Shown here: positions 1 through 64,000 of the stretch, one piece after another | Layout: each line of letters starts with the position of its first letter | Position numbering within the stretch: the stretch's first letter is position 1 | Origin: Sphaerisporangium sp. TRM90804 | Lineage (GTDB): Bacteria > Actinomycetota > Actinomycetes > Streptosporangiales > Streptosporangiaceae | Direction: 5' to 3' | Assembly (NCBI RefSeq): GCF_029846175.1 | Contig: NZ_JARWAC010000009.1 | Span: 1-64,000 of the forward strand | DNA: 64,000 nucleotides | Program-made: the position numbers and the translations under genes | Notes under the pieces: model-generated | The model's database searches: none | Seen by the model: only the letters and a program-made list of their open reading frames with translations | What the model was told of the DNA's origin: nothing

Positions 1-1
1 C

Positions 2-106
2 CCGGCGGGCGCGCGGCGGGTCGTCAATGCCGCGCGCGAGCGGTTCCGCGCCTCAGGACGGCCCGGACGCGGGCATGGCGAAGAACGCCGGAGGGCGATG
101 CCTTAA
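2..106 (+). CDS. possible C-terminal end of an upstream gene (partial)
   Basis: A reading frame enters from the left edge and runs 34 codons to a TAA at 104-106. Its last residues are basic (contains RRVVNAARERFRAS). No start is visible in the window and no family can be recognised, so this may be chance in GC-rich DNA. After it, 107-203 holds no gene. It is a less GC-rich stretch with an A-rich run (about 127-135) and a pyrimidine run (about 153-170) that could weakly pair as a terminator. Confidence 0.2.
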   Translation, partial: PAGARRVVNAARERFRASGRPGRGHGEERRRAMP

Positions 107-203
107 TGCGGATGCGACGCCTGAAGAATGAAAAGGCGGTTTACGTGGCCGGTCTTTCTTTTCTTCTCGCGGGAGGTGTTCGTCGCCGCCCGGCGCCGAG
201 GGC

Positions 204-947
204 TCAGCGTGCGGGAGGGGGCTCCGGCGGGGTGAGCATGGCCTGGGTGGCCTCCCGGACGATGTCGCGCATGGCGCGCTCGGCGGCCTCGGGGTCGCCG
301 GCCTGCACGGCCTGGGCCACCTCGGCGTGCCAGCGGATGGCCGCCGGTTCGGGGCGGGCGGGCATGAGGTGGTGGCGGGTGCGGCCGGCGAGCACCTCGG
401 CGACCACGTCGGTGAGCGCGGCGAGCATCTCGTTGCCCGAGGCCTCCAGCACCGTGCGGTGGAAGGCGATGTCGGCCTCCAGGTAGGCCTCCAGCTCGCC
501 GGCCTTGCCGTGCACGGCCATGCGCATCACCGCGCCGGTGAGCGTGCCGCACTGCTCGGGGGTGGCGTTGCGCGCGGCCAGGGCGGCCGCCACCGGCTCG
601 ACCCCGCGGCGCAGCTCGCCCAGCGACAGCAGCAGCTCGTCGCGGTCGGGGCCGGCCAGCCGCCACCGGATGATCCGGGGGTCGAACAGGTGCCAGGCCG
701 CCCGCGCGGCCACGGTGACGCCGACGCGGCGGCGGCTGCTGACCAGCCCCATCGACTCCAGGACGCGGATCGCCTCGCGGATCACCGACCGCGACACCCC
801 GTAGCGGCCTTCCAGCCGGTCGGTGCTCAGCACATGGCCGGGGGGCAGGGCGCCGGAGGTGATCGAGGCGCCGAGATCGTCCAGGACGCTGCCGTGCAGT
901 CCGGAACTGGTCCGGTCATTGCCTGCCACGGTCGCCAATCTTCCCAC
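204..947 (-). CDS. gntR: GntR-family (FadR/FCD) regulator, probable gluconate repressor
   Basis: This is a 247-aa DNA-binding regulator with an N-terminal winged helix-turn-helix (about residues 25-85, including GVSRSVIREAIRVLESMGLV) and a C-terminal all-helical FCD ligand domain (about 95-225). That is the FadR-subfamily layout. It is divergent from gntK and gntP, so the likely role is gluconate- or 6-phosphogluconate-responsive control of that operon, as for many actinobacterial GntR proteins; the ligand is inferred from context. The GTG at 947 gives the full frame; an internal GTG at 929 is an alternative start. The intergenic region holds an inverted repeat (988-1013) that is the obvious operator. 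Confidence 0.85.
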   Translation of the reverse strand: MGRLATVAGNDRTSSGLHGSVLDDLGASITSGALPPGHVLSTDRLEGRYGVSRSVIREAIRVLESMGLVSSRRRVGVTVAARAAWHLFDPRIIRWRLAGPDRDELLLSLGELRRGVEPVAAALAARNATPEQCGTLTGAVMRMAVHGKAGELEAYLEADIAFHRTVLEASGNEMLAALTDVVAEVLAGRTRHHLMPARPEPAAIRWHAEVAQAVQAGDPEAAERAMRDIVREATQAMLTPPEPPPAR

Positions 948-983
948 GATTGCCAGCCGATCCCACCCAAGCCGCGAAAAAGT

Positions 984-1022
984 CTGATTAATCGGGTGTT
1001 ACCCCTTGATTAAGGCTGATTA
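984..1022. promoter_or_regulatory. candidate GntR operator between gntR and gntK
   Basis: The AT-rich patch holds an imperfect inverted repeat: TTAATC-GGG at 988-996 faces CCC-TTGATTAA ending at 1013. The heptamer CTGATTA occurs at both ends (984-990 and 1016-1022). It is the only AT-rich patch in the divergent region, as expected for a GntR-type operator overlapping the promoters. Binding is inferred. Confidence 0.5.
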
Positions 1023-1068
1023 TTCGTGGCACCCTTGCGGGCAGTCCGCGTCCGAGAGGCAGACCAGG

Positions 1069-1686
1069 ATGAGCGCCACCGAACCCCCGACCCCCACTCC
1101 CCCGGCGTCCGGCGGTCAAACGCCCGCGCCCCCGCTGCTGGTCGTCATGGGCGTGAGCGGCTCGGGCAAGACGACCGTGGGCCAGGCGATCAGCCAGAGC
1201 CTGGGCCTGCCGTTCGCCGACGCCGACGACTTCCACAGCCCCGAGAACATCGCCAAGATGAGCGCCGGCGTCCCGCTGGAGGACGCCGACCGCCTGCCCT
1301 GGCTGCGCGCGGTCGGCCGCTGGCTGGGCGAGCACGCCGCCACCGGCGGCGTGGCGGGCTGCTCGGCGCTCAAGCGCTCCTACCGCGACATCCTGCGCGA
1401 GTCGGCGCCGGGAGCGACCTTCGTCCACCTGCACGGCGACCCGGAGCTCATCCGGCGGCGCGTGGCCGCACGCGAGGGGCACTTCATGCCCACCTCGCTG
1501 CTCGACTCCCAGCTGGCCACCCTGGAGCCCCTGGGCCCCGACGAGCGCGCCGTGCTGCTCGACTTCGCCAAACCGGTGCCGGAGCTGGTGCGCGACTACC
1601 TGGCCGCGGCCCAGGAGGACCCCCAGACCGTCACGGCCGCCGGCGCGACCCCGAAGGACCAGGCCGGCCCCCCGGCCGGAGAGTGA
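1069..1686 (+). CDS. gntK: gluconokinase
   Basis: This enzyme phosphorylates D-gluconate with ATP to 6-phosphogluconate, feeding the pentose phosphate pathway. It has 205 aa. The Walker A motif GVSGSGKT lies at residues 28-35. Next come the family signatures FADADDFHSPENIAKM and GVPLEDADRLPWL and the CSALKRSYRDILR segment. The ATG at 1069 is chosen because GAGAGG lies 9 nt upstream; the frame is open further upstream, but there is no family homology there. The proline-rich first 22 residues and the Gly/Pro tail are poorly conserved additions. Its stop is 1 nt from the gntP start, so the two are probably coupled in one transcript. Confidence 0.93.
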   Translation: MSATEPPTPTPPASGGQTPAPPLLVVMGVSGSGKTTVGQAISQSLGLPFADADDFHSPENIAKMSAGVPLEDADRLPWLRAVGRWLGEHAATGGVAGCSALKRSYRDILRESAPGATFVHLHGDPELIRRRVAAREGHFMPTSLLDSQLATLEPLGPDERAVLLDFAKPVPELVRDYLAAAQEDPQTVTAAGATPKDQAGPPAGE

Positions 1687-1687
1687 C

Positions 1688-3085
1688 ATGACCCCCGCGA
1701 CCCTCGCCCTGGCACCGCCCGAGGTGGCGCTGTCCAGCGGCCGCCTGCTGCCTGCCGCGCTCATCGGCATCGCGCTGATCGTCGTGCTGATCACGCGGTT
1801 CAAGATGCACCCGTTCCTGGCCCTGACGCTCGGCTCGCTGACCGTCGGCGCCGTCGCCGGGCTGCCGATGGCCGACGCGATCTCCAGCTTCACCGACGGG
1901 TTCGGCAGCACCGCCGCCGGCGTCGGCACCCTGATCGCGCTGGGCGCGATGTTCGGCAAGCTGCTGGCCGACTCCGGCGGCGCCGACGAGATCGTCGACA
2001 CCATCGTGGGCCGCTCCAGCGCCCGGTCGCTGCCCTGGGCGATGGCCGCGGTCGGCGCTCTCATCGGCCTGCCGATGTTCTTCGAGATCGGCCTCGTGCT
2101 GCTCATGCCGGTCATCTTCCTGGTGGCCCGCCGCTCGGGGCTGTCGCTGATCCGGGTGGGCATCCCGGCGCTGGCCGGCCTGTCGGTCATGCACGGCCTG
2201 GTCCCCCCGCACCCCGGGCCGCTGGTCGCCATCGACGCGCTCAAGGCCGACCTCGGCCTCACCCTGGGCCTGGGCGTGCTGGTGGCCATCCCCACCGTCG
2301 CCATCGCCGGGCCGCTGTTCGCCCGCTACGCCGCGCGCTGGGTCGACGTCCCGGCGCCGGAGCTGTGGGACGGGCGGCGGGTGGAGGACGAGGGGGCCGA
2401 GGGGGCCGGGCAGGCCCGGCGGCCGTCGTTCGCGGTGACGGTGGCCACCGTGCTGCTGCCGGTCGTGCTGATGATGGGCAAGGCCCTGGCCGACCTGCTC
2501 ACCGCCGAGGGCAGCCCCGCCCGCTCGGTGCTGGACTTCCTGGGCACGCCGCTGGTGGCGCTGCTGATCGCCGTCATCGTCGCGATCTTCACGCTGGGCC
2601 GGGGCGCGGGCATGGACGGGCGGGCGATCACCACCTCGATCGAGCGGTCCCTGCCGCCGATCGCCGGCATCCTGCTCATCGTGGCGGCCGGCGGCGGCTT
2701 CAAGCAGACCCTGGTCGACACCGGCATCGGCAAGCTGGTCGCCGACTGGGTGCAGGGCAGCGGCCTGTCGGTGCTGCTGCTGGCCTGGCTGGTCGCGGTG
2801 ATGATCCGCCTGGCCACCGGGTCGGCGACGGTGGCCACGGTCACCGCCTCGGGCATCCTGGCGCCGCTGGTCACCACGCTGGACACCGGGGAGACCTCCC
2901 TGCTGGTGCTGGCCATCGGCGCGGGGTCGCTGTTCTTCTCCCACGTCAACGACGCCGGATTCTGGCTGGTGAAGGAGTACTTCGGGCTCAGCGTCGGCCA
3001 GAACCTCAAGACCTGGTCGGCGATGGAGACGGTCATCTCGGTGGCCGGACTGGTGTTCGTCCTGCTGCTCAGCCTGTTCCTGTAG
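1688..3085 (+). CDS. gntP: gluconate:H+ symporter (GntP family)
   Basis: This is a 465-aa integral membrane permease of the GntP family that imports gluconate with protons. About 12-14 hydrophobic segments span the whole length. The family-typical regions are present: TRFKMHPFLALTLGSL near the start, FFEIGLVLLMPVIF, HGLVPPHPGPL and SHVNDAGFWLVKEYFGLS near the end. The length matches the usual 440-465 aa. It follows gntK with a 1-nt gap, so kinase and permease form one operon facing away from gntR. Confidence 0.93.
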   Translation: MTPATLALAPPEVALSSGRLLPAALIGIALIVVLITRFKMHPFLALTLGSLTVGAVAGLPMADAISSFTDGFGSTAAGVGTLIALGAMFGKLLADSGGADEIVDTIVGRSSARSLPWAMAAVGALIGLPMFFEIGLVLLMPVIFLVARRSGLSLIRVGIPALAGLSVMHGLVPPHPGPLVAIDALKADLGLTLGLGVLVAIPTVAIAGPLFARYAARWVDVPAPELWDGRRVEDEGAEGAGQARRPSFAVTVATVLLPVVLMMGKALADLLTAEGSPARSVLDFLGTPLVALLIAVIVAIFTLGRGAGMDGRAITTSIERSLPPIAGILLIVAAGGGFKQTLVDTGIGKLVADWVQGSGLSVLLLAWLVAVMIRLATGSATVATVTASGILAPLVTTLDTGETSLLVLAIGAGSLFFSHVNDAGFWLVKEYFGLSVGQNLKTWSAMETVISVAGLVFVLLLSLFL

Positions 3086-3198
3086 CCCCGCGCGCCGGTC
3101 CGGTACCGTCCGGGCTCGCGGCCTTCGCCGTGTTACGCGGGACCCTTTGCGGGTTTGTAGGGTGTTATCGCAATCAACGTCGGAATGAGGCGAGGCCG

Positions 3199-3681
3199 GT
3201 GGAGATCGAGCAGACGGCGCTGCCGGGCATCGGGCTCAAGCACGAGTTCACCACGCACTCCGGGCGCAGGATCGCGGTGGTCTCCCACCGCACCGGCCGC
3301 CGGGACGTGGTGATCTACGACCGGCACGACCCCGACCGGGCGTGCGAGGCGATCCAGCTCAACGACGAGGAGGCCGACGCCCTGGTGGAACTGCTCGGCG
3401 CCCCCCGCATCGTCCAGCGGCTCAACGCCCTGCACCGCGAGGTCGAAGGGCTGGTCAGCGTGCAGATACCCATCGCCCCCGGCTCCCCCTACGGCGAACG
3501 CCCGATGGGCCAGGCCCGCGTGCGCACCCGCACCGGCGCCTCCATCGTGGCGATCGTGCGCGGCGGGCAGGTACACGCCAGCCCCACCCCCGACTTCCCC
3601 CTGGCCGAAGGCGACGTGGTGGTCGTCGTCGGCAGCCCCGAGAGCACCGCCGCCGTCGCCGACATCCTCGCCAACGGATAG
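3199..3681 (+). CDS. khtT: K+/H+ antiporter regulatory subunit, KhtT-like (TrkA-C domain)
   Basis: This 160-aa cytoplasmic protein has an N-terminal alpha/beta region (IEQTALPGIGLKHEFTT) and a C-terminal RCK/TrkA-C domain (about residues 70-158), ending with the strand-loop pattern EGDVVVVVGSP. KhtT proteins bind nucleotides and gate the KhtU antiporter, which lies 6 nt downstream. The GTG at 3199 has GAGG upstream; ATG codons nearby are in other frames. A TAGGGT -10-like hexamer occurs at 3158-3163. The ligand and ion cannot be read from the sequence. Confidence 0.83.
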   Translation: MEIEQTALPGIGLKHEFTTHSGRRIAVVSHRTGRRDVVIYDRHDPDRACEAIQLNDEEADALVELLGAPRIVQRLNALHREVEGLVSVQIPIAPGSPYGERPMGQARVRTRTGASIVAIVRGGQVHASPTPDFPLAEGDVVVVVGSPESTAAVADILANG

Positions 3682-3687
3682 GCCGGC

Positions 3688-4866
3688 GTGCACTCTGCGT
3701 TCCTCTTCATCGAGCTCGGCGGCATCATCCTCGGCCTGGGCGTGCTCGGAGCGCTGGCCCTGCGCGCCGGCATCTCCCCGATCCCGCTGTACCTGCTGGC
3801 CGGGCTGGCGTTCGGCACCGGCGGCATCCTGCCGCTGGCCACCAGCGAGGAGTTCATCGCGGTGGGCGCCGAGCTCGGCGTCGTGCTGCTCCTGCTGGTC
3901 CTGGGACTGGAATACAGCGCCGGCGAACTGGTGACCAGCCTGCGCGGCAACGCGCGCGGCGGCCTGGTCGACCTGCTGCTGAACGCCGCCCCCGGCGCCG
4001 TCGCCGCGCTGCTGCTCGGCTGGGGGCCGATCGCCGCGGTGGCGATGGCCGGGGTCACCTACGCCACCTCCTCCGGCATCACCGCCAAGGTGCTGTCGGA
4101 CCTGGGGTGGATCGGCAACCGCGAGACCCCGGTGGTGCTGTCGCTGCTGGTGTTCGAGGACCTCACCATGGCGCTGTACCTGCCGGTGCTCACCGCGATC
4201 CTGGCCGGGGTCAGCCTGCTGGGCGGCGCGGTGACGGTCGCCGTCGCGCTGGCGGCGGTCAGCGTGGTGCTGCTGATCGCCCTGCGCTACGGCCGGGTGA
4301 TCGAGGCGTTCGTGGCCAGCCCCAACTCCGAGGTGCTGCTGCTGAAGGTGGTGGGCCTGGCGCTGCTGGTGGCCGGCGTGGCCCAGCAGCTGCAGGTCTC
4401 GGCCGCGGTGGGCGCGTTCCTGGTGGGCATCGCCCTGTCGGGCGAGCTGGCCCACGAGGCCCGCGCCCTGCTCAGCCCGATCCGCGACCTGTTCGCGGCG
4501 GTGTTCTTCGTCTTCTTCGGCCTGCAGACCGACCCGGCCGCGATCTTGCCCATGGCCGGCATCGCGGCGCTGCTGGCGGTGATCAGCATGGCCACCAAGC
4601 TGGGCACCGGCGTGTACGCCGCGCGGCGCGCGGGGATCGCGCGCGCCGGGCAGCTGCGCGCCGGCGTCGCGCTGATCCCGCGCGGGGAGTTCAACATCGT
4701 CATCGCCGGCCTGGCCGTGGCGGCGGGCGTCCACCCCGACCTGGGCCCGCTGGCCGCCGGATACGTGCTGATCCTGGCCGCGTTCGGGCCGCTGGCCGCG
4801 CGCCTGCTGCAGCCGCTGATCGACTTCGCCGTCCGGCGCACCTCCCCGGAGGCGCCCGCCTCCTAG
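3688..4866 (+). CDS. khtU: cation:proton antiporter (CPA2 family, KhtU/KefB-like)
   Basis: This 392-aa membrane antiporter has about 12-13 transmembrane segments. The CPA2 signatures are the [15 protein letters not shown] segment, [19 protein letters not shown] and [14 protein letters not shown]. It has no C-terminal TrkA-N domain, as in KhtU-type antiporters that use a separate KhtT subunit; khtT lies 6 nt upstream. The predicted role is K+ (or NH4+) export in exchange for H+. It starts with GTG. Its stop codon overlaps the convergent phosphoketolase stop within a CTAG tetramer. Confidence 0.87.
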
Positions 4867-7178
4867 TGCGGCCAGGTCCAGTCGCTGATCTCGGCCGGGT
4901 CCTCGCCGTGCTCGCGGGTGTGCAGGCGGGCGCGCACGCGGGCGTCGGTCATCTCCTGCCGCAGGTGGGCGCAGCGTTCGGCCAGGCCCGGGACGCGGTC
5001 GATGACGTCCAGGACCAGGTGGAAGCGGTCGATGTCGTTCATCATCGCCATGTCGAACGGCGTGGTGGTGGTGCCCTCCTCCTTGTAGCCGCGCACGTGC
5101 AGGTTGGCGTGGCCGCGGCGGCGGTAGGTGAGGCGGTGCACCAGCCAGGGGTAGCCGTGGAAGTTGAAGATGACGGGCTTGTCGGTGGTGAACAGGGCGT
5201 CGTAGGCGGCGTCGGACAGGCCGTGGGGGTGTTCGGAGGGCTGCTGGAGCCGCATCAGGTCCACGACGTTGACCACCCGCACCTTCAGCTCGGGCAGGTG
5301 GCGGCGCAGCAGGTCGGCCGCGGCCAGGGTCTCCAGGGTGGGCACGTCCCCGGCGCAGGCGAGCACGACGTCGGGCTCGTCTCCGGCGTCGGTGGAGGCC
5401 CAGGGCAGGATGCCCAGGCCCCGGGTGCAGTGCAGGACGGCCTCCTCCATGGTCATCAGGTCCAGCACCGGCTGCTTGCCGGCGACGACGACGTTGACGT
5501 AGTCGCGCGAGCGCAGGCAGTGGTCGGCGACCGACAGCAGGGTGTTGGTGTCCGGCGGCAGGTAGACCCGCACCACGCTGGCCTTCTTGTTGACCACGAC
5601 GTCCAGGAAGCCGGGGTCCTGGTGGGTGAAGCCGTTGTGGTCCTGGCGCCACACGTGCGAGCTGAGCAGGTAGTTCAGCGAGCCGACCGGGCGACGCCAG
5701 TGGATCTTCCGGGAGGCCTCCAGCCACTTGGCGTGCTGGTTGAACATGGCGTCCACGATGTGCACGAACGCCTCGTAGGAGTTGAACAGGCCGTGGCGGC
5801 CGGTGAGCAGGTAGCCCTCCAGCCATCCCTGGCACAGGTGCTCGCTGAGCACCTCCATCACCCGGCCGCCGGGCGAGAGGTTCTCGTCGGTGGGCAGCAC
5901 CTGGGCCGACCAGGCCTTGTCGGTCGTCTCGTAGACGGCCGACAGCCGGTTGGAGGCCGTCTCGTCCGGGCCCATCAGGCGGAAGTTGTCGGGGTTGTCG
6001 GTGATGACGTCGCGTAGGAAGGCGCCCAGCACCCGGGTGGGCTCGGTGCTCGCGCCCGCCGGGGTCTTGACCTCCACGCCGTAGTCGCGGAAGTCGCGCA
6101 GGATCAGCGGCTTGAGCAGTTCGCCGCCGTTGGCGTGCGGGTTGCCGCTCATGCGGCGCGGGCCGTGCGGCACCGTGGCGGTGATCTCGGCGACCGGGGC
6201 GCCGTCGGCGTCGAACAGCTCCTCTGGGCGGTAGGAGCGCATCCAGGCCTCCAGCATGGCCAGGTGCTCGGGGTTGTCGCGCACGCCGCTGAGCGGCACC
6301 TGGTGGGCGCGCCAGGTGCCCTCCACCGGCAGGCCGTCGACGTGGGCCGGGCCGGTCCAGCCCTTGGGGGTGCGCAGGACGATCATGGGCCACCGGTCGG
6401 ACTCGCCGGCCTTGACCTCGGCGATCTGGTCGAACACCGTGTCCAGGGTGGCGGCCATGATCTCGTGGACGGCGCCGGGGTCGTCCCCGGCCACCAGGTG
6501 CGGGCGGTAACCGTAGCCCTCCATGAGGCCCAGCAGCTCGCGCTCGGGGATGCGCGCCAGCACGGTCGGGTTGGCGATCTTGTAGCCGTTCAGGTGCAGG
6601 ATCGGCAGGACGGCGCCGTCGCGGGAGGGGTCGACGAACTTGGGGGAATGCCAGCTGGCGGCCAGCGGACCGGTCTCGGCCTCGCCGTCGCCGATGACGC
6701 AGGCCACCACCAGGCCGGGGTTGTCGAACGCGGCGCCGTGCGCGTGGGCCAGGGAGTAGCCCAGCTCGCCGCCCTCGTGGATCGACCCGGGGGTCTCCGG
6801 GGCGGCGTGGCTGGGGATGCCGCCGGGGAAGGAGAACTGGCGGAACAGCTTGCGCATGCCCTCCCGGTCCTGGGAGACCGAGGGGTAGACGCGCGAGTAG
6901 GTGCCCTCCAGCCAGGAGTGCGCGACCACGGCCGGGCCGCCGTGCCCGGGCCCGGCGACGTAGATCATGTCCTGGTCGCGGTCCCGGATCACCCGGTTGA
7001 GGTGGGCCAGGCAGAAGTTCAGGCCGGGCGTGGTGCCCCAGTGGCCCAGCAGGCGCGGCTTGATGTGCTCGGGCCGCAGCGGTTCGTCCAGCAGGGGGTT
7101 GTCCAGCAGGTAGATCTGGCCGACCGACAGGTAGTTGGCCGCCCGCCAGTAGGCGTCGACGCGCTTCAGCTCGCTCAT
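4863..7178 (-). CDS. xfp: phosphoketolase (xylulose-5-P/fructose-6-P)
   Basis: This is a thiamine-diphosphate enzyme that cleaves xylulose-5-phosphate or fructose-6-phosphate with phosphate to acetyl phosphate plus glyceraldehyde-3-P or erythrose-4-P. It has 771 aa, near the usual 790. Recognisable blocks: [15 protein letters not shown] near the N-terminus, [37 protein letters not shown], the ThDP-binding [11 protein letters not shown], and HQDPGF in the second half. The ATG at 7178 is chosen because homology begins there, although the frame runs open further upstream. No acetate kinase gene is adjacent. It is transcribed alone and converges on khtU with a 4-bp overlap of stops. Confidence 0.95.
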
Positions 7179-7234
7179 GTCTAAGAGCGTTCCCGCACGG
7201 CGGGTGATATGCCAGGGACCTTGGTCCCGAAGGC

Positions 7235-7708
7235 TCAGCCGAGCGGCGCGGCGGCCGGCAGGCCGGCGTCCAGGGTGGCGGTGACCCGGCCGAGCACCTG
7301 GCGCAGCTGGGCGATCTCGCCGGCCTGCAGGCCGGTGGCGGCCAGGATGCGCTCGGGCACCAGGGCGGCGCGCGCCCGCAGGGCCGCGCCGTCGGCGGTC
7401 GGGCGCACCAGCACCGAGCGCTCGTCGGCGGTGCTGCGGCCGCGGGCCACCAGGCCCGCCGCCTCCAGCCGTTTCAGCAGCGGCGACAGGGTGCCCGAAT
7501 CCAGGCGCAGCGCCGCGCCGAGCTCCTTGACGCTCAGCGGCTGCCGCTCCCACAGCACGAGCATCACCAGGTACTGCGGGTAGGTGAGGCCGAGGTCGCG
7601 CAGCTCGCGCCGGTAGACGCCGTCCAGGGCGCGGGAGGCGGCGTGCAGGGCGAAGCACAGCTGGGCCTCCAGCCGCATCATCCGCGGATCGGCGGGGTGT
7701 TCCTCCAT
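7235..7708 (-). CDS. ohrR: MarR-family organic-peroxide sensor OhrR
   Basis: This 157-aa winged-helix repressor has the OhrR-type N-terminus with the peroxide-sensing cysteine ([11 protein letters not shown], Cys18) followed by [14 protein letters not shown] and the recognition region [16 protein letters not shown]. In the OhrR family this Cys is oxidised by organic hydroperoxides, which releases the repressor from DNA. It is divergent from ohr, and two ACAA/TTGT boxes lie between them, so autoregulation plus control of ohr is expected. The length matches the family. Confidence 0.92.
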
Positions 7709-7735
7709 GGGGACATCCTACCGCCTTGACTGCAG

Positions 7736-7763
7736 ACAATTTAGTTGTGCACAATGTAGTTTG
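7736..7763. promoter_or_regulatory. two tandem OhrR operator boxes
   Basis: Box 1 is ACAATTTAGTTGT (7736-7748) and box 2 is ACAATGTAGTTTG (7751-7763). They have the same 13-nt layout and are spaced 15 bp apart. They resemble the ACAATT-AATTGT core of known OhrR boxes and sit midway between ohrR and ohr. Confidence 0.65.
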
Positions 7764-7793
7764 CCGAGCCATCGACGGAAAGTGCAGGAAGTC

Positions 7794-8207
7794 ATGAACG
7801 CGCTCTACACCGCCATCGCCACCGCCTCGGGCCGGGACGGCCGCGCGGTCTCCTCCGACGGCCTGCTGGACGTCACCCTCACCCCGCCCAAGACCCTGGG
7901 CGGCAACGGCGAGGGCACCAACCCCGAGCAGCTGTTCGCCGCCGGGTACGCCGCCTGCTTCGCCAGCGCGGTCACCCTGGTCGCCCGGCACCGGAAGCTC
8001 GACGTCGCCGACGCCGCGGTCACCGCCGAGGTCTCCCTGGTCGCCGGGGAGCAGGGCCGGTTCGGGCTCGCCGTCGTCCTGCGCGTCGAACTGCCCGACG
8101 AGCTGCACGGGGAGACCGGCCGGGCGCTGGTGGAGGCCGCCCACCAGGTGTGCCCCTACTCCAACGCCACCCGCGGCAACATCCCGGTCGAGCTCGTCGT
8201 CGAGTGA
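7794..8207 (+). CDS. ohr: organic hydroperoxide resistance protein Ohr
   Basis: This thiol-dependent peroxidase reduces organic hydroperoxides. It has 137 aa, the usual size. Both catalytic cysteines are present: Cys55 in [10 protein letters not shown] and Cys120 in [13 protein letters not shown]. The N-terminal [16 protein letters not shown] block is typical. The ATG at 7794 is chosen over an upstream in-frame ATG because AGGAAG precedes it and homology begins there. It is paired with ohrR and probably induced by organic peroxides. Confidence 0.95.
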
Positions 8208-8288
8208 CCGCCCCGCGGCGCCGGCCGGCACGGGCCCGGGGAAAACCGATTGCGGAAACGTCGGTGAGGTTGGCTAGGGTTTGCCTCC

Positions 8289-9218
8289 GTGTCTGAGCAA
8301 CCCCTCATCCACGCTCGTGGACTGGTCAAACGCTTCGGCGACTTCACCGCCGTCGACGGCATCGACGTCCAGGTGCGAGCCGGTGAGGCGTTCGGCTTCC
8401 TGGGCCCCAACGGCGCCGGCAAGTCCTCCACGATGCGCATGATCGGCTGTGTGTCCCTGCCGACCGCCGGCGAGCTGAGCATCCTGGGCATGGACCCCGC
8501 GCGCGACGGCACCCGCATCCGCGCCCGGCTCGGCGTCTGCCCGCAGCTCGACAACCTCGACCCCGACCTCAGCGTGCGCGAGAACCTCACCACCTACGCG
8601 CGCTACTTCGGCATCCCCCGGGCCGAGGCCCGCCGCCGCGCCGACGAGCTGCTGGAGTTCGTCCGCCTGTCCGACCGCGCCGGCAGCATGGTCGAACCCC
8701 TGTCCGGCGGCATGAAACGCCGCCTGACCATCGCCAGGGCCATGGTCAACGACCCCGACATCGTGCTGCTCGACGAGCCCACCACCGGCCTGGACCCCCA
8801 GGCCCGCCACCTGTTGTGGGAGCGGCTGTTCCAGCTCAAACGGCGCGGCACCACCCTGGTGCTGACCACTCACTACATGGACGAGGCCGAGCAGCTGTGC
8901 GACCGCCTGGTCGTCATGGACGCCGGGCGCATCGTCGCCGAGGGTTCCCCCCGCTCCCTGATCGAGACGCACTGCACCCCCGAGGTCGTCGAACTGCGCT
9001 TCGGCGACGACCGCCCGGCCGACCTGGCCGGCAAGCTGGAAGGCGTCGGCGAGCGCGTCGACCAGCTGGCCGACCGGCTGCTGGTCTACGCCGCCGACGG
9101 CGACGCCGCCGCCGCCGAGGTACACCGGCGCGGCGTCACCCCCTCCAGCGTCCTGGTGCGCCGCGCGAGCCTGGAGGACGTCTTCCTGCAGTTGACCGGC
9201 CGCACCCTGGTCGACTGA
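8289..9218 (+). CDS. ABC transporter ATP-binding protein (NodI/DrrA-like)
   Basis: This 309-aa ATPase of an ABC-2 type exporter has Walker A GPNGAGKS at 39-46, signature LSGGMKRRL, Walker B IVLLDEPTTGLD and the switch histidine in LTTHYMDEAEQL. The C-terminal 80 residues are the NodI/DrrA-like extension. It starts at a GTG placed about 8 nt after a TAGGGT -10-like hexamer (8275-8280), so it may be leaderless. Its stop overlaps the ATG of the first permease by one base, and a second permease follows; all three form one operon. The substrate is unknown. Confidence 0.92.
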   Translation: MSEQPLIHARGLVKRFGDFTAVDGIDVQVRAGEAFGFLGPNGAGKSSTMRMIGCVSLPTAGELSILGMDPARDGTRIRARLGVCPQLDNLDPDLSVRENLTTYARYFGIPRAEARRRADELLEFVRLSDRAGSMVEPLSGGMKRRLTIARAMVNDPDIVLLDEPTTGLDPQARHLLWERLFQLKRRGTTLVLTTHYMDEAEQLCDRLVVMDAGRIVAEGSPRSLIETHCTPEVVELRFGDDRPADLAGKLEGVGERVDQLADRLLVYAADGDAAAAEVHRRGVTPSSVLVRRASLEDVFLQLTGRTLVD

Positions 9219-10000
9219 TGAGCACCCTGACCAGCCCGATCACGCCGCGCTCCACGCTCGCGGTGCTCGAACGCGCCCTCACCCTGTACCGGCGGCTGTG
9301 GCGCGCCTCGGCGTTCTCCTCCTTCCTGCTGCCCGTCATGTTCCTGGCCAGCATCGGCCTGGGCGTGGGCGGCCACATCGGCACCGTCGACGGCGTCGAG
9401 TACCTGTCGTGGATCGTCCCGGGGGTGCTCGTCTCCACCGCCTTCCAGATGGCCATCGGCGAGTGCACCTACCCGGTGTTCGGCGACTTCCGCTGGGTGC
9501 GCGCCTACCCCGCCATGAGCGCCACCCCGGTCCAGGTCGCCGACATGGTCGCCGGCTGGCTGCTGTACATCCTGATCCGCGCCCTGCTCGCGGTGCTGGT
9601 CTTCCTCGGCGTCACCTGGCTGTTCGGGGCGCTGCACTCGCCGTGGGCGCTGCTCACCCCGCTGGTGTGCGCCCTGGTGACGCTGGCCACGGCCGCCCCC
9701 ACCATGGCCTTCGCCGCCGGCATCCACCACGACGGCTACTTCGCGCTGCTGTTCCGCTTCGTCCTCATCCCCTCCACCCTGTTCGCCGGGGTGTTCTTCC
9801 CCGTCGACCAGCTCCCGGCCGCCGCCCGCCCGCTGGCCTACCTGTCGCCGCTGTGGCACGGCGTCGAGCTGTCCCGGGCGGCCACCCTGGGCGCCGCTCC
9901 CCCGTGGCCGATCGCCGCGCACACCGCCTACCTGCTGGCCTTCACCGCCGCCGGGGTGGCCTGGGCCGTGCACGCCTTCCGCAAGCGACTTCAGGACTGA
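9218..10000 (+). CDS. ABC-2 type permease (NodJ-like), first of two
   Basis: This 260-aa membrane protein has six predicted transmembrane segments in the ABC-2 layout (a first segment at SSFLLPVMFLASIGLGVGGHI and a last at AYLLAFTAAGVAWAV). The FPVDQLPAAARPLAYLSPLWHGVEL block before the last segments is typical of NodJ/DrrB permeases. The ATG overlaps the ATPase stop (TGATG), which supports coupling. Together with the next gene it probably forms a heterodimeric pore. Confidence 0.85.
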   Translation: MSTLTSPITPRSTLAVLERALTLYRRLWRASAFSSFLLPVMFLASIGLGVGGHIGTVDGVEYLSWIVPGVLVSTAFQMAIGECTYPVFGDFRWVRAYPAMSATPVQVADMVAGWLLYILIRALLAVLVFLGVTWLFGALHSPWALLTPLVCALVTLATAAPTMAFAAGIHHDGYFALLFRFVLIPSTLFAGVFFPVDQLPAAARPLAYLSPLWHGVELSRAATLGAAPPWPIAAHTAYLLAFTAAGVAWAVHAFRKRLQD

Positions 10001-10003
10001 CAC

Positions 10004-10819
10004 ATGGTGACCACGCTGATCGCCGCCCGCCTGTCGGCGGGCGCCATCGCCCCCGGCCGGGTCGGCGCGGTGATCTACCGCAACATCGGCGCGCTGCGCT
10101 CGGGCCCGGCCTACTGGGTGGTGCTGCTGTCGGGCTTCTTCGAGCCGCTGCTGTACCTGCTGTCCATCGGCGTCGGCGTCGGCGCGCTGGTGGGCACCAT
10201 CCCGCTCGACGGCCGCGCCCTGCCCTACGCCACCTTCGTGGCGCCCGCCATGCTCGCGGTCTCGGCCATGTCCGGCGCCCTGTCGGAGACCACCTTCAAC
10301 TTCTTCTTCAAGATGAAGTACGCCAAGACCTTCGAGGCGGTCCTGGCCACACCGGTGCGCCCGTTCGAGGTCGCGCTGGGCGAGCTGGGCTGGGCGATGA
10401 TCCGCGGCTCGGTGTACACCCTGCTGTTCCTGCTGGTCATGGTCGGCTTCGGCCTCACCACCCCGCTGTGGGCGCTGGCCGCGCTCCCCGCGACCCTGCT
10501 GGTCGGGCTGGCGTTCGGCTCGCTCGGCATGGCCGTCAGCACGCTGCTGCGCGGCTGGCAGGACTTCGACCTGATGACCACCGCCCAGTTCGCGCTCTTC
10601 CTGTTCTCCGGCACCTTCTCCCCCGTGGCCGAGTACCCCGCCGTTCTGCGCGTGGTCGTGCAGGCCACGCCGCTGTACCAGGCGGTCGAGCTGGTCCGCG
10701 GCCTGGCCCTGGGCGCGCCGAGCTGGGGTCTGCTCGGGCACGCCGCCTACCTGGCCGCCCTGACGGCCGCCGGGCTGCTGTTCGCCGCCCGCCGCCTGGA
10801 GCGCCTCCTGCTCCGCTGA
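10004..10819 (+). CDS. ABC-2 type permease (NodJ-like), second of two
   Basis: This 271-aa membrane protein is a paralogue of the preceding permease, with six hydrophobic segments. The conserved blocks are APAMLAVSAMSGALSETTFNFFFKMKYAKTFEA and FSPVAEYPAVLRVVVQATPLYQAVELVRGL. It begins 3 nt after the upstream stop and ends the operon. A hairpin (10879-10906) lies between it and the convergent MarR gene. Two unlike permeases with one ATPase is the usual NodIJJ-like exporter set. Confidence 0.87.
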   Translation: MVTTLIAARLSAGAIAPGRVGAVIYRNIGALRSGPAYWVVLLSGFFEPLLYLLSIGVGVGALVGTIPLDGRALPYATFVAPAMLAVSAMSGALSETTFNFFFKMKYAKTFEAVLATPVRPFEVALGELGWAMIRGSVYTLLFLLVMVGFGLTTPLWALAALPATLLVGLAFGSLGMAVSTLLRGWQDFDLMTTAQFALFLFSGTFSPVAEYPAVLRVVVQATPLYQAVELVRGLALGAPSWGLLGHAAYLAALTAAGLLFAARRLERLLLR

Positions 10820-10878
10820 CGGCCCCCGCCACCCCCCGTCGCCGCCACGGCACGCGGGCGGAAGGGCGACGGAGCCGG

Positions 10879-10906
10879 TGACCGGGCCGGGACTTCGGGC
10901 CGGTCA
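10879..10906. terminator. bidirectional terminator hairpin between convergent genes
   Basis: An 11-bp near-perfect inverted repeat (TGACCGGGCCG facing CGGGCCGGTCA, one mismatch, 6-nt loop) lies after the second permease. It includes the stop codon of the convergent MarR gene. There is no U-tract, which is common in actinobacteria. Confidence 0.5.
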
Positions 10907-11377
10907 GCGCCCCGGCTCTTCGGGGGTGCCGGTTCGCCGGTTGTGGTGATCCACCAGCCTGGCCAGCGATTCGGTCAACCCCTGTCGCTCCTGCGGTGAC
11001 AGCGGAGCCAGCAGTTCGTCCTGGCACTCGGCCAGCCGCTTCTCCAGTCGCCGCAGCTGCCGCCTGCCCGCCGGGGTCGGCGAGATGATGTTGCGCCGCC
11101 GGTCGGCGGGGTCGGGTGCGCGCTCGACCAGTCCGAGATCGGCGAGTTCGTTGATCGCCGCGACCATGTCGCTGAGGTGGATGCCACTACGGCGGCCCAG
11201 CGCGGCCTGGCTCGCCGGGCCGAAGTCCTCCAGCGTCGCCAGCAGGCGGTAGTGGTAGCCGCGGGCGCCGACGGAGGAGAACCCGTCGCCCACCAGGCGG
11301 TGCGCGTGGCCGGCGGTCTGGCCGAGCAGCCAGCTGGGCAGGCCCTCCCAGCGGGCGGGCGTCTCCTCGGTCTCCAT
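10904..11377 (-). CDS. MarR-family transcriptional regulator
   Basis: This 157-aa winged-helix protein carries the MarR recognition region (SQAALGRRSGIHLSDMVAAINEL, then a wing with VERAPDPADRRRNI) and dimerising helices at both ends. It is divergent from an NTF2-like gene, and two perfect palindromes lie in the shared region (11409-11425 and 11433-11457), so it very likely controls itself and that neighbour. It lacks an OhrR-type Cys; the ligand is unknown. Confidence 0.85.
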   Translation of the reverse strand: METEETPARWEGLPSWLLGQTAGHAHRLVGDGFSSVGARGYHYRLLATLEDFGPASQAALGRRSGIHLSDMVAAINELADLGLVERAPDPADRRRNIISPTPAGRRQLRRLEKRLAECQDELLAPLSPQERQGLTESLARLVDHHNRRTGTPEEPGR

Positions 11378-11408
11378 GCGGCAAGTCTAACTAGTCGTTT
11401 GGCGCACT

Positions 11409-11457
11409 AACGATATGTTATCGTTCGTCGAGTAAACGTTAGTCACGCGAACGTTTA
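11409..11457. promoter_or_regulatory. two palindromic operators for the MarR regulator
   Basis: Site 1 is AACGATA-TGT-TATCGTT (11409-11425), a perfect 7-bp inverted repeat. Site 2 has perfect 8-bp arms, TAAACGTT at 11433-11440 and AACGTTTA at 11450-11457. Both contain an AACG/CGTT core. They lie in the divergent promoter region of the MarR and NTF2-like genes. Confidence 0.6.
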
Positions 11458-11506
11458 TTGAGCGAACGTGTTTCCCTGGAACTCGGACAGCCACCTGGAG
11501 ATCGAC

Positions 11507-11938
11507 ATGACCGCAACCGAAACCCTGATCCGCGTCCTCGCCGACCGCGCCGAACTGGCCGACCTGGTCGCCCGTCACAGCCTTTGGGTCGACGAGCGCC
11601 GCCACGACGAGACCGACCGGCTGTTCACCGAGGACGTCGTCGTGAAGTCCCCCCGCGGGCAGGCCCACGGCATCAGGGAACTCAACGAGCTGGTGAGCGC
11701 GCACCGCGTGTACGCCCGCACTCTGCACAACAAGTGCAACCTCGTCATCGAGGTCGACGGCGAGACCGCCACGGTGCGGGCCCATGACGTCGCCGTCTTC
11801 GTCATCGACGACAAGACCGAGGCCCTGGCGGCCGGGATCCACCGCTACAGAGCGCGCCGCACCGAGGACGGCTGGCGCTTCGACCGCCTGGAGATCACCC
11901 CGATCGCCTTGACCGAAGCCCTGGCCCGGGCCCTTTAA
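11507..11938 (+). CDS. SnoaL/NTF2-like protein
   Basis: This 143-aa protein has the NTF2-like cone fold pattern: an N-terminal helix with RAELADLVARHSLWVDERRHDETDRLFTEDVVV, then a four-strand sheet with the HDVAVFVIDDKT and GIHRYRARRTEDGWRFDRLEI strands. SnoaL-like proteins act as small isomerases, hydratases or scaffolds; no specific reaction can be assigned. The ATG at 11507 is chosen because TGGAG lies just upstream; an in-frame GTG at 11468 is less likely. It is probably the target of the adjacent MarR regulator. Confidence 0.75.
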   Translation: MTATETLIRVLADRAELADLVARHSLWVDERRHDETDRLFTEDVVVKSPRGQAHGIRELNELVSAHRVYARTLHNKCNLVIEVDGETATVRAHDVAVFVIDDKTEALAAGIHRYRARRTEDGWRFDRLEITPIALTEALARAL

Positions 11939-11948
11939 GATCGCGCCG

Positions 11949-12017
11949 GCACAGGACGGGGCCTGTGCTCACCCCGTCACCGAAGACGCCTCCCCGCCTC
12001 GGCCCGGAGGCGTCTTC
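11949..12017 (+). terminator. two hairpins after the NTF2-like gene
   Basis: The first stem is GCACAGG/CCTGTGC (11949-11955 with 11962-11968). The second is a perfect 12-bp stem, GAAGACGCCTCC/GGAGGCGTCTTC (11982-11993 with 12006-12017). They begin 11 nt after the stop codon and probably terminate transcription. Confidence 0.6.
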
Positions 12018-12182
12018 GCCAGGGCCGGCGCGGCTCACCGCGCCGGCCGCGCATGCTTCGCACGGCCTCGACGCCCGGCCGGCGAACGGGCAGCCGCGTC
12101 TTCGGCAGGGCCGGGGCAGCTCGCCGCACCGGCCGCGGATGCCCCGCACGGCCTCGACGCCCGGCCGGCGAACGGGCAGGCG
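12011..12182. repeat. 86-bp direct tandem duplication in a gene-free stretch
   Basis: Two units of 86 bp (12011-12096 and 12097-12182) share most positions, including an identical 34-bp segment at 12060-12093 and 12146-12179. The stretch 11939-12248 holds no convincing gene, only the hairpins and this duplication. Each unit contains CCGGCCGGCG-type self-complementary sequence. Confidence 0.75.
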
Positions 12183-12248
12183 TCCCCGCGGCCCGTGGTG
12201 ATCACCACATCGGCGATGCGCGTCATGCCGGCGGCACGTCACAGGTCG

Positions 12249-13991
12249 TCACGGCGCGGAGGCTCCGGTGTCCAGGTGGCCCAGGACGGGCGGCTCGCCG
12301 GTGGCCGGGTCGGCGTGGACCAGGCGGGTGGAGCCGTCGGGCAGGGCCTCCTCCCGCCACCCCCGCGGCCACGATCGCCGGGAGCTGACAGCCGCGCGCC
12401 CGGTCGCCTCCCACAGGGCCGGCGCGGTCGCGAACGCGGCGTCCCGGAAGGAGGCCGCGCCGGCGAACCGCGCCTGGCGGAAGACGGCCTCGCCGGTGAA
12501 CACGGCCTCGCCGAACAGCGCCTCCGCCGCGAACGCCGCCGCGCGGAACACGGCCCGATCGTGAAAGGCGGTGCGGCTGAACAGCGCCATCCCGGTGAAC
12601 TCGGCGCCGCGGAAGTCGGCGCGCAGGGCGAACACGGCCTCACGGAACAGCGCCTCGTCTTCGAACACGGCCTGTTCGAACCCCGCCTTGTGACCGGCGT
12701 CCCGCCAGTTCGCCGTCCCCCGGAAGACGGCCCCGGAGAACACGGCCCGGTCGCCGAACGTCGCTCCGCCGAAGCGCGCGAACCCGGTGAACGTGGCCTC
12801 GTCGAACGCGGCCCGGCGCATCCGGCAGTCGTTGAAGTCCAGCTTCACCAGGTACGCGCCGGTGAGGTCCAGGTCGATGCCGGGCCAGAACGTGGCCGGC
12901 GGCACCGGCTCGGACCTGCTCCAGCGCAGGTGGTTTCCCAGGATCCGCTGGGCCGTGGCCCGCACCTGCAGCTCCTGCGCGTCCAGGGACACCCCGCCCG
13001 CCTCACCCCGCCCCGGCCCCGCCGAACCGCCCGCCTTCCACCCCGCGCCCGCAGAGCCGTTGGCCTCCCACTCCGGGCCCACGGCGTCGCCCGCCTTTCC
13101 CTGCTCCGCGCTCGCGGGGCCGCCTGCCTTCCTCCGCTCGGGGTAGGCAGGGGCGCCCGCCTTCCCCTGCTCCGCGCTCGCGGGGCCGCCCGCTTTCCTC
13201 CGCTCGGGGTACGCGGGGCCACCCGCTTTTTTTCGCTCGGGGCCCGGAGGGCTGCCCGCCTTTCCCTCCGGTCCCTCCGCCTTCACCGGCGCCGGCGACG
13301 GGCCCGCGGGATGTTCCGCCGCCTGTGACCCCGGTTCGGCGGCCGGCGGCGGCATGCGCAGATAGGCGCAGATCACGTCGACGACCGTCTGGCGCTGCTC
13401 GGGCGTGTCCTGGGCGACCCGCTCCAGAGCGTGCAGCCCGGCCAGGCGCACGGCGGCCTTGTCGTGCCCGAGCTGGTCGGCCGCCTTGGTGTACAGCTCG
13501 GTCACGCGCCGCTCGCCGGCGTCGTACTCCTGGTAGGCCTGCGTGCGCTCCCCCAGCCACTGGCGTCGCACGCCGAGCAGCAACGCCACCAGGCCGGCGG
13601 CGCCGGCCCCCACCGTCAGCCCCGTCTTCACCGCGTCCAGCCGCAGCTCCACCCGCCGGGCCGCGTCCGGCGCCGCGTCGGCCAGCGACAGCAGGACCGC
13701 CGTGGAGCCCCACATGGACACCACGATGATCACGACGCCGGCGAGGACCCACCACCACGACAGCACGCGCAGCGTCCCGCGGCCCGAGGGCCGAGGCCGG
13801 CCCAGGACCATCCCGGCGCCCGCGGCCGCCAGCACCAGGGCCGCCAGCAGCAGCACACCCGGCAGCGGCACGTACCGCGCCGGCTCCGGCGCCCGCGCCC
13901 ACCCGGCCGCCAGCGCGGCCACCGCCGCCACCCCCGCCGCGCCCAGCGCCCCCACACCGGCCGCCCGGCGTCCACGCCCCCGCTCCCTCAT
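12249..13991 (-). CDS. membrane-anchored pentapeptide-repeat protein
   Basis: This 580-aa protein has four parts. (1) The N-terminal third has two pairs of transmembrane helices (about residues 10-55 and 75-150). (2) The soluble stretch LTKAADQLGHDKAAVRLAGLHALERVAQ-like (reads YTKAADQLGHDKAAVRL) is typical of actinobacterial pentapeptide membrane proteins. (3) The Ala/Gly/Pro linker (about 255-345) is built of 11-residue repeats (PERRKAGGPAY/S type). (4) The C-terminal pentapeptide-repeat block with AxFxxAxF periodicity (about 390-530) is expected to fold as a right-handed quadrilateral beta helix. ATG 13991 is chosen because the first membrane helix follows. The function is unknown. Confidence 0.8.
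   Translation of the reverse strand: MRERGRGRRAAGVGALGAAGVAAVAALAAGWARAPEPARYVPLPGVLLLAALVLAAAGAGMVLGRPRPSGRGTLRVLSWWWVLAGVVIIVVSMWGSTAVLLSLADAAPDAARRVELRLDAVKTGLTVGAGAAGLVALLLGVRRQWLGERTQAYQEYDAGERRVTELYTKAADQLGHDKAAVRLAGLHALERVAQDTPEQRQTVVDVICAYLRMPPPAAEPGSQAAEHPAGPSPAPVKAEGPEGKAGSPPGPERKKAGGPAYPERRKAGGPASAEQGKAGAPAYPERRKAGGPASAEQGKAGDAVGPEWEANGSAGAGWKAGGSAGPGRGEAGGVSLDAQELQVRATAQRILGNHLRWSRSEPVPPATFWPGIDLDLTGAYLVKLDFNDCRMRRAAFDEATFTGFARFGGATFGDRAVFSGAVFRGTANWRDAGHKAGFEQAVFEDEALFREAVFALRADFRGAEFTGMALFSRTAFHDRAVFRAAAFAAEALFGEAVFTGEAVFRQARFAGAASFRDAAFATAPALWEATGRAAVSSRRSWPRGWREEALPDGSTRLVHADPATGEPPVLGHLDTGASAP
13091..13245. repeat. 33/66-bp tandem repeats coding for the linker of the pentapeptide protein
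   Basis: A 66-bp unit (for example copies beginning at 13101 and 13167) is made of two 33-bp subunits. They encode the alternating 11-mers YPERRKAGGPA and SAEQGKAGAPA. At least four subunits are clear, with degenerate ones on both sides. Such repeats change copy number readily. Confidence 0.75.
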
Positions 13992-14040
13992 GGGGGCAAC
14001 TCCAACACAACTCCCCCGGATCCTCCAGACCTGGGCGCCG

Positions 14041-14352
14041 GGCTGCTGCCGTCCCGCCTGGGGCATGGCCGGGCTCGCGGTGCTGCTGTTCGGCGCCCTG
14101 CCCCGGCTGTCGGTCACGCTCGCCTGGGCAGCACCGGCCGCCGCCATCGCCCTCGGCCCGCTCGGCGACGTCATCGGCCTGCCCGGCTCGGTACGCGACC
14201 TGTCCCCCTTCAGCCACGCCCCCGCCGTCACCGCCGCGGCCGTCACCGCCGCGGGCGTCACCGCCGGCCCGATCGTGGCGCTGGCGGCGATAGCGGCGGC
14301 CCTGACCGCCGCGGGTCTCCTCCTGTTCCGCCGCCGCGACCTGACCCCCTGA
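14041..14352 (+). pseudogene. C-terminal remnant of a large ABC-2 exporter permease
   Basis: The frame from about 14041 to the TGA at 14350-14352 encodes about 103 residues with two hydrophobic helices, then GLPGSVRDLSPFSHAP, another helix pair and a basic end FRRRDLTP. This matches the end of the 500-plus-residue permeases of actinobacterial antibiotic exporters (the LSPF-H-P motif followed by a helix and RRRD). Everything upstream is missing: the pentapeptide gene starts at 13991 on the other strand. No start or RBS fits. I read it as a decayed gene whose 5' part was deleted. The following 14353-14519 shows no recognisable gene. Confidence 0.6.
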
Positions 14353-14519
14353 GACCCGCCGGGCCGTCCATCCCCCGAGGCCGGCCCCCACCATGGACGG
14401 TCCCGTCGTGGACGACCGCGATACGGGCCGGGCAGGCCGTCGCCTCGAAGAGCGTGATGGCACGCGTCGCGGCGCGCCCGGCGACGAAGAGGCCCTGGCC
14501 GAGCGCCCGGACCGTGGGT

Positions 14520-15269
14520 TCAGGAGGTGCGGCGGCGGAACATGGTGGCCGAGGCCGTCATCCCCACCGCGACGATGCCCGCGCACCATGCCAGCGCCAG
14601 CCACGGCGCCGCGCCCACGGGCTGGTCGAGCAGCAGGCCGCGCAGCGCCTCGATCACCGGGGTGATCGGCTGGTTCTCCGCGAAGCCGTGGATCCACGAC
14701 GGCATGGTCTGCACCGGAACGAACCCGCTGGAGGGGTAGGGCAGGAAGGCGATGAAGAAGGTGAAGCCGCTGGCCGCCTCCGGCGACTTGGCCAGCAACC
14801 CGACCGCCGCGCCCACCCACGAGATCGCCAGGATGAACGCCAGCAGTACCGCTGCGGCGGCCAGCAGCCCGGGGAAGGTGGCCTGGGAGCGGAAGCCGAT
14901 CGCCGTGGCCACCCCGAAGACCAGGGCCGACGCCGCCAGGTTGCGCGCCAGGGACGCCGTGACGTGGCCGACGAGGATCGCGGTGGGGCTGACGTCCAGC
15001 GACCGGAACCGGTCGATGATGCCGCCGGTCATGTCCTGGGTGACACGGATGGCGGTGTTGCCCGCGCCGAAGCCCGCGCACAGCACCAGCACCCCCGGGA
15101 CGACGTACTGCACGTACGCGCCGCCGCCTCCGGTGTTCACCGCGCCGCCGAACAGGAACACGAAGATCAGCATCATCAGCACCGGCAACGCCAGCGAGGT
15201 GATGAGCGCGTCGACGTTGCGGACGCTCAGCCGCAGCGAACGGTCGATCATGGCCAGCGAGTCAGACAC
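14520..15269 (-). CDS. ABC-2 type permease, DrrB-like
   Basis: This 249-aa permease has six transmembrane segments. DrrB hallmarks are RSLRLSVRNVDALITSLALPVLMML at the first helix, the QDMTGGIIDRFRSLDVSP loop and the late FAENQPITPVIEALRGLL block. The start is GTG 15269 with AGGAG 8 nt upstream, in preference to an in-frame ATG at 15311. It lies downstream of the ATPase gene at 15459-16421 in the same direction, separated by a duplicated leader with a 34-codon relic ORF. The pair is a daunorubicin-resistance-type exporter; the substrate is unknown. Confidence 0.88.
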   Translation of the reverse strand: MSDSLAMIDRSLRLSVRNVDALITSLALPVLMMLIFVFLFGGAVNTGGGGAYVQYVVPGVLVLCAGFGAGNTAIRVTQDMTGGIIDRFRSLDVSPTAILVGHVTASLARNLAASALVFGVATAIGFRSQATFPGLLAAAAVLLAFILAISWVGAAVGLLAKSPEAASGFTFFIAFLPYPSSGFVPVQTMPSWIHGFAENQPITPVIEALRGLLLDQPVGAAPWLALAWCAGIVAVGMTASATMFRRRTS

Positions 15270-15457
15270 GGCGGTGCTCCTGCGGCGGCGTGGGCGAGGT
15301 GAGAAGCGCATCGGCGGCGCGGAGGAACAACGGCGAACGGCCGATCACGGGCCGAGGGTCAGACACGGGGGTGCTCCTGCGGCGGCGTGGGCGAGGTGAT
15401 GCGCGCGCCGGCGGCGCGGGGGGCGGGCCGAGGTGAACGGCCGGTCGCGGCCGAGGG
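15261..15457. repeat. about 100-bp tandem duplication of the permease leader
   Basis: Unit A (15261-15357, 97 bp) and unit B (15358-15457, 100 bp) both begin GTCAGACACGG and share the following 30 bp nearly exactly. Their ends also align (GAACGGCCG.TC.CGG). A third junction, GTCAGACATGG at 15458, is the end of the ATPase gene. Each unit carries one ribosome-binding site and one GTG. Confidence 0.75.
15262..15366 (-). pseudogene. 34-codon relic of a second DrrB permease start
   Basis: The GTG at 15366 is preceded by the same AGGAGCACC leader as the real permease. It reads 34 codons that resemble the permease N-terminus (VSD....I.RS...DAL.TS pattern with one gap), then runs into the duplicated leader and ends at a TGA inside the first codons of the true gene. 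It is either the left-over 5' end of a second permease joined by deletion, or the product of a tandem duplication of the leader. It would be translated upstream of and overlapping the permease start. Confidence 0.5.
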
Positions 15458-15458
15458 G

Positions 15459-16421
15459 TCAGACATGGCTTGGTTCCTTGGCGTTGTGGCCGGTCAGGGT
15501 CATGAACACGTCGTCCAGGCTCGCGGTGTGGACCGCGAAGCGGTCGACCAGGCGGCGGGAGGGGTCCACGCCGTCCAGCAGGTCGCGCACGTCCTGGGCC
15601 GTGCCGGTGGTGGACACGCCGATCAGCAGGCGGCCGGGGTCGCGCCGCACGATCCGCGGCTCCAGCAGCGCCGCCACCCGCTCGTAGGCCTCCGGGCCCG
15701 CCAGCGTGAGGTCCAGGCGTTCTCCGGCCACGCGCTGCTTCAGCTGCGCCGCGGTGCCCTCGGCGACGAGCCGGCCCCCGTCGATGACGGCGATCTGGCC
15801 GGCCAGGCGGTCGGCCTCCTCCAGGTACTGCGTGGTGAGGAAGACGGTCACCCCCGAGCCGGCCAGCTCGGTGACGATGTCCCAGACCTCCTGGCGGCTG
15901 CGCGGATCCAGGCCGGTCGTCGGCTCGTCCAGGAAGATCACCGACGGCTCGCCGACCAGCGAGGCGGCCAGGTCCAGACGGCGCCGCATGCCGCCGGAGT
16001 AGGTCGACACGCGGCGGCCGGCCGCCTCGGCCAGGCCGAACCGGGCCAGCAGCTCGACGGCGCGGCCCCGGGCCCCCGCGCGAGGCAGGCCCCACAGCCG
16101 GGCCATCATGCGCAGGTTCTCGCTGCCGGTCAGCTCCTCGTCCAGCGCCGCGAACTGCCCGGTGAGGCTGATCGCGCGCCGCACCCGCGACCGCTCGCCG
16201 ACCACGTCGTGCCCGGCCACCCGCGCCCGCCCGGCGTCGGGGGCCAGCAGCGTGGCCAGGATGCGCACGGTGGTCGTCTTGCCCGCGCCGTTCGGCCCGA
16301 GCAGGGCGAACACGCTCCCCCGCCGGACGGCCAGGTCGAGGCCGTCCAGCACGCGCACCGCCCCGTAGGACTTGCCGAGCCCGTGCGCCTGGACGGCCCA
16401 TTCGTCTTCGTCGTGGTCCAC
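15459..16421 (-). CDS. ABC transporter ATP-binding protein, DrrA family
   Basis: This 320-aa ATPase has Walker A GPNGAGKT at 42-49, signature YSGGMRRRLDLA, Walker B VIFLDEPTTGLD, LTTQYLEEADRLA (Gln replaces the switch His in the LTTQY motif, the normal DrrA variant) and the DrrA-type C-terminal domain ending VFMTLTGHNA. The GTG at 16421 is chosen for its AAGGGGG box. It is divergent from a TetR regulator, with three 21-bp-spaced repeats between them, so it is very likely repressed by that protein. It pairs with the DrrB-like permease downstream. Confidence 0.92.
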   Translation of the reverse strand: MDHDEDEWAVQAHGLGKSYGAVRVLDGLDLAVRRGSVFALLGPNGAGKTTTVRILATLLAPDAGRARVAGHDVVGERSRVRRAISLTGQFAALDEELTGSENLRMMARLWGLPRAGARGRAVELLARFGLAEAAGRRVSTYSGGMRRRLDLAASLVGEPSVIFLDEPTTGLDPRSRQEVWDIVTELAGSGVTVFLTTQYLEEADRLAGQIAVIDGGRLVAEGTAAQLKQRVAGERLDLTLAGPEAYERVAALLEPRIVRRDPGRLLIGVSTTGTAQDVRDLLDGVDPSRRLVDRFAVHTASLDDVFMTLTGHNAKEPSHV

Positions 16422-16434
16422 TCCGCACCCCCTT

Positions 16435-16485
16435 CTGCGTATGCCATACACGCTACTGCGTGGACCATACACGGTACTGCGTATG
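16435..16485. promoter_or_regulatory. operator array with 21-bp period
   Basis: An 18-bp unit of the form CTGCGT....CCATACACG occurs at 16435-16452 and 16456-16473, and a third partial copy CTGCGTATG sits at 16477-16485. The 21-bp period is two helical turns, placing all copies on one DNA face. Half-sites CATAC and GTATG also give local dyad symmetry. It lies between the DrrA-like gene and the divergent TetR gene. Confidence 0.6.
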
Positions 16486-16500
16486 TCGTAAACTCCCCCC

Positions 16501-17265
16501 ATGGACCGCGAGACCGGCGACATCCTGCCCCCGAGCATCGCCGAGGCCTGGGGCCTGCGAGGACGCCCCCACAAGGGGCCGAAACGGGGGCTCAGCCTGG
16601 AGGCCATCGTGGCCGCGGGCGTGAAGATCGCCGACACCGAGGGCATCGAGGCGGCGTCGATGAGCCGGGTGGCCAAGGAGGTCGGCGCCTCCACCATGGC
16701 GCTGTACCGCTACGTCGGCACCAAGGACGAGCTGATCGCGCTGATGCTGGACACCGCCATCGGCCCGCCCCCGCCGCTGCCGGAGGGCGCCGGCTGGCGG
16801 CGTTCCCTGGAGCACTGGGCGACCGCCGCCCGCACGACCATGCTCGCCCACCCCTGGGTGGTCCCGCTGCTGCCGCGCGACGGCCCGCCGGTCACCCCCA
16901 ACCAGCTCGCCTGGCTCGACCAGGCACTGCAGGCCCTGGCCGGCACCGGGCTGCCGGAGTCGCTGAAGGTCTCCACCGAGGTGCTGATCATGGGCCACGT
17001 GATGAGCGAGGTGACCATCGTGGCCTCCCAGCTCACCGACCCCGAAGCCGAGCGCCGCTGGGCCCTGTTCACCCCGTTCCTGCTCCGCGTCACCCAGGAC
17101 GGCCGGTTGCCCGCCCTGCGCGCCGCCGCCGAGTCCGGCGCGTTCGCCGACGCCGACCCCGACCCCGAGGCGGACGGCATGGACGAGGTGCGCGACGTCT
17201 TCGCCTACGGCCTCGACCGCGTGCTCGACGGCGTGGAGGCCTACATCCGCTCCCGGCGCTCGTAA
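16501..17265 (+). CDS. TetR-family regulator (TetR_C, drug-exporter type)
   Basis: This 254-aa regulator has an N-terminal segment GRPHKGPKRGLSLEAIVAAGVKIADTEG, then the helix-turn-helix VAKEVGASTMALYRYVGTKDELI, and a C-terminal tetracycline-repressor-like domain (about 100-250). Regulators of this type usually sit beside DrrAB exporters and respond to the exported compound. It is divergent from the DrrA-like gene and the operator array lies between. Confidence 0.9.
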   Translation: MDRETGDILPPSIAEAWGLRGRPHKGPKRGLSLEAIVAAGVKIADTEGIEAASMSRVAKEVGASTMALYRYVGTKDELIALMLDTAIGPPPPLPEGAGWRRSLEHWATAARTTMLAHPWVVPLLPRDGPPVTPNQLAWLDQALQALAGTGLPESLKVSTEVLIMGHVMSEVTIVASQLTDPEAERRWALFTPFLLRVTQDGRLPALRAAAESGAFADADPDPEADGMDEVRDVFAYGLDRVLDGVEAYIRSRRS

Positions 17266-17348
17266 CACCCCGCCCCGCTCTGAGTGGTGGCTCTGAGCGG
17301 TTCATGGCGGGAAGCACCGATCGGTCCGATGTGTTTAGGGCGATTTGA

Positions 17349-17387
17349 CGGCATGCATTACCTCGGCATCCATAGGGATGCATGCCG
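17349..17387. repeat. long dyad in the TetR-XRE intergenic region
   Basis: CGGCATGCAT (17349-17358) and ATGCATGCCG (17378-17387) are perfect 10-bp inverted arms around a 19-bp spacer. A nested alternative stem GCATCC-ATAG-GGATGC spans 17366-17381, so two hairpins compete. It could terminate the TetR transcript or control the XRE gene 160 bp downstream. The 17266-17544 gap holds no gene; its last 100 bp are unusually AT-rich for this genome. Confidence 0.5.
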
Positions 17388-17544
17388 AGCATTCTTCGTG
17401 CCGTCTTTCGCGCCCGCTTTCTTGACTTTCCCATTAACCACTCCGTAGATTGCCGCTTGGCACTCACGCTGCGTAAGGGTGTGTTCACAACGAATACTGT
17501 GCGGTTTATTTAATTCCATTTAACTTCGTCACAACGGAGGCTGG

Positions 17545-18366
17545 ATGTCCCCACAACGGGAGCTCGACCCGGAGTCCTCCCCGGCCGCCCGATTCGGCTT
17601 CGAGCTGCGGAAGAGACGCGTCGCGGCCGACCTGACCCAGGAGGCGCTGGGCGACGTCATCAAGTACACGCCCGCCCTCATCAGCATGATCGAGAACGGC
17701 CACCGGCTCCCCACGGCCGACTTCGTGCACAGGTGCGACGCCGTCTTCGGTCTGGACGGCACTTTGCACCGCCTGTGGCAGATGTGCCGGTCCGACACGG
17801 CGAAGAAGTGGTTCGTCCCGTGGCTCGAAATCGAGCAGACGGCCTCGATGCTCTACGCATGGGAACACTCCCTGGTTCCGGGCCTTCTGCAGATACCGGA
17901 TTACGCCAGGGCGTTGTTCCTCGGCATGCCGCGCATGCGGCCTCTCTCGATCGACGACGCCGTGACGGCCCGCATCGAACGACAGGCCGTCTTCGAGCGC
18001 GAGCGGCCCCCCATGCTGTGCGCCGTGCTGGACGAGGTCGTTCTCCAGCGGCCCGTCGGAGGCGCGGCCGTCATGCGAGAACAGCTCGAACACCTGCTCA
18101 CCGTCGCCGAGCATCCCTGTATCACGCTCCAGATAGTCCCGCTCCAGGTCGGCTGCACCGCAGGATTGGGAGGAGCTTTCGTGCTGGCCCACGTCCACGG
18201 ACACGACCTGGCCTACCTCGACTCCACCGTCCAGGGGGCGGTGACCGCCCTTCCCGGGGACGTCGAGGAGGTCCGGGTCCGCCATGACGCGGTGCGGGCC
18301 GCCGCGCTCTCGCAGGACGCCTCGGCTGAATTGATCAAGGAATGGGTGCAGAGATGGACGAGCTGA
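17545..18366 (+). CDS. XRE-family regulator with DUF5753 domain
   Basis: This 273-aa protein has an N-terminal Cro/C1 helix-turn-helix (LRKRRVAADLTQEALGDVIKYTPALISMIENGHRLPT, about residues 22-60) and a C-terminal DUF5753 (Scr1-type) domain, with EIEQTASMLYAWEHSLVPGLLQIPDYARAL as the signature. GGAGG lies 6 nt before the ATG. Such proteins are multiplied in spore-forming actinomycetes and nearly always precede a small DUF397 gene, as here. They are linked to development and antibiotic control (WhiJ/AbaA-like loci); this copy's target is unknown. Confidence 0.9.
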   Translation: MSPQRELDPESSPAARFGFELRKRRVAADLTQEALGDVIKYTPALISMIENGHRLPTADFVHRCDAVFGLDGTLHRLWQMCRSDTAKKWFVPWLEIEQTASMLYAWEHSLVPGLLQIPDYARALFLGMPRMRPLSIDDAVTARIERQAVFERERPPMLCAVLDEVVLQRPVGGAAVMREQLEHLLTVAEHPCITLQIVPLQVGCTAGLGGAFVLAHVHGHDLAYLDSTVQGAVTALPGDVEEVRVRHDAVRAAALSQDASAELIKEWVQRWTS

Positions 18367-18563
18367 CCACCGCAAAGTGGATCAAGTCCTCCTACAGCTC
18401 CGACAACGGCGGGAACTGCGTGGAGATCGCCGTGCTGTCCGGCGGGCGGGTCGGCGTGCGCGACAGCAAGAACCCCGCAGGGCCCGCCCTGGTGCTCACC
18501 GGCGACGCGTGGCACGCCTTCCGCGGAGGGGTCGAGCGGGGCCGCTTCGACGTCGCTATGTGA
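18354..18563 (+). CDS. DUF397 protein
   Basis: This 69-aa protein contains the DUF397 pattern WIKSSYSSDNGGNCVEIA, VGVRDSKNPAGPALVL and WHAFRGGVERGRFD. It overlaps the end of the XRE gene by 13 bp, so translation is likely coupled. ATG 18354 is preferred, with ATG 18342 as an alternative. DUF397 proteins are the partners of XRE-DUF5753 regulators and probably modulate them. Confidence 0.9.
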   Translation: MDELTTAKWIKSSYSSDNGGNCVEIAVLSGGRVGVRDSKNPAGPALVLTGDAWHAFRGGVERGRFDVAM

Positions 18564-18594
18564 TCCGCGCCTGGGGAGTGATCTGCCTCACGTA

Positions 18595-18622
18595 TGTCAC
18601 AAACGACCGGCCGCACGGTGTC
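18595..18622 (+). promoter_or_regulatory. ECF41-type promoter upstream of the FAD oxidoreductase
   Basis: TGTCACA (18595-18601) followed after 17 nt by TGTC (18619-18622) resembles the promoter pattern described for ECF41 sigma factors (TGTCACA, about 16-17 nt, CGTC). An ECF41 sigma gene lies two genes downstream, which supports autoregulation of the pair. A strong GAAGGAGA ribosome-binding site precedes the ATG at 18658. Confidence 0.65.
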
Positions 18623-18657
18623 TTAAGACCGGAACCTCAAGAGGCGAAGGAGACACC

Positions 18658-19851
18658 ATGGCTCGCAACACCGAAGTGGTCGTGATCGGCGGCGGGTACG
18701 CCGGCGTCCTGGCGGCCAGCCGCCTGACGCAGCGCGACGACGTGACGGTGACGCTGATCAACCCGCGCCCGGCCTTCGTGGACCGAATCCGCCTGCACCA
18801 GTTCGCGGGCGGGACCCACGACGCCGTCGTCGACTACAAGAAGGTGCTGGCCGACAGCGTCGAGCTGGTGGTCGACACCGTGACGCGGATCGACGCGGCC
18901 GGGCGCCGCGTGAGGCTCGCGACCGGCGGCACGCTCGGCTACGACTACCTGATCTACGCGGTGGGCAGCGGCAGCGCCGAACCCGGCGTGCCCGGAGCGG
19001 CCGAGTTCGCCCACCCGATCGCCGGTCTGGAGCAGGCCCAGCGGCTGCGGGCCGTCCTGGACGCCGCGCCCTCGACGGCCGCGGTGACGGTGGTCGGAGC
19101 CGGACCGACCGGCATCGAGACCGCCGCGGAGCTGGCGGAAACCGGCCGCGCCGTGACCCTGGTGTGCGGCCGGGTGCTCGGCCCGTACCTGCACCCGCGG
19201 GGCCGGCGCTCGGTCGCCGGGCGGCTGGCCAAGCTCGGCGTGACCGTGCTGGACGGCCCCGGCGCGACGGTCACGGCCGTGACCCGCGACACCGTGCGGC
19301 TGAGCGACGGCCGCGAGCTGCCGAGCGCGGTGACCGTCTGGACCGCCGGATTCGGCGTGCCCGACCTTGCCGCCCGCAGCGGGCTCAGCACCGACGCCCT
19401 GGGCCGCCTGCGCACGGACGAGACGCTGACCAGCGTGGACGACGCGCGCATCGTCGCGGCCGGAGACTCCGCGGCGCCGTCGGACCTGCCGTTCCGGATG
19501 AGCTGCCAGGCCGCGGTCCAGCTCGGCCCGCACGCCGCCGACACCGTGCTCAGCCGCATCGCGGGCGAGCACCCCGCGCCGCTCGCCCTGGCGATGGTCG
19601 CCCAGTGCATCAGCCTGGGGCGCCGGGCCGGCATCGTCCAGTTCGCCCACCGCAACGACGTCGCGATGGGGCTGCACATCGGCGGCCGTGCCGGTGCGAT
19701 GATCAAGGAGCTCATCTGCAAGGGCATCCCGTGGCAGCTCACGCACCAGGCACGCAAGCCCGGTTCGCTCGACTTCCCGGCATGGGCCAAGGACCGCGAG
19801 CGCGGGCGGTCGCTGCGGGCCGGGCGCGACCAGGCGCCGGCCCCCCGCTGA
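18658..19851 (+). CDS. FAD-dependent NAD(P)H oxidoreductase (NDH-2/AIF-like)
   Basis: This 397-aa flavoprotein has two Rossmann dinucleotide folds: VVVIGGGYAGVLAASRL at 7-23 for FAD and VTVVGAGPTGIETAAELAE at about 140-158 for NAD(P)H. The third FAD motif is VDDARIVAAGDSAAP. It resembles type II NADH dehydrogenases without an obvious C-terminal membrane anchor. ECF41 sigma factors are typically neighbours of carboxymuconolactone decarboxylases, oxidoreductases or epimerases, and this is the oxidoreductase version. The electron acceptor is unknown. Confidence 0.88.
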   Translation: MARNTEVVVIGGGYAGVLAASRLTQRDDVTVTLINPRPAFVDRIRLHQFAGGTHDAVVDYKKVLADSVELVVDTVTRIDAAGRRVRLATGGTLGYDYLIYAVGSGSAEPGVPGAAEFAHPIAGLEQAQRLRAVLDAAPSTAAVTVVGAGPTGIETAAELAETGRAVTLVCGRVLGPYLHPRGRRSVAGRLAKLGVTVLDGPGATVTAVTRDTVRLSDGRELPSAVTVWTAGFGVPDLAARSGLSTDALGRLRTDETLTSVDDARIVAAGDSAAPSDLPFRMSCQAAVQLGPHAADTVLSRIAGEHPAPLALAMVAQCISLGRRAGIVQFAHRNDVAMGLHIGGRAGAMIKELICKGIPWQLTHQARKPGSLDFPAWAKDRERGRSLRAGRDQAPAPR

Positions 19852-19898
19852 CCGGACAGCTGGCCGCCTCGAACCGCCGCCGGCGAAAGGGTCCTGCC

Positions 19899-19964
19899 GT
19901 GAACACACACTCGAACGCCCCGGGCGACCAGGGCCGGCCGCGAAGCGCGGGGCGCGGGAGATGA
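19899..19964 (+). CDS. 21-codon ORF coupled to the sigma factor gene
   Basis: The GTG at 19899 is preceded by GAAAGG. The frame reads 21 codons (begins VNTHSNAPGD, ends with a basic GRGR) and stops at TGA 19962-19964, overlapping the sigma factor ATG as ATGA. The arrangement suggests translational coupling or a small leader; it may also be chance. No family is recognised. Confidence 0.3.
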   Translation: MNTHSNAPGDQGRPRSAGRGR

Positions 19965-20857
19965 GCGGCCACGCCACCGACCCGGCGACCGAGTCCTTCA
20001 TCGCCTATCGCAACCTGCTGTTCACCGTCGCCTACGAGATGCTCGGATCGGCGGCCGACGCCGAGGACGTCCTGCAGGAGACCTGGTTGCGGTGGGTGGA
20101 GGTCGACCCGGCGCGGGTGCGCGACCAGCGCGCCTACCTGGTGCGGATCACGACCCGGCAGTCGCTCAACCGGCTGCGCGCCATGAGGCGCCGCAAGGAG
20201 GCCTACGTCGGCCCCTGGCTGCCCGAGCCGATGCTCACCGCGCCCGACGTGGCGCAGGACTCCGAGCTCGCCGAGAGCGTGTCGATGGCGCTGATGGTCG
20301 TCCTGGAGACGCTGTCGCCGACCGAACGCGCCGTCTTCGTGCTGCGCGAGGCCTTCGGCGTCGGCTACGACGAGATCGCGGCGGCCGTCGGCAAGAGCCC
20401 CGCGGCGGTCCGCCAGATCGCGCACCGCGCCCGCCGGCACGTCGACGCCCGCCGCCCGCGCGAGGCGGTCTCCCCCGGCCAGACCCGGGCGGCCCTGGAG
20501 CGGTTCCAGCGAGCGCTCGAGACCAGGGACCCGCAGGGCCTGCTGGACGTGCTCGCCCCGCAGGTCGTCCTCATCGCCGACGGCGGCGGCGTCAAACAGG
20601 CCGCGCTGCGGCCGGTCGTCGGCGCCGAGAAGGTGGTCCGAATGATCGTCGGCGGGCTCGGCAAGACCGAGGGCCTGCTCACCGGTGAGCCGACCGTGGT
20701 CAACGGCGACCCGGCGCTCGTCGTTCGCCTGGACGGCGAGATCGACGGCATCATGGCGATCCGGGTCGAGGACGCCCGCATCACCGGCTTCTACTACGTG
20801 CGCAACCCCGAGAAGCTGACCCGCGTCGCATCGGTGACCTCGCTCACCCTGCGATGA
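19961..20857 (+). CDS. sigJ: ECF41-type RNA polymerase sigma factor (SigJ-like)
   Basis: This 298-aa protein has sigma2 (AYEMLGSAADAEDVLQETWLRW), sigma4 (LSPTERAVFVLREAFGVGYDEIAAAVGKSPAAVRQIAHRAR) and a C-terminal SnoaL-like domain (about 165-290). The ECF41 linker motif WLPEP is present (GPWLPEPM), and the C-terminal block NGDPALVVRLDG matches the conserved region. In ECF41 proteins the SnoaL domain takes the place of a separate anti-sigma factor. The upstream oxidoreductase carries a matching promoter. Confidence 0.93.
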   Translation: MSGHATDPATESFIAYRNLLFTVAYEMLGSAADAEDVLQETWLRWVEVDPARVRDQRAYLVRITTRQSLNRLRAMRRRKEAYVGPWLPEPMLTAPDVAQDSELAESVSMALMVVLETLSPTERAVFVLREAFGVGYDEIAAAVGKSPAAVRQIAHRARRHVDARRPREAVSPGQTRAALERFQRALETRDPQGLLDVLAPQVVLIADGGGVKQAALRPVVGAEKVVRMIVGGLGKTEGLLTGEPTVVNGDPALVVRLDGEIDGIMAIRVEDARITGFYYVRNPEKLTRVASVTSLTLR

Positions 20858-20959
20858 GCACCGTCCTGGAATCGGAGGCCTGGGCCCTTCCGCACCCCCG
20901 GGGCCGTCCGTCCGCGTGCCTCGCGCGGTCGCTCCCAGCTTTCTCTCACCGCGAGCAGG

Positions 20960-20972
20960 TAGAACGATGTCG
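20960..20972 (+). promoter_or_regulatory. -10 element giving a leaderless response-regulator mRNA
   Basis: TAGAAC at 20960-20965 ends 6 nt before the GTG at 20972, so transcription would start at the initiation codon. No Shine-Dalgarno sequence is present, consistent with a leaderless transcript. Confidence 0.45.
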
Positions 20973-21673
20973 TGAACGAGCAACCCGCCGTGAAGGTGCT
21001 GGTCGTCGACGACGAGCCGAACATCCGCGAGCTGCTGTCGGAGGCACTGGAGCTGAACGGCTTCGCGGTGCGGACCGCCGCGGACGGCCGCCAGGCACTG
21101 GAGGCGGTGGCCCGCGACCGGCCCGACATCATCGTGCTGGACGTGATGATGCCCGGCCTGGACGGGTTCACGGTGGCCCGCAGGCTCCGCGAAGCCGATG
21201 ACGGCCCCCTGCTGCTCTTCCTGACCGCCAAGGACGCGGTGTCCGACCGGATCGCGGGGCTGACCGCCGGCGGCGACGACTACGTGACCAAGCCTTTCAG
21301 CCTGGAGGAGGTGGTGCTGCGGCTGCGGGCGATCATGCGCAGGATGCGGCCCGCGCAGGAGCAGGTCGACGACGGCGTGCTGCGCTACGCCGACCTGGAG
21401 CTCGACGAGCAGGCCCACACCGTGCGGCGGGCGGGGCGGGCGATCCACCTGTCGCCGACGGAGTTCAGCCTGCTGCGCTACCTGATGATCAACGCCGAGC
21501 GGGTGGTCAGCAAGGCGCAGATCCTCGACCGCGTGTGGGACTACGACTTCGACGGCGAAAGCAGGATCGTGGAGTCCTACATCAGCTACCTGCGGCGGAA
21601 GATCGACGCGGACGGCCCGCCACTGATCCACACGTTGCGCGGGGTCGGCTACCGGTTGCAGGAGTTCTCGTGA
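20972..21673 (+). CDS. OmpR-family response regulator
   Basis: This 233-aa regulator has a receiver domain (phospho-acceptor Asp57 in IIVLDVMMPG, acidic pair DDE at 13-15, Lys in VTKPFSLEEV) and an OmpR/PhoB winged helix (about 140-230; LSPTEFSLLRYLMINAERVVSKAQILDRVWDYDF). It overlaps the histidine kinase by 4 bp (GTGA). It directly precedes the VTC/DUF4956/CotH operon, which may be its target. Confidence 0.93.
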   Translation: MNEQPAVKVLVVDDEPNIRELLSEALELNGFAVRTAADGRQALEAVARDRPDIIVLDVMMPGLDGFTVARRLREADDGPLLLFLTAKDAVSDRIAGLTAGGDDYVTKPFSLEEVVLRLRAIMRRMRPAQEQVDDGVLRYADLELDEQAHTVRRAGRAIHLSPTEFSLLRYLMINAERVVSKAQILDRVWDYDFDGESRIVESYISYLRRKIDADGPPLIHTLRGVGYRLQEFS

Positions 21674-23127
21674 GACGGGCCTGGCCCCTGCGGCATCGGC
21701 TGCTGGCCGCGCTGCTCGGCCTGTGCGCGGCAGGGCTGGCGGCGTTCGCCACCGCGAGCGTGCTGCTGCTGGAGCGTTCGCTGCTGTCCAGGGTGGACGC
21801 CCAGCTCACCGAGACGGCCGTCACCTTCGGCCGGCGCCCGCTCCCGCCCCCGCCTCCGCCGGTGGGCAGGGGGCAGTCCGTTCAGATCCCGACCCAGTTC
21901 AAGATCGCCTTCTACGACCCCTCGGGGACCCTGCTGCGCAGCCTGCCCGCCGAGAGCGGCGACGGACCGGCCGTCCCCGCCGGGGCGATCTCCGCCGTGC
22001 CGCGAGGCCCCGTCACCGTGCCCGGCACGGGGACGGGGCAGTGGCGGGTGCTGGTCAGGAGCCTGCCCGACGGCACCCGGCTGACCGTGTCGATGTCGCT
22101 GGAGCCCAACCGGGCGACCGTGCAGCAGATCCTCGTCATCGAGGCGGTGGCGGGCAGCCTGGTGCTGCTGCTGCTGGGCGTGCTCGCCTTCGCCGTGGTA
22201 CGGCTGGGCCTGCGCCCGCTGACCCGCATGGAGCAGACCGCCGAGGCCATCGCCGGCGGCGACGTCGACCGCAGGGTCGGCGACACCGACCCGCACACCG
22301 AGACCGGGCGCCTCGGCGGCGCGCTGAACACCATGCTGGAGCGCCTGGCCACCGCGCTGCGCGAGTCCGAGCGCTCCGAACGGCGACTGCGGCACTTCGT
22401 CGCCGACGCCTCGCACGAACTGCGCACCCCGCTCACCTCCATCAGGGGCTTCGCCGAGCTCTACCACCACGGCCAGGACGCCAGGGACCCGGTGGCCGAG
22501 CGGCTGCTGCGCAGGATCGAGGCCGAGTCCGAGCGCATGGGCGTCCTGGTGGAGGACATGCTGCTGCTGGCCAGGCTGGACCGGGAGCCCGCGCTGGAGC
22601 CCAGCGTCGTCGACCTGCACGTGCTGGCCGGAGACGTGGTGCACGCCGCCCGCGCCCGCGACCGCGAGCGGCCGATCCGGCTGGCCATCTCCGACGCACC
22701 GGTGTTCGTGCGCGGCGACGAGCACCGCCTGCACCAGGTCATCGCCAACCTGGTCGGCAACGCCATCCAGCACACCTCCTCGGGCACCGAGATCGGCCTC
22801 ACCGTCGCTCCGCGGGCGCTCGCCGGGGCCCCGGCTCCCGGCGTCGTGCACGCCGGGACCGGACCCGCCCCGCACCGCGGGGCCGCACTGGTCGAAGTGC
22901 GAGACGAGGGGCGCGGCATCGATCCCGAGCACCTGCCGTACCTGTTCGACCGCTTCTACCGGGCCGACCCGGGCCGCTCGCGCGACAGCGGCGGAACCGG
23001 GCTGGGCCTGGCCATAGCCGCCGCGCTCGTACAGGCGCACGATGGGCGCATCGAGGTGACCAGCACCCCCGGCCGCGGCACCGCCTTCCGCGTGCTGCTC
23101 CCGCTGGAGCAGCCCCAGGACGGCTGA
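21670..23127 (+). CDS. sensor histidine kinase (HAMP, HisKA, HATPase)
   Basis: This 485-aa kinase has a transmembrane helix (about 10-32), an extracytoplasmic sensor region of about 120 residues with a proline run (RPLPPPPPPVG), a second membrane helix (about 158-180), HAMP, HisKA with His249 (DASHELRTPLTSIRG), N-box (HQVIANLVGNAIQHTSSG) and G-boxes (DEGRGIDPEHLPYLFDRFYR, GGTGLGLAIAAALVQAHDG). It starts at the GTG overlapping the regulator's stop. The signal is unknown; the following operon suggests an envelope or phosphate-related cue. Confidence 0.93.
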   Translation: MRRAWPLRHRLLAALLGLCAAGLAAFATASVLLLERSLLSRVDAQLTETAVTFGRRPLPPPPPPVGRGQSVQIPTQFKIAFYDPSGTLLRSLPAESGDGPAVPAGAISAVPRGPVTVPGTGTGQWRVLVRSLPDGTRLTVSMSLEPNRATVQQILVIEAVAGSLVLLLLGVLAFAVVRLGLRPLTRMEQTAEAIAGGDVDRRVGDTDPHTETGRLGGALNTMLERLATALRESERSERRLRHFVADASHELRTPLTSIRGFAELYHHGQDARDPVAERLLRRIEAESERMGVLVEDMLLLARLDREPALEPSVVDLHVLAGDVVHAARARDRERPIRLAISDAPVFVRGDEHRLHQVIANLVGNAIQHTSSGTEIGLTVAPRALAGAPAPGVVHAGTGPAPHRGAALVEVRDEGRGIDPEHLPYLFDRFYRADPGRSRDSGGTGLGLAIAAALVQAHDGRIEVTSTPGRGTAFRVLLPLEQPQDG

Positions 23128-23141
23128 ACGGCCCCCCGGCT

Positions 23142-23174
23142 GTTCACCTTCGCGTCGGCTACGGTTCACACATT
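23142..23174 (+). promoter_or_regulatory. candidate 11-nt direct repeats (PHO-box-like) before the VTC gene
   Basis: GTTCACCTTCG at 23142-23152 and GTTCACACATT at 23164-23174 are in register with an intervening weaker 11-nt unit (23153-23163), giving a 22-bp spacing between GTTCAC cores. This is the layout of OmpR/PhoP-type direct repeats; Streptomyces PHO boxes use GTTCACC in 11-nt units. The adjacent response regulator is another possible binder. Confidence 0.4.
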
Positions 23175-23203
23175 GTTCCCAGCTTGGTGCTGTCAGATGT
23201 GTG
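23167..23203. repeat. inverted repeat in the VTC leader
   Basis: CACACAT (23167-23173) and ATGTGTG (23197-23203) are perfect 7-bp inverted arms with a 23-bp spacer. They lie 18 nt before the VTC start codon and could form an mRNA hairpin near the ribosome-binding site or an operator. Confidence 0.4.
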
Positions 23204-23220
23204 CTGACGAAGGGAGGACC

Positions 23221-24120
23221 ATGCTGGCAAGGTTCCGCAAACCAGCCGTCTCCGCAGCTCGCGACGGTGATCCGAGCGTGTCCGGCGCCGAGCCGGCCGG
23301 TGACCAGGGACACCGGCTCCGGGCGCCGAGCAGGCTGCACGCCTTCAACCGGTACGAGATCAAGTACCTCGTGGAGGCGTCGCAGGCGGCCGCGCTCAGG
23401 CGGGAGATCGAGCAGCGGCTCGACCGCGACCGTCACAGCGGCCAGGAGGGCTACGGCATCTGGAGCGTCTACTACGACACCCGGCAGCTGCGCTTCTACT
23501 GGGAGAAGATCGAGGGCCTGAAGTTCCGCAGGAAGCTGCGGGTGCGCCACTACGGCGACCGGTTCGCCGTGCGGGACGACACGCCGGTGTTCGTCGAGAT
23601 CAAGCAGCGGGTCAACCGGGTCACGCAGAAGCGCCGGGTGAGCCTGCCCTACGCGGACGCGCTGCGCCTGTGCGGCGGCCGGCAGATGGTCGAGCACGAG
23701 CCGTCCCAGCGCGCGTTCCTGCAGGAGGTGCTCGACCTCGTCCTGCGCCTGGACCTGCGGGCCGTCGCCATGACCGGTTACACCCGGCACGCGTACGTGG
23801 GCCGGGACGCCGACGTGGGCCTGCGCGTCACCTTCGACCACCGCATCCGGGGCCGCGACCGAGACTTCCACCTGGGCGCCGACGCCGAGAACAGGCTCAT
23901 CGTCCCCGCCCGCATGTCCATCGTGGAGGTCAAGGCCAACGAGCGCGTGCCGTACTGGCTGACCGACCTGACCGCCAGGCGGAACCTGCAGGTGGTCCGG
24001 GTCTCCAAGTACTGCCAGAGCGTGGAGGCGCACGGCCTGGCACCCCGCTCGGTCTTCCACATCCCCGACCACGACCTCGATCCCGGCCGCCACCGGCCGT
24101 CCGTCCCCCCGGAGGCATGA
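23221..24120 (+). CDS. VTC-domain protein (polyphosphate-polymerase-like)
   Basis: This 299-aa protein carries a VTC/tunnel-type triphosphate domain: FNRYEIKYLV at about 41-50, the beta strands YYDTRQLRFYWEKIEGLKFRRKLRVRHYG, FVEIKQRVNRVTQKRRVSLPY, GYTRHAYVG, LRVTFDHRIRG and SIVEVKANERVPYWL. The alternating basic and acidic strand residues are those lining the tunnel in yeast Vtc4, which makes polyphosphate from ATP. Bacterial activity is inferred. GAAGGGAGGA precedes the ATG at 23221. It is the first gene of an operon with DUF4956 and CotH. Confidence 0.85.
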   Translation: MLARFRKPAVSAARDGDPSVSGAEPAGDQGHRLRAPSRLHAFNRYEIKYLVEASQAAALRREIEQRLDRDRHSGQEGYGIWSVYYDTRQLRFYWEKIEGLKFRRKLRVRHYGDRFAVRDDTPVFVEIKQRVNRVTQKRRVSLPYADALRLCGGRQMVEHEPSQRAFLQEVLDLVLRLDLRAVAMTGYTRHAYVGRDADVGLRVTFDHRIRGRDRDFHLGADAENRLIVPARMSIVEVKANERVPYWLTDLTARRNLQVVRVSKYCQSVEAHGLAPRSVFHIPDHDLDPGRHRPSVPPEA

Positions 24121-24126
24121 CCCCCC

Positions 24127-24804
24127 ATGGACTTCTCCTTCCAGGACCTGTCCGGCACGTTCAGCGTGGCCGACATCGCGATCGCGATGTCGCTGTCGTT
24201 CGTGCTCAGCGCGATGATCGGCTGGGTGTACCGGGCCACGCACCGCAACGTGTCCTACAGCCAGTCCTACGTGCAGACGCTGGTCATCCTGGGCATGCTG
24301 ATCTCGCTGATCATGCTGGTCGTCGGCTCGAACATCGCCCGCGCCTTCGCCCTGGTCGGCGCGCTGTCGGTGGTGCGGTTCCGCAACGCCATCAAGGAGA
24401 CACGCGACGTCGGGTTCATCTTCCTGGTCATGGGCGTCGGGATGGCCGTGGGCACCCGCTTCTACCTGCTGGCCGTCGTCGCCGCCGTGGCGATCTCGCT
24501 GATCATCGTGGTCATGTACCGGTTCAACTGGTTCCAGCTCAACGTGCGGCGGCAGGTGGTCAAGGTGCAGGTCCCCGCCGACGAGGACTACACCGCGGCC
24601 ATCCAGGACGTGCTCATCCGGTACACCGAGGAGTTCGAGCTGGTCAGCATGGAGTCGATCCGCGGGGGCGCGCTGACGGAGCTGATGTACACCGTGAAGA
24701 TCAAGAAGGGCGGCGAGCCGGCCGAGGTGATGGCCGCGCTGCGCGAACGCAACCACGGCCAGTCGGTCACCGTGCTTACCGGGTACGACCAGAGCGACCT
24801 GTAG
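24127..24804 (+). CDS. DUF4956 membrane protein
   Basis: This 225-aa protein has three or four transmembrane helices in its N-terminal 130 residues, including the conserved stretch RAFALVGALSVVRFRNAIKETRDVGFIFLVMGVGMAVG, and a cytoplasmic C-terminal domain (about 135-225). The family regularly sits between VTC-domain and CotH-like genes in bacteria, as here, with a 6-nt gap from the VTC gene. It may anchor or channel the product of the VTC protein; this is inferred from context. Confidence 0.85.
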   Translation: MDFSFQDLSGTFSVADIAIAMSLSFVLSAMIGWVYRATHRNVSYSQSYVQTLVILGMLISLIMLVVGSNIARAFALVGALSVVRFRNAIKETRDVGFIFLVMGVGMAVGTRFYLLAVVAAVAISLIIVVMYRFNWFQLNVRRQVVKVQVPADEDYTAAIQDVLIRYTEEFELVSMESIRGGALTELMYTVKIKKGGEPAEVMAALRERNHGQSVTVLTGYDQSDL

Positions 24805-24813
24805 GCCTGCACC

Positions 24814-26454
24814 ATGACGCAGCTCAAGCATCGCGTCCCGGTGAAACTCCGGCACAACTGGAGGCTGGTCGCGCTGTGCGCGGCGTTCCTGGCCGTGTGC
24901 TGGGGTGTGCTCGGCAGCGGGATGATCCGCCCGTACGTCACCACCTCCAAGGCTGCCGAGGCCCGGACCGTCGTCGCGAACCTGACCGGCACCAAGGACC
25001 TGTTCGACACCTCCGTGGCGCACGAGGTGAGGCTCACCTTCACCGACGCCGCCTATGAGGACATGCTGAGCGAGTACTTCAAGGACGGCGAGAAGAAGTA
25101 CCTCGAAGCCGACCTGACCATCGACGGCGTCCGGGTCCCCAGCGTGGGTGTCCGGCTCAAGGGCAACTCGACCCTGGCCGGGCTGACCTGGAAGGGACAG
25201 TCCAGACGCGGCGTGCCCGGCGGCGGACAGCGGCGCGGAGGCCCGCCCGAGGGCTTCCAGCCACCCGAGGGGTTTCAACCACCCGAGGGGTTTCAACCAC
25301 CCGAGGGGTTCCAGCCGCCGGAGGGGTTCCAGCCACCCGAGGGCGTCCGGCCGCCGGGCGACGGTGCGCCGCCGATCCCGCCGGGCGGCGGCGAGCGGCC
25401 CAGGGGCGGCGGGTTCGGCGCGTCCCTGAAGGGCGAGGAGCCGGAGAACCTGCCGTGGCTGATCAGCTTCGACGAGTTCGTGGAGGGCCGCCGCTACCAG
25501 GGGCACAGCCAGGTGGCGGTACGACCGGCCGCGATGGGCTCGACGACGATGCTGAACGAGGCACTGGGCATCGCGCTGGTCGGCGCCTCCGGGGAGCCCA
25601 CCCAGCGCGCGGCCCACAGCGCCTTCACCGTCAACGGCCGCACCTCCAAGCCGCGCCTGCTCGTGGAGTACCTCGACGAGGGCTACGCCGAAGGCCTCGG
25701 CGAAGGCGTGCTGTACAAGTCGCTGGCCAGCGGCTCCTTCACCTACAAGGGCGAGGACCAGACCGGCTACACCGCCGACTTCAAGCAGGTCAACAAGGTC
25801 GGCGGCCAGGATCTGCAGCCCGTCATCGACCTGGTCAAATGGGTGAACCAGGCCTCGGACCGCGAATTCGCCGAGGGCCTGGGCCAACGTCTGGACGTCG
25901 AGTCGTTCGCCCGTTACCTGGTCCTGCAGAACCTCATGGTCAACTTCGACGACATGGCCGGGCCCGGACGCAACTACTACCTCTGGTACGACCTGGACGC
26001 CAAGAAGTTCAAGGTCATCACCTGGGACCTCAACTTCGCCTTCAGCGGTGACGCCGAGATCGGTGCGGACGACACGGCCACCATGGGCTTCGGCCGGGGA
26101 GGCCCCCAGCAAGGCCGGCAGGACCGGCCGGCCGGAGGCCTCACCCCGCCCGAGGGCGACGTGCAAGGGCGTCCCGAAGGCGGCGCCATGGGGCGCCTGG
26201 GCCATCCTCTGAAGGAGAGGTTCCTCGAGAACGCCGCCTTCAAGCGGGTCTACCAGGAGCAGTACCGCGCGCTGTACGCCAGGCTGCTCGGCTCCGGCAC
26301 CGCGTCCGGCCTGATCGACGCGCTCACCACCTCATACAAGCTGAACGAGAACGCCGACACCGCCAAGGCCGACGCCGAGGCGCAGGCCCTGCGCACGTTC
26401 CTGGGAACCCGCACTCAGGCACTGCGTTCCGACAAGGTGATCAGCGGCGGGTAG
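24814..26454 (+). CDS. CotH-like protein kinase family protein, secreted/anchored
   Basis: This 546-aa protein has an N-terminal membrane anchor or signal (LVALCAAFLAVCWGVLGSGM, about 17-38). The CotH fold follows: LTFTDAAYEDMLSEYFKDGEKKYLEADLTIDG, VGVRLKGNST, then PWLISFDEFVEGRRYQGHSQVAV, YLDEGYAEGLGEGVLYKS, YLVLQNLMVNFDDM and the metal-site segment KVITWDLNFAF. CotH proteins are atypical kinases that phosphorylate surface or spore-coat proteins. A (PPEGFQ)n insert occurs at about 143-183 and a Gly/Gln-rich insert near 430-460. It is the last gene of the VTC operon. Confidence 0.87.
   Translation: MTQLKHRVPVKLRHNWRLVALCAAFLAVCWGVLGSGMIRPYVTTSKAAEARTVVANLTGTKDLFDTSVAHEVRLTFTDAAYEDMLSEYFKDGEKKYLEADLTIDGVRVPSVGVRLKGNSTLAGLTWKGQSRRGVPGGGQRRGGPPEGFQPPEGFQPPEGFQPPEGFQPPEGFQPPEGVRPPGDGAPPIPPGGGERPRGGGFGASLKGEEPENLPWLISFDEFVEGRRYQGHSQVAVRPAAMGSTTMLNEALGIALVGASGEPTQRAAHSAFTVNGRTSKPRLLVEYLDEGYAEGLGEGVLYKSLASGSFTYKGEDQTGYTADFKQVNKVGGQDLQPVIDLVKWVNQASDREFAEGLGQRLDVESFARYLVLQNLMVNFDDMAGPGRNYYLWYDLDAKKFKVITWDLNFAFSGDAEIGADDTATMGFGRGGPQQGRQDRPAGGLTPPEGDVQGRPEGGAMGRLGHPLKERFLENAAFKRVYQEQYRALYARLLGSGTASGLIDALTTSYKLNENADTAKADAEAQALRTFLGTRTQALRSDKVISGG
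25245..25350 (+). repeat. 18-bp tandem repeats encoding PPEGFQ
   Basis: Five to six consecutive 18-bp units (consensus CCACCCGAGGGGTTTCAA with synonymous changes) encode PPEGFQ repeats inside the CotH-like protein. Two central units are nearly identical at DNA level, so copy number probably varies. Confidence 0.85.
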
Positions 26455-26494
26455 CCTCCCCGCGGTCTCTTGTGTGACCCCGCACCAGGGGCCG

Positions 26495-26940
26495 CTACGC
26501 CGGTGCCCGTCCCGAGGCCGCCAGCCGGTCGGCGAGCGCGACGACACGCTCGCGCAGCTCGTCGGGGCGTTCGATGACGAACGGCAGGTCGAGCGCGGCG
26601 AGCACGGCGGGCAACCAGTCGAGACTCTCGGCCCGGATCTCCACGGACCGCCAGCCCTCGTCCGCGCCCTCTCGCACCTGGGCGATGGCGGCCGGCAGTC
26701 GTGTGCGGATCTGCTCGACGGTTCCCCGTATCCGCAACGTCACCGCGTGCCGATACGGCGCCTGCGCCATCGAGGTGAGAAGGGACCGCGCGGGATCGCT
26801 TCCGGCGGGCGGCGGCTCGAACGAGCCGGGCAGCGTTCTGGCGTCCGCGATGCGGTCGAGCCGGAAGGTGCGATCCTCGCCGGCCTGCGGATCGGCTCCG
26901 GTGACGTACCACCGGCCGGCATGGTTGACCAGCCCGGACG
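26495..26940 (-). pseudogene. WYL-domain regulator, 5'-truncated
   Basis: The frame encodes only the C-terminal half of a YafY-type WYL regulator: SGLVNHAGRWYVTGADPQAGEDRTFRLDRI, then the WCX-like domain (SVEIRAESLDWLPAVLAALDLPFVIERPDELRERV). Full proteins are about 320 aa and begin with a helix-turn-helix, which is missing. Homology stops at about 26936, exactly where the neighbouring glyoxalase-like gene on the other strand also loses its 5' part. An in-frame ATG at 26968 exists but is not expected to give a functional regulator. Confidence 0.7.
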
Positions 26941-26946
26941 GGTACC

Positions 26947-27195
26947 CGCACGGTCGCGCTGTTCGCACCCGGCTCGGCCCGCCCGGCCCGCAACCACGCC
27001 GTGATCGTCGAGTTTCTCGTGGAGGACGTGGACACCCTCTACGAGAAGCTGAAGAGCGTGGTGGAGGACTTCGTGAACGAGCCCACGACCATGCCCTGGG
27101 GCAACCGGGCCCTGCTCTTCCGCGATCCCGACGGCAACATGGTCAACTTCTTCACCCCGGTGACCCCCGAAGCGATCGAGAGGTTCAGCCGCTGA
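26947..27195 (+). pseudogene. VOC/glyoxalase-like gene, 5'-truncated
   Basis: The readable part (about 82 residues from 26947) is the C-terminal half of a vicinal-oxygen-chelate protein: TVALFAPGSARPARNHAVIVEFLVEDVDTLYEKL, then ALLFRDPDGNMVNFFTPVT. The N-terminal beta-alpha-beta unit and the start are absent; GTG 27001 could start only a 64-aa fragment. It abuts the equally truncated WYL gene, which suggests one deletion removed both 5' ends and the promoter between them. Confidence 0.7.
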
Positions 27196-27236
27196 TCAGG
27201 CCGGCGGAATGGCGAGCTCAGCGGCCGGCCGCACGG

Positions 27237-27734
27237 TCAGCCGACCACTTTGGCGATGAAGGCGGTCAGGTTGAGCCGGGTGCGGGCGATCTTCTCGGGC
27301 ACGGTGAGGGTCTCGTCGAAATCCCCGCCCGCCGTCTGCCTCTTGCCCCGGGTGTAGAGGGAGCAGGCCAGGTCGGTGCACAGGTACTGGCCGACCGTGT
27401 TGCCCTGGCGCCCCGCCTCGCCGGTGCGCCGCGCGCTCATCAGCGCCACGCCGCCGCTGGTGCGGGTGGTCAGGCACAGCGAGCACATGCTGCGGGAGGT
27501 GAAGCCTCGCGCGGCCCCCGGGGCCGCGCGCAGGGCGATGCCGACGAGGCCGCCGTCGTCGCGTTCGGCGACCAGGTAGCCGCGTTCGGGCGCGCCCGGA
27601 TCTCGCCAGCCGAGGAAGTCGAGGTCGTCCCAGGGCTGCTCTTCGAGATCCCTGGGGACGCCCAGGCGCTTGGCCTCGCCCTTGGAACAGTTGACGAACG
27701 AGTCGCGGATGTCGCTCTCGGTGATGGGTCTCAT
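27237..27734 (-). CDS. FBP domain protein (EF-G-binding-type zinc finger)
   Basis: This 165-aa protein has the FBP C-terminal treble-clef pattern: two cysteine pairs in TSRSMCSLCLTTRTSGGVALMSARR and VGQYLCTDLACSLYTRG, preceded by GYLVAERDDGGLVGIALRA. In FusB-type proteins this finger binds elongation factor G; actinobacterial homologues are uncharacterised. It is divergent from a TetR gene with a perfect palindrome between. ATG 27734 is chosen because the family starts there (MRPITE). Confidence 0.8.
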   Translation of the reverse strand: MRPITESDIRDSFVNCSKGEAKRLGVPRDLEEQPWDDLDFLGWRDPGAPERGYLVAERDDGGLVGIALRAAPGAARGFTSRSMCSLCLTTRTSGGVALMSARRTGEAGRQGNTVGQYLCTDLACSLYTRGKRQTAGGDFDETLTVPEKIARTRLNLTAFIAKVVG

Positions 27735-27753
27735 GTCGGGCGAGGTTAGCTTT

Positions 27754-27768
27754 CCTAATATGATTAGG
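27754..27768. promoter_or_regulatory. palindromic TetR operator
   Basis: CCTAAT-ATG-ATTAGG is a perfect 15-bp palindrome in an AT-rich divergent region. A further half-site GTTAGG occurs at 27784-27789 close to the TetR start. It probably controls both the FBP-domain gene and the TetR gene. Confidence 0.6.
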
Positions 27769-27797
27769 CAAATGCTTAATTCAGTTAGGGAGGTCCC

Positions 27798-28373
27798 ATG
27801 GCGCGAGCGGGCATCACCAGTGAAAGCCTCACGCGGGCGGCGGCGGAGCTGGCCGACGAGATCGGCTTCGAGCGGCTGACCGGCTCGGCGGTGGCGCGCA
27901 GGCTCGGCGTCAAGGACCCGAGCCTGTACGCGCACATCCGCAACGCCCGCGAGCTGAAGGTGCGGGTGGCCCTGCTCGCCCTGGAGGAGCTGGCCGACGC
28001 GGCCGCCGCTGCGCTGGCCGGGCGCTCGGGCAAGGACGCGCTGGTGGCGCTGGCCGGCGTCTACCGCGACTACGCCGCCAAGCACCCGGGCCGGTACACC
28101 GCCTGCCGGTTCGAGCTGGACGCGCAGACCGCCGCCGGCAGCGCGGGGCCCCGGCACACGGAGATGATGCGGGCGCTGCTGCGCGGCTACGACCTGCCCG
28201 AGCCCGACCAGACCGACGCGGTGCGCTTCCTGGGCGCCGCCTTCCACGGCTACGTGAGCCTGGAGCTGGCGGGCGGCTTCCGCCACACCCCGCGCGACGC
28301 CGACGCCTCCTGGGCCTGGGCCCTGGACACCCTCGACTTCGCGCTCAGGAACCATCCGTCCAGACCGTCATGA
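27798..28373 (+). CDS. TetR-family regulator (TetR_C_33/WHG type)
   Basis: This 191-aa regulator has helix-turn-helix VARRLGVKDPSLYAHIRNARELKVRV (about 33-58) and a C-terminal domain with GVYRDYAAKHPGRYTACRFE and FLGAAFHGYVSLELAGGF, typical of the WHG group. GGGAGGT lies upstream of the ATG. It is divergent from the FBP-domain gene. Confidence 0.88.
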   Translation: MARAGITSESLTRAAAELADEIGFERLTGSAVARRLGVKDPSLYAHIRNARELKVRVALLALEELADAAAAALAGRSGKDALVALAGVYRDYAAKHPGRYTACRFELDAQTAAGSAGPRHTEMMRALLRGYDLPEPDQTDAVRFLGAAFHGYVSLELAGGFRHTPRDADASWAWALDTLDFALRNHPSRPS

Positions 28374-28421
28374 CCGGCGGGCGCCGGCCGTGAGGTCCGA
28401 GGGTGCGTGGTGACGGCCGCG

Positions 28422-28877
28422 TCATCCGGCCGCGGGGACGGGCCGCCTGTGGCCCGCGGGCTCGGGGGCGGCGGGCCGCCAGGCGTACCAGCCGCGGCAC
28501 AGCACGTAGGCGACCCCGACGGTCACCACGAGGGCGAGGTCGATGAGGCCGGTCGTCAGCGCCTCGGGCACGTGGCTGATCATGAAGGCGAACACGGTGA
28601 CCGCGATCTTCTGCAGGAGCACGAGCTCCCACACTCCCCGGTGCCGGCGCGGTTCGGCGGCGAGCAGGGCCAGCAGTCCCGCGAAGACGAGATAGGCGAA
28701 CGTCCGCCACCCCTCCGACATCAGGCGGTCGTCGGGCATGCCGGGCGTCTTCATGACCCCGTCCACGAACGCGACGAGGGTCGCGATCGCGGCGAAGACC
28801 ATCAGCCCGCGCCCGATCCGTTCCGCCCGGGGGGCGGGGGCGTCGTCGGTGACGGGCACTCCGGTTCGAACTGTCAT
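28422..28877 (-). CDS. four-helix membrane protein of unknown function
   Basis: This 151-aa protein has four predicted transmembrane helices (GLMVFAAIATLVAFVDGVM, FAYLVFAGLLALLAA, KIAVTVFAFMISHV, LVVTVGVAYVLCRGWYAW). GAGGAG sits 7 nt before the ATG at 28877, which is chosen over the longer open frame. A sigma70-like promoter (TTGCAC, 17 nt, TAGAGT) lies upstream. I do not recognise the family; the helix layout is reminiscent of small DoxX-like proteins, without proof. Confidence 0.65.
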   Translation of the reverse strand: MTVRTGVPVTDDAPAPRAERIGRGLMVFAAIATLVAFVDGVMKTPGMPDDRLMSEGWRTFAYLVFAGLLALLAAEPRRHRGVWELVLLQKIAVTVFAFMISHVPEALTTGLIDLALVVTVGVAYVLCRGWYAWRPAAPEPAGHRRPVPAAG

Positions 28878-28969
28878 GAGAACTCCTCTGTCGGGGCGCT
28901 CCGGGTGAGCGTCGTACGCAAGCGATGTCCGCTGGGAGGGACGTGGATCAGATTGCGTTATTGACCGTA

Positions 28970-28998
28970 ACTCTAGCGTCTCTATGTAGCGGGTGCAA
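28970..28998 (-). promoter_or_regulatory. sigma70-type promoter for the 28877 membrane gene
   Basis: On the minus strand, TTGCAC (28998-28993) and TAGAGT (28975-28970) are separated by exactly 17 nt. This fits a housekeeping promoter about 90 nt upstream of the ATG. Confidence 0.5.
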
Positions 28999-29031
28999 TT
29001 GACACTCACGCCGGACGCGGTGGCCCCTGCT

Positions 29032-30072
29032 CTATACGAGCTTCTTGTCCATGAGGCTTCGCGCGGCGTCGACGAGGGAGTCCCGGGCCGGACGGGTGCG
29101 CCAGCCGAGCAGCGTTTCGGCCTTACGGGCGCTGACGTTCGAGCGGACGCCCAGGCCGGGGGCGAGTTGGGCCAGTTCGGCGTTGAAGCGGGCGCCGAGG
29201 CGCACCGCCCAATCGGGGGCGGTGCGGCGCGGGGTCCTGGCGGCGGCCGGGCCCAGGGCGTCGCGCAGGGTCTGGGCCATGTCGGAGATCCACAGGAACT
29301 CCCCCGCCGCCAGGAACCGCTGACCGGCGGCCTCGGGCCGGGTCATGGCCAGGACGTGCAGGTCGGCGAGGTCGCGGACGTCGACGACGCTGTACCCCAA
29401 GCGCGGCGCCAACGGCATCCTGCCGCGCAGCATGAGGCCGGGGAGGTCGACCGAGGCGGAGTAGTCGGCGCCCAGGACCGGGCCCTGGATGAGGGTGGGC
29501 AGCACCGTGACCAGCTCCATCCGGTCGCCGGACCCCTGGACCAGGCGCCAGGCGTCCCGCTCGGCGAGCGTCTTGGCGCGCGGGTAGTCGTGGAGGGGCC
29601 CTTCGGGCACCTCCGTCCAGACGGTCTCGTCGGCGAGCGCCTCCTTGTCCTTCGGGACCGCGGCCGCCGCCGAGGAGGTGATCACCACGCGGCGCACCCC
29701 GCCGGCCAGGGACGCCTCAAGCACCCGGCGGGTGCCCTCACGCGCCGGCGTGACGACGTCCTGGCCGCGGTACTCCCCGGTCCGCATCGGCGAGGCGACG
29801 TGCAGCACGTGGTCGGCGCCCGTGACCGCGGCCTTCCATCCCGCGTCCCGCAGAAGGTCGGCCTCGTGGAAGGAGAGCCGGGCCTGGGCCTCCGGGGAGA
29901 CCAGGGGCGCGAGCATGGCCCGGACGTCGTTCTCGCGCGAGAGCCGGCGCACGGTCGTGCGCACCCGGTGACCCCGGCCCAGCAGCTTCGCGATCACCCA
30001 GCTCCCGACGAACCCGCTGCCCCCGGTGACCAGGACCGTCGTCGCGGACGCCTCTGCCGTCGTGTCTTCCAT
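29032..30072 (-). CDS. extended SDR (dihydroflavonol-4-reductase-like NAD(P) reductase)
   Basis: This 346-aa Rossmann enzyme has TGGSGFVGSWV at 16-26 and the catalytic YPRAK motif (Tyr163, Lys167). The sequence HVASPM near 91-96 and ITSSAAAAVP near 131-140 are typical of dihydroflavonol/anthocyanidin-type reductases. Such bacterial proteins reduce small carbonyls; the substrate is unknown. It is divergent from a TetR regulator, and a CCACT/AGTGG dyad lies between. Confidence 0.88.
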   Translation of the reverse strand: MEDTTAEASATTVLVTGGSGFVGSWVIAKLLGRGHRVRTTVRRLSRENDVRAMLAPLVSPEAQARLSFHEADLLRDAGWKAAVTGADHVLHVASPMRTGEYRGQDVVTPAREGTRRVLEASLAGGVRRVVITSSAAAAVPKDKEALADETVWTEVPEGPLHDYPRAKTLAERDAWRLVQGSGDRMELVTVLPTLIQGPVLGADYSASVDLPGLMLRGRMPLAPRLGYSVVDVRDLADLHVLAMTRPEAAGQRFLAAGEFLWISDMAQTLRDALGPAAARTPRRTAPDWAVRLGARFNAELAQLAPGLGVRSNVSARKAETLLGWRTRPARDSLVDAARSLMDKKLV

Positions 30073-30153
30073 CGTCGTCTCCGTCTCCGCCCCCTCCTGG
30101 CGCGCGAGGGCAGGCGCGGTGGCGCTCGTCTTCCACGGGCTCCAGCCAGGCCA

Positions 30154-30215
30154 CCACTATAAGCACAAGTGGATAGATAATCCGAATGGACCAGTCATCC
30201 GATCGCGGGTAGGGT
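30154..30215. promoter_or_regulatory. operator dyad and leaderless TetR promoter
   Basis: CCACT (30154-30158) and AGTGG (30168-30172) form a dyad in the SDR/TetR divergent region. For the TetR gene, TGGACC (30187-30192), 17 nt and TAGGGT (30210-30215) place the transcription start at the GTG at 30222, a leaderless mRNA. Confidence 0.5.
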
Positions 30216-30221
30216 CGGCGT

Positions 30222-30836
30222 GTGAACGACCCGGCGCCCCCTGAGGCGACCCCTCCCGTGCTGCGCAAGGACGCCGCGCGCAACCGGCGCCGCATCATGG
30301 ACGCCGCCAGGGCCCTGGCGCGCGAGGGCAGGCCGGTGCAGCTCAACGCGGTCGCGCAGGCCGCCGACGTCGGCGTGGGCACCGTCTACCGGCACTTCCC
30401 CACCCCCGAGGTGCTGCTGGAGGCCCTGGCCGCCGACCGGTTCGAGGCCCTGACCGGCCAGGCGAAGCGGGCCGGCGACATGCCGGACGCCGCCCTGGCG
30501 CTGCGCGCGTTCCTGAGGGAGGCGCTGGCCGCCTACCTGCAGGACGACGCGTTCGCGGCGGCGGCCGTCGACCCCCGGCCCGCCACACCCCAGACCCGGC
30601 GGCTCCGGCACCGCCTGCTGGAGGAGACCGGCGCCCTGCTGTCGCGGGCCGCCTCGGCGGACGGGCTGCGGCCCGCGCTCGGCCCCGGCGACATGATGCT
30701 CCTGCTCTGCGGGGTCGGCTACGCCGTCCGCCACGCCCCCGACCGCGACGACCCCGGCCTGCCGGAGCGCTACCTGGACGCGCTGCTGGACGGCGCGCTC
30801 GCGCCCCGGCCCCCGGCCGAGCCGCCGCGCCCCTGA
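30222..30836 (+). CDS. TetR-family regulator
   Basis: This 204-aa regulator has an N-terminal helix-turn-helix (RNRRRIMDAARALARE, VAQAADVGVGTVYRHFPTPEVLLEAL) and a typical C-terminal domain. The GTG start coincides with the predicted transcription start. It is divergent from the SDR reductase and probably represses it. Confidence 0.88.
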   Translation: MNDPAPPEATPPVLRKDAARNRRRIMDAARALAREGRPVQLNAVAQAADVGVGTVYRHFPTPEVLLEALAADRFEALTGQAKRAGDMPDAALALRAFLREALAAYLQDDAFAAAAVDPRPATPQTRRLRHRLLEETGALLSRAASADGLRPALGPGDMMLLLCGVGYAVRHAPDRDDPGLPERYLDALLDGALAPRPPAEPPRP

Positions 30837-30866
30837 CCCGCGCCGGTCGCGCGCGGGCCGCACCGC

Positions 30867-31187
30867 TCACCGGCGGAACGGCTCCACCGAGACGACGGCC
30901 GGCACGGGGATCGGGCCATAGACGTGCGGGAACGCCTCCGCGGCGCCCGGCGGCACCTCCAGCGCCACCGGTGAGCCGAGCAGCCCTTCGTCCACCGTCA
31001 GGACGACCAGCGGCTCGGCCACGTCGGCGTAGTACCGCTCGGCGACCCCGCGAAGCTGGGCCAGGTCGGAGCAGGCGTGGATGAAGCCCTCCTGCTCCAG
31101 GGTGCGCCCGATGGTCGAGACGCGGTACTCGCCGCCCGCCTGGGCGGCCTCCCAGTCGCCGGCCAGCGCCAGATGAAGGATCGTCAC
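30867..31187 (-). CDS. DUF952 protein
   Basis: This 106-aa protein matches DUF952: start TILHLALAGDWEAAQAGGEYRVSTIGRTLEQEGFIHACS, then VLTVDEGLL and a C-terminal FPHVYGPIPVPAVVSVEPF. The family resembles glutathione-S-transferase-like or ADP-ribosylation-type folds but has no firm function. GTG 31187 is chosen because the family begins at TILHL; an upstream ATG at 31226 is possible. It converges with the TetR gene. Confidence 0.8.
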   Translation of the reverse strand: MTILHLALAGDWEAAQAGGEYRVSTIGRTLEQEGFIHACSDLAQLRGVAERYYADVAEPLVVLTVDEGLLGSPVALEVPPGAAEAFPHVYGPIPVPAVVSVEPFRR

Positions 31188-31281
31188 CGGCCCAGCGTAG
31201 ATCACCGCCGCCTCCGGCCCCCGCACGCGGCCGGGCGCCGGGCGAGGGAGGTCCTTGATCGGCGGTGGTTAGGCTGTCCTC

Positions 31282-31397
31282 GACCCCGTCCCCACCGGCC
31301 CGGCCCCTGCGGCCGGCGAGCGTCTTGATAGCGGGCGCCCGAGCTGGGCACAACGGGGTGGGCGGCCCCGGAAGGATCGCCGGCAGCGCCGGGGTGA
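31282..31397 (+). ncRNA. structured 5' leader of terC (possible cis-regulatory RNA)
   Basis: ACCCCGT (31283-31289) can pair with ACGGGGT (31353-31359), enclosing two small stems, CGGCC/GGCCG (31301-31315) and CGGG/CCCG (31332-31341), in a three-way-junction shape. A separate hairpin CCCCGG/CCGGGG (31366-31394) follows about 30 nt before the start. TerC genes are often under manganese yybP-ykoY riboswitches, but I do not see that motif's conserved loops, so the class is unknown. Confidence 0.3.
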
Positions 31398-31425
31398 CCC
31401 GGCGCACAACCGCAACGGAGGACCG

Positions 31426-32451
31426 GTGCTCGACATCAGCCCACTGACCTGGAGCCTCACCATCGGGCTGATCATCGCCCTGCTCGCGGCCGACCTGGTG
31501 GCGGCGGCCCTTCGCCCGCACCGGGTGGGGTTCGGCGAGGCGACCGCCTGGTCGGTGTTCTACATCCTGACGGCCGTCGGCTTCGGCGTCTGGTTCGCCT
31601 GGCAGCACGGGAGCGTGTACGGCACCGAGTACTTCGCGGGCTACATCGTCGAGAAGAGCCTCTCGGTCGACAACCTCTTCGTCTTCGTCATCATCATGAC
31701 CACCTTCGCCGTGCCGGAGGAGCACCAGCACAAGGTGCTGACCTTCGGCATCGTGCTCGCCCTGGCCATGCGGGCCGTCTTCATCGCACTCGGCGCCACC
31801 CTGCTGGCGATGTTCTCCTTCATGTTCCTGGCGTTCGGCCTGCTGCTGATCTACACGGCCGTGCAGCTGTTCCGGCACCGCGACGAGGACCCCGACGTCG
31901 AGGACAACGTCGTGGTCAGGACCGCCCGCCGCCTGCTGCCGATCACCGACGACTACGCCGGCGGCGGGCTCACCACCCGCGTCGACGGCCGGCGGATGGT
32001 GACCCCGCTGTTCATCGTTCTGCTGGCCATCGGCAGCATCGACCTGCTGTTCGCGCTCGACTCCATCCCGGCGGTGTTCGGCGTCACCGAGGAGCCCTAC
32101 ATCGTGTTCACCGCCAACGCGTTCGCGCTGCTCGGCCTGCGCGCGCTGTTCTTCCTGGTGAAGGGCCTGCTGGACCGGCTGGTGTACCTGTCCACCGGGC
32201 TGTCGCTGATCCTGGCGTTCATCGGCGTCAAGCTGATCCTGCACTGGGCCCACGTCGACCTGGACGAACGCGTCCCGGAGATCTCCACCCCGGTCAGCCT
32301 CACGGTGATCATCGGCGTGCTCGTCGTCGTCACCGTGGCCAGCCTGATCAAGACCCGGCGCGACCCCTCGGCCAAGGCCCACCCCGGCTCGCTGCGCGCC
32401 CACCGCGCCACGTCCGCCCTGCCCGACCCCGATCACCCCACCGGCCGGTGA
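31426..32451 (+). CDS. TerC-family membrane protein
   Basis: This 341-aa protein has about nine transmembrane helices. TerC hallmarks are EYFAGYIVEKSLSVDNLFVFVIIMTTF, RAVFIALGATLL and the second acidic motif IGSIDLLFALDSIPAVFGVT. TerC proteins are linked to Mn2+ export and metal loading of secreted proteins, and to tellurite resistance. The GTG at 31426 has GGAGG 5 nt upstream. It is followed by the thrS2 attenuator region; no terminator is obvious in between. Confidence 0.93.
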   Translation: MLDISPLTWSLTIGLIIALLAADLVAAALRPHRVGFGEATAWSVFYILTAVGFGVWFAWQHGSVYGTEYFAGYIVEKSLSVDNLFVFVIIMTTFAVPEEHQHKVLTFGIVLALAMRAVFIALGATLLAMFSFMFLAFGLLLIYTAVQLFRHRDEDPDVEDNVVVRTARRLLPITDDYAGGGLTTRVDGRRMVTPLFIVLLAIGSIDLLFALDSIPAVFGVTEEPYIVFTANAFALLGLRALFFLVKGLLDRLVYLSTGLSLILAFIGVKLILHWAHVDLDERVPEISTPVSLTVIIGVLVVVTVASLIKTRRDPSAKAHPGSLRAHRATSALPDPDHPTGR

Positions 32452-32492
32452 GCCGCCCGGGAAACCGGTACCCGCCGCCGTGGGCGCGGTGC

Positions 32493-32498
32493 TAGCGT
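32493..32498 (+). promoter_or_regulatory. -10 element for the Thr leader peptide (leaderless)
   Basis: TAGCGT at 32493-32498 ends 7 nt before the leader ATG at 32506, so transcription would begin at or next to the initiation codon. The -35 region (about 32470-32475) is weak. No Shine-Dalgarno precedes the ATG. Confidence 0.45.
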
Positions 32499-32505
32499 TT
32501 TGGCC

Positions 32506-32556
32506 ATGAAGCGCGCCATGAGCACGACGACGCCGGAGAGTGTCCCGGCGCGCTGA
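32506..32556 (+). CDS. threonine-rich leader peptide of an attenuator
   Basis: This is a 16-codon ORF, MKRAMSTTTPESVPAR, with three consecutive ACG threonine codons at 32524-32532. It is followed by a perfect terminator-like hairpin and then by a threonyl-tRNA synthetase gene. The second ATG at 32518 is an alternative start and keeps the Thr run. Shortage of charged tRNA-Thr would stall the ribosome on the ACG codons. The arrangement is that of classical ribosome-mediated attenuation, here in front of a synthetase gene. Confidence 0.75.
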   Translation: MKRAMSTTTPESVPAR

Positions 32557-32602
32557 CTACCGTCTTAGTCCGAAGCCCCGGGGCGAGTGCCCCGGGGCTT
32601 CG
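32511..32602 (+). promoter_or_regulatory. Thr-responsive transcription attenuator (alternative RNA structures)
   Basis: Four pairings can be drawn. (a) GCGCGCC 32511-32517 with GGCGCGC 32547-32553 surrounds the Thr codons. (b) CGCCGG 32531-32536 pairs with CCGGCG 32545-32550 (protector). (c) UGUCCCGG 32541-32548 pairs with CCGGGGCG 32578-32585 (antiterminator, with G-U pairs). (d) The terminator stem spans 32571-32602. A ribosome stalled on the Thr codons would block (b) and allow (c), preventing (d). Completion of the peptide to the stop at 32554 would cover 32541-32548 and allow (d). Confidence 0.65.
32571..32602 (+). terminator. attenuator terminator hairpin before thrS2
   Basis: CGAAGCCCCGGGGC (32571-32584) and GCCCCGGGGCTTCG (32589-32602) form a perfect 14-bp stem with a GAGT loop. 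No U-run follows, as is frequent in actinobacteria. It lies between the leader stop codon and the synthetase ribosome-binding site (GAGGAG at about 32630). Confidence 0.75.
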
Positions 32603-32642
32603 CCGTGTGGTCACTCGCCCGCGCACCCGCGAGGAGACCACC

Positions 32643-33869
32643 ATGAACGACCACCGCAGGCTCGGCCGCGAGCTGGACCTGTTCGACACCGACCCGCTGA
32701 TCGGGGCGGGGCTGCCGTACTGGCTGCCCGACGGCGCGGCCGTTCGGCACGCCCTGGAGGAGTACGTCCGCGACGCCGAGCGCCGGGCGGGCTACCGGCA
32801 CGTGTACTCCCCCATCCTGGGCAAACGCGAGCTGTACGAGATCTCCGGCCACTGGTCCCACTACAGCGACGACATGTTCCCGCCGATGGACCTGGGCTCG
32901 GAGCAGGTCGTCCTGCGCCCGAGCCTGTGCCCGCACCACGCGCTGATCTACCGGTCGCGCGCCCACAGCTACCGCGAGCTGCCGCTGCGCATCGCCGAGC
33001 TGGGCGGCATGTACCGCTCGGAGCCGTCGGGGGTGCTCGGCGGGCTGAGCCGCGTGCGGGCGATCCAGCTCAACGACGCGCACATCTTCTGCACCCTGGA
33101 CCAGGTGGCCGCCGAGGCGCGCGCGGCCCTGGAGCTGATCGGCCGAGCCTACGCGGCGCTGGGCATCCGCCCGGCCCGCTACCGGCTCTCCCTTCCCGGG
33201 CCGGGCGGCAAGTACGTCGCCGCCCCCGAGATGTGGCGGCGGTCGCAGGCGCTGCTCACCGAGGTCCTGGACGGTTCGGGCGTGGCGTACGAGGCGGTCG
33301 AGGGTGAGGCCGCGTTCTACGGCCCCAAGATCGACGTCCAGATCGCCGACCCGGCCGGGCGCGAGACCACCCTGTCCACCGTCCAGGTCGACTTCCACCA
33401 GCCCGAGCGGTTCGACCTGCACTACATCGGGCCCGACGGCGACCGGCACCGTCCGGTCATGGTGCACCGCAGCGTCATCGGCAGCCTTGAGCGGGCCGTC
33501 GCCCACCTCATCGAGGCGCACGGCGGCGCCTTCCCGGCCTGGCTCGCCCCCACCCAGGTGGTGGTCCTGCCCGTCTCCGGCGCCGAGGGCGAGCGGGCCG
33601 CGGCGCTCGCGCGGCGCTGCGCCGCCCAGGGGCTGCGCGCGCGGGTGGCGGGCCCGGAGGAGGGCACCCTGGGCGCCCGGGTCCGGGCCGCGCGGCTGGT
33701 GCCCTACCAGGCGGTCATCGGCCCCAGCGAGGCCGCCCGCGACGAGGTCGCCCTGCGCCTGCGCGACGGCCGCCGCCTGGACGCCCAGCCCGCCGAAGAG
33801 GCGCTGCGCCGCATCGGCCTGCTCGTCGGGGCGCACCGCACCGACCTATGGGACAGCGCGCCCGCGTAG
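32643..33869 (+). CDS. thrS2: threonyl-tRNA synthetase paralogue lacking editing domains
   Basis: This class II synthetase would attach threonine to tRNA-Thr. Its 408 aa begin directly at the catalytic domain (NDHRRLGRELDLF) and end after the anticodon-binding domain; the TGS and editing domains (about 240 residues in typical ThrRS) are absent. The zinc ligands are all kept: Cys96 (PSLCPHH), His147 (NDAHIF) and His275 (VMVHRSVIGS). Motif 2 is RIAELGGMYRSEPSG...RVR. GAGGAG precedes ATG 32643. A Thr-codon attenuator lies upstream. A full-length ThrRS should exist elsewhere. It may serve as a resistant or stress copy; that is inferred. Confidence 0.9.
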   Translation: MNDHRRLGRELDLFDTDPLIGAGLPYWLPDGAAVRHALEEYVRDAERRAGYRHVYSPILGKRELYEISGHWSHYSDDMFPPMDLGSEQVVLRPSLCPHHALIYRSRAHSYRELPLRIAELGGMYRSEPSGVLGGLSRVRAIQLNDAHIFCTLDQVAAEARAALELIGRAYAALGIRPARYRLSLPGPGGKYVAAPEMWRRSQALLTEVLDGSGVAYEAVEGEAAFYGPKIDVQIADPAGRETTLSTVQVDFHQPERFDLHYIGPDGDRHRPVMVHRSVIGSLERAVAHLIEAHGGAFPAWLAPTQVVVLPVSGAEGERAAALARRCAAQGLRARVAGPEEGTLGARVRAARLVPYQAVIGPSEAARDEVALRLRDGRRLDAQPAEEALRRIGLLVGAHRTDLWDSAPA

Positions 33870-33926
33870 GCGCCGGCGCCCGGCGCCCCGGTTCGGGCGC
33901 CGGCCGCCGGTGCCGCCGGGGGCGGG

Positions 33927-35282
33927 TCAGCCGGCCGTGGTGACGCCGGGCCGAGACCCGCTCCGGTCCAGGCCGAGCTCCTCGGTGGGGGTCCTGTACG
34001 TCTCCGGGGCGGTGGCGATGGCGATGGCGCTGATCGCGCACAGGATGCCGGTGAAGATCGCGACCCCGGCCCAGCCGTGCAGGCCCAGCCAGCCCGACGG
34101 GGAGACGATGCCGGCCGCCGAGGCGACGGCGAAGCCGGCGATCGCGAAGCCGATCTGCGTGCCCACCGCCATGCCGGACATCCGGACCTTGGTGGTGAAC
34201 ATCTCGCCGTACAGGGAGGGCCAGATGCCGTTGGAGGCGCTGTAGACGACGCCGAGGGTGAGGATGCCCACCAGGAAGATCAGGCCGTAGTTCCCGGAGT
34301 TGATCGCGGCCAGGTAGGCGAAGATCATGATCGGGCTGCCGACGGCGCCGATCAGGAACACCGGCTTGCGCCCGATCCGGTCCGAGAGCGTGGCCCACAG
34401 CGGGATGGCGACCAGGGCCACGGCGTTCGCCGCGGTGGCGACCCACAGCATCGTGGACCGGTCGAGGCCCACGTCGTCGCTGGTCGCGTAGTTCAGCGCC
34501 CAGACGGTGAAGATGGTGCTGACGGTGGCGATCAGCGCGCCGCAGACCACGCGCAGCACGCTCGTCCAGTGCTCGCGGAACAGCAGCGACAGCGGCATCC
34601 TGGGCAGCGTGCCCTGGGCGGCCTCGCGGGCGAAGGCGGGGGTCTCCTCCAGCCTGCGCCGGATGATCCAGCCGACCACGGCGACGACCACGCTGAACAG
34701 GAACGGGATGCGCCAGCCCCAGGTCAGCAGCTGCTCCTCGGGCAGGGCGGCCACCGGGATGAACACCATGGTCGCCAGGATCTGCCCGAACTGGGTGCCG
34801 TTGAGGGTGAAGCTCGTGTAGTAGCCGCGGCGGGCGGCCGGGGCGTGCTCCAGGGTCATGGAGTTGGCGCTGGCCTGCTCCCCGGCCGCCGACAGGCCCT
34901 GGCACACGCGCAGGACGACCAGGAGCACCGGGGCGAGCCCGCCGATCTGGTCGCGGGTGGGCAGGCAGCCGATGAGGAAGGTCGACACCCCCATCAGGAC
35001 GAGGGTGAACACCATGATGTTCTTGCGGCCGAACCGGTCGCCGAAGTGCCCGAGGAACAGCGCGCCGACGGGGCGGGCGGCGTAGGCGACGCCGAAGCTG
35101 GCCAGCGACTGGAGCGTCGCGGTGGCCGGGTCGGAGTCGTCGAAGAAGACCTTGGAGAAGATCAGGGCCGCGGCGCTGCCGTAGATGAAGAAGTCGTAGT
35201 ACTCCAGCGCGCTGCCGATCCAGGCCGCGACCGCCGCCTTGCGCGGCGTGCCCTGCGTGGCACCGGGTGGTTGGTCGGTCAT
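33927..35282 (-). CDS. MFS transporter, metabolite:H+ symporter (shikimate-type)
   Basis: This 451-aa transporter has 12 membrane segments and the metabolite-H+ symporter signatures: AAWIGSALEYYDFFIYGSAAALIF at the start, ARPVGALFLGHFGDRFGRKNIMV between helices 2 and 3, and TLSDRIGRKPVFLIG in the second half. It resembles ShiA/KgtP-type carriers. It is divergent from the shikimate dehydrogenase gene and one copy of a shared operator precedes each, so shikimate or quinate/dehydroshikimate uptake is the likely role. Confidence 0.9.
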   Translation of the reverse strand: MTDQPPGATQGTPRKAAVAAWIGSALEYYDFFIYGSAAALIFSKVFFDDSDPATATLQSLASFGVAYAARPVGALFLGHFGDRFGRKNIMVFTLVLMGVSTFLIGCLPTRDQIGGLAPVLLVVLRVCQGLSAAGEQASANSMTLEHAPAARRGYYTSFTLNGTQFGQILATMVFIPVAALPEEQLLTWGWRIPFLFSVVVAVVGWIIRRRLEETPAFAREAAQGTLPRMPLSLLFREHWTSVLRVVCGALIATVSTIFTVWALNYATSDDVGLDRSTMLWVATAANAVALVAIPLWATLSDRIGRKPVFLIGAVGSPIMIFAYLAAINSGNYGLIFLVGILTLGVVYSASNGIWPSLYGEMFTTKVRMSGMAVGTQIGFAIAGFAVASAAGIVSPSGWLGLHGWAGVAIFTGILCAISAIAIATAPETYRTPTEELGLDRSGSRPGVTTAG

Positions 35283-35379
35283 GCCGTGCTCCCTTGCGGC
35301 CGGGGGGTGGAGGTGGGCCTCGTCCCCCTCACGTGCGCCGAGTCACGCGCATACGAGCCCGCCCACCACAAAGGTTCGT

Positions 35380-35396
35380 TACGAACTAGATAGTTA
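35380..35396. promoter_or_regulatory. operator copy 1 upstream of the MFS gene
   Basis: TACGAACTAGATAGTTA. The same 17-mer pattern (TACGAACTAG, two variable bases, AGTTA) occurs inverted at 35517-35533. Copy 1 also sits inside a short perfect palindrome GTTCGT-T-ACGAAC (35374-35386). It is the likely site for the TetR protein encoded at 38260. Confidence 0.65.
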
Positions 35397-35516
35397 ATTA
35401 CAGACGTGTTTCGTCATGGTCCTGTGAGGGATGTCTTGTGTCAAGAGCGCGCCATGAGGCGGTCAACCGGTGGTCACGCGGGCGCTCTTCACTGGCGGCC
35501 CGCCGGGTGCTATTAC

Positions 35517-35533
35517 TAACTCACTAGTTCGTA
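35517..35533. promoter_or_regulatory. operator copy 2 upstream of aroE (inverted)
   Basis: The reverse complement reads TACGAACTAGTGAGTTA and matches the site at 35380-35396 in 15 of 17 positions. It lies about 30 bp before the aroE start, where it would overlap the promoter. Confidence 0.65.
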
Positions 35534-35563
35534 CAGTCGATCCGGGGTGGTGGCACGCGGCAC

Positions 35564-36418
35564 ATGACCTCCTATCTGATCGGCCTGATCGGCGCCGGGA
35601 TCGGTCCCTCGCTCAGCCCCGCGCTGCACGAGCGAGAGGCCGGCCGCCACGGCCTGAACTACGTCTACCGGCTGATCGACATCGACGCGCTCGGGATGGA
35701 CGCCGAGGCGATCGGGGAGCTCGTGCGCACGGCCCGGCGGCTCGGCTTCGACGGGCTCAACATCACCCACCCCTGCAAGCAGACCGTCATCCCCCACCTC
35801 GACGAGCTGTCGAAGGACGCCGCCACGCTGGGCGCCGTCAACACCGTCGTCTTCGACGGCGACCGGGCCGTCGGCCACAACACCGACTGGACCGGCTTCG
35901 CCGAGTCCTTCACCCGGGGGCTGCCCGGCGTCCCGGTGCGCTCCGTCGTGCAGCTCGGCGCGGGCGGCGCCGGCTCGGCCGTCGCCCACGCCCTGCTCAC
36001 CCTCGGCACCGGCGAGCTGGTCGTGGTGGACGCCGAGCCGGGACGGGCACAGGCGCTGACGCGGGCGCTTTCGGCCCGCTTCGGGGACGGCCGGGCCCGC
36101 GCCGCCGGCCAGGAGGAGCTGCCAGGCCTGCTGTCGCGCGCCGACGGCATGGTCCACGCCACGCCCACCGGCATGGCGGGGCACCCCGGCCTGCCGCTGC
36201 CCGCCGGGCTGGTGCACCGCGGCCTGTGGGTCGCCGACATCGTCTACCGGCCGCTGGAGACCGCGCTGCTGCGCCACGCCCGCTCCCTCGGCTGCCGCGC
36301 CCTGGACGGCGGCGGCATGGTCGTCTACCAGGCCGCCAACGCCTTCCGGCTGTTCACCGGCCTTAGGCCGGACGCCGGGCGGATGCTGGCCCACCTCACC
36401 GAACTGGTCGCGTCGTGA
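35564..36418 (+). CDS. shikimate/quinate dehydrogenase (AroE family)
   Basis: This 284-aa enzyme interconverts shikimate (or quinate) and 3-dehydroshikimate (dehydroquinate). The substrate loop is GPSLSPALHE, with catalytic Lys72 (NITHPCKQ) and Asp108 (GHNTDWTGF). The nucleotide loop is QLGAGGAGSA. The C-terminal GGGMVVYQAANAFRLFTG is the usual end. It is clustered with a transporter and a dehydroshikimate dehydratase, so the catabolic direction (QsuD-like) is more likely than biosynthesis. Confidence 0.9.
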   Translation: MTSYLIGLIGAGIGPSLSPALHEREAGRHGLNYVYRLIDIDALGMDAEAIGELVRTARRLGFDGLNITHPCKQTVIPHLDELSKDAATLGAVNTVVFDGDRAVGHNTDWTGFAESFTRGLPGVPVRSVVQLGAGGAGSAVAHALLTLGTGELVVVDAEPGRAQALTRALSARFGDGRARAAGQEELPGLLSRADGMVHATPTGMAGHPGLPLPAGLVHRGLWVADIVYRPLETALLRHARSLGCRALDGGGMVVYQAANAFRLFTGLRPDAGRMLAHLTELVAS

Positions 36419-36430
36419 CAGGAGTACGGC

Positions 36431-38209
36431 ATGCGCAAGTCCATCGCCACGGTGTCGGTCAGCGGCACGCTGACCGACAAGCTGGAGGCGATCGCCGCCG
36501 CCGGCTTCGACGGGGTCGAGATCTTCGAGAACGACCTCATCACCTGCCCCCACTCCCCCGAGGACATCCGCTCGATGGCCGCCGACCTCGGGCTGCGCAT
36601 CGACCTCTACCAGCCGCTGCGTGACTTCGAGGCCGTTCCCGACGCGACGCTGGAGCACAACCTGCGCCGCGCCGAACGCAAGTTCCGGCTCATGGAGCGG
36701 CTGGGCGCCGAGCTGCTGCTGGTGTGCTCCAGCGTCTCGCCCGAGGCCGTGGGCGACGACGAGCTGGCCGCCGCCCAGCTGCGGCTGCTCGCCGGCCGGG
36801 CCGCCGAGCACGGCGTCCGCGTCGCCTACGAGGCGCTGGCGTGGGGGCGGCACGTCAACGAGTACCTGCACGCGTGGCGGATCGTCCGCATGGCCGACCA
36901 CCCCGCGCTCGGCACCTGCCTGGACAGCTTCCACATCCTGTCGCGCGGCTCCGACCCCATCGGCATCGAGGCGATCCCCGGCGAGAAGGTGTTCTTCCTC
37001 CAGCTCGCCGACGCGCCGCTGCTGGCCATGGACGTCCTGCAGTGGAGCCGCCACTACCGCTGCTTCCCCGGCCAGGGGAACTTCGACCTGCGCGGCCTGG
37101 TGCGCCACGTGCTGAACACCGGGTACACCGGGCCGCTGTCGCTGGAGGTGTTCAACGACGTCTTCCGCCAGGCCGACGCCGGCCGCACCGCCAGGGACGC
37201 GATGCGCTCGCTGATCGCGCTGGAGGAGTCGCTGGACCCGCGGGCGCCCGGCCCGGTGGTGCCCACCGGGTTCGCCTTCACCGAGCTGGCCACCGACGAC
37301 GCCGCCCCGCTGGGCGAGGTGCTGGGGGTTCTCGGCTTCTCGCGGACCGGCTCCCACCCCACCAAGCCGGTCGAGCTGTGGGAGCAGGGCGGCGCGCGGA
37401 TCCTGCTGAACGCGACCGGCGCGGCCCCGGCGCTGGCGGCCATCGGCCTGGAGAGCCCCGACCCGGAGGCGTCGGCGCGCCGGGCCGGGGAGCTGCTGGC
37501 GCCGGTGCTGCCCCGCGAGCGGGGCCCGCGTGAGGCGCCGCTGGACGCGATCGCCGCGCCGGACGGCACCCAGATCTTCTTCTGCCGCACCGGCCACCCC
37601 GACCACTCCGACTGGACCGGCGACTTCCCGCGCGCGCCGGCCGGCGACGCCGCCCCCGCCGCCCCGGCGCCGGGCCGGCTCACCCACATCGACCACGTGG
37701 CGCTCGCCCAGCCGTGGCACCACTTCGACGAGGCGTCGCTGTTCTACCGCGGCGTCCTGGGCCTGCGGCCGCTGGAGAGCATGGAGGTGCCCGACCCGTA
37801 CGGGCTGCTGCGCAGCAGGGCGATGTCCAGCCCGGACGGCGCGGTGCGTATGGTGCTCAACCTGGCCCGGGTCGGCGCCCAGCAGGCGCCCTGGCAGCAC
37901 GTCGCGCTGGCCAGCGAGGACATCCGGGCCACCGTCCGGCGCCTGCGCGCCGTGCGCCCGGACCTGCTGCTGCCGATCCCCGGCAACTACTACGACGACC
38001 TGGAGGCCCGGTACGAGATCGGCTCCGAGCCGCGCGAGCTGGGGCTGTTGTACGACCGGGACGAGCACGGGGAGTTCCTGCACCTGTACACGATCACGCT
38101 GGGCAGCATGTTCTTCGAGATCGTCCAGCGCATCGGCGGCTACCGGGGCTACGGCGCCTCCAACGCCCCCATACGGCTGGCCGTCCAGCACGCCAGGACC
38201 CGGCCCTGA
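36431..38209 (+). CDS. qsuB: 3-dehydroshikimate dehydratase fused to a 4-hydroxyphenylpyruvate-dioxygenase-like domain (QuiC/QsuB type)
   Basis: This 592-aa two-domain protein converts 3-dehydroshikimate to protocatechuate. The N-terminal half (1-275) is an AP-endonuclease-2/sugar-isomerase TIM barrel: AAAGFDGVEIFENDLI, CLDSFHILSRGSDP and QLADAPLL carry acidic and His metal ligands. The C-terminal half (about 285-590) is a two-part VOC/HPPD-like region with THIDHVALA and SMFFEIVQRIGGYRGYG; the role of this domain in QuiC1/QsuB is unclear. ATG 36431 lies 12 nt after aroE, in the same operon. Confidence 0.92.
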   Translation: MRKSIATVSVSGTLTDKLEAIAAAGFDGVEIFENDLITCPHSPEDIRSMAADLGLRIDLYQPLRDFEAVPDATLEHNLRRAERKFRLMERLGAELLLVCSSVSPEAVGDDELAAAQLRLLAGRAAEHGVRVAYEALAWGRHVNEYLHAWRIVRMADHPALGTCLDSFHILSRGSDPIGIEAIPGEKVFFLQLADAPLLAMDVLQWSRHYRCFPGQGNFDLRGLVRHVLNTGYTGPLSLEVFNDVFRQADAGRTARDAMRSLIALEESLDPRAPGPVVPTGFAFTELATDDAAPLGEVLGVLGFSRTGSHPTKPVELWEQGGARILLNATGAAPALAAIGLESPDPEASARRAGELLAPVLPRERGPREAPLDAIAAPDGTQIFFCRTGHPDHSDWTGDFPRAPAGDAAPAAPAPGRLTHIDHVALAQPWHHFDEASLFYRGVLGLRPLESMEVPDPYGLLRSRAMSSPDGAVRMVLNLARVGAQQAPWQHVALASEDIRATVRRLRAVRPDLLLPIPGNYYDDLEARYEIGSEPRELGLLYDRDEHGEFLHLYTITLGSMFFEIVQRIGGYRGYGASNAPIRLAVQHARTRP

Positions 38210-38259
38210 TCGCGGCGGCCTAGGATGAAACGGCCGGTCCCGCCGTTCCGTGGAGTCTC

Positions 38260-38922
38260 ATGACCTCGCAGCCCGCCGCCCGCACCACCGGGGAACGCCG
38301 GCGTGACGCCGACCGCACCAGGGCCGAGATCCTTCAGGTGGCCCAGCGCGAGTTCGCCCGCTGCGGTTACGCCGGGGCGCGGGTCGACGAGATCGCCGAG
38401 CTCATCCGCACCACCAAGCGCATGATCTACTACTACTTCGGCAGCAAGGAGGGCCTCTACATCGCCGTCCTCGAGAAGGCGTACTCGGAGGTGCGCGCCG
38501 CCGAGCGCACCGTGGACGTCCAGCACCTGGCGCCCGTGGCGGCGATCCGCACGCTGGCCGAGCTGACCTTCGACCACCACGACGCGCACCGCGACTTCAT
38601 CAAGCTGGTCGCCATCGAGAACATCCACGACGCCGAGCACATCCGCAAGTCGCAGGCGCTGGCCAACCTGGGCACGCCGGTGCTCGACGTCATCTCCCGC
38701 ATCCTGGAGGCGGGGGTGGCCTGCGGCGACTTCTCGACCGAGGCCGACGCCGTCGACGTGCACATGATGATCAGCGCGTTCTGCTTCTTCCGCGTCGCCA
38801 ACCAGCACACCTTCGGCGCCCTGTTCGGCCGCGACATGACCGCCCCCGAGCACCGGGCGAGGCTGCGCGCGATGGTCGGCGAGATGGTGGTGTCCTACCT
38901 GAGGTCCGGCCGCGACCGGTAG
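38260..38922 (+). CDS. TetR-family regulator of the shikimate/quinate operon
   Basis: This 220-aa regulator has helix-turn-helix (TRAEILQVAQREFARCGYAG, ELIRTTKRMIYYYFGSKEGLY) and a C-terminal domain of the NicS/PcaV-like kind (FIKLVAIENIHDAEHI, FCFFRVANQHTFGALFG). It lies 50 nt after the dehydratase, probably in the same transcript. The duplicated 17-bp site between the MFS and aroE genes is its likely target. Confidence 0.88.
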   Translation: MTSQPAARTTGERRRDADRTRAEILQVAQREFARCGYAGARVDEIAELIRTTKRMIYYYFGSKEGLYIAVLEKAYSEVRAAERTVDVQHLAPVAAIRTLAELTFDHHDAHRDFIKLVAIENIHDAEHIRKSQALANLGTPVLDVISRILEAGVACGDFSTEADAVDVHMMISAFCFFRVANQHTFGALFGRDMTAPEHRARLRAMVGEMVVSYLRSGRDR

Positions 38923-38982
38923 CCCAAGGTCCGGCCGGGACCGGTAGCCCCTGCGGGGACGCGGCCGCGCGCGGCGCCGGGG

Positions 38983-39306
38983 TCAGTGCGCCCCGGCGAG
39001 GTTCAGCAGCACCACGCCGCCGATGATCAGCAGGATGCCGCCGACCTTCGCCAGGTTCATGGTCTCGCCCAGGAACAACGCGCCGATCACCGCGATCGCC
39101 GCCGTGCCCACCCCCGCCCACACCGCGTAGGCGACGCCGACCTCCATCTGCAGCTTCAGCGCCCGGGCCAGCAGCGCGAAGGAGGCGACGTAGCCGATCA
39201 CCACCACCACCGACCAGCCCTTGTGGGCGAATCCGTCGCTGAGCTTGAGCGCGGAGGTCGCCAGGACCTCCGAAGCGATCGCGGCGGCGAGCAGCAACCA
39301 CGCCAT
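38983..39306 (-). CDS. small multidrug resistance (SMR) transporter
   Basis: This 107-aa protein has four transmembrane helices. The essential Glu13 is in AAAIASEVLATSALKLSDGF; the GVAYAVWAGVGTAAIAVIGALFLGE segment is the SMR signature. It could export quaternary ammonium compounds (QacE/EmrE type) or guanidinium (Gdx/SugE type); the sequence does not settle this, although KLSDGF favours the drug-export branch. It stands alone. Confidence 0.92.
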   Translation of the reverse strand: MAWLLLAAAIASEVLATSALKLSDGFAHKGWSVVVVIGYVASFALLARALKLQMEVGVAYAVWAGVGTAAIAVIGALFLGETMNLAKVGGILLIIGGVVLLNLAGAH

Positions 39307-39530
39307 CGAACCGGCCTCCTCGTTCCGACCGGCACCATGAACCGGTACAAGCCGGGCCACTGTAGCCGGTGGTCCACGACGGCCCGCACGCGGCCGGCGA
39401 TGCGGGCTTCGCCCACCGCCCGCTCGGTCACCAGGATCCGAACGGCGACCGCGGTGATGCGGCCGGCGGTCCGGCGCCGGGCCGAGCCGGGCGCGAGGAC
39501 TACCCGGTGAAGCGCGGCGGGACCTCCGCG

Positions 39531-40250
39531 TCAGCCGGTGAGGCGGGCGATCAGGCCGGGATGCCCGGCCAGGCCCTTCTGCACCATCGAGTCCACCCAG
39601 GCGTCCGCCGGGCCGACCGTGCTCCAGTCGATGGGGCCGTGCGGCGGCTCGGGGTCGTACTCGATCAGCAACTGGACGAACTGGGCGGTCTGGCGGCCCG
39701 ACAGGCGTTCGGCCAGGTGCAGCGCGAGGTCGATGCCGGCCGACACGCCCGCCGCCGTGACCACCGGACCGTCCTGCACCCAGCGTCGCCGCACCGGCGT
39801 CGCGCCGAGGCGGCTCAGCAACGGCCGGCAGGCCCAGTGCGTGGTGGCCTGGCGGCCCTCCAGCAGGCCGGCCGCGCCCAGTATCAGCGATCCGGTGCAG
39901 ACCGAGGCCATGATCTCGGCGCGGCCGGCGACGTCGCGCAGCCAGGCCAGCAGGTCCTCGTCGGCCATGGCCGTGAAGGTCGGCTCGGTGCCGCCCGGCA
40001 CGATGACGGCGTACGGGTCGCGCACCTGGTCGAAGGTGTGGCTCGCGGTGAGCGACAGCGGGGTGTCGGTGCCCAGCGCCTCCAGCGAGCCGGACACCAC
40101 CACGGGCCGCACCGAGGGGTCGAGCCCGGCGAGCGCCGAGAAGACCTGCAGCGGCCCGACCATGTCGAGCGCGGTGATCCCGGGGTACAGCACGAAGGCG
40201 ATCGTCTTCACGGGTGCGGCGCCGGGCTCCGGCGCGGGTGTGGAAGCCAT
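39531..40250 (-). CDS. DJ-1/PfpI family protein (isonitrile-hydratase-like)
   Basis: This 239-aa protein has the class I glutamine-amidotransferase-like fold: IAFVLYPGITALDMVGPLQVFSAL, VIVPGGTEPTFTA and the nucleophile elbow MASVCTGSLILGAAGLLEG with the reactive Cys. It is related to bacterial isonitrile hydratase and the N-terminal domain of GlxA regulators but has no AraC domain. ATG 40250 is the chosen start; GTG 40211 is an alternative. The gap 39307-39530 shows no gene. Confidence 0.85.
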   Translation of the reverse strand: MASTPAPEPGAAPVKTIAFVLYPGITALDMVGPLQVFSALAGLDPSVRPVVVSGSLEALGTDTPLSLTASHTFDQVRDPYAVIVPGGTEPTFTAMADEDLLAWLRDVAGRAEIMASVCTGSLILGAAGLLEGRQATTHWACRPLLSRLGATPVRRRWVQDGPVVTAAGVSAGIDLALHLAERLSGRQTAQFVQLLIEYDPEPPHGPIDWSTVGPADAWVDSMVQKGLAGHPGLIARLTG

Positions 40251-40370
40251 GCCCCCCACCCTCGTCGCGCGCTCCGGCGCCCGGCAACGACGGGCCTCGG
40301 GCATGTCCGGATTCCTGCGATCCCTGTCCACCCGCCATGGAGCGGGCCACGCGACCGGCGCCCCGGCCCG

Positions 40371-41381
40371 TCAGCCGCGGTAGTGCTCGGCCAGCGCCGT
40401 GAAGGCGGCCTTGGGCTCCCACGGCATGCCGGGGTAGGTGCGGCCGCCGCCGTCCTCCAGCACCTTCACCACGCCGTACCCGGCCATGTCCAGATCGTGC
40501 CGGGGGTCGGCGCGGTGCGGCAGGTGGTAGGAGGCGAAGGTGTTGGCGAACGTGACGTCGACGCCCTCGGCGGTCAGGATCTCCAACTGCTCGCGCAGGC
40601 CGGCGGCCTGTTCCTCCTCGTCGCGGGTGTAGTCGCCGTCGAGCCGGACCGGCGTGGCGCCGTCCCACTCGACGATCATCCCGCCGCGGGCGCCCCTGGC
40701 GGCGGCGCCCCGGTAGGTGGCCGAGCCGAACTCGCTGATCGCGACCGGCTTTCCCCGCGCGACCAGGGAGCGGACGGCCTCGCGGTAGATCGCGGCGACG
40801 TCCTCGGACCAGTAGGCGTCGACGGAGGCGATGTCGAACGGCGTCCAGTCGACGTTCTCCAGCCACAGCGAGGCGTAGGTGACCTTCCCGCCGAACCGCT
40901 CGCGGACGGTGGCGGCGGCCCTGCCGAGGAAGTCGTTGAGCAGGCCGGGGACCTTCGCCATCGCCTCGCGCAGCAGGCGGGGCTCGCCGAGCAGGCCGAT
41001 GCGCTCGCCGAGGGTGTCGCCGGGCAGGAAACCCCTGGCGAACAGGCTCAGCTCGGCGCCGGTGACGAAGACGACCTCGGCTCCGCGACGGCGGAGCCGT
41101 TCGGCGCGTTCGGCGCAGTCGGCGAGCAGGCCGAGAAGCTCATCGGTGGTCGGGTTGGCGGTGAACGGCGAGAACCAGACCTCAAGGCCCGCGTCGGCGG
41201 CGTGGCTGGCGGCGATCTCCAGCCGCCCGGGGTCGCCGCCGGTGACGCGCACCGCGGTGCAGTGCAGGTCGTCGCGGATGACGCGCATCTCGCGCCGGAC
41301 CACGTCCGGGTCGAAGTTCTCCCGGGTGTTCCCCTCCAGGTGCAGGAAACCGGTGTCGTAGGTGATGCCTTTGCCGGGCAT
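40371..41381 (-). CDS. TIM-barrel, glycoside-hydrolase-like protein
   Basis: This 336-aa protein has features of a (beta/alpha)8 barrel: GITYDTGFLHLEGNTRENFDPDVV at the start, VRVTGGDPGRLEIAASHAADAGLEVWFSPF, YASLWLENVDWTPFDIASVDAYW, PVAISEFGSATYRGAA (candidate catalytic Glu) and YGVVKVLEDGG near the end. Some actinobacterial homologues are labelled abortive infection proteins without evidence. GAAAGG lies 7 nt upstream of ATG 41381. It is divergent from a TetR gene with a perfect palindrome between. Confidence 0.65.
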   Translation of the reverse strand: MPGKGITYDTGFLHLEGNTRENFDPDVVRREMRVIRDDLHCTAVRVTGGDPGRLEIAASHAADAGLEVWFSPFTANPTTDELLGLLADCAERAERLRRRGAEVVFVTGAELSLFARGFLPGDTLGERIGLLGEPRLLREAMAKVPGLLNDFLGRAAATVRERFGGKVTYASLWLENVDWTPFDIASVDAYWSEDVAAIYREAVRSLVARGKPVAISEFGSATYRGAAARGARGGMIVEWDGATPVRLDGDYTRDEEEQAAGLREQLEILTAEGVDVTFANTFASYHLPHRADPRHDLDMAGYGVVKVLEDGGGRTYPGMPWEPKAAFTALAEHYRG

Positions 41382-41443
41382 GGGGTGCCTTTCGTCATGC
41401 TGTGTCGGGTACCGCCACGTCTGGGGCCGTCGACGGTATTTAG

Positions 41444-41513
41444 GGTACGCATCGTACCTTAGGCGGCAAGGTAGCATGAGGACGGCGGCGCGCGGTAGGG
41501 TACGACGGGTACC
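41444..41513. promoter_or_regulatory. TetR operators: GGTACG palindrome and a second site
   Basis: GGTACG-CAT-CGTACC (41444-41458) is a perfect 15-bp palindrome. A second related site GGTACGACGGGTACC lies at 41499-41513 just before the TetR start. A lone GGGTACC half-site is at 41408-41414 near the hydrolase-like gene. Together they suggest tight shared repression. Confidence 0.6.
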
Positions 41514-41529
41514 TACGGTGGGAGGGGAC

Positions 41530-42144
41530 ATGGCCGACGAACCCGGGCGGCCCCGCACCGCCCCGGCGAGGCGGCGCGGGGCCGCGCTGGAAGAGGCGAT
41601 CCTGCGCGCGGCCGTCGAGGAGCTCACCGAGAACGGCTATCCCGGCCTCACCATGGACCGGGTGGCCAGACGGGCCGGCACCAACAAGAACGCCATCTAC
41701 CGCCGCTGGCCCAACCGGGCCGCGCTCGGCATCGCCGCCTACCGGCGGATGACCGTGGCCGACGCGCGCCTGCCCGACACCGGCGAGCTGCGCGGCGACG
41801 TGCTGGCGCTGCTGCGGGGCGCCAACCGCCACTGGTCCTCCCCCACCGGCGACATCCTGCGCGGCCTGCTGTCGGGCCTCGGCGACGACCCGGAGCTGCT
41901 GGCACAGCTTCGCGAGCAGAGCAGCGACGGCGGCGCGGCCATGTGGCTGACGGTTCTGGGCCGCGCCGTGGCCCGCGGCGAGGTCGCGCCCGAGGCCCTG
42001 CACCCGCGGGTCGCCACCGTCGCCGTCGTGCTGCTGCGCAACGAGTTCATCACCCGCGGCGTCCCGTCCGTGCCCGACGCCGTCCTCGTCGAGATCGTCG
42101 ACGAGGTGTACCTGCCGCTGGTCCGCCGGCGCTCGCCGCCCTGA
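41530..42144 (+). CDS. TetR-family regulator
   Basis: This 204-aa regulator has helix-turn-helix (LEEAILRAAVEELTENGYPGLTMDRVARRAGTNKNAIYRRWPNRAAL) and a C-terminal TetR_C_16-like domain with LLSGLGDDPELL. GGGAGGGG precedes the ATG at 41530. It is divergent from the TIM-barrel gene, which it probably represses through the GGTACG sites. Confidence 0.88.
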   Translation: MADEPGRPRTAPARRRGAALEEAILRAAVEELTENGYPGLTMDRVARRAGTNKNAIYRRWPNRAALGIAAYRRMTVADARLPDTGELRGDVLALLRGANRHWSSPTGDILRGLLSGLGDDPELLAQLREQSSDGGAAMWLTVLGRAVARGEVAPEALHPRVATVAVVLLRNEFITRGVPSVPDAVLVEIVDEVYLPLVRRRSPP

Positions 42145-42227
42145 CCGTCACGGGCGCGCCGCGCCCGCGCGATCCCGGCCCACCCGTCATGGGCCGCCGC
42201 GAGGGGCCCGCGGGTAGCGTGATCGGC

Positions 42228-43196
42228 ATGGACGAACGCCGCTTCGCCGTCGTCGGGTACGAGGGGGCCGAACTGCTCGACATCGCCTGCGTGACCACCG
42301 GCCTGGTCGCGGCCAACCACCTCGGCGCCGACCCGCCGTACTTCGTCCGCCTGGCCACCCCCGGCGCGCGCACCATCTCGTGCGGCACGGGGCTGCGGCT
42401 GGAGGCCCAGGAGTGCCTCGAACGGCTCAAGGGCCCGCTGGACACGCTGCTGGTCTCCGGCGGGTTCGGCCACGAGCACGCGGCGGGCGACGCCGCGCTG
42501 GTCGGCCACGTGCGCCGGCTGGCGGCCGTGAGCAGGCGGGTGGCCTCGGTGTGCACCGGGGCCACCGTGCTGGCGGCCGCGGGCCTGCTGGACGGCAGGC
42601 GGGCCACCACCCACTGGGGCTTCGCCCGCCGCCTCGCCGAGCGCTACCCCAAGGTGAGCGTGGACGCCGGGCCGCTGTTCATCCGCGACGGCGAGGTCTA
42701 CACCGGCGCCGGGGTGACCAGCGCCCTCGACCTCACCCTGGCCCTGATCGAGGCCGACCACGGCGCCGAGCTGGCCCGCCAGGTGTCGCGCAGCCTGGTC
42801 ACCTACCTGCAGCGCCCCGGCAACCAGGCCCAGATGAGCATGTTCGTCACCGGGCCGCCCCCCGAGCACGCCCTGGTGCGCCGCCTGACCGGCTACGTCG
42901 CCGCCCACCTGGACTCCGACCTGACCTCGGCCGCGCTGGCGGCGAGCGCCGGGGTGAGCGAGCGCCACCTGCACCGGCTGTTCCTGGAGCACCTCGGCCA
43001 GAGCCCGGCCCGCTTCGTCCGCAAGGCCCGCGCCGAGGCGGCGGCGCACCTGCTGTCGTCCACCCCGCTGCCGGTGGCGGCGATCGCGCGGCGGTGCGGC
43101 TTCGGCTCGGCCGAGACGCTGCGCCAGGCGTTCGCCGACATCTACGGCCTCCCCCCCTCGCGCTACCGCGCGGCATCCCAGAGAACACCCGCCTAG
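42228..43196 (+). CDS. GlxA-family transcriptional regulator (DJ-1/PfpI plus AraC)
   Basis: This 322-aa regulator has an N-terminal DJ-1/PfpI domain (1-180; SVCTGATVLAAAGLLDGRRATTHWGFARRL) and a C-terminal AraC double helix-turn-helix (about 220-318; LTSAALAASAGVSERHLHRLFLEHLG and IARRCGFGSAETLRQAFADIYGLPPSRYR). ATG 42228 comes 7 nt after TAGCGT (42215-42220), so the mRNA is probably leaderless; GTG 42219 is an alternative. The target is unknown. Confidence 0.9.
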   Translation: MDERRFAVVGYEGAELLDIACVTTGLVAANHLGADPPYFVRLATPGARTISCGTGLRLEAQECLERLKGPLDTLLVSGGFGHEHAAGDAALVGHVRRLAAVSRRVASVCTGATVLAAAGLLDGRRATTHWGFARRLAERYPKVSVDAGPLFIRDGEVYTGAGVTSALDLTLALIEADHGAELARQVSRSLVTYLQRPGNQAQMSMFVTGPPPEHALVRRLTGYVAAHLDSDLTSAALAASAGVSERHLHRLFLEHLGQSPARFVRKARAEAAAHLLSSTPLPVAAIARRCGFGSAETLRQAFADIYGLPPSRYRAASQRTPA

Positions 43197-43203
43197 GCCG
43201 CTC

Positions 43204-43899
43204 CTACGGCTTCGAGCTCCGTGGCCCTTCGAAGAAGGCGTGGTGCGCCGGTTCGTCGGCCAGACGTGCCTGGTAGCCGGCGATGACGAGCTGGGCTCGG
43301 TCACGGGCTTCGAGCTTGGTGAGCAGCCGGCCGATGTGCGTCTTGAGAGTGGCGCGGCTGATGTGCAGGGCGGCCTCTATCTCGGCGTTGGACAGGCCGC
43401 GGGTGATGAGCGTGAGGATTTCGCGTTCGCGGGGTGTCACGCCGTCGAGCGATCGGGTGGCGGCCGGCCGGTCGGTGAGGGCGGCGATCAGACGGCGGGT
43501 GACGGTGGGGGCGAGCAGGGCCTCACCGGCGGCCACGGTGTGGATCGCGTCGAGCAGCCGGGGCGGGGTGGTGTCCTTCAGGAGGAAGCCGCTGGCTCCG
43601 GCGTGCAGCGCCCGGTACACGTGGTCGTCGAGGTCGAAGGTGGTCAGGACGAGCACGCGGGGCGGGTGCGGGCCGGCGGTGAGTCGCGCGGTCGCGGTGA
43701 TGCCGTCGAGCTCCGGCATGCGGACGTCCATGAGGACGACGTCGGGACGATGTTGGGCGGCGAGCGCGACGGCTTCGTGCCCGGTGCCGGCCTCGGCGAC
43801 GACGGTGAAGCCCGGAGTGGCATCGAGCAGACGGCGCACGGTGGCTCGGAACAGGGGTTCGTCGTCGGCCAGCAGCACCCGGACGGCGGTGCCGGTCAT
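43204..43899 (-). CDS. NarL/LuxR-type response regulator
   Basis: This 231-aa regulator has a receiver with phospho-acceptor Asp58 (VVLMDVRMPE), then a LuxR helix-turn-helix (about 150-210; LTPRE-like VTPREREILTLITRGLSNAEIEAALHISRATLKTHIGRLL). It overlaps the kinase gene by 4 bp (ATGA). It converges with the GlxA-type gene with only 7 bp between stops. A 12-bp-arm palindrome upstream of the kinase is a plausible binding site. Confidence 0.92.
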   Translation of the reverse strand: MTGTAVRVLLADDEPLFRATVRRLLDATPGFTVVAEAGTGHEAVALAAQHRPDVVLMDVRMPELDGITATARLTAGPHPPRVLVLTTFDLDDHVYRALHAGASGFLLKDTTPPRLLDAIHTVAAGEALLAPTVTRRLIAALTDRPAATRSLDGVTPREREILTLITRGLSNAEIEAALHISRATLKTHIGRLLTKLEARDRAQLVIAGYQARLADEPAHHAFFEGPRSSKP

Positions 43900-45026
43900 G
43901 TCGGGAACGGCAGGGTCGCCCGGACGGCGAATCCGCCGGTCGGCTGTGGGCCCGTCGTCAACGTGCCGCCGTGCAGGGCGACGCGTTCACGCATGCCCGC
44001 CAGCCCGTACCCGGGCGCGGCGTCACGGAGGGTGGCCGCGCCGTCGTCGACGACGCGAACGGTGAGGGCGCCCGGGGTCGCCGTGACGGCGACGTGGCAG
44101 TGGCGGGCGTCCGCGTGCCGGCGCACGTTGGTGAGGGCCTCCTGCAGGATGCGGTAGGCGGAGGTCTGCACGGCCGCCGGCACGGCCGGCAGGTGCGGCG
44201 CCTCCACGGTGACGTCCACGCCGGCCGCCCGGGTCGCCTCGATCAGCCCGCCGATCCCCGCCAAGGCCGGTGTGCCGTCCTGGCCGGCGTCGGCTGACGG
44301 CTCGTCGCGCAGTCCGCCCAGCACGGCCCGGATGTCCTCCAGCGCGCCGCGGCTGACCTGCTCGATGGTGCGCAGGGCGGCGTCCTGCTCCGTGCCCAGG
44401 TGCTGGGCGACCGCGGCGTTCATGGCGATCAGGCTCAGGTTGTGCCCGACGACGTCGTGGACTTCCCGGGCGATGCGCAGCCTCTCCTCGGCGACGGCCC
44501 GCGCGGTGCGCAGCCGAGCGAGTTCGGCGGCGTGCCGGCGACGCGTCCGCACCGCCCAGGCCAGCGACCACGAGCCCGCGAGCACGAGGACGCTGACCGT
44601 GCTCACCAGCCCCGGCGCGGTGCTGAACGACTCCTCCCCCGCCGTGGCGGGGATGAGCGGGAGGCGGCCGGTGGCGGCGGCCGCGAGGCCGGGAACCAGG
44701 ATCGCCGCCAGCGCCGCCGACAGCCCGCGGGCCGCGGCCCGCGGCGAGGTGAGCGCCACCGGGTACAGCGCGAAGGCGACGGCCCACAACGTCACCTCCG
44801 CCCCCACCCCGGCGAGCGCGGCGACGGCCGCGGCCGTCGCCACGAGCGCGAGGACCGGCACCGGCCACCTGCGGCGCGCCGCGAGCGGCAGGCCGATGAG
44901 CCCGGACAGCGCCAGCACCGCCACGCCGGACGCCGGCGTCCGCAGCACGGCGGCGCCGGCCACGGTGAGCGCGAGCAGCGCGTCGGCCGTGAGCAGGACT
45001 CGGCGGGAGATCGGCACGGACGTCAC
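43896..45026 (-). CDS. NarL-partner sensor histidine kinase (HisKA_3)
   Basis: This 376-aa kinase has four to five membrane helices in the first 165 residues, then a HisKA_3 dimerisation helix with the phospho-acceptor His in LRIAREVHDVVGHNLSLIAMNAA, and an HATPase domain (LQEALTNVRRHADARH, APGYGLAGMRERVALHGG). GTG 45026 is preferred, with GTG 45017 possible; neither has a strong ribosome-binding site. It is divergent from a serine hydrolase gene, which may be under its control. Confidence 0.88.
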   Translation of the reverse strand: MTSVPISRRVLLTADALLALTVAGAAVLRTPASGVAVLALSGLIGLPLAARRRWPVPVLALVATAAAVAALAGVGAEVTLWAVAFALYPVALTSPRAAARGLSAALAAILVPGLAAAATGRLPLIPATAGEESFSTAPGLVSTVSVLVLAGSWSLAWAVRTRRRHAAELARLRTARAVAEERLRIAREVHDVVGHNLSLIAMNAAVAQHLGTEQDAALRTIEQVSRGALEDIRAVLGGLRDEPSADAGQDGTPALAGIGGLIEATRAAGVDVTVEAPHLPAVPAAVQTSAYRILQEALTNVRRHADARHCHVAVTATPGALTVRVVDDGAATLRDAAPGYGLAGMRERVALHGGTLTTGPQPTGGFAVRATLPFPT

Positions 45027-45047
45027 TGTAACCAGGGCCGTCCCGCG

Positions 45048-45075
45048 GGCGCATCGGACCGGCGTCCGATGCGCC
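45048..45075. promoter_or_regulatory. perfect 12-bp-arm palindrome between kinase and serine hydrolase
   Basis: GGCGCATCGGAC (45048-45059) and GTCCGATGCGCC (45064-45075) are perfect inverted arms around CGGC. The dyad lies in the divergent promoter region, 22 bp from the kinase GTG and 30 bp from the hydrolase start. An operator is more likely than a terminator because both genes start here. Confidence 0.6.
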
Positions 45076-45104
45076 GGGGGCCGGTCGCCGCGCAGGCTGG
45101 CGCG

Positions 45105-46556
45105 GTGCTGATCCGAATGCTGACCGCCCTGGTCCTCGCCGCCCCCGCCCCCACCCCCTCCCCCGCACCGACGTCTCCGCCCGCCCCGGCCGGGACGGTC
45201 ACCGTGGCCGCGATCGACGCGGCGGTCCGGTCCTACCTTGAGGCGACCGGCGTGCCGGGCGTCGCGGTCGCCGTGACGCGGGGACGCACCGTGATACACA
45301 CCGGGGGCTACGGGCACACCGCACAGGGTGAGGCCGTAACCGACCGCACCGTCATGGCCGTCGCCTCGGTCAGCAAGTCCATGACCGCACTGGCCGTTCT
45401 GCAACTGGCCGACGCCGGCCGCGTCGAGCTGGACACGCCCGTGCGCACGTACCTGCCGGAGTTCAGGCCGGCGGACGAGCGCGTCGCGCGGGTCACCGTG
45501 CGGCAGTTGCTCAACCACACCTCCGGGCTGTCGGACCGGACGTACAGATCGTTCAGCGGCCCCCTGGCGCACGACCCGAGGGAAGCGGTCGCCTTGATGC
45601 GGACCGCCCGCCTGGCCGCCGAGCCGGGCACCCGGTTCGAGTACCACAACCCCAACTACCAGGTCGCCGCACGCCTGGTCGAGGTGCTCAGCGGCCTGCC
45701 GTTCGACGCCTACCTGCGGCAGCGGGTGTTCGGACCGCTGGGGATGGCCGACAGCCGGTCCATCGACACCTCCGACGAGCTGCCACCCAGCAGCCGCGGT
45801 CATCTGATGGTCGCCGGCAGGCCGGTCGCGCTGCCCGAGCCCCCCGCCTTCGGCGCCGGATCGGGCGCCGTCCTGAGCACCGCCCGCGACATGGCCGCCT
45901 GGCTCGTCGCCCAGACCGGCCGAGGACGCGGACCCGCCGGCGCCCCGGTCGTCTCCGCCGCCGCCGTCGCCGAGATGCACCGGCCGTCGGCCGAAGGCTA
46001 CGGCCTCGGCTGGCACACCGGCACCACCCCATCGGGGAAGCCGCTGGTCGAACACGACGGTGACATGATGACGTTCACCGCCTACCAGGCCCTCCTGCCC
46101 GCCAGCGGGTACGGCATCGCGGTCATGGCCAACACCGGAACCCTGCACCGCGACGCCCAGACCATCGGCGCGCGCCTCGTCGACCTCGTCGAAGGGCGTA
46201 CTCCGCCACGCCCGAACACGTCCCTGGTGTGGATCGACCTCGCCCTGCTGGCTCTCGCGGCGGTCGTCGCGCTGCTGGGCGCGCGAGGGATCCGCCGGGG
46301 CCGCCGCTGGGCGGCCGTCCGGCGCCCCGGCTGGGCGATCGCCGCCCGTCACCTGCCCTACCTGCTGCCGTCGGGCCTTCTCATCGGGCTCCACCGTGTG
46401 GTGAGCCTGCTCTACCGCGGCCGTGACATCTCCTGGCCGCAGACGGCCTACCTGTATCCCACGCTGACGCTGTTGCTCGCCGTGGCGTCGGCCGCGGGCG
46501 TCGCGGTCGTCATCAGCCGGACGACACCGCTCATCCGCACCCCGCGGCGGCGGTAG
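45105..46556 (+). CDS. membrane-anchored serine hydrolase (beta-lactamase/CubicO family)
   Basis: This 483-aa protein has a short N-terminal hydrophobic signal (MLTALVLAAP) and a proline-rich spacer, then the class C beta-lactamase fold: nucleophile SVSK (Ser88 to Lys91), Tyr in FEYHNPNYQVAARLVEVL and a LVEHDGDMMTFTAYQ segment in place of KTG. The C-terminal 110 residues carry three membrane helices. Family members are D-Ala peptidases, esterases or lactamases; the substrate is unknown. GTG 45105 is used; ATG 45117 is possible. Confidence 0.87.
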   Translation: MLIRMLTALVLAAPAPTPSPAPTSPPAPAGTVTVAAIDAAVRSYLEATGVPGVAVAVTRGRTVIHTGGYGHTAQGEAVTDRTVMAVASVSKSMTALAVLQLADAGRVELDTPVRTYLPEFRPADERVARVTVRQLLNHTSGLSDRTYRSFSGPLAHDPREAVALMRTARLAAEPGTRFEYHNPNYQVAARLVEVLSGLPFDAYLRQRVFGPLGMADSRSIDTSDELPPSSRGHLMVAGRPVALPEPPAFGAGSGAVLSTARDMAAWLVAQTGRGRGPAGAPVVSAAAVAEMHRPSAEGYGLGWHTGTTPSGKPLVEHDGDMMTFTAYQALLPASGYGIAVMANTGTLHRDAQTIGARLVDLVEGRTPPRPNTSLVWIDLALLALAAVVALLGARGIRRGRRWAAVRRPGWAIAARHLPYLLPSGLLIGLHRVVSLLYRGRDISWPQTAYLYPTLTLLLAVASAAGVAVVISRTTPLIRTPRRR

Positions 46557-46783
46557 CGTCTTCGTCCCCACCCCGAGCACGACGTCGAACACCTGGCGGA
46601 GGGTGCGGCCGGCCGCACGAATGCCTCGATCTCGGCGCCTTCGTCCAGGTCCGGTTCCGGACGCACCTGACCTCGCGCGCGCAGCCTCCAGCGCGTGGCG
46701 TGGACGGCGACCCGCGAAGCTCCGAGGGCGTGTGGGGCGCGGTCGCTTGCCAGCGGTATCGAATACGTGTTCCACTGTCGGTC

Positions 46784-47770
46784 ATGCGTTTCGACGCCCT
46801 TCCCCTCGTCGACGACACCCCCGCCTCACGGCCGCGCATCGAGCGGCGGGCGGTTCGCCGCACCTCCGGCGGCACCACGTTCTACGAGGTGGCCTCGCGC
46901 ACCGTTCTCGACCGCGTTCCCGAGGCCACCGGCCTGGGCATCGCCTGGGCGGTCAGCCCGTACCGGGGGTGCGCGCACGCCTGCCTCTACTGCGCCGGGC
47001 GGCGCGGCCACCGCTACCTGGGGCTCGACGGCGAGCGCGACTTCGGCTCGGCCATCGTGGTGCGCACCGACGTCGCCAAGCGGCTGCGCGCCCAGCTCGC
47101 CTCGCCCCGCTGGGGCGGCGAGACGGTCGGCATCGGCCTGAACGGCGACTGCTACCAGGAGGCCGAGGAGGTCTACCAGCTCATGCCGGGCATCGTCGCC
47201 GCGCTGCGCGACACCGGCAACCCCTTCCGGGTGATGACCAAGAGCTCGCTGATCCTTCGCGACGCCGAGCTGCTGGCCGAGGCGGCGCAGGTCGCCGAGG
47301 TCGAGGCGCGGGTGTCGGTCGGCTTCGTCGACGACCGCCTGCGCCGCGCCGTCGAGCCCGGCGCCCCGAGCGCGCAGAAACGCCTCGAACTGTGCGCGAC
47401 GCTCGGCGAGAAGGGCGTGCCGTGCGGGGTGTTGATGGCGCCCATCCTGCCCTGCCTCACCGACTCGGAAGACCAGCTCCGCGCGGCGGTGCGCCGCGTC
47501 GCCGACGCCGGCGCCGTCAGCCTGACCCCCCTGGTGCTGCAGCTCCCGCCCGGCTCGCGCGAGTGGTACCTGCGGTGGCTGTCCGAGGAGCACCCCCGTC
47601 TGCTGCCGCGCTACGAAGAGCTCTACGGCGACGGCCCGCACGCCGCCGCCGACTACCGGGCCCGCGTCGTCGGCCGCGTGGCCGAGCTCGCCCGCCTGTA
47701 CGGCATCGGCACCCGGCGCGCCCCCTGGCAGCCCCGGCGCACCGCCGACCGCCAGCTCGCCCTCCTTTGA
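46784..47770 (+). CDS. radical SAM protein, Rv2578c type
   Basis: This 328-aa protein has the cluster-binding motif C-X3-C-X2-C at Cys63, Cys67 and Cys70 (SPYRGCAHACLYCAGR). The family's own pattern follows: LNGDCYQEAEEVYQLMPGIV, FRVMTKSSLILRDAELL, VSVGFVDDRLRRAVEPGAPSAQKRLE, then LPPGSREWYLRWL near the end. It is related to SplB-like photoproduct-lyase relatives; the substrate is unknown. ATG 46784 is where homology begins. The stretch 46557-46783 before it has no gene I can support. Confidence 0.9.
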   Translation: MRFDALPLVDDTPASRPRIERRAVRRTSGGTTFYEVASRTVLDRVPEATGLGIAWAVSPYRGCAHACLYCAGRRGHRYLGLDGERDFGSAIVVRTDVAKRLRAQLASPRWGGETVGIGLNGDCYQEAEEVYQLMPGIVAALRDTGNPFRVMTKSSLILRDAELLAEAAQVAEVEARVSVGFVDDRLRRAVEPGAPSAQKRLELCATLGEKGVPCGVLMAPILPCLTDSEDQLRAAVRRVADAGAVSLTPLVLQLPPGSREWYLRWLSEEHPRLLPRYEELYGDGPHAAADYRARVVGRVAELARLYGIGTRRAPWQPRRTADRQLALL

Positions 47771-47800
47771 CGGGGCCCGCCAGGGAACCCCCACCCGCCG

Positions 47801-47898
47801 GCGCTCGCGCTGGAGCGCTCTGGGCGGCCGCACCGCTTCGCCGAGGTGTGTGAGACGCCGGTCGTGGTCGTGGAGCGCGTGCGTCGGTGCTGCTCCAC
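47801..47898. terminator. hairpins between convergent radical SAM and SDR genes
   Basis: Two stems are visible: GCGCTC/GAGCGC (47801-47806 with 47813-47818) and GTGGAGC/GCTCCAC (47870-47876 with 47892-47898). The second ends 3 nt before the SDR stop codon. They probably terminate the two convergent transcripts. Confidence 0.45.
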
Positions 47899-47900
47899 GC

Positions 47901-48596
47901 CTACCAGGCCAGTTCCCCGGCCTCGTCCTGGAACGTCCCCGTCGGACCGTCCGGGCCGAGAGTCGCCAGGCGCACGACGGTCCTGGCGCTCTCCTCCGGT
48001 GATCGCCCGCCTTCGAAGGGCAGCTCGGCGGTCATGTCGGTGGCGGTGAAGCCCGGCTCCAGCGCGTTGAACTTGATGCCCGGCTGCGACTTGGCGTACT
48101 GGAGCGTGAGCATGGTGGCCGCCGACTTGGACGCGGCGTACAGCGGCGCCGTCCTCAGGTGGAACTCCGGCCGGTCGGGGTTGGTCACCGCCCAGAACGA
48201 CCCGGCGCTGCTGGAGACGGTGACCACGGTCGGGTTGTCGGACCTTCGCAGCAGGGGAAGCGCCGCCTCCGTGACGCGCACGATTCCCACCGCGTTGGTG
48301 TCGAAGACCCGCAGAGCCGTGGGGCCGTCGCTGACCCCGTTCGCGAGGATGCCCGCGTTGTGCACCAGGACGTCGAGCCGCCCCTCGACCGAGTCGATCG
48401 CCGCCAGCGCGTCGCTCACCGACGCGTCGTCGGTCACGTCGAGTCGCACGAATCGTGCGCCGAGCGCCGCCGCGGCCTTCTCGCCTCGTTCGACGTCACG
48501 CGCACCGATGTAGACGACGTGGCCCAGCTCCAGAAGCTGCCTGGCCGTCTCGAAGCCGATGCCCTTGTTGGCCCCGGTGATCAGTGTGATGGTCAT
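47901..48596 (-). CDS. short-chain dehydrogenase/reductase (classical)
   Basis: This 231-aa NAD(P)-dependent oxidoreductase has cofactor loop TGANKGIG (7-14), NAG motif (HNAG at 79-82), catalytic Ser in TVSSSAG and YAASK (Tyr153, Lys157). It is close to carbonyl-reductase-like SDRs. It is divergent from a TetR gene with two matched 22-bp palindromes between and is the likely repressed target. Confidence 0.92.
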   Translation of the reverse strand: MTITLITGANKGIGFETARQLLELGHVVYIGARDVERGEKAAAALGARFVRLDVTDDASVSDALAAIDSVEGRLDVLVHNAGILANGVSDGPTALRVFDTNAVGIVRVTEAALPLLRRSDNPTVVTVSSSAGSFWAVTNPDRPEFHLRTAPLYAASKSAATMLTLQYAKSQPGIKFNALEPGFTATDMTAELPFEGGRSPEESARTVVRLATLGPDGPTGTFQDEAGELAW

Positions 48597-48714
48597 GCGT
48601 TTCCTCTCACGACATGTGGCCCGAGTGGGCCACTCGGCGCCGCCAAGCGCGGCTGCCCAACCTTGGCGGGAGCCCTTTCAAGCTGGAGTGGGAGCCGCTC
48701 CGCCCGCCTCGGAC

Positions 48715-48772
48715 TTCTGTAGCGATCGCTCCAGAACTCGAATGTAGCACTTCCGCATCGATCGCTGCGGAA
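48715..48772. promoter_or_regulatory. two matched 22-bp palindromic operators
   Basis: Site 1 (48715-48736) has arms TTCTG/CAGAA and site 2 (48751-48772) has arms TTCCGCA/TGCGGAA; both share the core CGATCGCT. Centres are 36 bp apart. Site 2 overlaps the TetR promoter: TAGGCT at 48776-48781 puts the transcription start on the GTG at 48788. Confidence 0.65.
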
Positions 48773-48787
48773 AGGTAGGCTGCGGGG

Positions 48788-49396
48788 GTGGAGACGAGAC
48801 AGTGCGGCCCGATCGGCCGGCCGCGGGGATTCGACGCCGACGAGGCTCTCGAGCGCGCCCTGCTGGTCTTCTGGGAGCACGGCTACGAGGGGGCCAGCCT
48901 GTCCAGCCTGACGACCGCGATGGGCATCTCCACCACCAGCATGTACGCGGCCTTCGGCAACAAGGAGCAGCTGTTCCGCAAGGCCCTGGAGCGCTACACC
49001 GAAGGCCCGGGCGCGCACCTGGCCGAGGCCCTGCGCGAGCCGACCGCCCTCGCCGTCGCCACCGCGATCCTGACCGGCACCGTTCGGAGCACCACCCGCC
49101 CGGCCCATCCTCACGGGTGCATGGGCGTCCAAGGTGCCCTGGTCGCCAGCGATTCCGGGCGTGAGGTCCGCGACCTCCTCGTCGCCTGGCGCGACAACAG
49201 CTACTCCTGCGTCCACGAGCGGTTCCGGCGAGCCGTCGACGACGGCGACCTGCCTCAGGAGGCCGATCCCGGGCTACTCGCCCGCTACGTCACCACCTTG
49301 GCGTTCGGCATCGCCGTGCAGGCCGCGAGCGGTGTCGGCCGCGACGAGCTCCAGGAGATGGCGGACGCCGCCCTGCGCAACTGGCCGCTCACCTGA
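48788..49396 (+). CDS. TetR-family regulator (leaderless)
   Basis: This 202-aa regulator has GRPRGFDADEALERALLVFWEHGYEGASLSSLTTAMGISTTSMYAAFGNKEQLF as helix-turn-helix and a C-terminal domain with GCMGVQGALVASD, typical of the TetR_C_25-like group that controls SDR or nitroreductase genes. It is divergent from the SDR gene. Confidence 0.9.
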   Translation: METRQCGPIGRPRGFDADEALERALLVFWEHGYEGASLSSLTTAMGISTTSMYAAFGNKEQLFRKALERYTEGPGAHLAEALREPTALAVATAILTGTVRSTTRPAHPHGCMGVQGALVASDSGREVRDLLVAWRDNSYSCVHERFRRAVDDGDLPQEADPGLLARYVTTLAFGIAVQAASGVGRDELQEMADAALRNWPLT

Positions 49397-49442
49397 GAAG
49401 ACCGCGGCCACCGGGCACACGGCGCGAGAGCGCCGGGACTGA

Positions 49443-50753
49443 TCAAGGCGACCGTCGATCGGCGTTGCCCACGTTCGCGGCGTCAGCGCTTTCCCGTGGT
49501 GCCGGTACCCCGGGTGGGCCCTGCCCGCGCAGGCGGTCCATCTCCCGCCACTCGGGCCGCAGGCCCGTCAGGCTCGTGGTGAGCGCGTAGGCCGCCCCGC
49601 CCGCGAGCAGCACCGGCGCCAGCCCCGCTGCCGCCACCGCCATCCCGGCCGCCAGCCCACCGAGCGGGATCCCCGCCCAGGCGAGGGAGTCCGACAGCGC
49701 GTTGACCCGGCCCAGCAGGTGCCGCGGCACCCGCTCGTAGGAGATCGCCCCCAGGATGGGGTTCAGGAACCCGCTGGCGAACCCGCCCACCGCGAACACC
49801 GCCACCATGGCCCACACCGGCGCGTCCACCGCCAGGATGAGGAACCGCGACGGCCCGGCGAGCAGGAAGGCCACGAAGAACACCGGCCTGCGCCGCATCC
49901 GGTGCGCCACGGCGGCCGCGACCAGGCTGCCGGCGACGGCCGTCAACCCCGCCACGCCGCCGTTCAAACCGACCACCGCGGCGCCGTGGCCGGACTCCCT
50001 GGCCCATACGAACACGAGCACCTGGTTGAAGGCCGCGTCGAGCAGATTGGTGACGCCGACCATGACCACCACGGAGAGCAGCAGCGGTTGGCCGCGCAGG
50101 AACGCGAAGCCCTGGCCGAACCGCCGCCAGTACCCCTCATCCACCTCCTGCGCCGGCGCGCGGTGCCCCATGCCGCGCGGTAGCGCCCACGCCACGATCA
50201 CCGAACCGAGCGCGAAGCAGATGACGCTGATGCCCAGGCCGGCCAGCGGCCCAAGGAGCGCCACCACCGCGCCCCCCGCCGCGGGCCCGGCCGTCTGGGC
50301 CAGCCGCTCGGTCACGCCCATCAGCCCGGCGGCCCGCTCCAGCGGCACCCGCCCGCGCTCGGCCGCCTCGGGGATCATGATCTCCTTGGCCAGGTCTCCT
50401 GGGCCGCGAGCCGCGCCGACCACCGCGACGAGGGCGATCAACGCGCCCAGCGGCAGCAGATCCAGCGCGTGCAGGAGAACCACCGCGCCGGCCGCCGCGG
50501 CGCTCCCCACATCGCCGGCCCAGGAGATCCGGCGCGGCCCCACCCGATCGACCAGCGGCCCGGTCAGCGCCTTGACCAGCACGTACGGGGCCATCTCCGC
50601 GAAGGCCACCAGCCCCGTCTGCGCCGCACTGCCGGTCGTCGTCAGCACGAACCAGGGCAGCGCGATGGCCGACACCCGCGTGGCGGTCAGCGACACCGTC
50701 ATGGCCGCCAGCAGGCCGGCCATCGGGCGTGAGGACTCGCGTGATCCCTTCAC
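49443..50753 (-). CDS. MFS transporter (multidrug-type, DHA3-like)
   Basis: This 436-aa transporter has about 10-12 membrane helices: TVSLTATRVSAIALPWFVLTTTGSAAQTGLVAF at the N-terminus, LVDRVGPRRISWAGDVGSAAA in the first loop and GRVNALSDSLAWAGIPLGGL in the second half, as in DHA3 efflux proteins. GTG 50753 overlaps the stop of the upstream ArsR-type gene by 4 bp, with GGAGGG in front, so the two are co-translated. The substrate is unknown. Confidence 0.88.
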   Translation of the reverse strand: MKGSRESSRPMAGLLAAMTVSLTATRVSAIALPWFVLTTTGSAAQTGLVAFAEMAPYVLVKALTGPLVDRVGPRRISWAGDVGSAAAAGAVVLLHALDLLPLGALIALVAVVGAARGPGDLAKEIMIPEAAERGRVPLERAAGLMGVTERLAQTAGPAAGGAVVALLGPLAGLGISVICFALGSVIVAWALPRGMGHRAPAQEVDEGYWRRFGQGFAFLRGQPLLLSVVVMVGVTNLLDAAFNQVLVFVWARESGHGAAVVGLNGGVAGLTAVAGSLVAAAVAHRMRRRPVFFVAFLLAGPSRFLILAVDAPVWAMVAVFAVGGFASGFLNPILGAISYERVPRHLLGRVNALSDSLAWAGIPLGGLAAGMAVAAAGLAPVLLAGGAAYALTTSLTGLRPEWREMDRLRGQGPPGVPAPRESADAANVGNADRRSP

Positions 50754-51331
50754 GCGCCCTCCGGCAGCTCGGGCAGGAGCTGCGTGATCAGCGAGACCCG
50801 CGCGGCGCCCTCGGGCGCCGCCGCGCCGGGCATGTCGCGGCGGTAGCGGGAGACGACCTCTTCCAGCTCCTCGCGCAGCCGCTGCCCCTCCTGCGGGGTG
50901 AGGCGCAGCGCGATGGAGCTGAGATCGAACACGCGCCGCCACTGTCCCGGCATGGTCTGCAGCTCGCTCAGCGTCCGCTGGGTGCGCAGGTTGTACAGGG
51001 CGGCGATGGACTGCATGTAGGCCAGCACCGCCTCCGGCTCCCGCTCCGCGAGTTCGGCGTCGCTGAGACGGGTGATGTGGTGGACCGAGCGCCACCAGCG
51101 CTCGCGGGCGTTGCCGCGCTCGGTGTCCTCCTCCACGAATCCGGCGGCGCCGAGCCTGCGCAGGTGGTAGCTGGCCGTGCCCGAATTCACCCCCAGGCGC
51201 TCGGCCAGGCGGGTGGCGGTGGACGGGCCGTGTTTGCGCAGCAGGTCCACGAGTTGCACCCGCACCGGGTGAGCCAGCGCCCGCAGGCCTTTGGCGTCGA
51301 GGACGACCACGCTCTCGCGAGGTTCGGTCAT
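50750..51331 (-). CDS. ArsR-like winged-helix regulator
   Basis: This 193-aa regulator has an N-terminal ArsR-type domain (LRALAHPVRVQLVDLLRKHGPSTATRLAERLGVNSGTASYHLRRL, about 15-60) and a C-terminal helical domain of about 110 residues. There are no metal-binding Cys motifs. It is in one transcript with the MFS gene. A dyad with AACAGT/ACTGTT outer arms (51351-51356, 51383-51388) and TTCGC/CGCGAA inner arms just upstream is the probable operator. Confidence 0.87.
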   Translation of the reverse strand: MTEPRESVVVLDAKGLRALAHPVRVQLVDLLRKHGPSTATRLAERLGVNSGTASYHLRRLGAAGFVEEDTERGNARERWWRSVHHITRLSDAELAEREPEAVLAYMQSIAALYNLRTQRTLSELQTMPGQWRRVFDLSSIALRLTPQEGQRLREELEEVVSRYRRDMPGAAAPEGAARVSLITQLLPELPEGA

Positions 51332-51350
51332 GCCTGGAGCCTAGACCGCA

Positions 51351-51388
51351 AACAGTCATTCGCAAACACTTGTTCGCGAAGAACTGTT
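51351..51388. promoter_or_regulatory. nested dyad operator upstream of the ArsR/MFS operon
   Basis: Outer arms AACAGT (51351-51356) and ACTGTT (51383-51388) enclose TTCGC (51359-51363) and CGCGAA (51375-51380). The region is AT-richer than its surroundings and begins 20 bp before the ArsR start. Confidence 0.5.
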
Positions 51389-51473
51389 GGCAATCGCCTG
51401 GGCACCTCGGCCGGCATCGTCGGTGCGACCGCGGATGCGCGCTCGCAACACCACAGGCCCTGGCTCCGGCGAT

Positions 51474-52154
51474 CTAGCCGGGCCCGGCGAAGCCGGTGAT
51501 CAGCACGAACAGCGGCAGGCCCGTGTTGTGGACGGCGTGGAGGGCGACCGCGGGCCAGATCGATCCGCTGCGGCGCATCACCTCGGCGGCCATGACGCCC
51601 ACCACGAACGCCGTGGGCAGGACGATGTTGACGCCGTGGGCGAGGGCGAAGATCGCCGAGCTGGACAGGACGCCGACGACGGGCCCGTAACGCAGCAGGG
51701 CGTTGGCGACGACACCGCGGAAGAGGAGCTCCTCGCCAAGGGGGGTGAGGACGGTCAGGAAGGCGAAGGTCAGGATCAGGGGCAGCACGCCGCCGCCGGC
51801 CGCGTCGTAGTACGGGCCCTGGGGGTTGGCGTCGAGCCCGGTCAGGGCGATGACGGCGTAGTTCACCACGCCCTTGAGGGCGAAGGCGGCCACGCCTGCG
51901 GCCGCGCCGATGCCCATCCATCGCCAGGTGGTGCGGCGCACGCCGAAGGCGCCCCAGGAGCGGATGCGGATCAGCGCCGCCGCGGCGAAGCCGACGAGGC
52001 CGACGACGCCCGACCAGGCGGCCAGGACCAGCCCGTACACGGCCGCGTCCAACTCCAGCCCCGCCGGGCCGAGGAACGGAAGCACGGCCGCGGCGGCCGC
52101 CATCGAGAGCAGGCCGACCACGATCTCGGGCCAGCCCGGGCGCGGAGCCGTCAT
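51474..52154 (-). CDS. CPBP-family intramembrane metalloprotease
   Basis: This 226-aa protein has about six to seven membrane helices. The CPBP (Abi) motifs are complete: EELLFRG (Glu141, Glu142, Arg146), FALAHG (His173) and HAVHN (His206, Asn210). Such proteases act in bacteriocin self-immunity and prenyl-protein-type processing. The ATG overlaps the upstream permease stop by 4 bp (ATGA), so it is the third gene of an ABC exporter operon. Confidence 0.9.
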   Translation of the reverse strand: MTAPRPGWPEIVVGLLSMAAAAAVLPFLGPAGLELDAAVYGLVLAAWSGVVGLVGFAAAALIRIRSWGAFGVRRTTWRWMGIGAAAGVAAFALKGVVNYAVIALTGLDANPQGPYYDAAGGGVLPLILTFAFLTVLTPLGEELLFRGVVANALLRYGPVVGVLSSSAIFALAHGVNIVLPTAFVVGVMAAEVMRRSGSIWPAVALHAVHNTGLPLFVLITGFAGPG

Positions 52155-52870
52155 CGGCGCGGCTCCCAGCGGAAGATCCGGGAGGCCAGCGCGACGGCGA
52201 CGACGACCCAGCTCAGCGTGGGCGCCAGGAGGATCAGGGAGTCCGCGACGGGGACGCCGCCGTTCCAGGCGTTGAGGACCAGCTCGGTGACCGAGCCGCC
52301 CGGAAGCAGCCGCTTGAGCAGGGTGAGCTCCTCGGTGCCCGAGAGCCCTATCCAACTGGCCACGGCGATGACGCCGAGGCTGACGGGCAGCGTGGTCACC
52401 TGGGCGTGCTCGGGGGAGTTCGTCACTCCCGCGGTGGCCAGGCCCAGGCCGAGCATCATGATCACCATCGAGAGGACGGCCGCCGCCAGAAGGGGGACGT
52501 TGTCCGGTCGGCCGGTGACCACGGCCAGCGCGGTCAGGATCACGGTCACCTGGACGAGCGAGATGACGGTGAGCGGGAGGAGCAGCCCGGACAGGATGCC
52601 GGTGTCGCCCGCCGCGGTCGAGCGCAGCCGCTTGAGGAAGAGGTTCTGCCTGCGTGCGGCCAGGGTGGTGACCGCGGCGGTGTAGAGCCCGAACGCTCCG
52701 ACGGTGAACATGACCACCGCCGCGATGTATCCGAGGCTGCCCAGGGCCGCGAAGCCTTCGTGCTGGTAGATGAAGAACGCGCTGACCGCCGCGGGCATGA
52801 TGAGGCTGGTGACCAGGACCAACCGGTTCCGGAAGATCTGGACCAGCTCACTGAGAGCGATCGAAAGCAT
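52151..52870 (-). CDS. ABC-2 type permease
   Basis: This 239-aa permease has six membrane helices. It begins MLSIALSELVQIFRNRLVLVTSLIMPA and includes the loop RRQNLFLKRLRSTAAGDTGILSGLLLPL, typical of LanF/DrrB-like exporters. AAGGA precedes ATG 52870, which is chosen over an upstream in-frame ATG at 52927. It lies 16 nt after the ATPase gene and overlaps the CPBP gene. Confidence 0.88.
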   Translation of the reverse strand: MLSIALSELVQIFRNRLVLVTSLIMPAAVSAFFIYQHEGFAALGSLGYIAAVVMFTVGAFGLYTAAVTTLAARRQNLFLKRLRSTAAGDTGILSGLLLPLTVISLVQVTVILTALAVVTGRPDNVPLLAAAVLSMVIMMLGLGLATAGVTNSPEHAQVTTLPVSLGVIAVASWIGLSGTEELTLLKRLLPGGSVTELVLNAWNGGVPVADSLILLAPTLSWVVVAVALASRIFRWEPRR

Positions 52871-52886
52871 GGCGAAGGTCCTTTCC

Positions 52887-53792
52887 TTACGAGGTCGCGG
52901 GAGCGGTCTGGTCACTGCCGAGGGCACGGAAGACGTCGTCGAGCCGGGTCGGCCCCGCCTGGAGCCCTCGCAGTTCCACCGCGTGGTCCTGCGCCCAGCG
53001 CAGCAGGGTGTGCAGGTCCTCCTGCAGGCTGAAGGTCTCGACGCGGAACCTCCCGTCCCCCTCGCGCGTGGCCGGCAGCGGCGGCGCGGGGGCGGGGGCC
53101 GCCAAGGAGAACTGGATGGCCGCCGGCAGCGTCCGCGTCAGCTCGGCGACGGTCCCCTCCCGGTGGAAGGTGCCCTTGTGCATGAGGCCGACGCGGTCGG
53201 CGCGCTGCTGCGCCTCCTCCAGGTAGTGCGTGGTCAGGACGACGGTGGAACCGTCTTCACGCAGCCTGTCCACGGCGTCCCACAGATGGTCCCGGGACTG
53301 GATGTCCAGACCGGTGGTGGGCTCGTCCAGGAAGATCAGTTCAGGCGCTCCGTACACGGCGGTGGCGAAGTCCAGGCGCCGTTTCTCGCCGCCGGACAGC
53401 TGGGCCACCTTGGTGCCGGCCTTGCGGGTGAGGTCGACGATGCCGAGCACGCGTTCGACCCGGTCGGCGCGCTGGGTGAGTCCTCCGATCAGCCGAACCG
53501 ACTCTCTCACCGTCAGGTCCGGGGAGAATCCGCTGTCCTGCAGCATGATGCCCATCCGGGGCCGCACGGCGCGCCGGTCGCGCGGGCTCTTCCCGAAGAC
53601 CCGCACGGTGCCCGAGGTGGGGGCGCGGTGGCCTTCGACGATCTCCAGGGCGGAGGTCTTGCCCGCCCCGTTCGTACCGAGCAGCGCGTAGAGCTCCCCG
53701 GCCTCCACCTGGAAGGACAGGTCTTTTACGGCATGGAAGTCGCCGTAGGTGAGGTTCAGACTTCGGACGTCGATGACTGGTGGCGATGACAT
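52887..53792 (-). CDS. ABC transporter ATP-binding protein
   Basis: This 301-aa ATPase has Walker A GTNGAGKT at 39-46, signature LSGGEKRRLDFA, Walker B LIFLDEPTTGLD and switch His in LTTHYLEEAQQRA. The C-terminal domain is short. It is first in the ATPase/permease/CPBP operon and is divergent from a DesK-like kinase gene. ATG 53792 is where homology begins. Confidence 0.92.
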   Translation of the reverse strand: MSSPPVIDVRSLNLTYGDFHAVKDLSFQVEAGELYALLGTNGAGKTSALEIVEGHRAPTSGTVRVFGKSPRDRRAVRPRMGIMLQDSGFSPDLTVRESVRLIGGLTQRADRVERVLGIVDLTRKAGTKVAQLSGGEKRRLDFATAVYGAPELIFLDEPTTGLDIQSRDHLWDAVDRLREDGSTVVLTTHYLEEAQQRADRVGLMHKGTFHREGTVAELTRTLPAAIQFSLAAPAPAPPLPATREGDGRFRVETFSLQEDLHTLLRWAQDHAVELRGLQAGPTRLDDVFRALGSDQTAPATS

Positions 53793-53875
53793 GCCGTCGA
53801 TCCCAGCAGCCGCCACGCCCACCGGGCAGTGCGACCACGTCACGACCTCGCTGTGGCATTTCTTAGCGGAACGTA

Positions 53876-53888
53876 TGACGCAGCGTCA
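53876..53888. promoter_or_regulatory. palindromic site between the ABC operon and the two-component system
   Basis: TGACGC-A-GCGTCA is a perfect 13-bp palindrome, followed by another GACGC half-site at 53891-53895. It lies midway in the divergent promoter region. It is a good candidate for binding by the LuxR-type regulator encoded at 55154. Confidence 0.55.
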
Positions 53889-53955
53889 CTGACGCCACCA
53901 CGGAATCACCCTAATACTGGACATACCTTGCTCTGCTCGATCCCGGAGAGCCACG

Positions 53956-55098
53956 ATGGACACCAACGCCCCGCGCATGCCGTCCGAGCACGCCGAGACG
54001 ACGCGAGGACGGCTGGGCAGGCTCAACCTCGTCATGTTCCTCCCGATGCTCGCCGCCGTGGGGACGCTGCTGGTGGCGAGGGACGCCCAGACCTGGGGGC
54101 AGGCCGCCGTCCTGGCTCTGGGCGTGGTCGCGGCCCTGGTGGCCTTCGTGCGGTGGGCGGCGCGGGACCTCTCCCGCGTCGCGCTCCCCTGCCTGGTCGT
54201 CGCCGCGGCCGTCTGGGCCTTCGGAGCGCTGGTGATGGGCAGTGACGCGGCGTTCTACGGCATCTTGATCGTGGGTTCCCTGGTCGTCCCCCAGCTCCGG
54301 CGCCACCGGGCCTGGGCGGCGGTGGCGGTGACCGTCTACGTCGCCGCGGTGGGCGCGGCGAGAGTGCTGGTGACCGGGGAACCCGTCTCCGACGTGCTGA
54401 TCCCCTACGTCATCATCCCCGCGGGCGTCACCGCGGCGCTGATCGGCCTCATGTTCCCCAACCAGAGGTTCTACGGCATCGTGAGGGAGCTGGAGGAGGC
54501 GCGAGACCGCGAGGCCGAGCTGGCCGTCGTCCGGGAGCGCATGCGTTTCGCCAGTGATCTGCACGATATTCAGGGCCACACGCTGCATGTGGTGAAGCTG
54601 AAGATCGCGCTGGCCCAGAAGCTGGTGCACAGCGACGCCCAACGGGTGGAGCAGGAACTACGCGAGGTGCACGCGCTGGTCAGCGACACCATCACCCAGA
54701 CCAAGGAGCTCGCCTACGCGCAGCGGCGGCTCAACCTGTCCGCGGAGCTGGAGAACGCGAAGAACCTCTTCGAGGCCGCGGGCATCCGCGTGCGCGTCGA
54801 CCGTCAGGGCGAGGTCGACGCGCGCACGGGCGAGCTGCTCGGCCAGGTCCTGCGGGAGACGACGACCAACATCCTGCGGCACGCGCAGGCCGGGCAGGTG
54901 CGCATCACCCTGTCGGAGTCGGGCATCACCGTCGTCAACGACGGCGCTCGGGAGGCTCCGCCTCCCGAGCTGCGAGGGCTCGCCACGCTCAAGGAACGAG
55001 TGGTGAGCAACGGAGGCGAGCTGACGGTGGAACAGGAAGACGGGCGGTTCCGCACGGCCGCGGCATTCCCGCACGGTCGTGCGAGCGGTGCCCTCTGA
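53956..55098 (+). CDS. DesK/NarX-type sensor histidine kinase
   Basis: This 380-aa kinase has four to five membrane helices (about 22-170), a coiled linker (VRELEEARDREAELAVVRERMRFASDL) and the HisKA_3 box with His203 (DLHDIQGHTLHVVKLKIAL), then HATPase (LRETTTNILRHAQ, LATLKERVVSNGGEL). DesK-like kinases sense membrane state; in this context the signal may be a membrane-active compound handled by the divergent ABC/CPBP operon. Confidence 0.9.
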   Translation: MDTNAPRMPSEHAETTRGRLGRLNLVMFLPMLAAVGTLLVARDAQTWGQAAVLALGVVAALVAFVRWAARDLSRVALPCLVVAAAVWAFGALVMGSDAAFYGILIVGSLVVPQLRRHRAWAAVAVTVYVAAVGAARVLVTGEPVSDVLIPYVIIPAGVTAALIGLMFPNQRFYGIVRELEEARDREAELAVVRERMRFASDLHDIQGHTLHVVKLKIALAQKLVHSDAQRVEQELREVHALVSDTITQTKELAYAQRRLNLSAELENAKNLFEAAGIRVRVDRQGEVDARTGELLGQVLRETTTNILRHAQAGQVRITLSESGITVVNDGAREAPPPELRGLATLKERVVSNGGELTVEQEDGRFRTAAAFPHGRASGAL

Positions 55099-55153
55099 AG
55101 CGAACGCCGCCCTTGGAGACGGGACCGCTCTTCGAAGCGGGGAAGGACTATCG

Positions 55154-55756
55154 ATGACCACCGTGGTGCTCGCCGACGACGAGGCACTCCTCCGCAAGGC
55201 CCTGGCGGCGCTGCTCCCGCTCGAGGGCGAGATCACCGTGCTGGCCGAAGCGGAGGAGGGTGCGGCGGCCGTCCAGGCCACGCTGCGACACCTGCCCGAC
55301 GTGCTCGTCATCGACCTGGAGATGCCCGGCATGGACGGGCTCGAAGCCGTCGCGGAGATCCGCCGCGCGCGGCCGGAGCAGGTGATCCTCATGCTGACCC
55401 GCCACGCCAGGCCCGGAGTGCTGCGCAAGGCGCTGAGGCTCGGGGTTCAGGGCTTCGTCAGCAAGTCGGCCGAACCGGCGCACATCGTCTCGGTCATCAC
55501 GACCCTGCACGAGGGCAAGCGATGGATCGACCCGGATGTCTCCGCCCTCGCCATCGTCGACGACTGCCCGCTCACCGACCGCGAGCTCGACGTGCTGCGA
55601 GCGACCCGCGAAGGCTACTCGGTCGCCGACATCGCCACCCGGCTCCACCTGGCGGAAGGCACGGTGCGCAACTACCTCTCGAACGCGATGCAGAAGACCC
55701 AGACCCGGACCCGGCACGAAGCGGCGCGCTACGCGCGTGAACACGACTGGCTGTGA
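55154..55756 (+). CDS. LuxR/NarL-type response regulator
   Basis: This 200-aa regulator has a receiver with phospho-acceptor Asp54 (VLVIDLEMPGM) and Lys in GFVSKSAEP, and a LuxR helix-turn-helix (about 138-195; LTDRELDVLRATREGYSVADIATRLHLAEGTVRNYLSNAMQK). GGAAGGA precedes ATG 55154. It is the partner of the kinase just upstream, similar to DesR. Confidence 0.93.
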   Translation: MTTVVLADDEALLRKALAALLPLEGEITVLAEAEEGAAAVQATLRHLPDVLVIDLEMPGMDGLEAVAEIRRARPEQVILMLTRHARPGVLRKALRLGVQGFVSKSAEPAHIVSVITTLHEGKRWIDPDVSALAIVDDCPLTDRELDVLRATREGYSVADIATRLHLAEGTVRNYLSNAMQKTQTRTRHEAARYAREHDWL

Positions 55757-55797
55757 GCGCCGACGGCCCGGCGAGGAGACGCCCGCCGCCGGCTCAC
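55753..55797. terminator. terminator hairpin between convergent genes
   Basis: GTGAGC (55753-55758, containing the regulator's stop) pairs with GCTCAC (55792-55797), with GC-rich inner sequence that can extend the stem. It lies just before the stop of the convergent membrane-protein gene. Confidence 0.45.
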
Positions 55798-55809
55798 TTC
55801 ACGATCGGC

Positions 55810-56514
55810 TCAATGCGTGGCCCGCGTCGACGTGGGCCGCCCCCGGATCAGAGTGACGCCGTAGGCGATGATCCAGAGGACCCACAGCAGCCAGCCGGCG
55901 AGCCCGAGGAGGCCCAGCGGGCCGCTGTGGGCGATGACCAGCGGCGTGAGGGTGGCCGAGACGAACAGCAGCGTGGCCGCAACCAGCCCCACGCCGCCGT
56001 GCCATGCCCGGATGAGGCCGGCGCGCCGGCCCGCGACGGAGAGGCCGATGAGGGCGAGCGCCAGGAAGGTGCCGTTCAGGGTGAACAGCGCGTCGTGCAG
56101 CGCCCAGAGCCCTCCGGTCGCGGCGCCGTCGTGCGTGGCCGTCCAGGTGAGCGCGAGGCGGGTCGCGACGACCGCCGCGAAGGTGGCGTTCTGCAGCAGC
56201 AGGCCGGCCAAGCCGACCAGTGACCACGCCTCGCCCCGCTCGTGCTCGGACCGCCGCAGCGCGGCGACCGCCCCCGCCCCGAACAGGGTGGCCAGCAGCC
56301 AGGCGGCGGGGGTGAGCGCGGACGCGATGCCGACGACGTCGCTGCGGGAGCCGAAGAACGCGTCGACCGCGTCGATGCCGGCGCCGGTGGGCGGCAGACC
56401 CGCTGGCACCATGAGGACGTTCGCCAGGACGATCGACAGGGCGAAGCCGAGGGCGGCGGCGCCGCCGACCCGGGAGAAGCCGAAGGCGCTGCCGCCCGGT
56501 GTTTGATGTAACAT
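55810..56514 (-). CDS. membrane protein of unknown function (six to seven helices)
   Basis: This 234-aa protein is mostly hydrophobic: helices at AAALGFALSIVLANVLMVP, ALTPAAWLLATLFGAGAVAAL, SLVGLAGLLLQNATFAAVVATRLALTW, ALFTLNGTFLALALIGLSVAG, GVGLVAATLLFVSATLTPLV and LLGLAGWLLWVLWIIAYGVTL. The ATG at 56514 lies in an AT-rich divergent promoter with a TetR gene, so it is probably that regulator's target. I do not recognise the family. Confidence 0.75.
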   Translation of the reverse strand: MLHQTPGGSAFGFSRVGGAAALGFALSIVLANVLMVPAGLPPTGAGIDAVDAFFGSRSDVVGIASALTPAAWLLATLFGAGAVAALRRSEHERGEAWSLVGLAGLLLQNATFAAVVATRLALTWTATHDGAATGGLWALHDALFTLNGTFLALALIGLSVAGRRAGLIRAWHGGVGLVAATLLFVSATLTPLVIAHSGPLGLLGLAGWLLWVLWIIAYGVTLIRGRPTSTRATH

Positions 56515-56552
56515 ATATTCATTATAAGCAGCGTAAAACCGATGAGGGGAAC

Positions 56553-57179
56553 ATGAGCCCGGAGCAGGACCGGCGCCGCTACGACTCCCTGCGCCGCTCG
56601 GCGCAGGCGCGGGAGACCCGCGCGGACATCGCCCGCGCCGCCCGCCGGCTGTTCGTGTCCCAGGGGTGGGCGGCGACGACCGTTCGCGACGTCGCGCGCG
56701 AGGCGGGAGTCTCCGTGCCGACGGTCTACGCGGCGTACGGGAACAAGGCGGGCCTGACCCGCGCCCTGGCCGACGCCGCCGACCTGTCGGCGGACGCGTC
56801 GCGGATGGTGCGGGAGCTGGAGGCCTCGTCCGCGGCCCCCCGGCGGCAGCTCGCGGCGATGGCCGGCTATGACCGGCGGCTGTTCGAACGCGCGGGCGAC
56901 GTCATCGCGCTGGTCCGCGAGGCGGCCCGCGCCGAGCCCGAGCTGGCGGCGGCCTACCTCGCCGGCCGCGGACGCGGCGACGAGACCCGCGCGCTGGTGT
57001 TCTCCTCCTGGCCGCACGGCGTCCTGCGGCCCGGCCTGGACGTGCGGTCGGCCGTGGACGTCTACGCGGCCCTGTGCAACATCGACGTCTACACCACGCT
57101 CACCACCGAGCGCGGCTGGCCGCCCGAGCGGGTCGAGCGGTGGTGGGGCGAGGCGCTCGCCCGCGAGCTCCTGAGCTGA
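56553..57179 (+). CDS. TetR-family regulator
   Basis: This 208-aa regulator has helix-turn-helix (ETRADIARAARRLFVSQGWAATTVRDVAREAGVSVPTVYAAYGNKAGLT) and a plain C-terminal domain. GAGGGGA lies 7 nt before ATG 56553, which is chosen over the in-frame ATG at 56499. It is divergent from the membrane protein gene across a 38-bp AT-rich gap, so one repressor bound there would block both. Confidence 0.88.
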   Translation: MSPEQDRRRYDSLRRSAQARETRADIARAARRLFVSQGWAATTVRDVAREAGVSVPTVYAAYGNKAGLTRALADAADLSADASRMVRELEASSAAPRRQLAAMAGYDRRLFERAGDVIALVREAARAEPELAAAYLAGRGRGDETRALVFSSWPHGVLRPGLDVRSAVDVYAALCNIDVYTTLTTERGWPPERVERWWGEALARELLS

Positions 57180-57324
57180 CCTCCCTCCCCCGGTTCGGGC
57201 GCCGGCGTCGGGCGGCGGGCCTGCGGACGCGGCGTAGGCTGAGATCGGACACGCGGTCGCCGGCTCGCCGCACAAGGCGGGCGGGGGCCGTTCGGAAGCT
57301 CACCAGTCAACGGAGTAAGCGACG

Positions 57325-57705
57325 ATGGCCGACAAGCCGGTGGCGATCCCGGGGCCCGACCACCCCATCACCGTCGAGAGCAACCCCGCGCGGGTCGTGG
57401 TCACGGTCGGCGGGCGGGTGCTCGCCGACACCCGCCAGGCGCTGACGCTGCGCGAGGCCGACTACCCGCCCGTGCAGTACATTCCGCGCCAGGACGTCGA
57501 CATGGACGCGCTGGAGCGGACCGAGCACCACACCCACTGCCCCTACAAGGGTGAGGCCTCCTACTACAGCCTCCCCGGCGGCGACGCGCGGGCGGCCAAC
57601 GCCGTCTGGACCTACGAGACCCCCCACGACGCCGTCTCCGGCATCAAGGAGCACCTCGCGTTCTACCCCGACCGCGTCGTGATCGAAGAGCGTCCCGCCG
57701 GTTGA
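57325..57705 (+). CDS. DUF427 protein
   Basis: This 126-aa protein matches DUF427: VESNPARVVVTVGGRVLADTRQALTLREADYPPVQYIPRQDVDM, HHTHCPYKGEASYYSL and AVWTYETPHDAVSGIKEHLAFYPDRV. The fold is a small beta-tent; the function is unknown. Its Cys and His pairs are conserved in the family. It is monocistronic. Confidence 0.9.
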   Translation: MADKPVAIPGPDHPITVESNPARVVVTVGGRVLADTRQALTLREADYPPVQYIPRQDVDMDALERTEHHTHCPYKGEASYYSLPGGDARAANAVWTYETPHDAVSGIKEHLAFYPDRVVIEERPAG

Positions 57706-57857
57706 GGCTGATCGGCCGGAATCCCCTTCGTTCCAGTAGGTAAAGCGACTATCGTCGATCATGCCGGTCCTGTCACCGGCGTGACGGACGACATGAGGCG
57801 GCCCGCGGCCGTGGCCGTGCTCCCGCGGGGGCAGCCGCTTCGCGACGAGGGGGAGCC

Positions 57858-58211
57858 ATGGCACACCGTTCTCCGGACGATCAGGTGCTCGACGCGTCCC
57901 CCCAGGGGCTCGCGAACCTGGGCGCGCTGTTCGACGGCCAGGGCGACGACGTCGCCGGAGCCGTCGGCGAGGCGATGAAGCGGCTCGCGTCCATCGGCGA
58001 CTTCTGGGGAGACGACGGCGCGGGCCACGCCTTCTACCACGGCTCCGGCGGCAAGGTCGGGTACGCCGGCAGGGCCGCCGACCTCGAAGCCGAGCTGCGC
58101 GCCCTGGCCACCGCCTACGGGCGCATCGGCGACAACCTGGTGGTGATGGGCCGGAACATCCAGGCCGCCGACTGGGCGTCCATCGCCAGGTGGCTGGAGC
58201 ACGGCAGGTGA
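57858..58211 (+). CDS. WXG100-like small helical protein
   Basis: This 117-aa protein has the size and helical pattern of ESX/WXG100 substrates. The turn region reads IGDFWGDDGAGHAFY (a W-G-D-D variant of WXG), flanked by two long amphipathic helices. GAGGGGG precedes the ATG. It overlaps the next gene by 4 bp (GTGA). Type VII secretion is inferred from family resemblance; no secretion machinery is in the window. Confidence 0.65.
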   Translation: MAHRSPDDQVLDASPQGLANLGALFDGQGDDVAGAVGEAMKRLASIGDFWGDDGAGHAFYHGSGGKVGYAGRAADLEAELRALATAYGRIGDNLVVMGRNIQAADWASIARWLEHGR

Positions 58212-59152
58212 GGCTCAGCCGCGGGATGCTCTACCCCGCCGGCGGGGCGGGCATCGCCGGGTTCATCTCCACCATGCTGCTGGTCCAGTGGCCGGAGGGC
58301 GATCCGGACGGCGCGCGCCAGGCCGCGGCCGTGTGGCGGTCGCTGGCCCAGAAGATCGACGCCAACAGCGTGACGACCGGCGCCCTGGCCGAGAAGGTGT
58401 GGAAGGACCACCCGAGCCAGGGCTCGGAGGCCTTCCGGTCCCTGTGGCGGGGCGGCGGGTCCGCCGCCGCGCCCGGCGGGGTGTCGGCCGCGGCCCCCCT
58501 GCTGTCCGACCACTGCCGGCGTATGGCCGCGGCCTGCGAGGAGTACGCCGAGGCCCTGGACACCACGCGGCGGGCCCTGAAGGTGATGGCCGCGACCAGC
58601 TACCTGCAGCTGATGTTCGCGGCGTCCTGGCCGTGGGTCGGCGCCCGGAGCACGGCGCTGACCAAGTGGCTGATCGACCGCCTGCACAAGAAGCTCCAGG
58701 CCCAGATCCTGCTGAAGCTGCTGCAGACCACCGTCATGAAGATCGTCACCGAGAAGCTCGCCGGCTACACGGTCGGCAGCGCGGTCTTCGCGCTCGGTGA
58801 CGAGACGATAGCGCTCGGCGCCAGGGCGGCGTTCGGCGAGGACCTCGGCTCGGTCTCCGGCAACGTCACCGCGACGCTGAAGGACTTCGCCGCCTGCCTG
58901 GTGTTCTTCGGGGTCTGGGACCTCACCAAGGTCGGCCCCATGCGCAAGGTCTTCCGCGACAACGACGCCGGCGACTTCGCCTCGTTCTACGTCGGCTCCA
59001 ACGCCTACACCGTCACGCACAACCTGGAGAACGGCAAGTCCGGCACGGAGGTCCTGCCGACCCCGAGCCAGCTCATCTCCAAGCTCTTCATCGGCATCTC
59101 CCAGCGCGGCCGCGACCCCGGCTACCCGGCCAAACCCGCCTCCCAGCCGTAG
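58208..59152 (+). CDS. WXG100-like membrane-associated protein
   Basis: This 314-aa protein has an N-terminal helical region (about 15-125) with VWRSLAQKIDANSVTTGALAEKVWKDHPSQGSEAF, a W-containing turn and CRRMAAACEEYAEALDTTRRALKVMA, like the WXG100-like domain of larger ESX substrates such as CpnT. A hydrophobic stretch follows (about 130-150), then a region of unknown fold ending in SYPAKP-type low complexity. The GTG overlaps the previous stop. It may form a pair with the upstream protein. No toxin motif is seen. Confidence 0.6.
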   Translation: MRLSRGMLYPAGGAGIAGFISTMLLVQWPEGDPDGARQAAAVWRSLAQKIDANSVTTGALAEKVWKDHPSQGSEAFRSLWRGGGSAAAPGGVSAAAPLLSDHCRRMAAACEEYAEALDTTRRALKVMAATSYLQLMFAASWPWVGARSTALTKWLIDRLHKKLQAQILLKLLQTTVMKIVTEKLAGYTVGSAVFALGDETIALGARAAFGEDLGSVSGNVTATLKDFAACLVFFGVWDLTKVGPMRKVFRDNDAGDFASFYVGSNAYTVTHNLENGKSGTEVLPTPSQLISKLFIGISQRGRDPGYPAKPASQP

Positions 59153-59169
59153 GCGCACGCGGCCTTCCC

Positions 59170-59208
59170 GACCCCCTCTCACCGGGGGCTCGGCCCGCCA
59201 TGGGGGTC
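59170..59208. terminator. terminator-like dyad between convergent genes
   Basis: GACCCCC (59170-59176) and GGGGGTC (59202-59208) are perfect 7-bp inverted arms; an alternative inner stem CCCC/GGGG (near 59172-59187) is also possible. It lies between the convergent WXG-like and L,D-transpeptidase genes. Confidence 0.4.
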
Positions 59209-59294
59209 GCGAACGCCGAGAACGCGCAGGGCCGGGCGGCGGACGACACGCGTCGTCCCCCTCGGCCAGTCCTGGCCCGCGCCCCGGCGTGGGC

Positions 59295-60503
59295 TCAGGC
59301 GTCGAGGGCGCTGCCCTTGCGCCACTTCTTGAAGGGCATCTGCCAGAATCCCCAGCCGTTGTCCCATTCCAGGGCCCGGTTGGTTCCGACGATCTTCACG
59401 ATGTCGCCGCGGTGGAAGTTGTCGTAGTACCAGCGGGCCTGGTCGGGGCGGGCGTTGATGCATCCGTGGCTGACGTTGGCGCGGCCCTGGGAGCCGACCG
59501 ACCACGGCGCGCCGTGCACGTACTCGCCGCTGTTGGAGATGCGCACGGCGTGGTTCACGATCTCCTTGTAGTAACCGGGGTCGCCCTCCTTCTTCCCCGG
59601 GGAGATCATGGTGACCGGGTTGCCGCGCTCCATCGTCAGGTGGACGCCGCTGGTGGTGGTGTACTCGCGGGTGGTGGCCTTGCCGGCGCTGATGGGCATC
59701 TTCTTGACGGTCTTGCCGTCCTTCTTGACGACCATCATGTGCGTGCGCGTGTTGACCGTGCTGATCCAGGCCGCGCCCACCTTCAGGGTGGAGGAGTAGT
59801 TCTTGACGCCGTACATCTCCTTGCCGCCGCGCACGCCGACCAGGCCGGCGGTGAACTTGACGTCCTGGTGCGCGGGCCAGTACTTGGCGGGGCGGTAGAT
59901 GACCCGGGTGTCGTTGATCCAGCGCCAGGCGCCGTCGACGGGCTTCTCCGGCGTGACCACCAGAGCCGCCTCGACGGACTTCTTGTCGGTGACGGGCTGG
60001 TTGAAGGTCACCATGATCGGCATGCCGATGCCCACGGTCTCGCCCTTGACGTTGGGCGTGATGTCGGCGATCCGCAGCTCCCGCGCCGGCTTGAGCGTCT
60101 TGAAGGTGCTGGTCGCCGTGACCGGGCCGCCGTCGCCGCCGGCCGTCGCCGAGACGGTGTAGTCGCTGGAGGGCTTCAGCGCCTCCTTGGAGGTCCACTT
60201 GGTGCGGGCCTCGTCGAACTCGCCCTCCACGGACGAGCCGCCGGCCTCGACGGTGACCTGCTGCAGCTCCCCGTTGCTGGCGGTCACCACCACACGCTTG
60301 TCGGGCCGCACCTTGCTCGCACCCTTGGCCGGGCTGATGGTGATCTCCGGGACGGGCACGGCGGGCGCGCTCGGCGTGCCGCCGTCCGCGCCGGGGGTGG
60401 ACGGCGGCGCGCCCGAGGAACACGACGCCGTGAGCAGACCCGCCATCACCAGGGCCAGCCCGGCGATGGGAGTCCTCAGGCGATCACGGATGCTACGGCG
60501 CAC
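59295..60503 (-). CDS. L,D-transpeptidase lipoprotein (Ig-like domains)
   Basis: This 402-aa enzyme forms 3-3 cross-links in peptidoglycan. A lipoprotein signal (LALVMAGLLTASC, lipid Cys28) is followed by a Ser/Pro spacer, two Ig-like domains (about 55-250) and a YkuD domain (about 250-375). The catalytic motif is SHGCINAR (Cys348), with the conserved His in NHAVRIS/YVHGAPWS nearby. The C-terminal Trp-rich tail is typical of LdtMt2-type enzymes. GTG 60503 is preferred over TTG 60527. A TTGACC/GGCTAA promoter lies upstream. Confidence 0.93.
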   Translation of the reverse strand: MRRSIRDRLRTPIAGLALVMAGLLTASCSSGAPPSTPGADGGTPSAPAVPVPEITISPAKGASKVRPDKRVVVTASNGELQQVTVEAGGSSVEGEFDEARTKWTSKEALKPSSDYTVSATAGGDGGPVTATSTFKTLKPARELRIADITPNVKGETVGIGMPIMVTFNQPVTDKKSVEAALVVTPEKPVDGAWRWINDTRVIYRPAKYWPAHQDVKFTAGLVGVRGGKEMYGVKNYSSTLKVGAAWISTVNTRTHMMVVKKDGKTVKKMPISAGKATTREYTTTSGVHLTMERGNPVTMISPGKKEGDPGYYKEIVNHAVRISNSGEYVHGAPWSVGSQGRANVSHGCINARPDQARWYYDNFHRGDIVKIVGTNRALEWDNGWGFWQMPFKKWRKGSALDA

Positions 60504-60575
60504 AGACCCCAACCCCCACGTCGGCAAAGTACTGTGAAAAACCCTAATAGGGCTGGCTACCCAATTGAGCGTTTT

Positions 60576-60604
60576 TTAGCCGACTTGCGTCACATTTCGG
60601 TCAA
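60576..60604 (-). promoter_or_regulatory. sigma70-type promoter of the L,D-transpeptidase gene
   Basis: On the minus strand, TTGACC (60604-60599) and GGCTAA (60581-60576) are 17 nt apart. The resulting leader of about 65 nt contains the small dyad CCCTA/TAGGG region (60542-60552). Confidence 0.5.
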
Positions 60605-60737
60605 CTTGCAGGGCATATGCGGATGTGATCGGTTAGCGGCCGACGCCGTGGAAGATCTGAAAGTCCCGCGGTCACGGACACACGCGGACGCCGAGAGCCC
60701 GAGGTGGGAAACCGGTCAGGGCCCCGCCGCGGCGGGT

Positions 60738-62951
60738 TCAGCCCTGGAGCAGGCGGTGGGTCAGGCTGGTGTGCCTGCGGCCGGCTCCCCGGGTGCGCAC
60801 GGCCTGGCCCAGGGCGCGCCGGGAGCCCACCAGCACCACCAGCTTGCGGGCCCGGGTGACCGCCGTGTAGAGCAGGTTGCGCTGCAGCATCATCCACGCG
60901 CTGGTGGCCAGCGGGATCACCACGGCGGGGTACTCGCTGCCCTGCGAGCGGTGGATCGAGACGGCGTAGGCGTGGGCCAGCTCGTCCAGCTCGTCGAAGG
61001 CGTACTCGACGCTCTCGTCCTCGTCGGTGAGGACGGTCAGCTTGCTCTCCTCGGGGCGAAGATCGGTGACCACGCCGACGGTGCCGTTGAACACCCCCGC
61101 GACGCCTTTGTCATAGTTGTTGCGAAGCTGGGTGACTTTGTCACCGATTCTGAAGACCCGGCCGCCGTAACGCCGCTCGGGCATGCCCTCGCGCGGCGGC
61201 GTCAGCGCCTCCTGCAGGGCGAGGTTCAGGTTGCCCGCGCCCGCCGCGCCGCGGTGCATCGGGGCGAGCACCTGCACGTCGCGGCGCGGGTTCAGGCCGA
61301 ACCTGCGCGGGATGCGCCTGGCCACGACGTCGACGGTCAGCGCGGCGATCTCCTCGGGCTCCTCGCAGGGGAACAGGAAGAAGTCGGTCATGCCCTCCAG
61401 CGCCGGGTGCAGGCCGGTGTTGATGCGGTGCGCGTTGACCACCACCCCCGACTGCTGTGCCTGGCGGAAGATCTGCGTCAGCCGCACCCGGGGCACCGGA
61501 TCGGCGGCCAGCAGGTCGCGCAGCACCTCGCCGGCGCCGACGGAGGGAAGCTGGTCGACGTCGCCCACGAACAGCAGGTGGGCGCCGGTCGCGACGGCCT
61601 TGACCAGCTTGTTGGCCAGCAGCAGGTCGAGCATGGATGCTTCGTCGACGACCAGCAGGTCGGCGTCCAGGGGGTTGTCGCGGTTGAAGGTGGCGTCGCC
61701 GCCGGGACGGAGCTGGAGCAGGCGGTGCACCGTGGTGGCTTCGTGGCCGGTCAGCTCGGCCAGCCGCTTGGCCGCCCGGCCGGTCGGCGCGGCCAGGATG
61801 ACCTTGGCCTTCTTGGCGCGGGCCAGCGTGACGATCGAGCGCACCGTGAAGCTCTTGCCGCAGCCGGGGCCGCCCGTCAGCACGGCGACCTTGGAGGTGA
61901 GCGCCAGCTTCACCGCGTCGGCCTGCTCGGGCGCGAGGTCGGCGCCGGTACGCCCGCGCAGCCAGCTCAGCGCGGCCTCCCAGTCGACGCCGGTGAACGC
62001 GCCCAGCCGGTCGTGGCCGGAGTCGAGCAGCCGCCGCACCCCGCCGGCCAGCGACAGCTCGGCCCGGTGGAAGGGCACCAGGTACACGGCGGGGACCACG
62101 CCGTCGCCGGCGGGCACGTCCTCGCGGATGACTCCCTCGGCGGCGGCCAGCTCGTCCAGGCACCGCGCCACCAGCTCCGGCTCCACCTCCAGGATCTTCA
62201 CGGCGTCGCCGACCAGGTTGGGCGCCGGCAGGTAGCAGTGCCCGCCGTCGGCCGCCTGCGACAGCGTGTAGCGCAGGCCCGCCTTGACGCGCTCGGGGCT
62301 GTCGTGCGGGATGCCGACCGCCTGCGCGATGGTGTCGGCGGTCTTGAACCCGATGCCCCACACGTCGTCGGCCAGCCGGTAGGGCTCGGCCTTGACCACC
62401 GTGATGGAGGTGTCGCCGTACTGCTTGAAGATGCGGACCGCGATCGACGTGGACACGCCGACGCCCTGCAGGAAGATCATCACCTCTTTGATGATCTTCT
62501 GCTCCTCCCAGGCGGCCCCGATCATCTTGGTGCGCTTGGGCCCCAGCCCCGGCACCTCCACCAGTCGCCCGGGCGAGGTCTCGATGACCTCCAGGGTCTC
62601 CAGCCCGAAGTGGTCGACGATGCGCTCGGCCATCTTCGGCCCGATGCCCTTGATCAGCCCCGAGCCGAGATACCGCTGGATCCCCTGCAGCGTGGCCGGC
62701 AGCACGGTCGTGTACGACCACACCTCGAACTGCCTGCCGTACTTCGGATGAGAAGTCCACCGCCCCGTCAGCCGCAGGCTCTCCCCCACCTGCGCCCCCA
62801 GCAGCGGCCCCACCGCCGTCACCAGATCGCCCTCGCCCCGCCCCACGGCGACCCGCGCGATGGTGTAGCCGGTCTCCTCGCTGGCGAACGTGATGCGCTC
62901 AAGGACCGCGTCAAAACGTACACCGGGGGGACCGTCCGACCCAGTCGTCAC
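60738..62951 (-). CDS. recD2: RecD2-like ATP-dependent DNA helicase
   Basis: This 737-aa superfamily 1B helicase has an N-terminal OB-like domain (VRFDAVLERITFASEETGYTIARV), helix-hairpin-helix pairs (LIKGIGPKMAERIVDHFG, LVEVPGLGPKRTKMI), Walker A GGPGCGKS at 360-367, Walker B LLVVDEASMLD, VGDVDQLPSVGAG, and C-terminal YAVSIHRSQGSEYPAVVIP with LLYTAVTRARKLVVLVG. It is a RecBC-independent RecD-type enzyme moving 5' to 3'. GTG 62951 with AAGGGGG is chosen. It is transcribed alone. Confidence 0.95.
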   Translation of the reverse strand: MTTGSDGPPGVRFDAVLERITFASEETGYTIARVAVGRGEGDLVTAVGPLLGAQVGESLRLTGRWTSHPKYGRQFEVWSYTTVLPATLQGIQRYLGSGLIKGIGPKMAERIVDHFGLETLEVIETSPGRLVEVPGLGPKRTKMIGAAWEEQKIIKEVMIFLQGVGVSTSIAVRIFKQYGDTSITVVKAEPYRLADDVWGIGFKTADTIAQAVGIPHDSPERVKAGLRYTLSQAADGGHCYLPAPNLVGDAVKILEVEPELVARCLDELAAAEGVIREDVPAGDGVVPAVYLVPFHRAELSLAGGVRRLLDSGHDRLGAFTGVDWEAALSWLRGRTGADLAPEQADAVKLALTSKVAVLTGGPGCGKSFTVRSIVTLARAKKAKVILAAPTGRAAKRLAELTGHEATTVHRLLQLRPGGDATFNRDNPLDADLLVVDEASMLDLLLANKLVKAVATGAHLLFVGDVDQLPSVGAGEVLRDLLAADPVPRVRLTQIFRQAQQSGVVVNAHRINTGLHPALEGMTDFFLFPCEEPEEIAALTVDVVARRIPRRFGLNPRRDVQVLAPMHRGAAGAGNLNLALQEALTPPREGMPERRYGGRVFRIGDKVTQLRNNYDKGVAGVFNGTVGVVTDLRPEESKLTVLTDEDESVEYAFDELDELAHAYAVSIHRSQGSEYPAVVIPLATSAWMMLQRNLLYTAVTRARKLVVLVGSRRALGQAVRTRGAGRRHTSLTHRLLQG

Positions 62952-63427
62952 GGGACCCCCTTGTGCGCAGAGCTTTTTCGCCAAGGGTAGAGCAGCGGGA
63001 GACCGGTCAAGAGATCGTCGCCGTCGACGCGCCCGACGTGCCCGACGCGCCCAGTACATGATTCAGAGGTGGTAACCCGCGCTGAAGCTTTGACACATGC
63101 TGGGCGCGTCCTCGCGCAGGCAACGCCCTCGGCCCGACGCCCTCTCCGCCACTGCGGGTTCGCGGGCCGCCCACGTTCTAGGAGGGCCCTCACTTGGCGA
63201 ACGCCCTGCCTCTCGTCGATGCCGATGGCCTGAGCGCGACCACGTCGGCGACCCGCACGCCGTACCGGACGACGTCGAACAGGCAGGCGTTGAACTCCAC
63301 CCCCGGGAAGCGGCGGCGACACCCTTTCCGGATGGGATTTCTACTCGATCGGGTGATGTGGCAGGGTCACGGCTTCGCCGAGCATGGTGACGACGCGGCC
63401 TGCGGGCGTGGCGGCGCGAAGGAGTCC
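62952..63427. other. intergenic stretch without a supported gene
   Basis: This 476-bp region has no gene I can support. On the minus strand TTGACC (63010-63005) could be a -35 for the helicase gene. On the plus strand a perfect TTGACA (63090-63095) lacks a matching -10. AGGAGGG at 63179-63185 precedes an in-frame TTG (63194) that would extend the DUF5335 gene by 78 residues, but that extension has no family homology. Confidence 0.5.
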
Positions 63428-63808
63428 ATGACCATGAACCAGCAGCGGCCGGAGCTACCGCGGGAAGAATGGCGGCAGTACTTCGACACGGTCACGCAAA
63501 ATTACGAGGGCGCCGACCTGACGATCGAAGTGCTGGACAAGGACTTCGGCGATCTGGTCCCGGCGGAGCGGATACCGCTGGCCTATGTGGAGTACGACCC
63601 CAAGGACGACCAGTTCTCGGTCGGCGTGGGCGGTCGTAACGCGCGGTATCCCGTGGTGATGCGCCACGCCATCGACCATCCGCAGCGGATCCTGGCCGAC
63701 ACCGTGCAGCACGGCGCGATACGGGCGATCGACGTCTTCGACGCCGAGGGAAACCAGACGATCGTGACCATCTACCTGGTCAAGGTCCCTGAGGAGGCCT
63801 CCGCCTGA
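63428..63808 (+). CDS. DUF5335 protein
   Basis: This 126-aa protein has the DUF5335 pattern: LPREEWRQYFDTVTQNYEGADLTIEVLDKDFGDLVPAERIPLAYVEYDPKDDQFSVGVGG, then MRHAIDHPQRILADTVQHGAIRAIDVFDAEGNQTIVTIYLV. It is a small soluble protein of unknown function, frequent near stress and gas-vesicle genes in actinobacteria. GAAGGAG precedes the ATG at 63428; the ATG at 63434 is an alternative. Confidence 0.85.
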   Translation: MTMNQQRPELPREEWRQYFDTVTQNYEGADLTIEVLDKDFGDLVPAERIPLAYVEYDPKDDQFSVGVGGRNARYPVVMRHAIDHPQRILADTVQHGAIRAIDVFDAEGNQTIVTIYLVKVPEEASA

Positions 63809-63974
63809 GTCACCCGGGGTGGACTCGTTCCCCAGGCGCCGGTCCACACCAAGCTCGCGGGCGCGTTCCTCCAGCCGTTCCTCCAGCCGATCCTGCGGGA
63901 TCTTCATCGAGGCTGGGGATGGTCCCCATGTGGCCGGAGCGTCAGCCGAGACATGGTCTCCTCGTTGTACGTTC

Positions 63975-64000
63975 TCAGGTCATCCGCTCCAGGACCGCGT
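63975..64000 (-). CDS. C-terminal end of a gene entering from the right (partial)
   Basis: On the minus strand the last eight codons read AVLERMT followed by TGA at 63977-63975. The sequence is too short for any family call. Between it and the DUF5335 gene (63809-63974) there is only a 16-codon minus-strand ORF with a GAGGAG box (ATG near 63946), probably not a gene. Confidence 0.25.

Follow-up and report, generated by a model that had tools for sequence, protein, structure and literature searches.

A threonine leader peptide and co-evolving RNA pairings before an editing-less threonyl-tRNA synthetase paralog of actinomycetes: a proposed control at the ribosome-binding site

Why should a bacterium that already possesses a full-length threonyl-tRNA synthetase (ThrRS) carry a second, shortened one, and why should a short reading frame with three consecutive threonine codons, followed by a perfect hairpin, stand in front of it? 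The question is raised by a stretch of 64,000 nucleotides from Sphaerisporangium sp. TRM90804, which we call the window. An earlier note on this stretch had proposed an attenuator of the classical kind, with a terminator hairpin and an antiterminator, which switches the synthetase on when charged tRNA-Thr is scarce. The point considered here is the level at which such a leader would act, that is, whether on transcription or on translation initiation at the Shine-Dalgarno (SD) site.

The synthetase paralog and its leader peptide

The synthetase gene, thrS2, occupies positions 32643 to 33869 of the forward strand and encodes a protein of 408 amino acids (P0001) without TGS and editing domains. 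The product matches the ThrRS family TIGR00418 with 436.8 bits, and its Pfam content is the class II core and the anticodon-binding domain only; the Pfam search of the product found no TGS and no SAD/editing domain. The description as an editing-less synthetase starting at 32643 is thus borne out by the domains and by the window sequence. The closest solved relative is the ThrRS of S. aureus (387.7 bits, against 273.7 for the full-length E. coli enzyme), and the product is 42% identical to the full-length ThrRS that the same genome also encodes. On both grounds, thrS2 was possibly acquired and shortened rather than being a local duplicate. In the alignment the product keeps Cys/His/His at the positions aligned with the zinc ligands.

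The leader reading frame (MKRAMSTTTPESVPAR plus stop) extends from 32506 to 32556 of the forward strand. Read directly from the window sequence, it has 16 codons, an ATG at 32506, a TGA at 32554-32556 and the three threonine codons ACG ACG ACG at 32524-32532, as the earlier note had it. Is such a frame translated, or is it there by chance? We picked leader starts 5-9 nt after TAnnnT, the frame not being used, and obtained 130 distinct orthologous leaders; the anchor pattern, which 144 of 148 loci match, already includes the last two Thr codons. Ten different distances, between 18 and 57 nt, separate the start from the second Thr codon, and in 129 of the 130 leaders the distance is a multiple of three, so that in these the Thr-Thr-Thr run continues the frame set by the start beside the -10 box. 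As its first codon the run uses ACG in 127 leaders, ACC in two and ACT in one. The single exception to the frame is L178, and here reading by eye shows a GTG, 7 nt downstream of the -10 box, that does share the frame of the run. Because of this agreement of start and frame, the Thr leader has, as judged from the sequences, the marks of translation and is not a product of chance. Conservation of the Thr run in relatives, which had been suggested as a check, is therefore found (129/130), and so is the leader reading frame with a run of codons for the regulatory amino acid that is characteristic of transcription attenuators. Feedback by charged tRNA-Thr would most likely be the signal. In two leaders (L151 and L158) the frame is shifted after TTTP, yet most of the RNA core is retained; hence, downstream of the Thr run, selection seems to act on the RNA rather than on the peptide.

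The position of the promoter fits the same picture of a translated leader. An extended -10 box, TGcTAGCGT, lies at 32490-32498 on the forward strand, and the predicted transcription start at about 32505-32506 would make the mRNA leaderless. Among the 130 leaders, the distance from the -10 hexamer to the chosen start is 7 nt in 112, 6 nt in 17 and 5 nt in one, a spacing that is expected of leaderless mRNAs. In 139 promoters T is found at -3 in 83% and G at -2 in 94%, figures that lean upward since the choice of starts favoured TG. For S. lividans, thrL has been found leaderless by RNA-seq (PMC8079986).

How widely is this arrangement kept? A scan of genome_contigs gave at least 500 relatives of thrS2, of which the best 80 were retained. 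All 80 have the hairpin and 79 have the TTTP leader, the leader of the remaining locus (L083) being cut by the contig end. With the genomes of the genus and the class added, the set grew to 148 loci, of which 141 fit a strict core pattern. As to the other seven, L083, L154 and L167 are at contig ends, the upstream sequence of L152 is too short (its genome, G286, has a match of 104.5 bits to the covariance model R1, see below), and L013, L014 and L105 have a slightly different core. After dropping identical sequences, 135 are left. In the genus of the window, a near full-length paralog is present in 6 of 11 genomes. G002 and G004 contain pieces of the paralog only (residues 1-140 and 346-406 in G002, L026/L031; residues 312-384 in G004, L027), and in G002 the leader is intact despite the fragmentary paralog.

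Model R1, applied to 394 genomes of the class, gave 58 matches of at least 60 bits and no other above 45 bits. Of the 62 class genomes that have the paralog, 58 carry a match immediately before it; of the four without an adjacent match, G302 and G162 are cut by contig ends, G098 is the case given below, and G210 has a TTTP leader (L179). Viewed from the side of the leader, 58 of 60 matches (the 58 strong ones and two weak ones, in G206 and G219, which are the paralog's own leader) are directly upstream of the paralog, the exceptions being G098, where the match precedes a paralog that the protein search matched only partly, and G244, where it lies at a contig end. Twelve of the 21 matches below 60 bits were looked at. 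Besides G206 and G219, two (L214, L218) precede a full-length thrS, two (L220, L221) precede a DAHP-synthase-like gene, and L210-L213, L217 and L219 look like unrelated terminators. High-scoring matches fall only before ThrRS genes. As a separate observation, L215 (G244:C18:79-196) is a 116-bit leader at a contig end, and no ThrRS can be read from the sequence after it; the Thr-leader cassette may be interrupted there.

The neighbourhood is of a different nature. The gene terC, on the same strand, ends 120 nt upstream of the window hairpin; it flanks only 1 of 74 orthologous loci, and the MFS gene flanks none. Since the neighbouring genes are not kept, promoter, leader and thrS2 appear to behave as one unit. 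We therefore see practically no chance that the hairpin is simply the terminator of terC with an incidental reading frame beside it, given that leader, hairpin and segment E (see below) are kept where terC is not. Likewise, a T-box or another known RNA family is ruled out for the leader, because the Rfam search of the window gave no match at the gathering threshold.

The hairpin, its partners and the Shine-Dalgarno site

The region 32500-32645 folds better than all 200 of its dinucleotide shuffles (z -4.6). The hairpin itself is exactly what had been described, a perfect stem of 14 bp at 32571-32602 of the forward strand, with arms C (32571-32584) and D (32589-32602) and the loop GAGT (32585-32588). 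In the orthologs the outer stem shows compensatory changes (nine on the same branch against a null mean of 3.0, P 0.0005 in a tree-based test), and the inner core (columns 64-71 and 77-84) is near-invariant on both strands.

Is it a terminator? The main rival to the reading that we prefer is that it is, with the hairpin ending transcription, the alternative pairing of its 5' arm serving as antiterminator and all pairings with the SD region being secondary. We consider this classical attenuator possible, though on balance we doubt it. The Thr leader is as this model wants it, and the variable outer stem around a core that is near-invariant on both sides suits it too. Long U-runs can be missing from actinobacterial terminators, which also speaks in its favour. 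The T-content at the hairpin is less favourable. In the window the longest T-run is 2, and the pattern scan of the window for a terminator found none. Within a stretch that takes in the final 6 nt of the stem and the 12 nt after it, 122 of 135 orthologs have no T-run longer than 2, eight reach 3 and five reach 4 or 5 (L097, L139, L145, L147, L148); if only the sequence after the stem is counted, 134 of 135 have no T-run longer than 2. With a looser measure, 4-5 T within some 8-nt window, 77 of 135 orthologs qualify. The U-tract is weak or absent in most orthologs, and the succession of a GC hairpin and a U-run is found neither in the window nor in those 122, whereas the hairpins of three aromatic leaders in this family (L220, L221, L301, described below) have 4-5 T in succession. 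Of the proposed terminator, then, the hairpin stands, being kept in the orthologs, while the canonical U-run does not, a T-run of four or more being present in 5 of 135 only. In S. lividans too, thrL is followed by one hairpin without a uridine-rich sequence (PMC8079986).

The other two elements of the classical scheme can be drawn as they had been proposed. Segment A, the protector strand CGCCGG at 32531-32536, may pair with CCGGCG at 32545-32550, and 32541-32548 may pair with 32578-32585 in eight pairs including two G-U, which would be the antiterminator. In alignment A1 (88 rows from unique sequences, chosen for diversity and length) segment A is invariant in 88 of 88 rows. Segment B (GTCCCGGCG, 32542-32550, forward strand), for which A and the 5' arm of the hairpin are alternative partners, is near-invariant, and it is largely kept even in L151 and L158 despite their shifted reading frame. 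As neither the protector strands (invariant) nor the antiterminator strands (near-invariant) vary enough to be informative, covariation speaks neither for nor against the antiterminator for which the earlier note had asked it. Further, the hairpin looks far more stable than the antiterminator as drawn, so that B:C would need to win kinetically.

The covariation lies elsewhere. The hairpin loop is complementary to a downstream GGTCACTCGCC, and the segment that contains it, E, is complementary to the SD region. We define C' (GGCGAGTG, 32582-32589) as the loop with its flanks, E (GTGGTCACTCGCC, 32607-32619) as a putative anti-Shine-Dalgarno and F (GCGAGGAGACCAC, 32629-32641) as the segment that holds the SD sequence GAGGAG at 32631-32636, all on the forward strand; E may pair either with F or with C'. 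In A1, 94.3% of the C':E cells are paired and five of the eight pairs show double changes; the double-changed cells number 24 against a shuffle mean of 6.2 (kinship ignored), and in slid registers pairing drops to at most 58%. Among 135 sequences, with kinship ignored, the C'xE duplex is stronger with the own partner than with that of another species (-12.66 vs -10.87 kcal/mol, p 4e-12), and so is ExF (-17.16 vs -15.54, p 9e-11). The control C'xF, loop against SD, gives no sign of co-evolution in the same 135 (-5.24 vs -5.17, p 0.62). Natural C'/E variants include GAAC/GTTC (L175), GCAC/GTGC (L157), AAGT/ACTT (L049 and kin) and GGGT/ACCC (L109, L148); some sequences retain C-A mismatches.

Tests that take the tree into account are more reserved. 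For C':E there are 9 same-branch compensations where a conservative null gives 5.4 on average (P 0.067) and either slid register gives none, and the corresponding count for E:F reaches no significance. Among coincident changes, 9 of 13 are compensatory on the four loop pairs vs 3 of 23 off the diagonal, and one of the four loop pairs alone passes 0.05, E being mis-anchored in some rows of this last comparison. The folding calculations are mixed as well. With the 5' part of C removed, C':E is at most 3 kcal/mol from the best fold in 85 of 135 sequences. When the hairpin is allowed to form, the SD has a mean accessibility of 0.39, vs 0.35 with the E region shuffled, so there is no unusual masking of the SD by this measure; the mean is 0.48 with C':E enforced, and accessibility with the hairpin falls below the shuffled-E value in only 48 of 134 sequences. 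In our opinion, the C':E and E:F pairings look selected, and their thermodynamic effect is a proposal.

Two features expected of a translational attenuator are nevertheless indicated by these comparisons: the SD lies in a conserved helix with an upstream segment, as the co-evolution of E with F suggests, and there is a competing pairing, C':E, that could free it. The existing covariation points to control at the SD site, and in our preferred reading the earlier idea that hairpin-terminator and antiterminator form the switch would give way to the pairings C':E and E:F, whose co-evolution the classical attenuator leaves unexplained.

One could read the same pairs differently, as an H-type pseudoknot in which loop and E pair while the hairpin stays intact, so that the pseudoknot, and not the disruption of the hairpin, sets access to the SD. 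The pairs that changed on both sides are mostly those of the four loop bases, as this would predict. However, the full C':E pairing requires the top pairs of the GC stem to open, the near-invariant B strand is left with no clear role, and the response would have a sign that is unusual for a synthetase; we regard the pseudoknot as quite improbable.

The reading that we prefer, with a probability of roughly 55%, is ribosome-mediated attenuation in response to charged tRNA-Thr, with the initiation of thrS2 translation as its main target. The leaderless mRNA would start at or near the leader ATG. When Thr-tRNA is ample, the ribosome would reach the stop codon, A:B could form and the C:D hairpin would form; E would then pair with F, the SD would be covered and thrS2 expression would be low. 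When Thr-tRNA is short, a ribosome stalled on the ACG run would cover A and leave B free for the 5' arm C; with B:C formed there would be no hairpin, C' would be released and take E, F would be open and expression high. A transcriptional layer, through read-through or early termination, may come on top. We infer that the ribosome stalls, that B pairs with C, in which direction the switch works and which physiological signal it follows. Of the original idea that the synthetase is switched on by scarcity of charged tRNA-Thr, the Thr-run leader before an editing-less ThrRS gene stands, but control by a canonical terminator finds no support in most orthologs, which lack the U-run.

A related leader before full-length thrS, and the signal it may read

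Two weak R1 matches, L214 and L218, come from genomes that lack the paralog and are TTTP leaders of full-length thrS. Is the design thus not peculiar to the paralog? We surveyed 70 of 112 full-length thrS places in 110 genomes, taken with few omissions from the top of a ranking by similarity to the G251 enzyme; the sample thus leans to G251 relatives. A leader was recognised by three Thr codons and a nearby TAnnnT, and two-Thr leaders would be missed. By this measure, 13 of 42 genomes without the paralog have a Thr leader on full-length thrS vs 0 of 28 with the paralog (Fisher p 0.00095, with kinship ignored and the sample leaning to G251 relatives). So far, then, a Thr leader on the main thrS and one on the paralog appear to be mutually exclusive.

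The full-length thrS leaders have another hairpin sequence (CCCCGGGAGCGATCCCGGGG and kin), in two cases (L241, L247) with a T-rich tail. The loop is again complementary to a downstream E, and E can pair with an SD-like site in the 11 that could be scored. In these 11, C'xE scores -13.1 with the own partner, -11.9 across leaders and -8.6 after shuffling; the values for ExF are -16.5, -15.5 and -14.7. Of the ten leaders in which the ATG after the SD-like site was tested, seven have it in the frame of thrS and three (L225, L226 and L272) do not, and it is not certain that this ATG is the thrS start. A second model, R2, built from ten full-length thrS leaders alone, finds the window leader at 49.4 bits (E 1.3e-8) as the sole match at E 0.001 in that genome. 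This recovery argues for common descent of the two leader types, and we count the shared plan in favour of the relay. Seven other places given by R2 (L297-L303) yielded no further thrS leader.

A few observations were made alongside. In most of the 13 full-length thrS leaders, a TCGATAGCATC-like stretch lies between the leader region and the thrS start; it may be a second -10 box for basal expression that bypasses the leader. At the start of the reverse strand, L299 has a short reading frame MSTQRFYGHRIPVPARV, a GC hairpin and a T-containing tail upstream of a gene. Finally, L220, L221, L301 and L302 are leaders rich in Phe/Trp/Tyr codons (for example MQRKFWRFYGYRP...) with a hairpin, which in L220, L221 and L301 is followed by 4-5 T in a row and in L302 is less clear. 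The gene after them is presumably a DAHP synthase, and these leaders are probably an aromatic attenuator.

If the Thr run senses Thr-tRNA, what would make Thr-tRNA scarce, or could the leader sense something else? The promoter bears on this. A GAAA box resembling that of WblC/WhiB7 lies at 32461-32464 (forward strand), 32 nt before the -10 box. In the orthologous promoters, GAAA[AT] occurs within -44..-22 of the -10 box in 66 of 139 (shuffles: mean 1.0, maximum 5) and GAA[AT] in the same interval in 100 of 139 (mean 7.0, maximum 14), the box beginning mostly 31-33 nt upstream of the -10 box. These promoters thus carry a box that resembles a WblC/WhiB7 site. We take the thrS2 of S. coelicolor to be SCO3778. 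That gene is a threonyl-tRNA synthetase in PMC10771440, and thrS2 is among the WblC-activated genes of S. coelicolor in PMC7157823, which gives the site as GAAAWY; the GAAAC of the window is a weak form of it.

It is conceivable, therefore, that the leader mainly senses ribosome-targeting antibiotics as a part of the WblC programme, a role that may coexist with the Thr-tRNA relay. Apart from the promoter box and the activation by WblC in S. coelicolor, it is of relevance that chloramphenicol stalls ribosomes best after Ala, Ser or Thr (PMC12121999). On the other hand, the Thr run occurs specifically before ThrRS genes, be it the paralog or the main one, which fits sensing of Thr-tRNA better; we hold a principally antibiotic-sensing leader to be improbable. 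Somewhat less doubtful, and still speculative, is a combined view in which the Thr leader and a five-helix relay (A:B / B:C / C:D / C':E / E:F) form a portable cassette that would carry a stall signal to the SD, placed either on the main ThrRS or, in genomes that have one, on the editing-less backup. Under a promoter of the WblC/WhiB7 type it might read both Thr-tRNA shortage and peptidyl-transferase antibiotics, and the cell would swap to a less accurate ThrRS when translation is under stress.

Known systems and what the leader may mean

The leader itself is already in print for one species. The thrL-thrS of S. lividans TK24 (PMC8079986) is orthologous, because two Streptomyces genomes carry the very same peptide, MKRVRPFLETTPGFVPAR, before a thrS2 of 77% identity; like the window leader it is leaderless, with one hairpin without a uridine-rich sequence. 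The differences are that it has two Thr codons only, as leaders of the S. lividans type do, and that the accessible text of that paper presents it as a single-species prediction, with no conservation, covariation or SD pairing.

Among other systems, the LEU element of actinobacterial leuA (PMC1262725) likewise combines a leader peptide, pseudoknot-like alternatives and an SD in a helix. In that element the partner of the SD is the codon run itself; in the thrS2 leader the supported partner is a separate segment, E, downstream of the hairpin, and a pairing of the codon run with the SD is not what we find. In toiL-topAI of E. coli (PMC12121999), the proposal is that a ribosome stalled on an upstream reading frame unmasks the ribosome-binding site, Rho-dependent termination being a second layer; that system is not amino-acid specific, and the predicted partner of the ribosome-binding site is the upstream frame itself. 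The leuS and trpS attenuators of Streptomyces have leader peptides before synthetase genes as well, described with terminator or hairpin structures, U-rich stretches being reported for leuS/leuL2 and, in the accessible parts of these papers, not for trpL2 or thrL (PMC1262725, PMC8079986). As to an inducible second ThrRS with impaired editing, Anabaena T1/T2 (PMC4787780) is a parallel; its induction is by low zinc, and the part of the description available mentions no leader.

The earlier note had set this leader against the T-boxes that more often control actinobacterial synthetases. No T-box match is present here, and the contrast is weaker than implied, because actinobacterial synthetase leader peptides have already been described for leuS, trpS, thrS and alaS (PMC1262725, PMC8079986). 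What appears to be new is the conserved pairing that reaches the ribosome-binding site of thrS2. The accessible literature, in which subscription journals are scarcely covered so that absence is unproven, gave no description of the SD relay, its conservation or the exclusivity.

Leaders of actinomycetes are often called transcription attenuators even when no U-rich stretch follows, S. lividans thrL being an example. The natural compensatory variants of thrS2 leaders make a translational relay testable. Further, one regulatory design is found on two different ThrRS genes, in a manner that is so far mutually exclusive. An editing-less synthetase tied to an apparent antibiotic-stress promoter would bear on the question of how antibiotic producers translate under attack.
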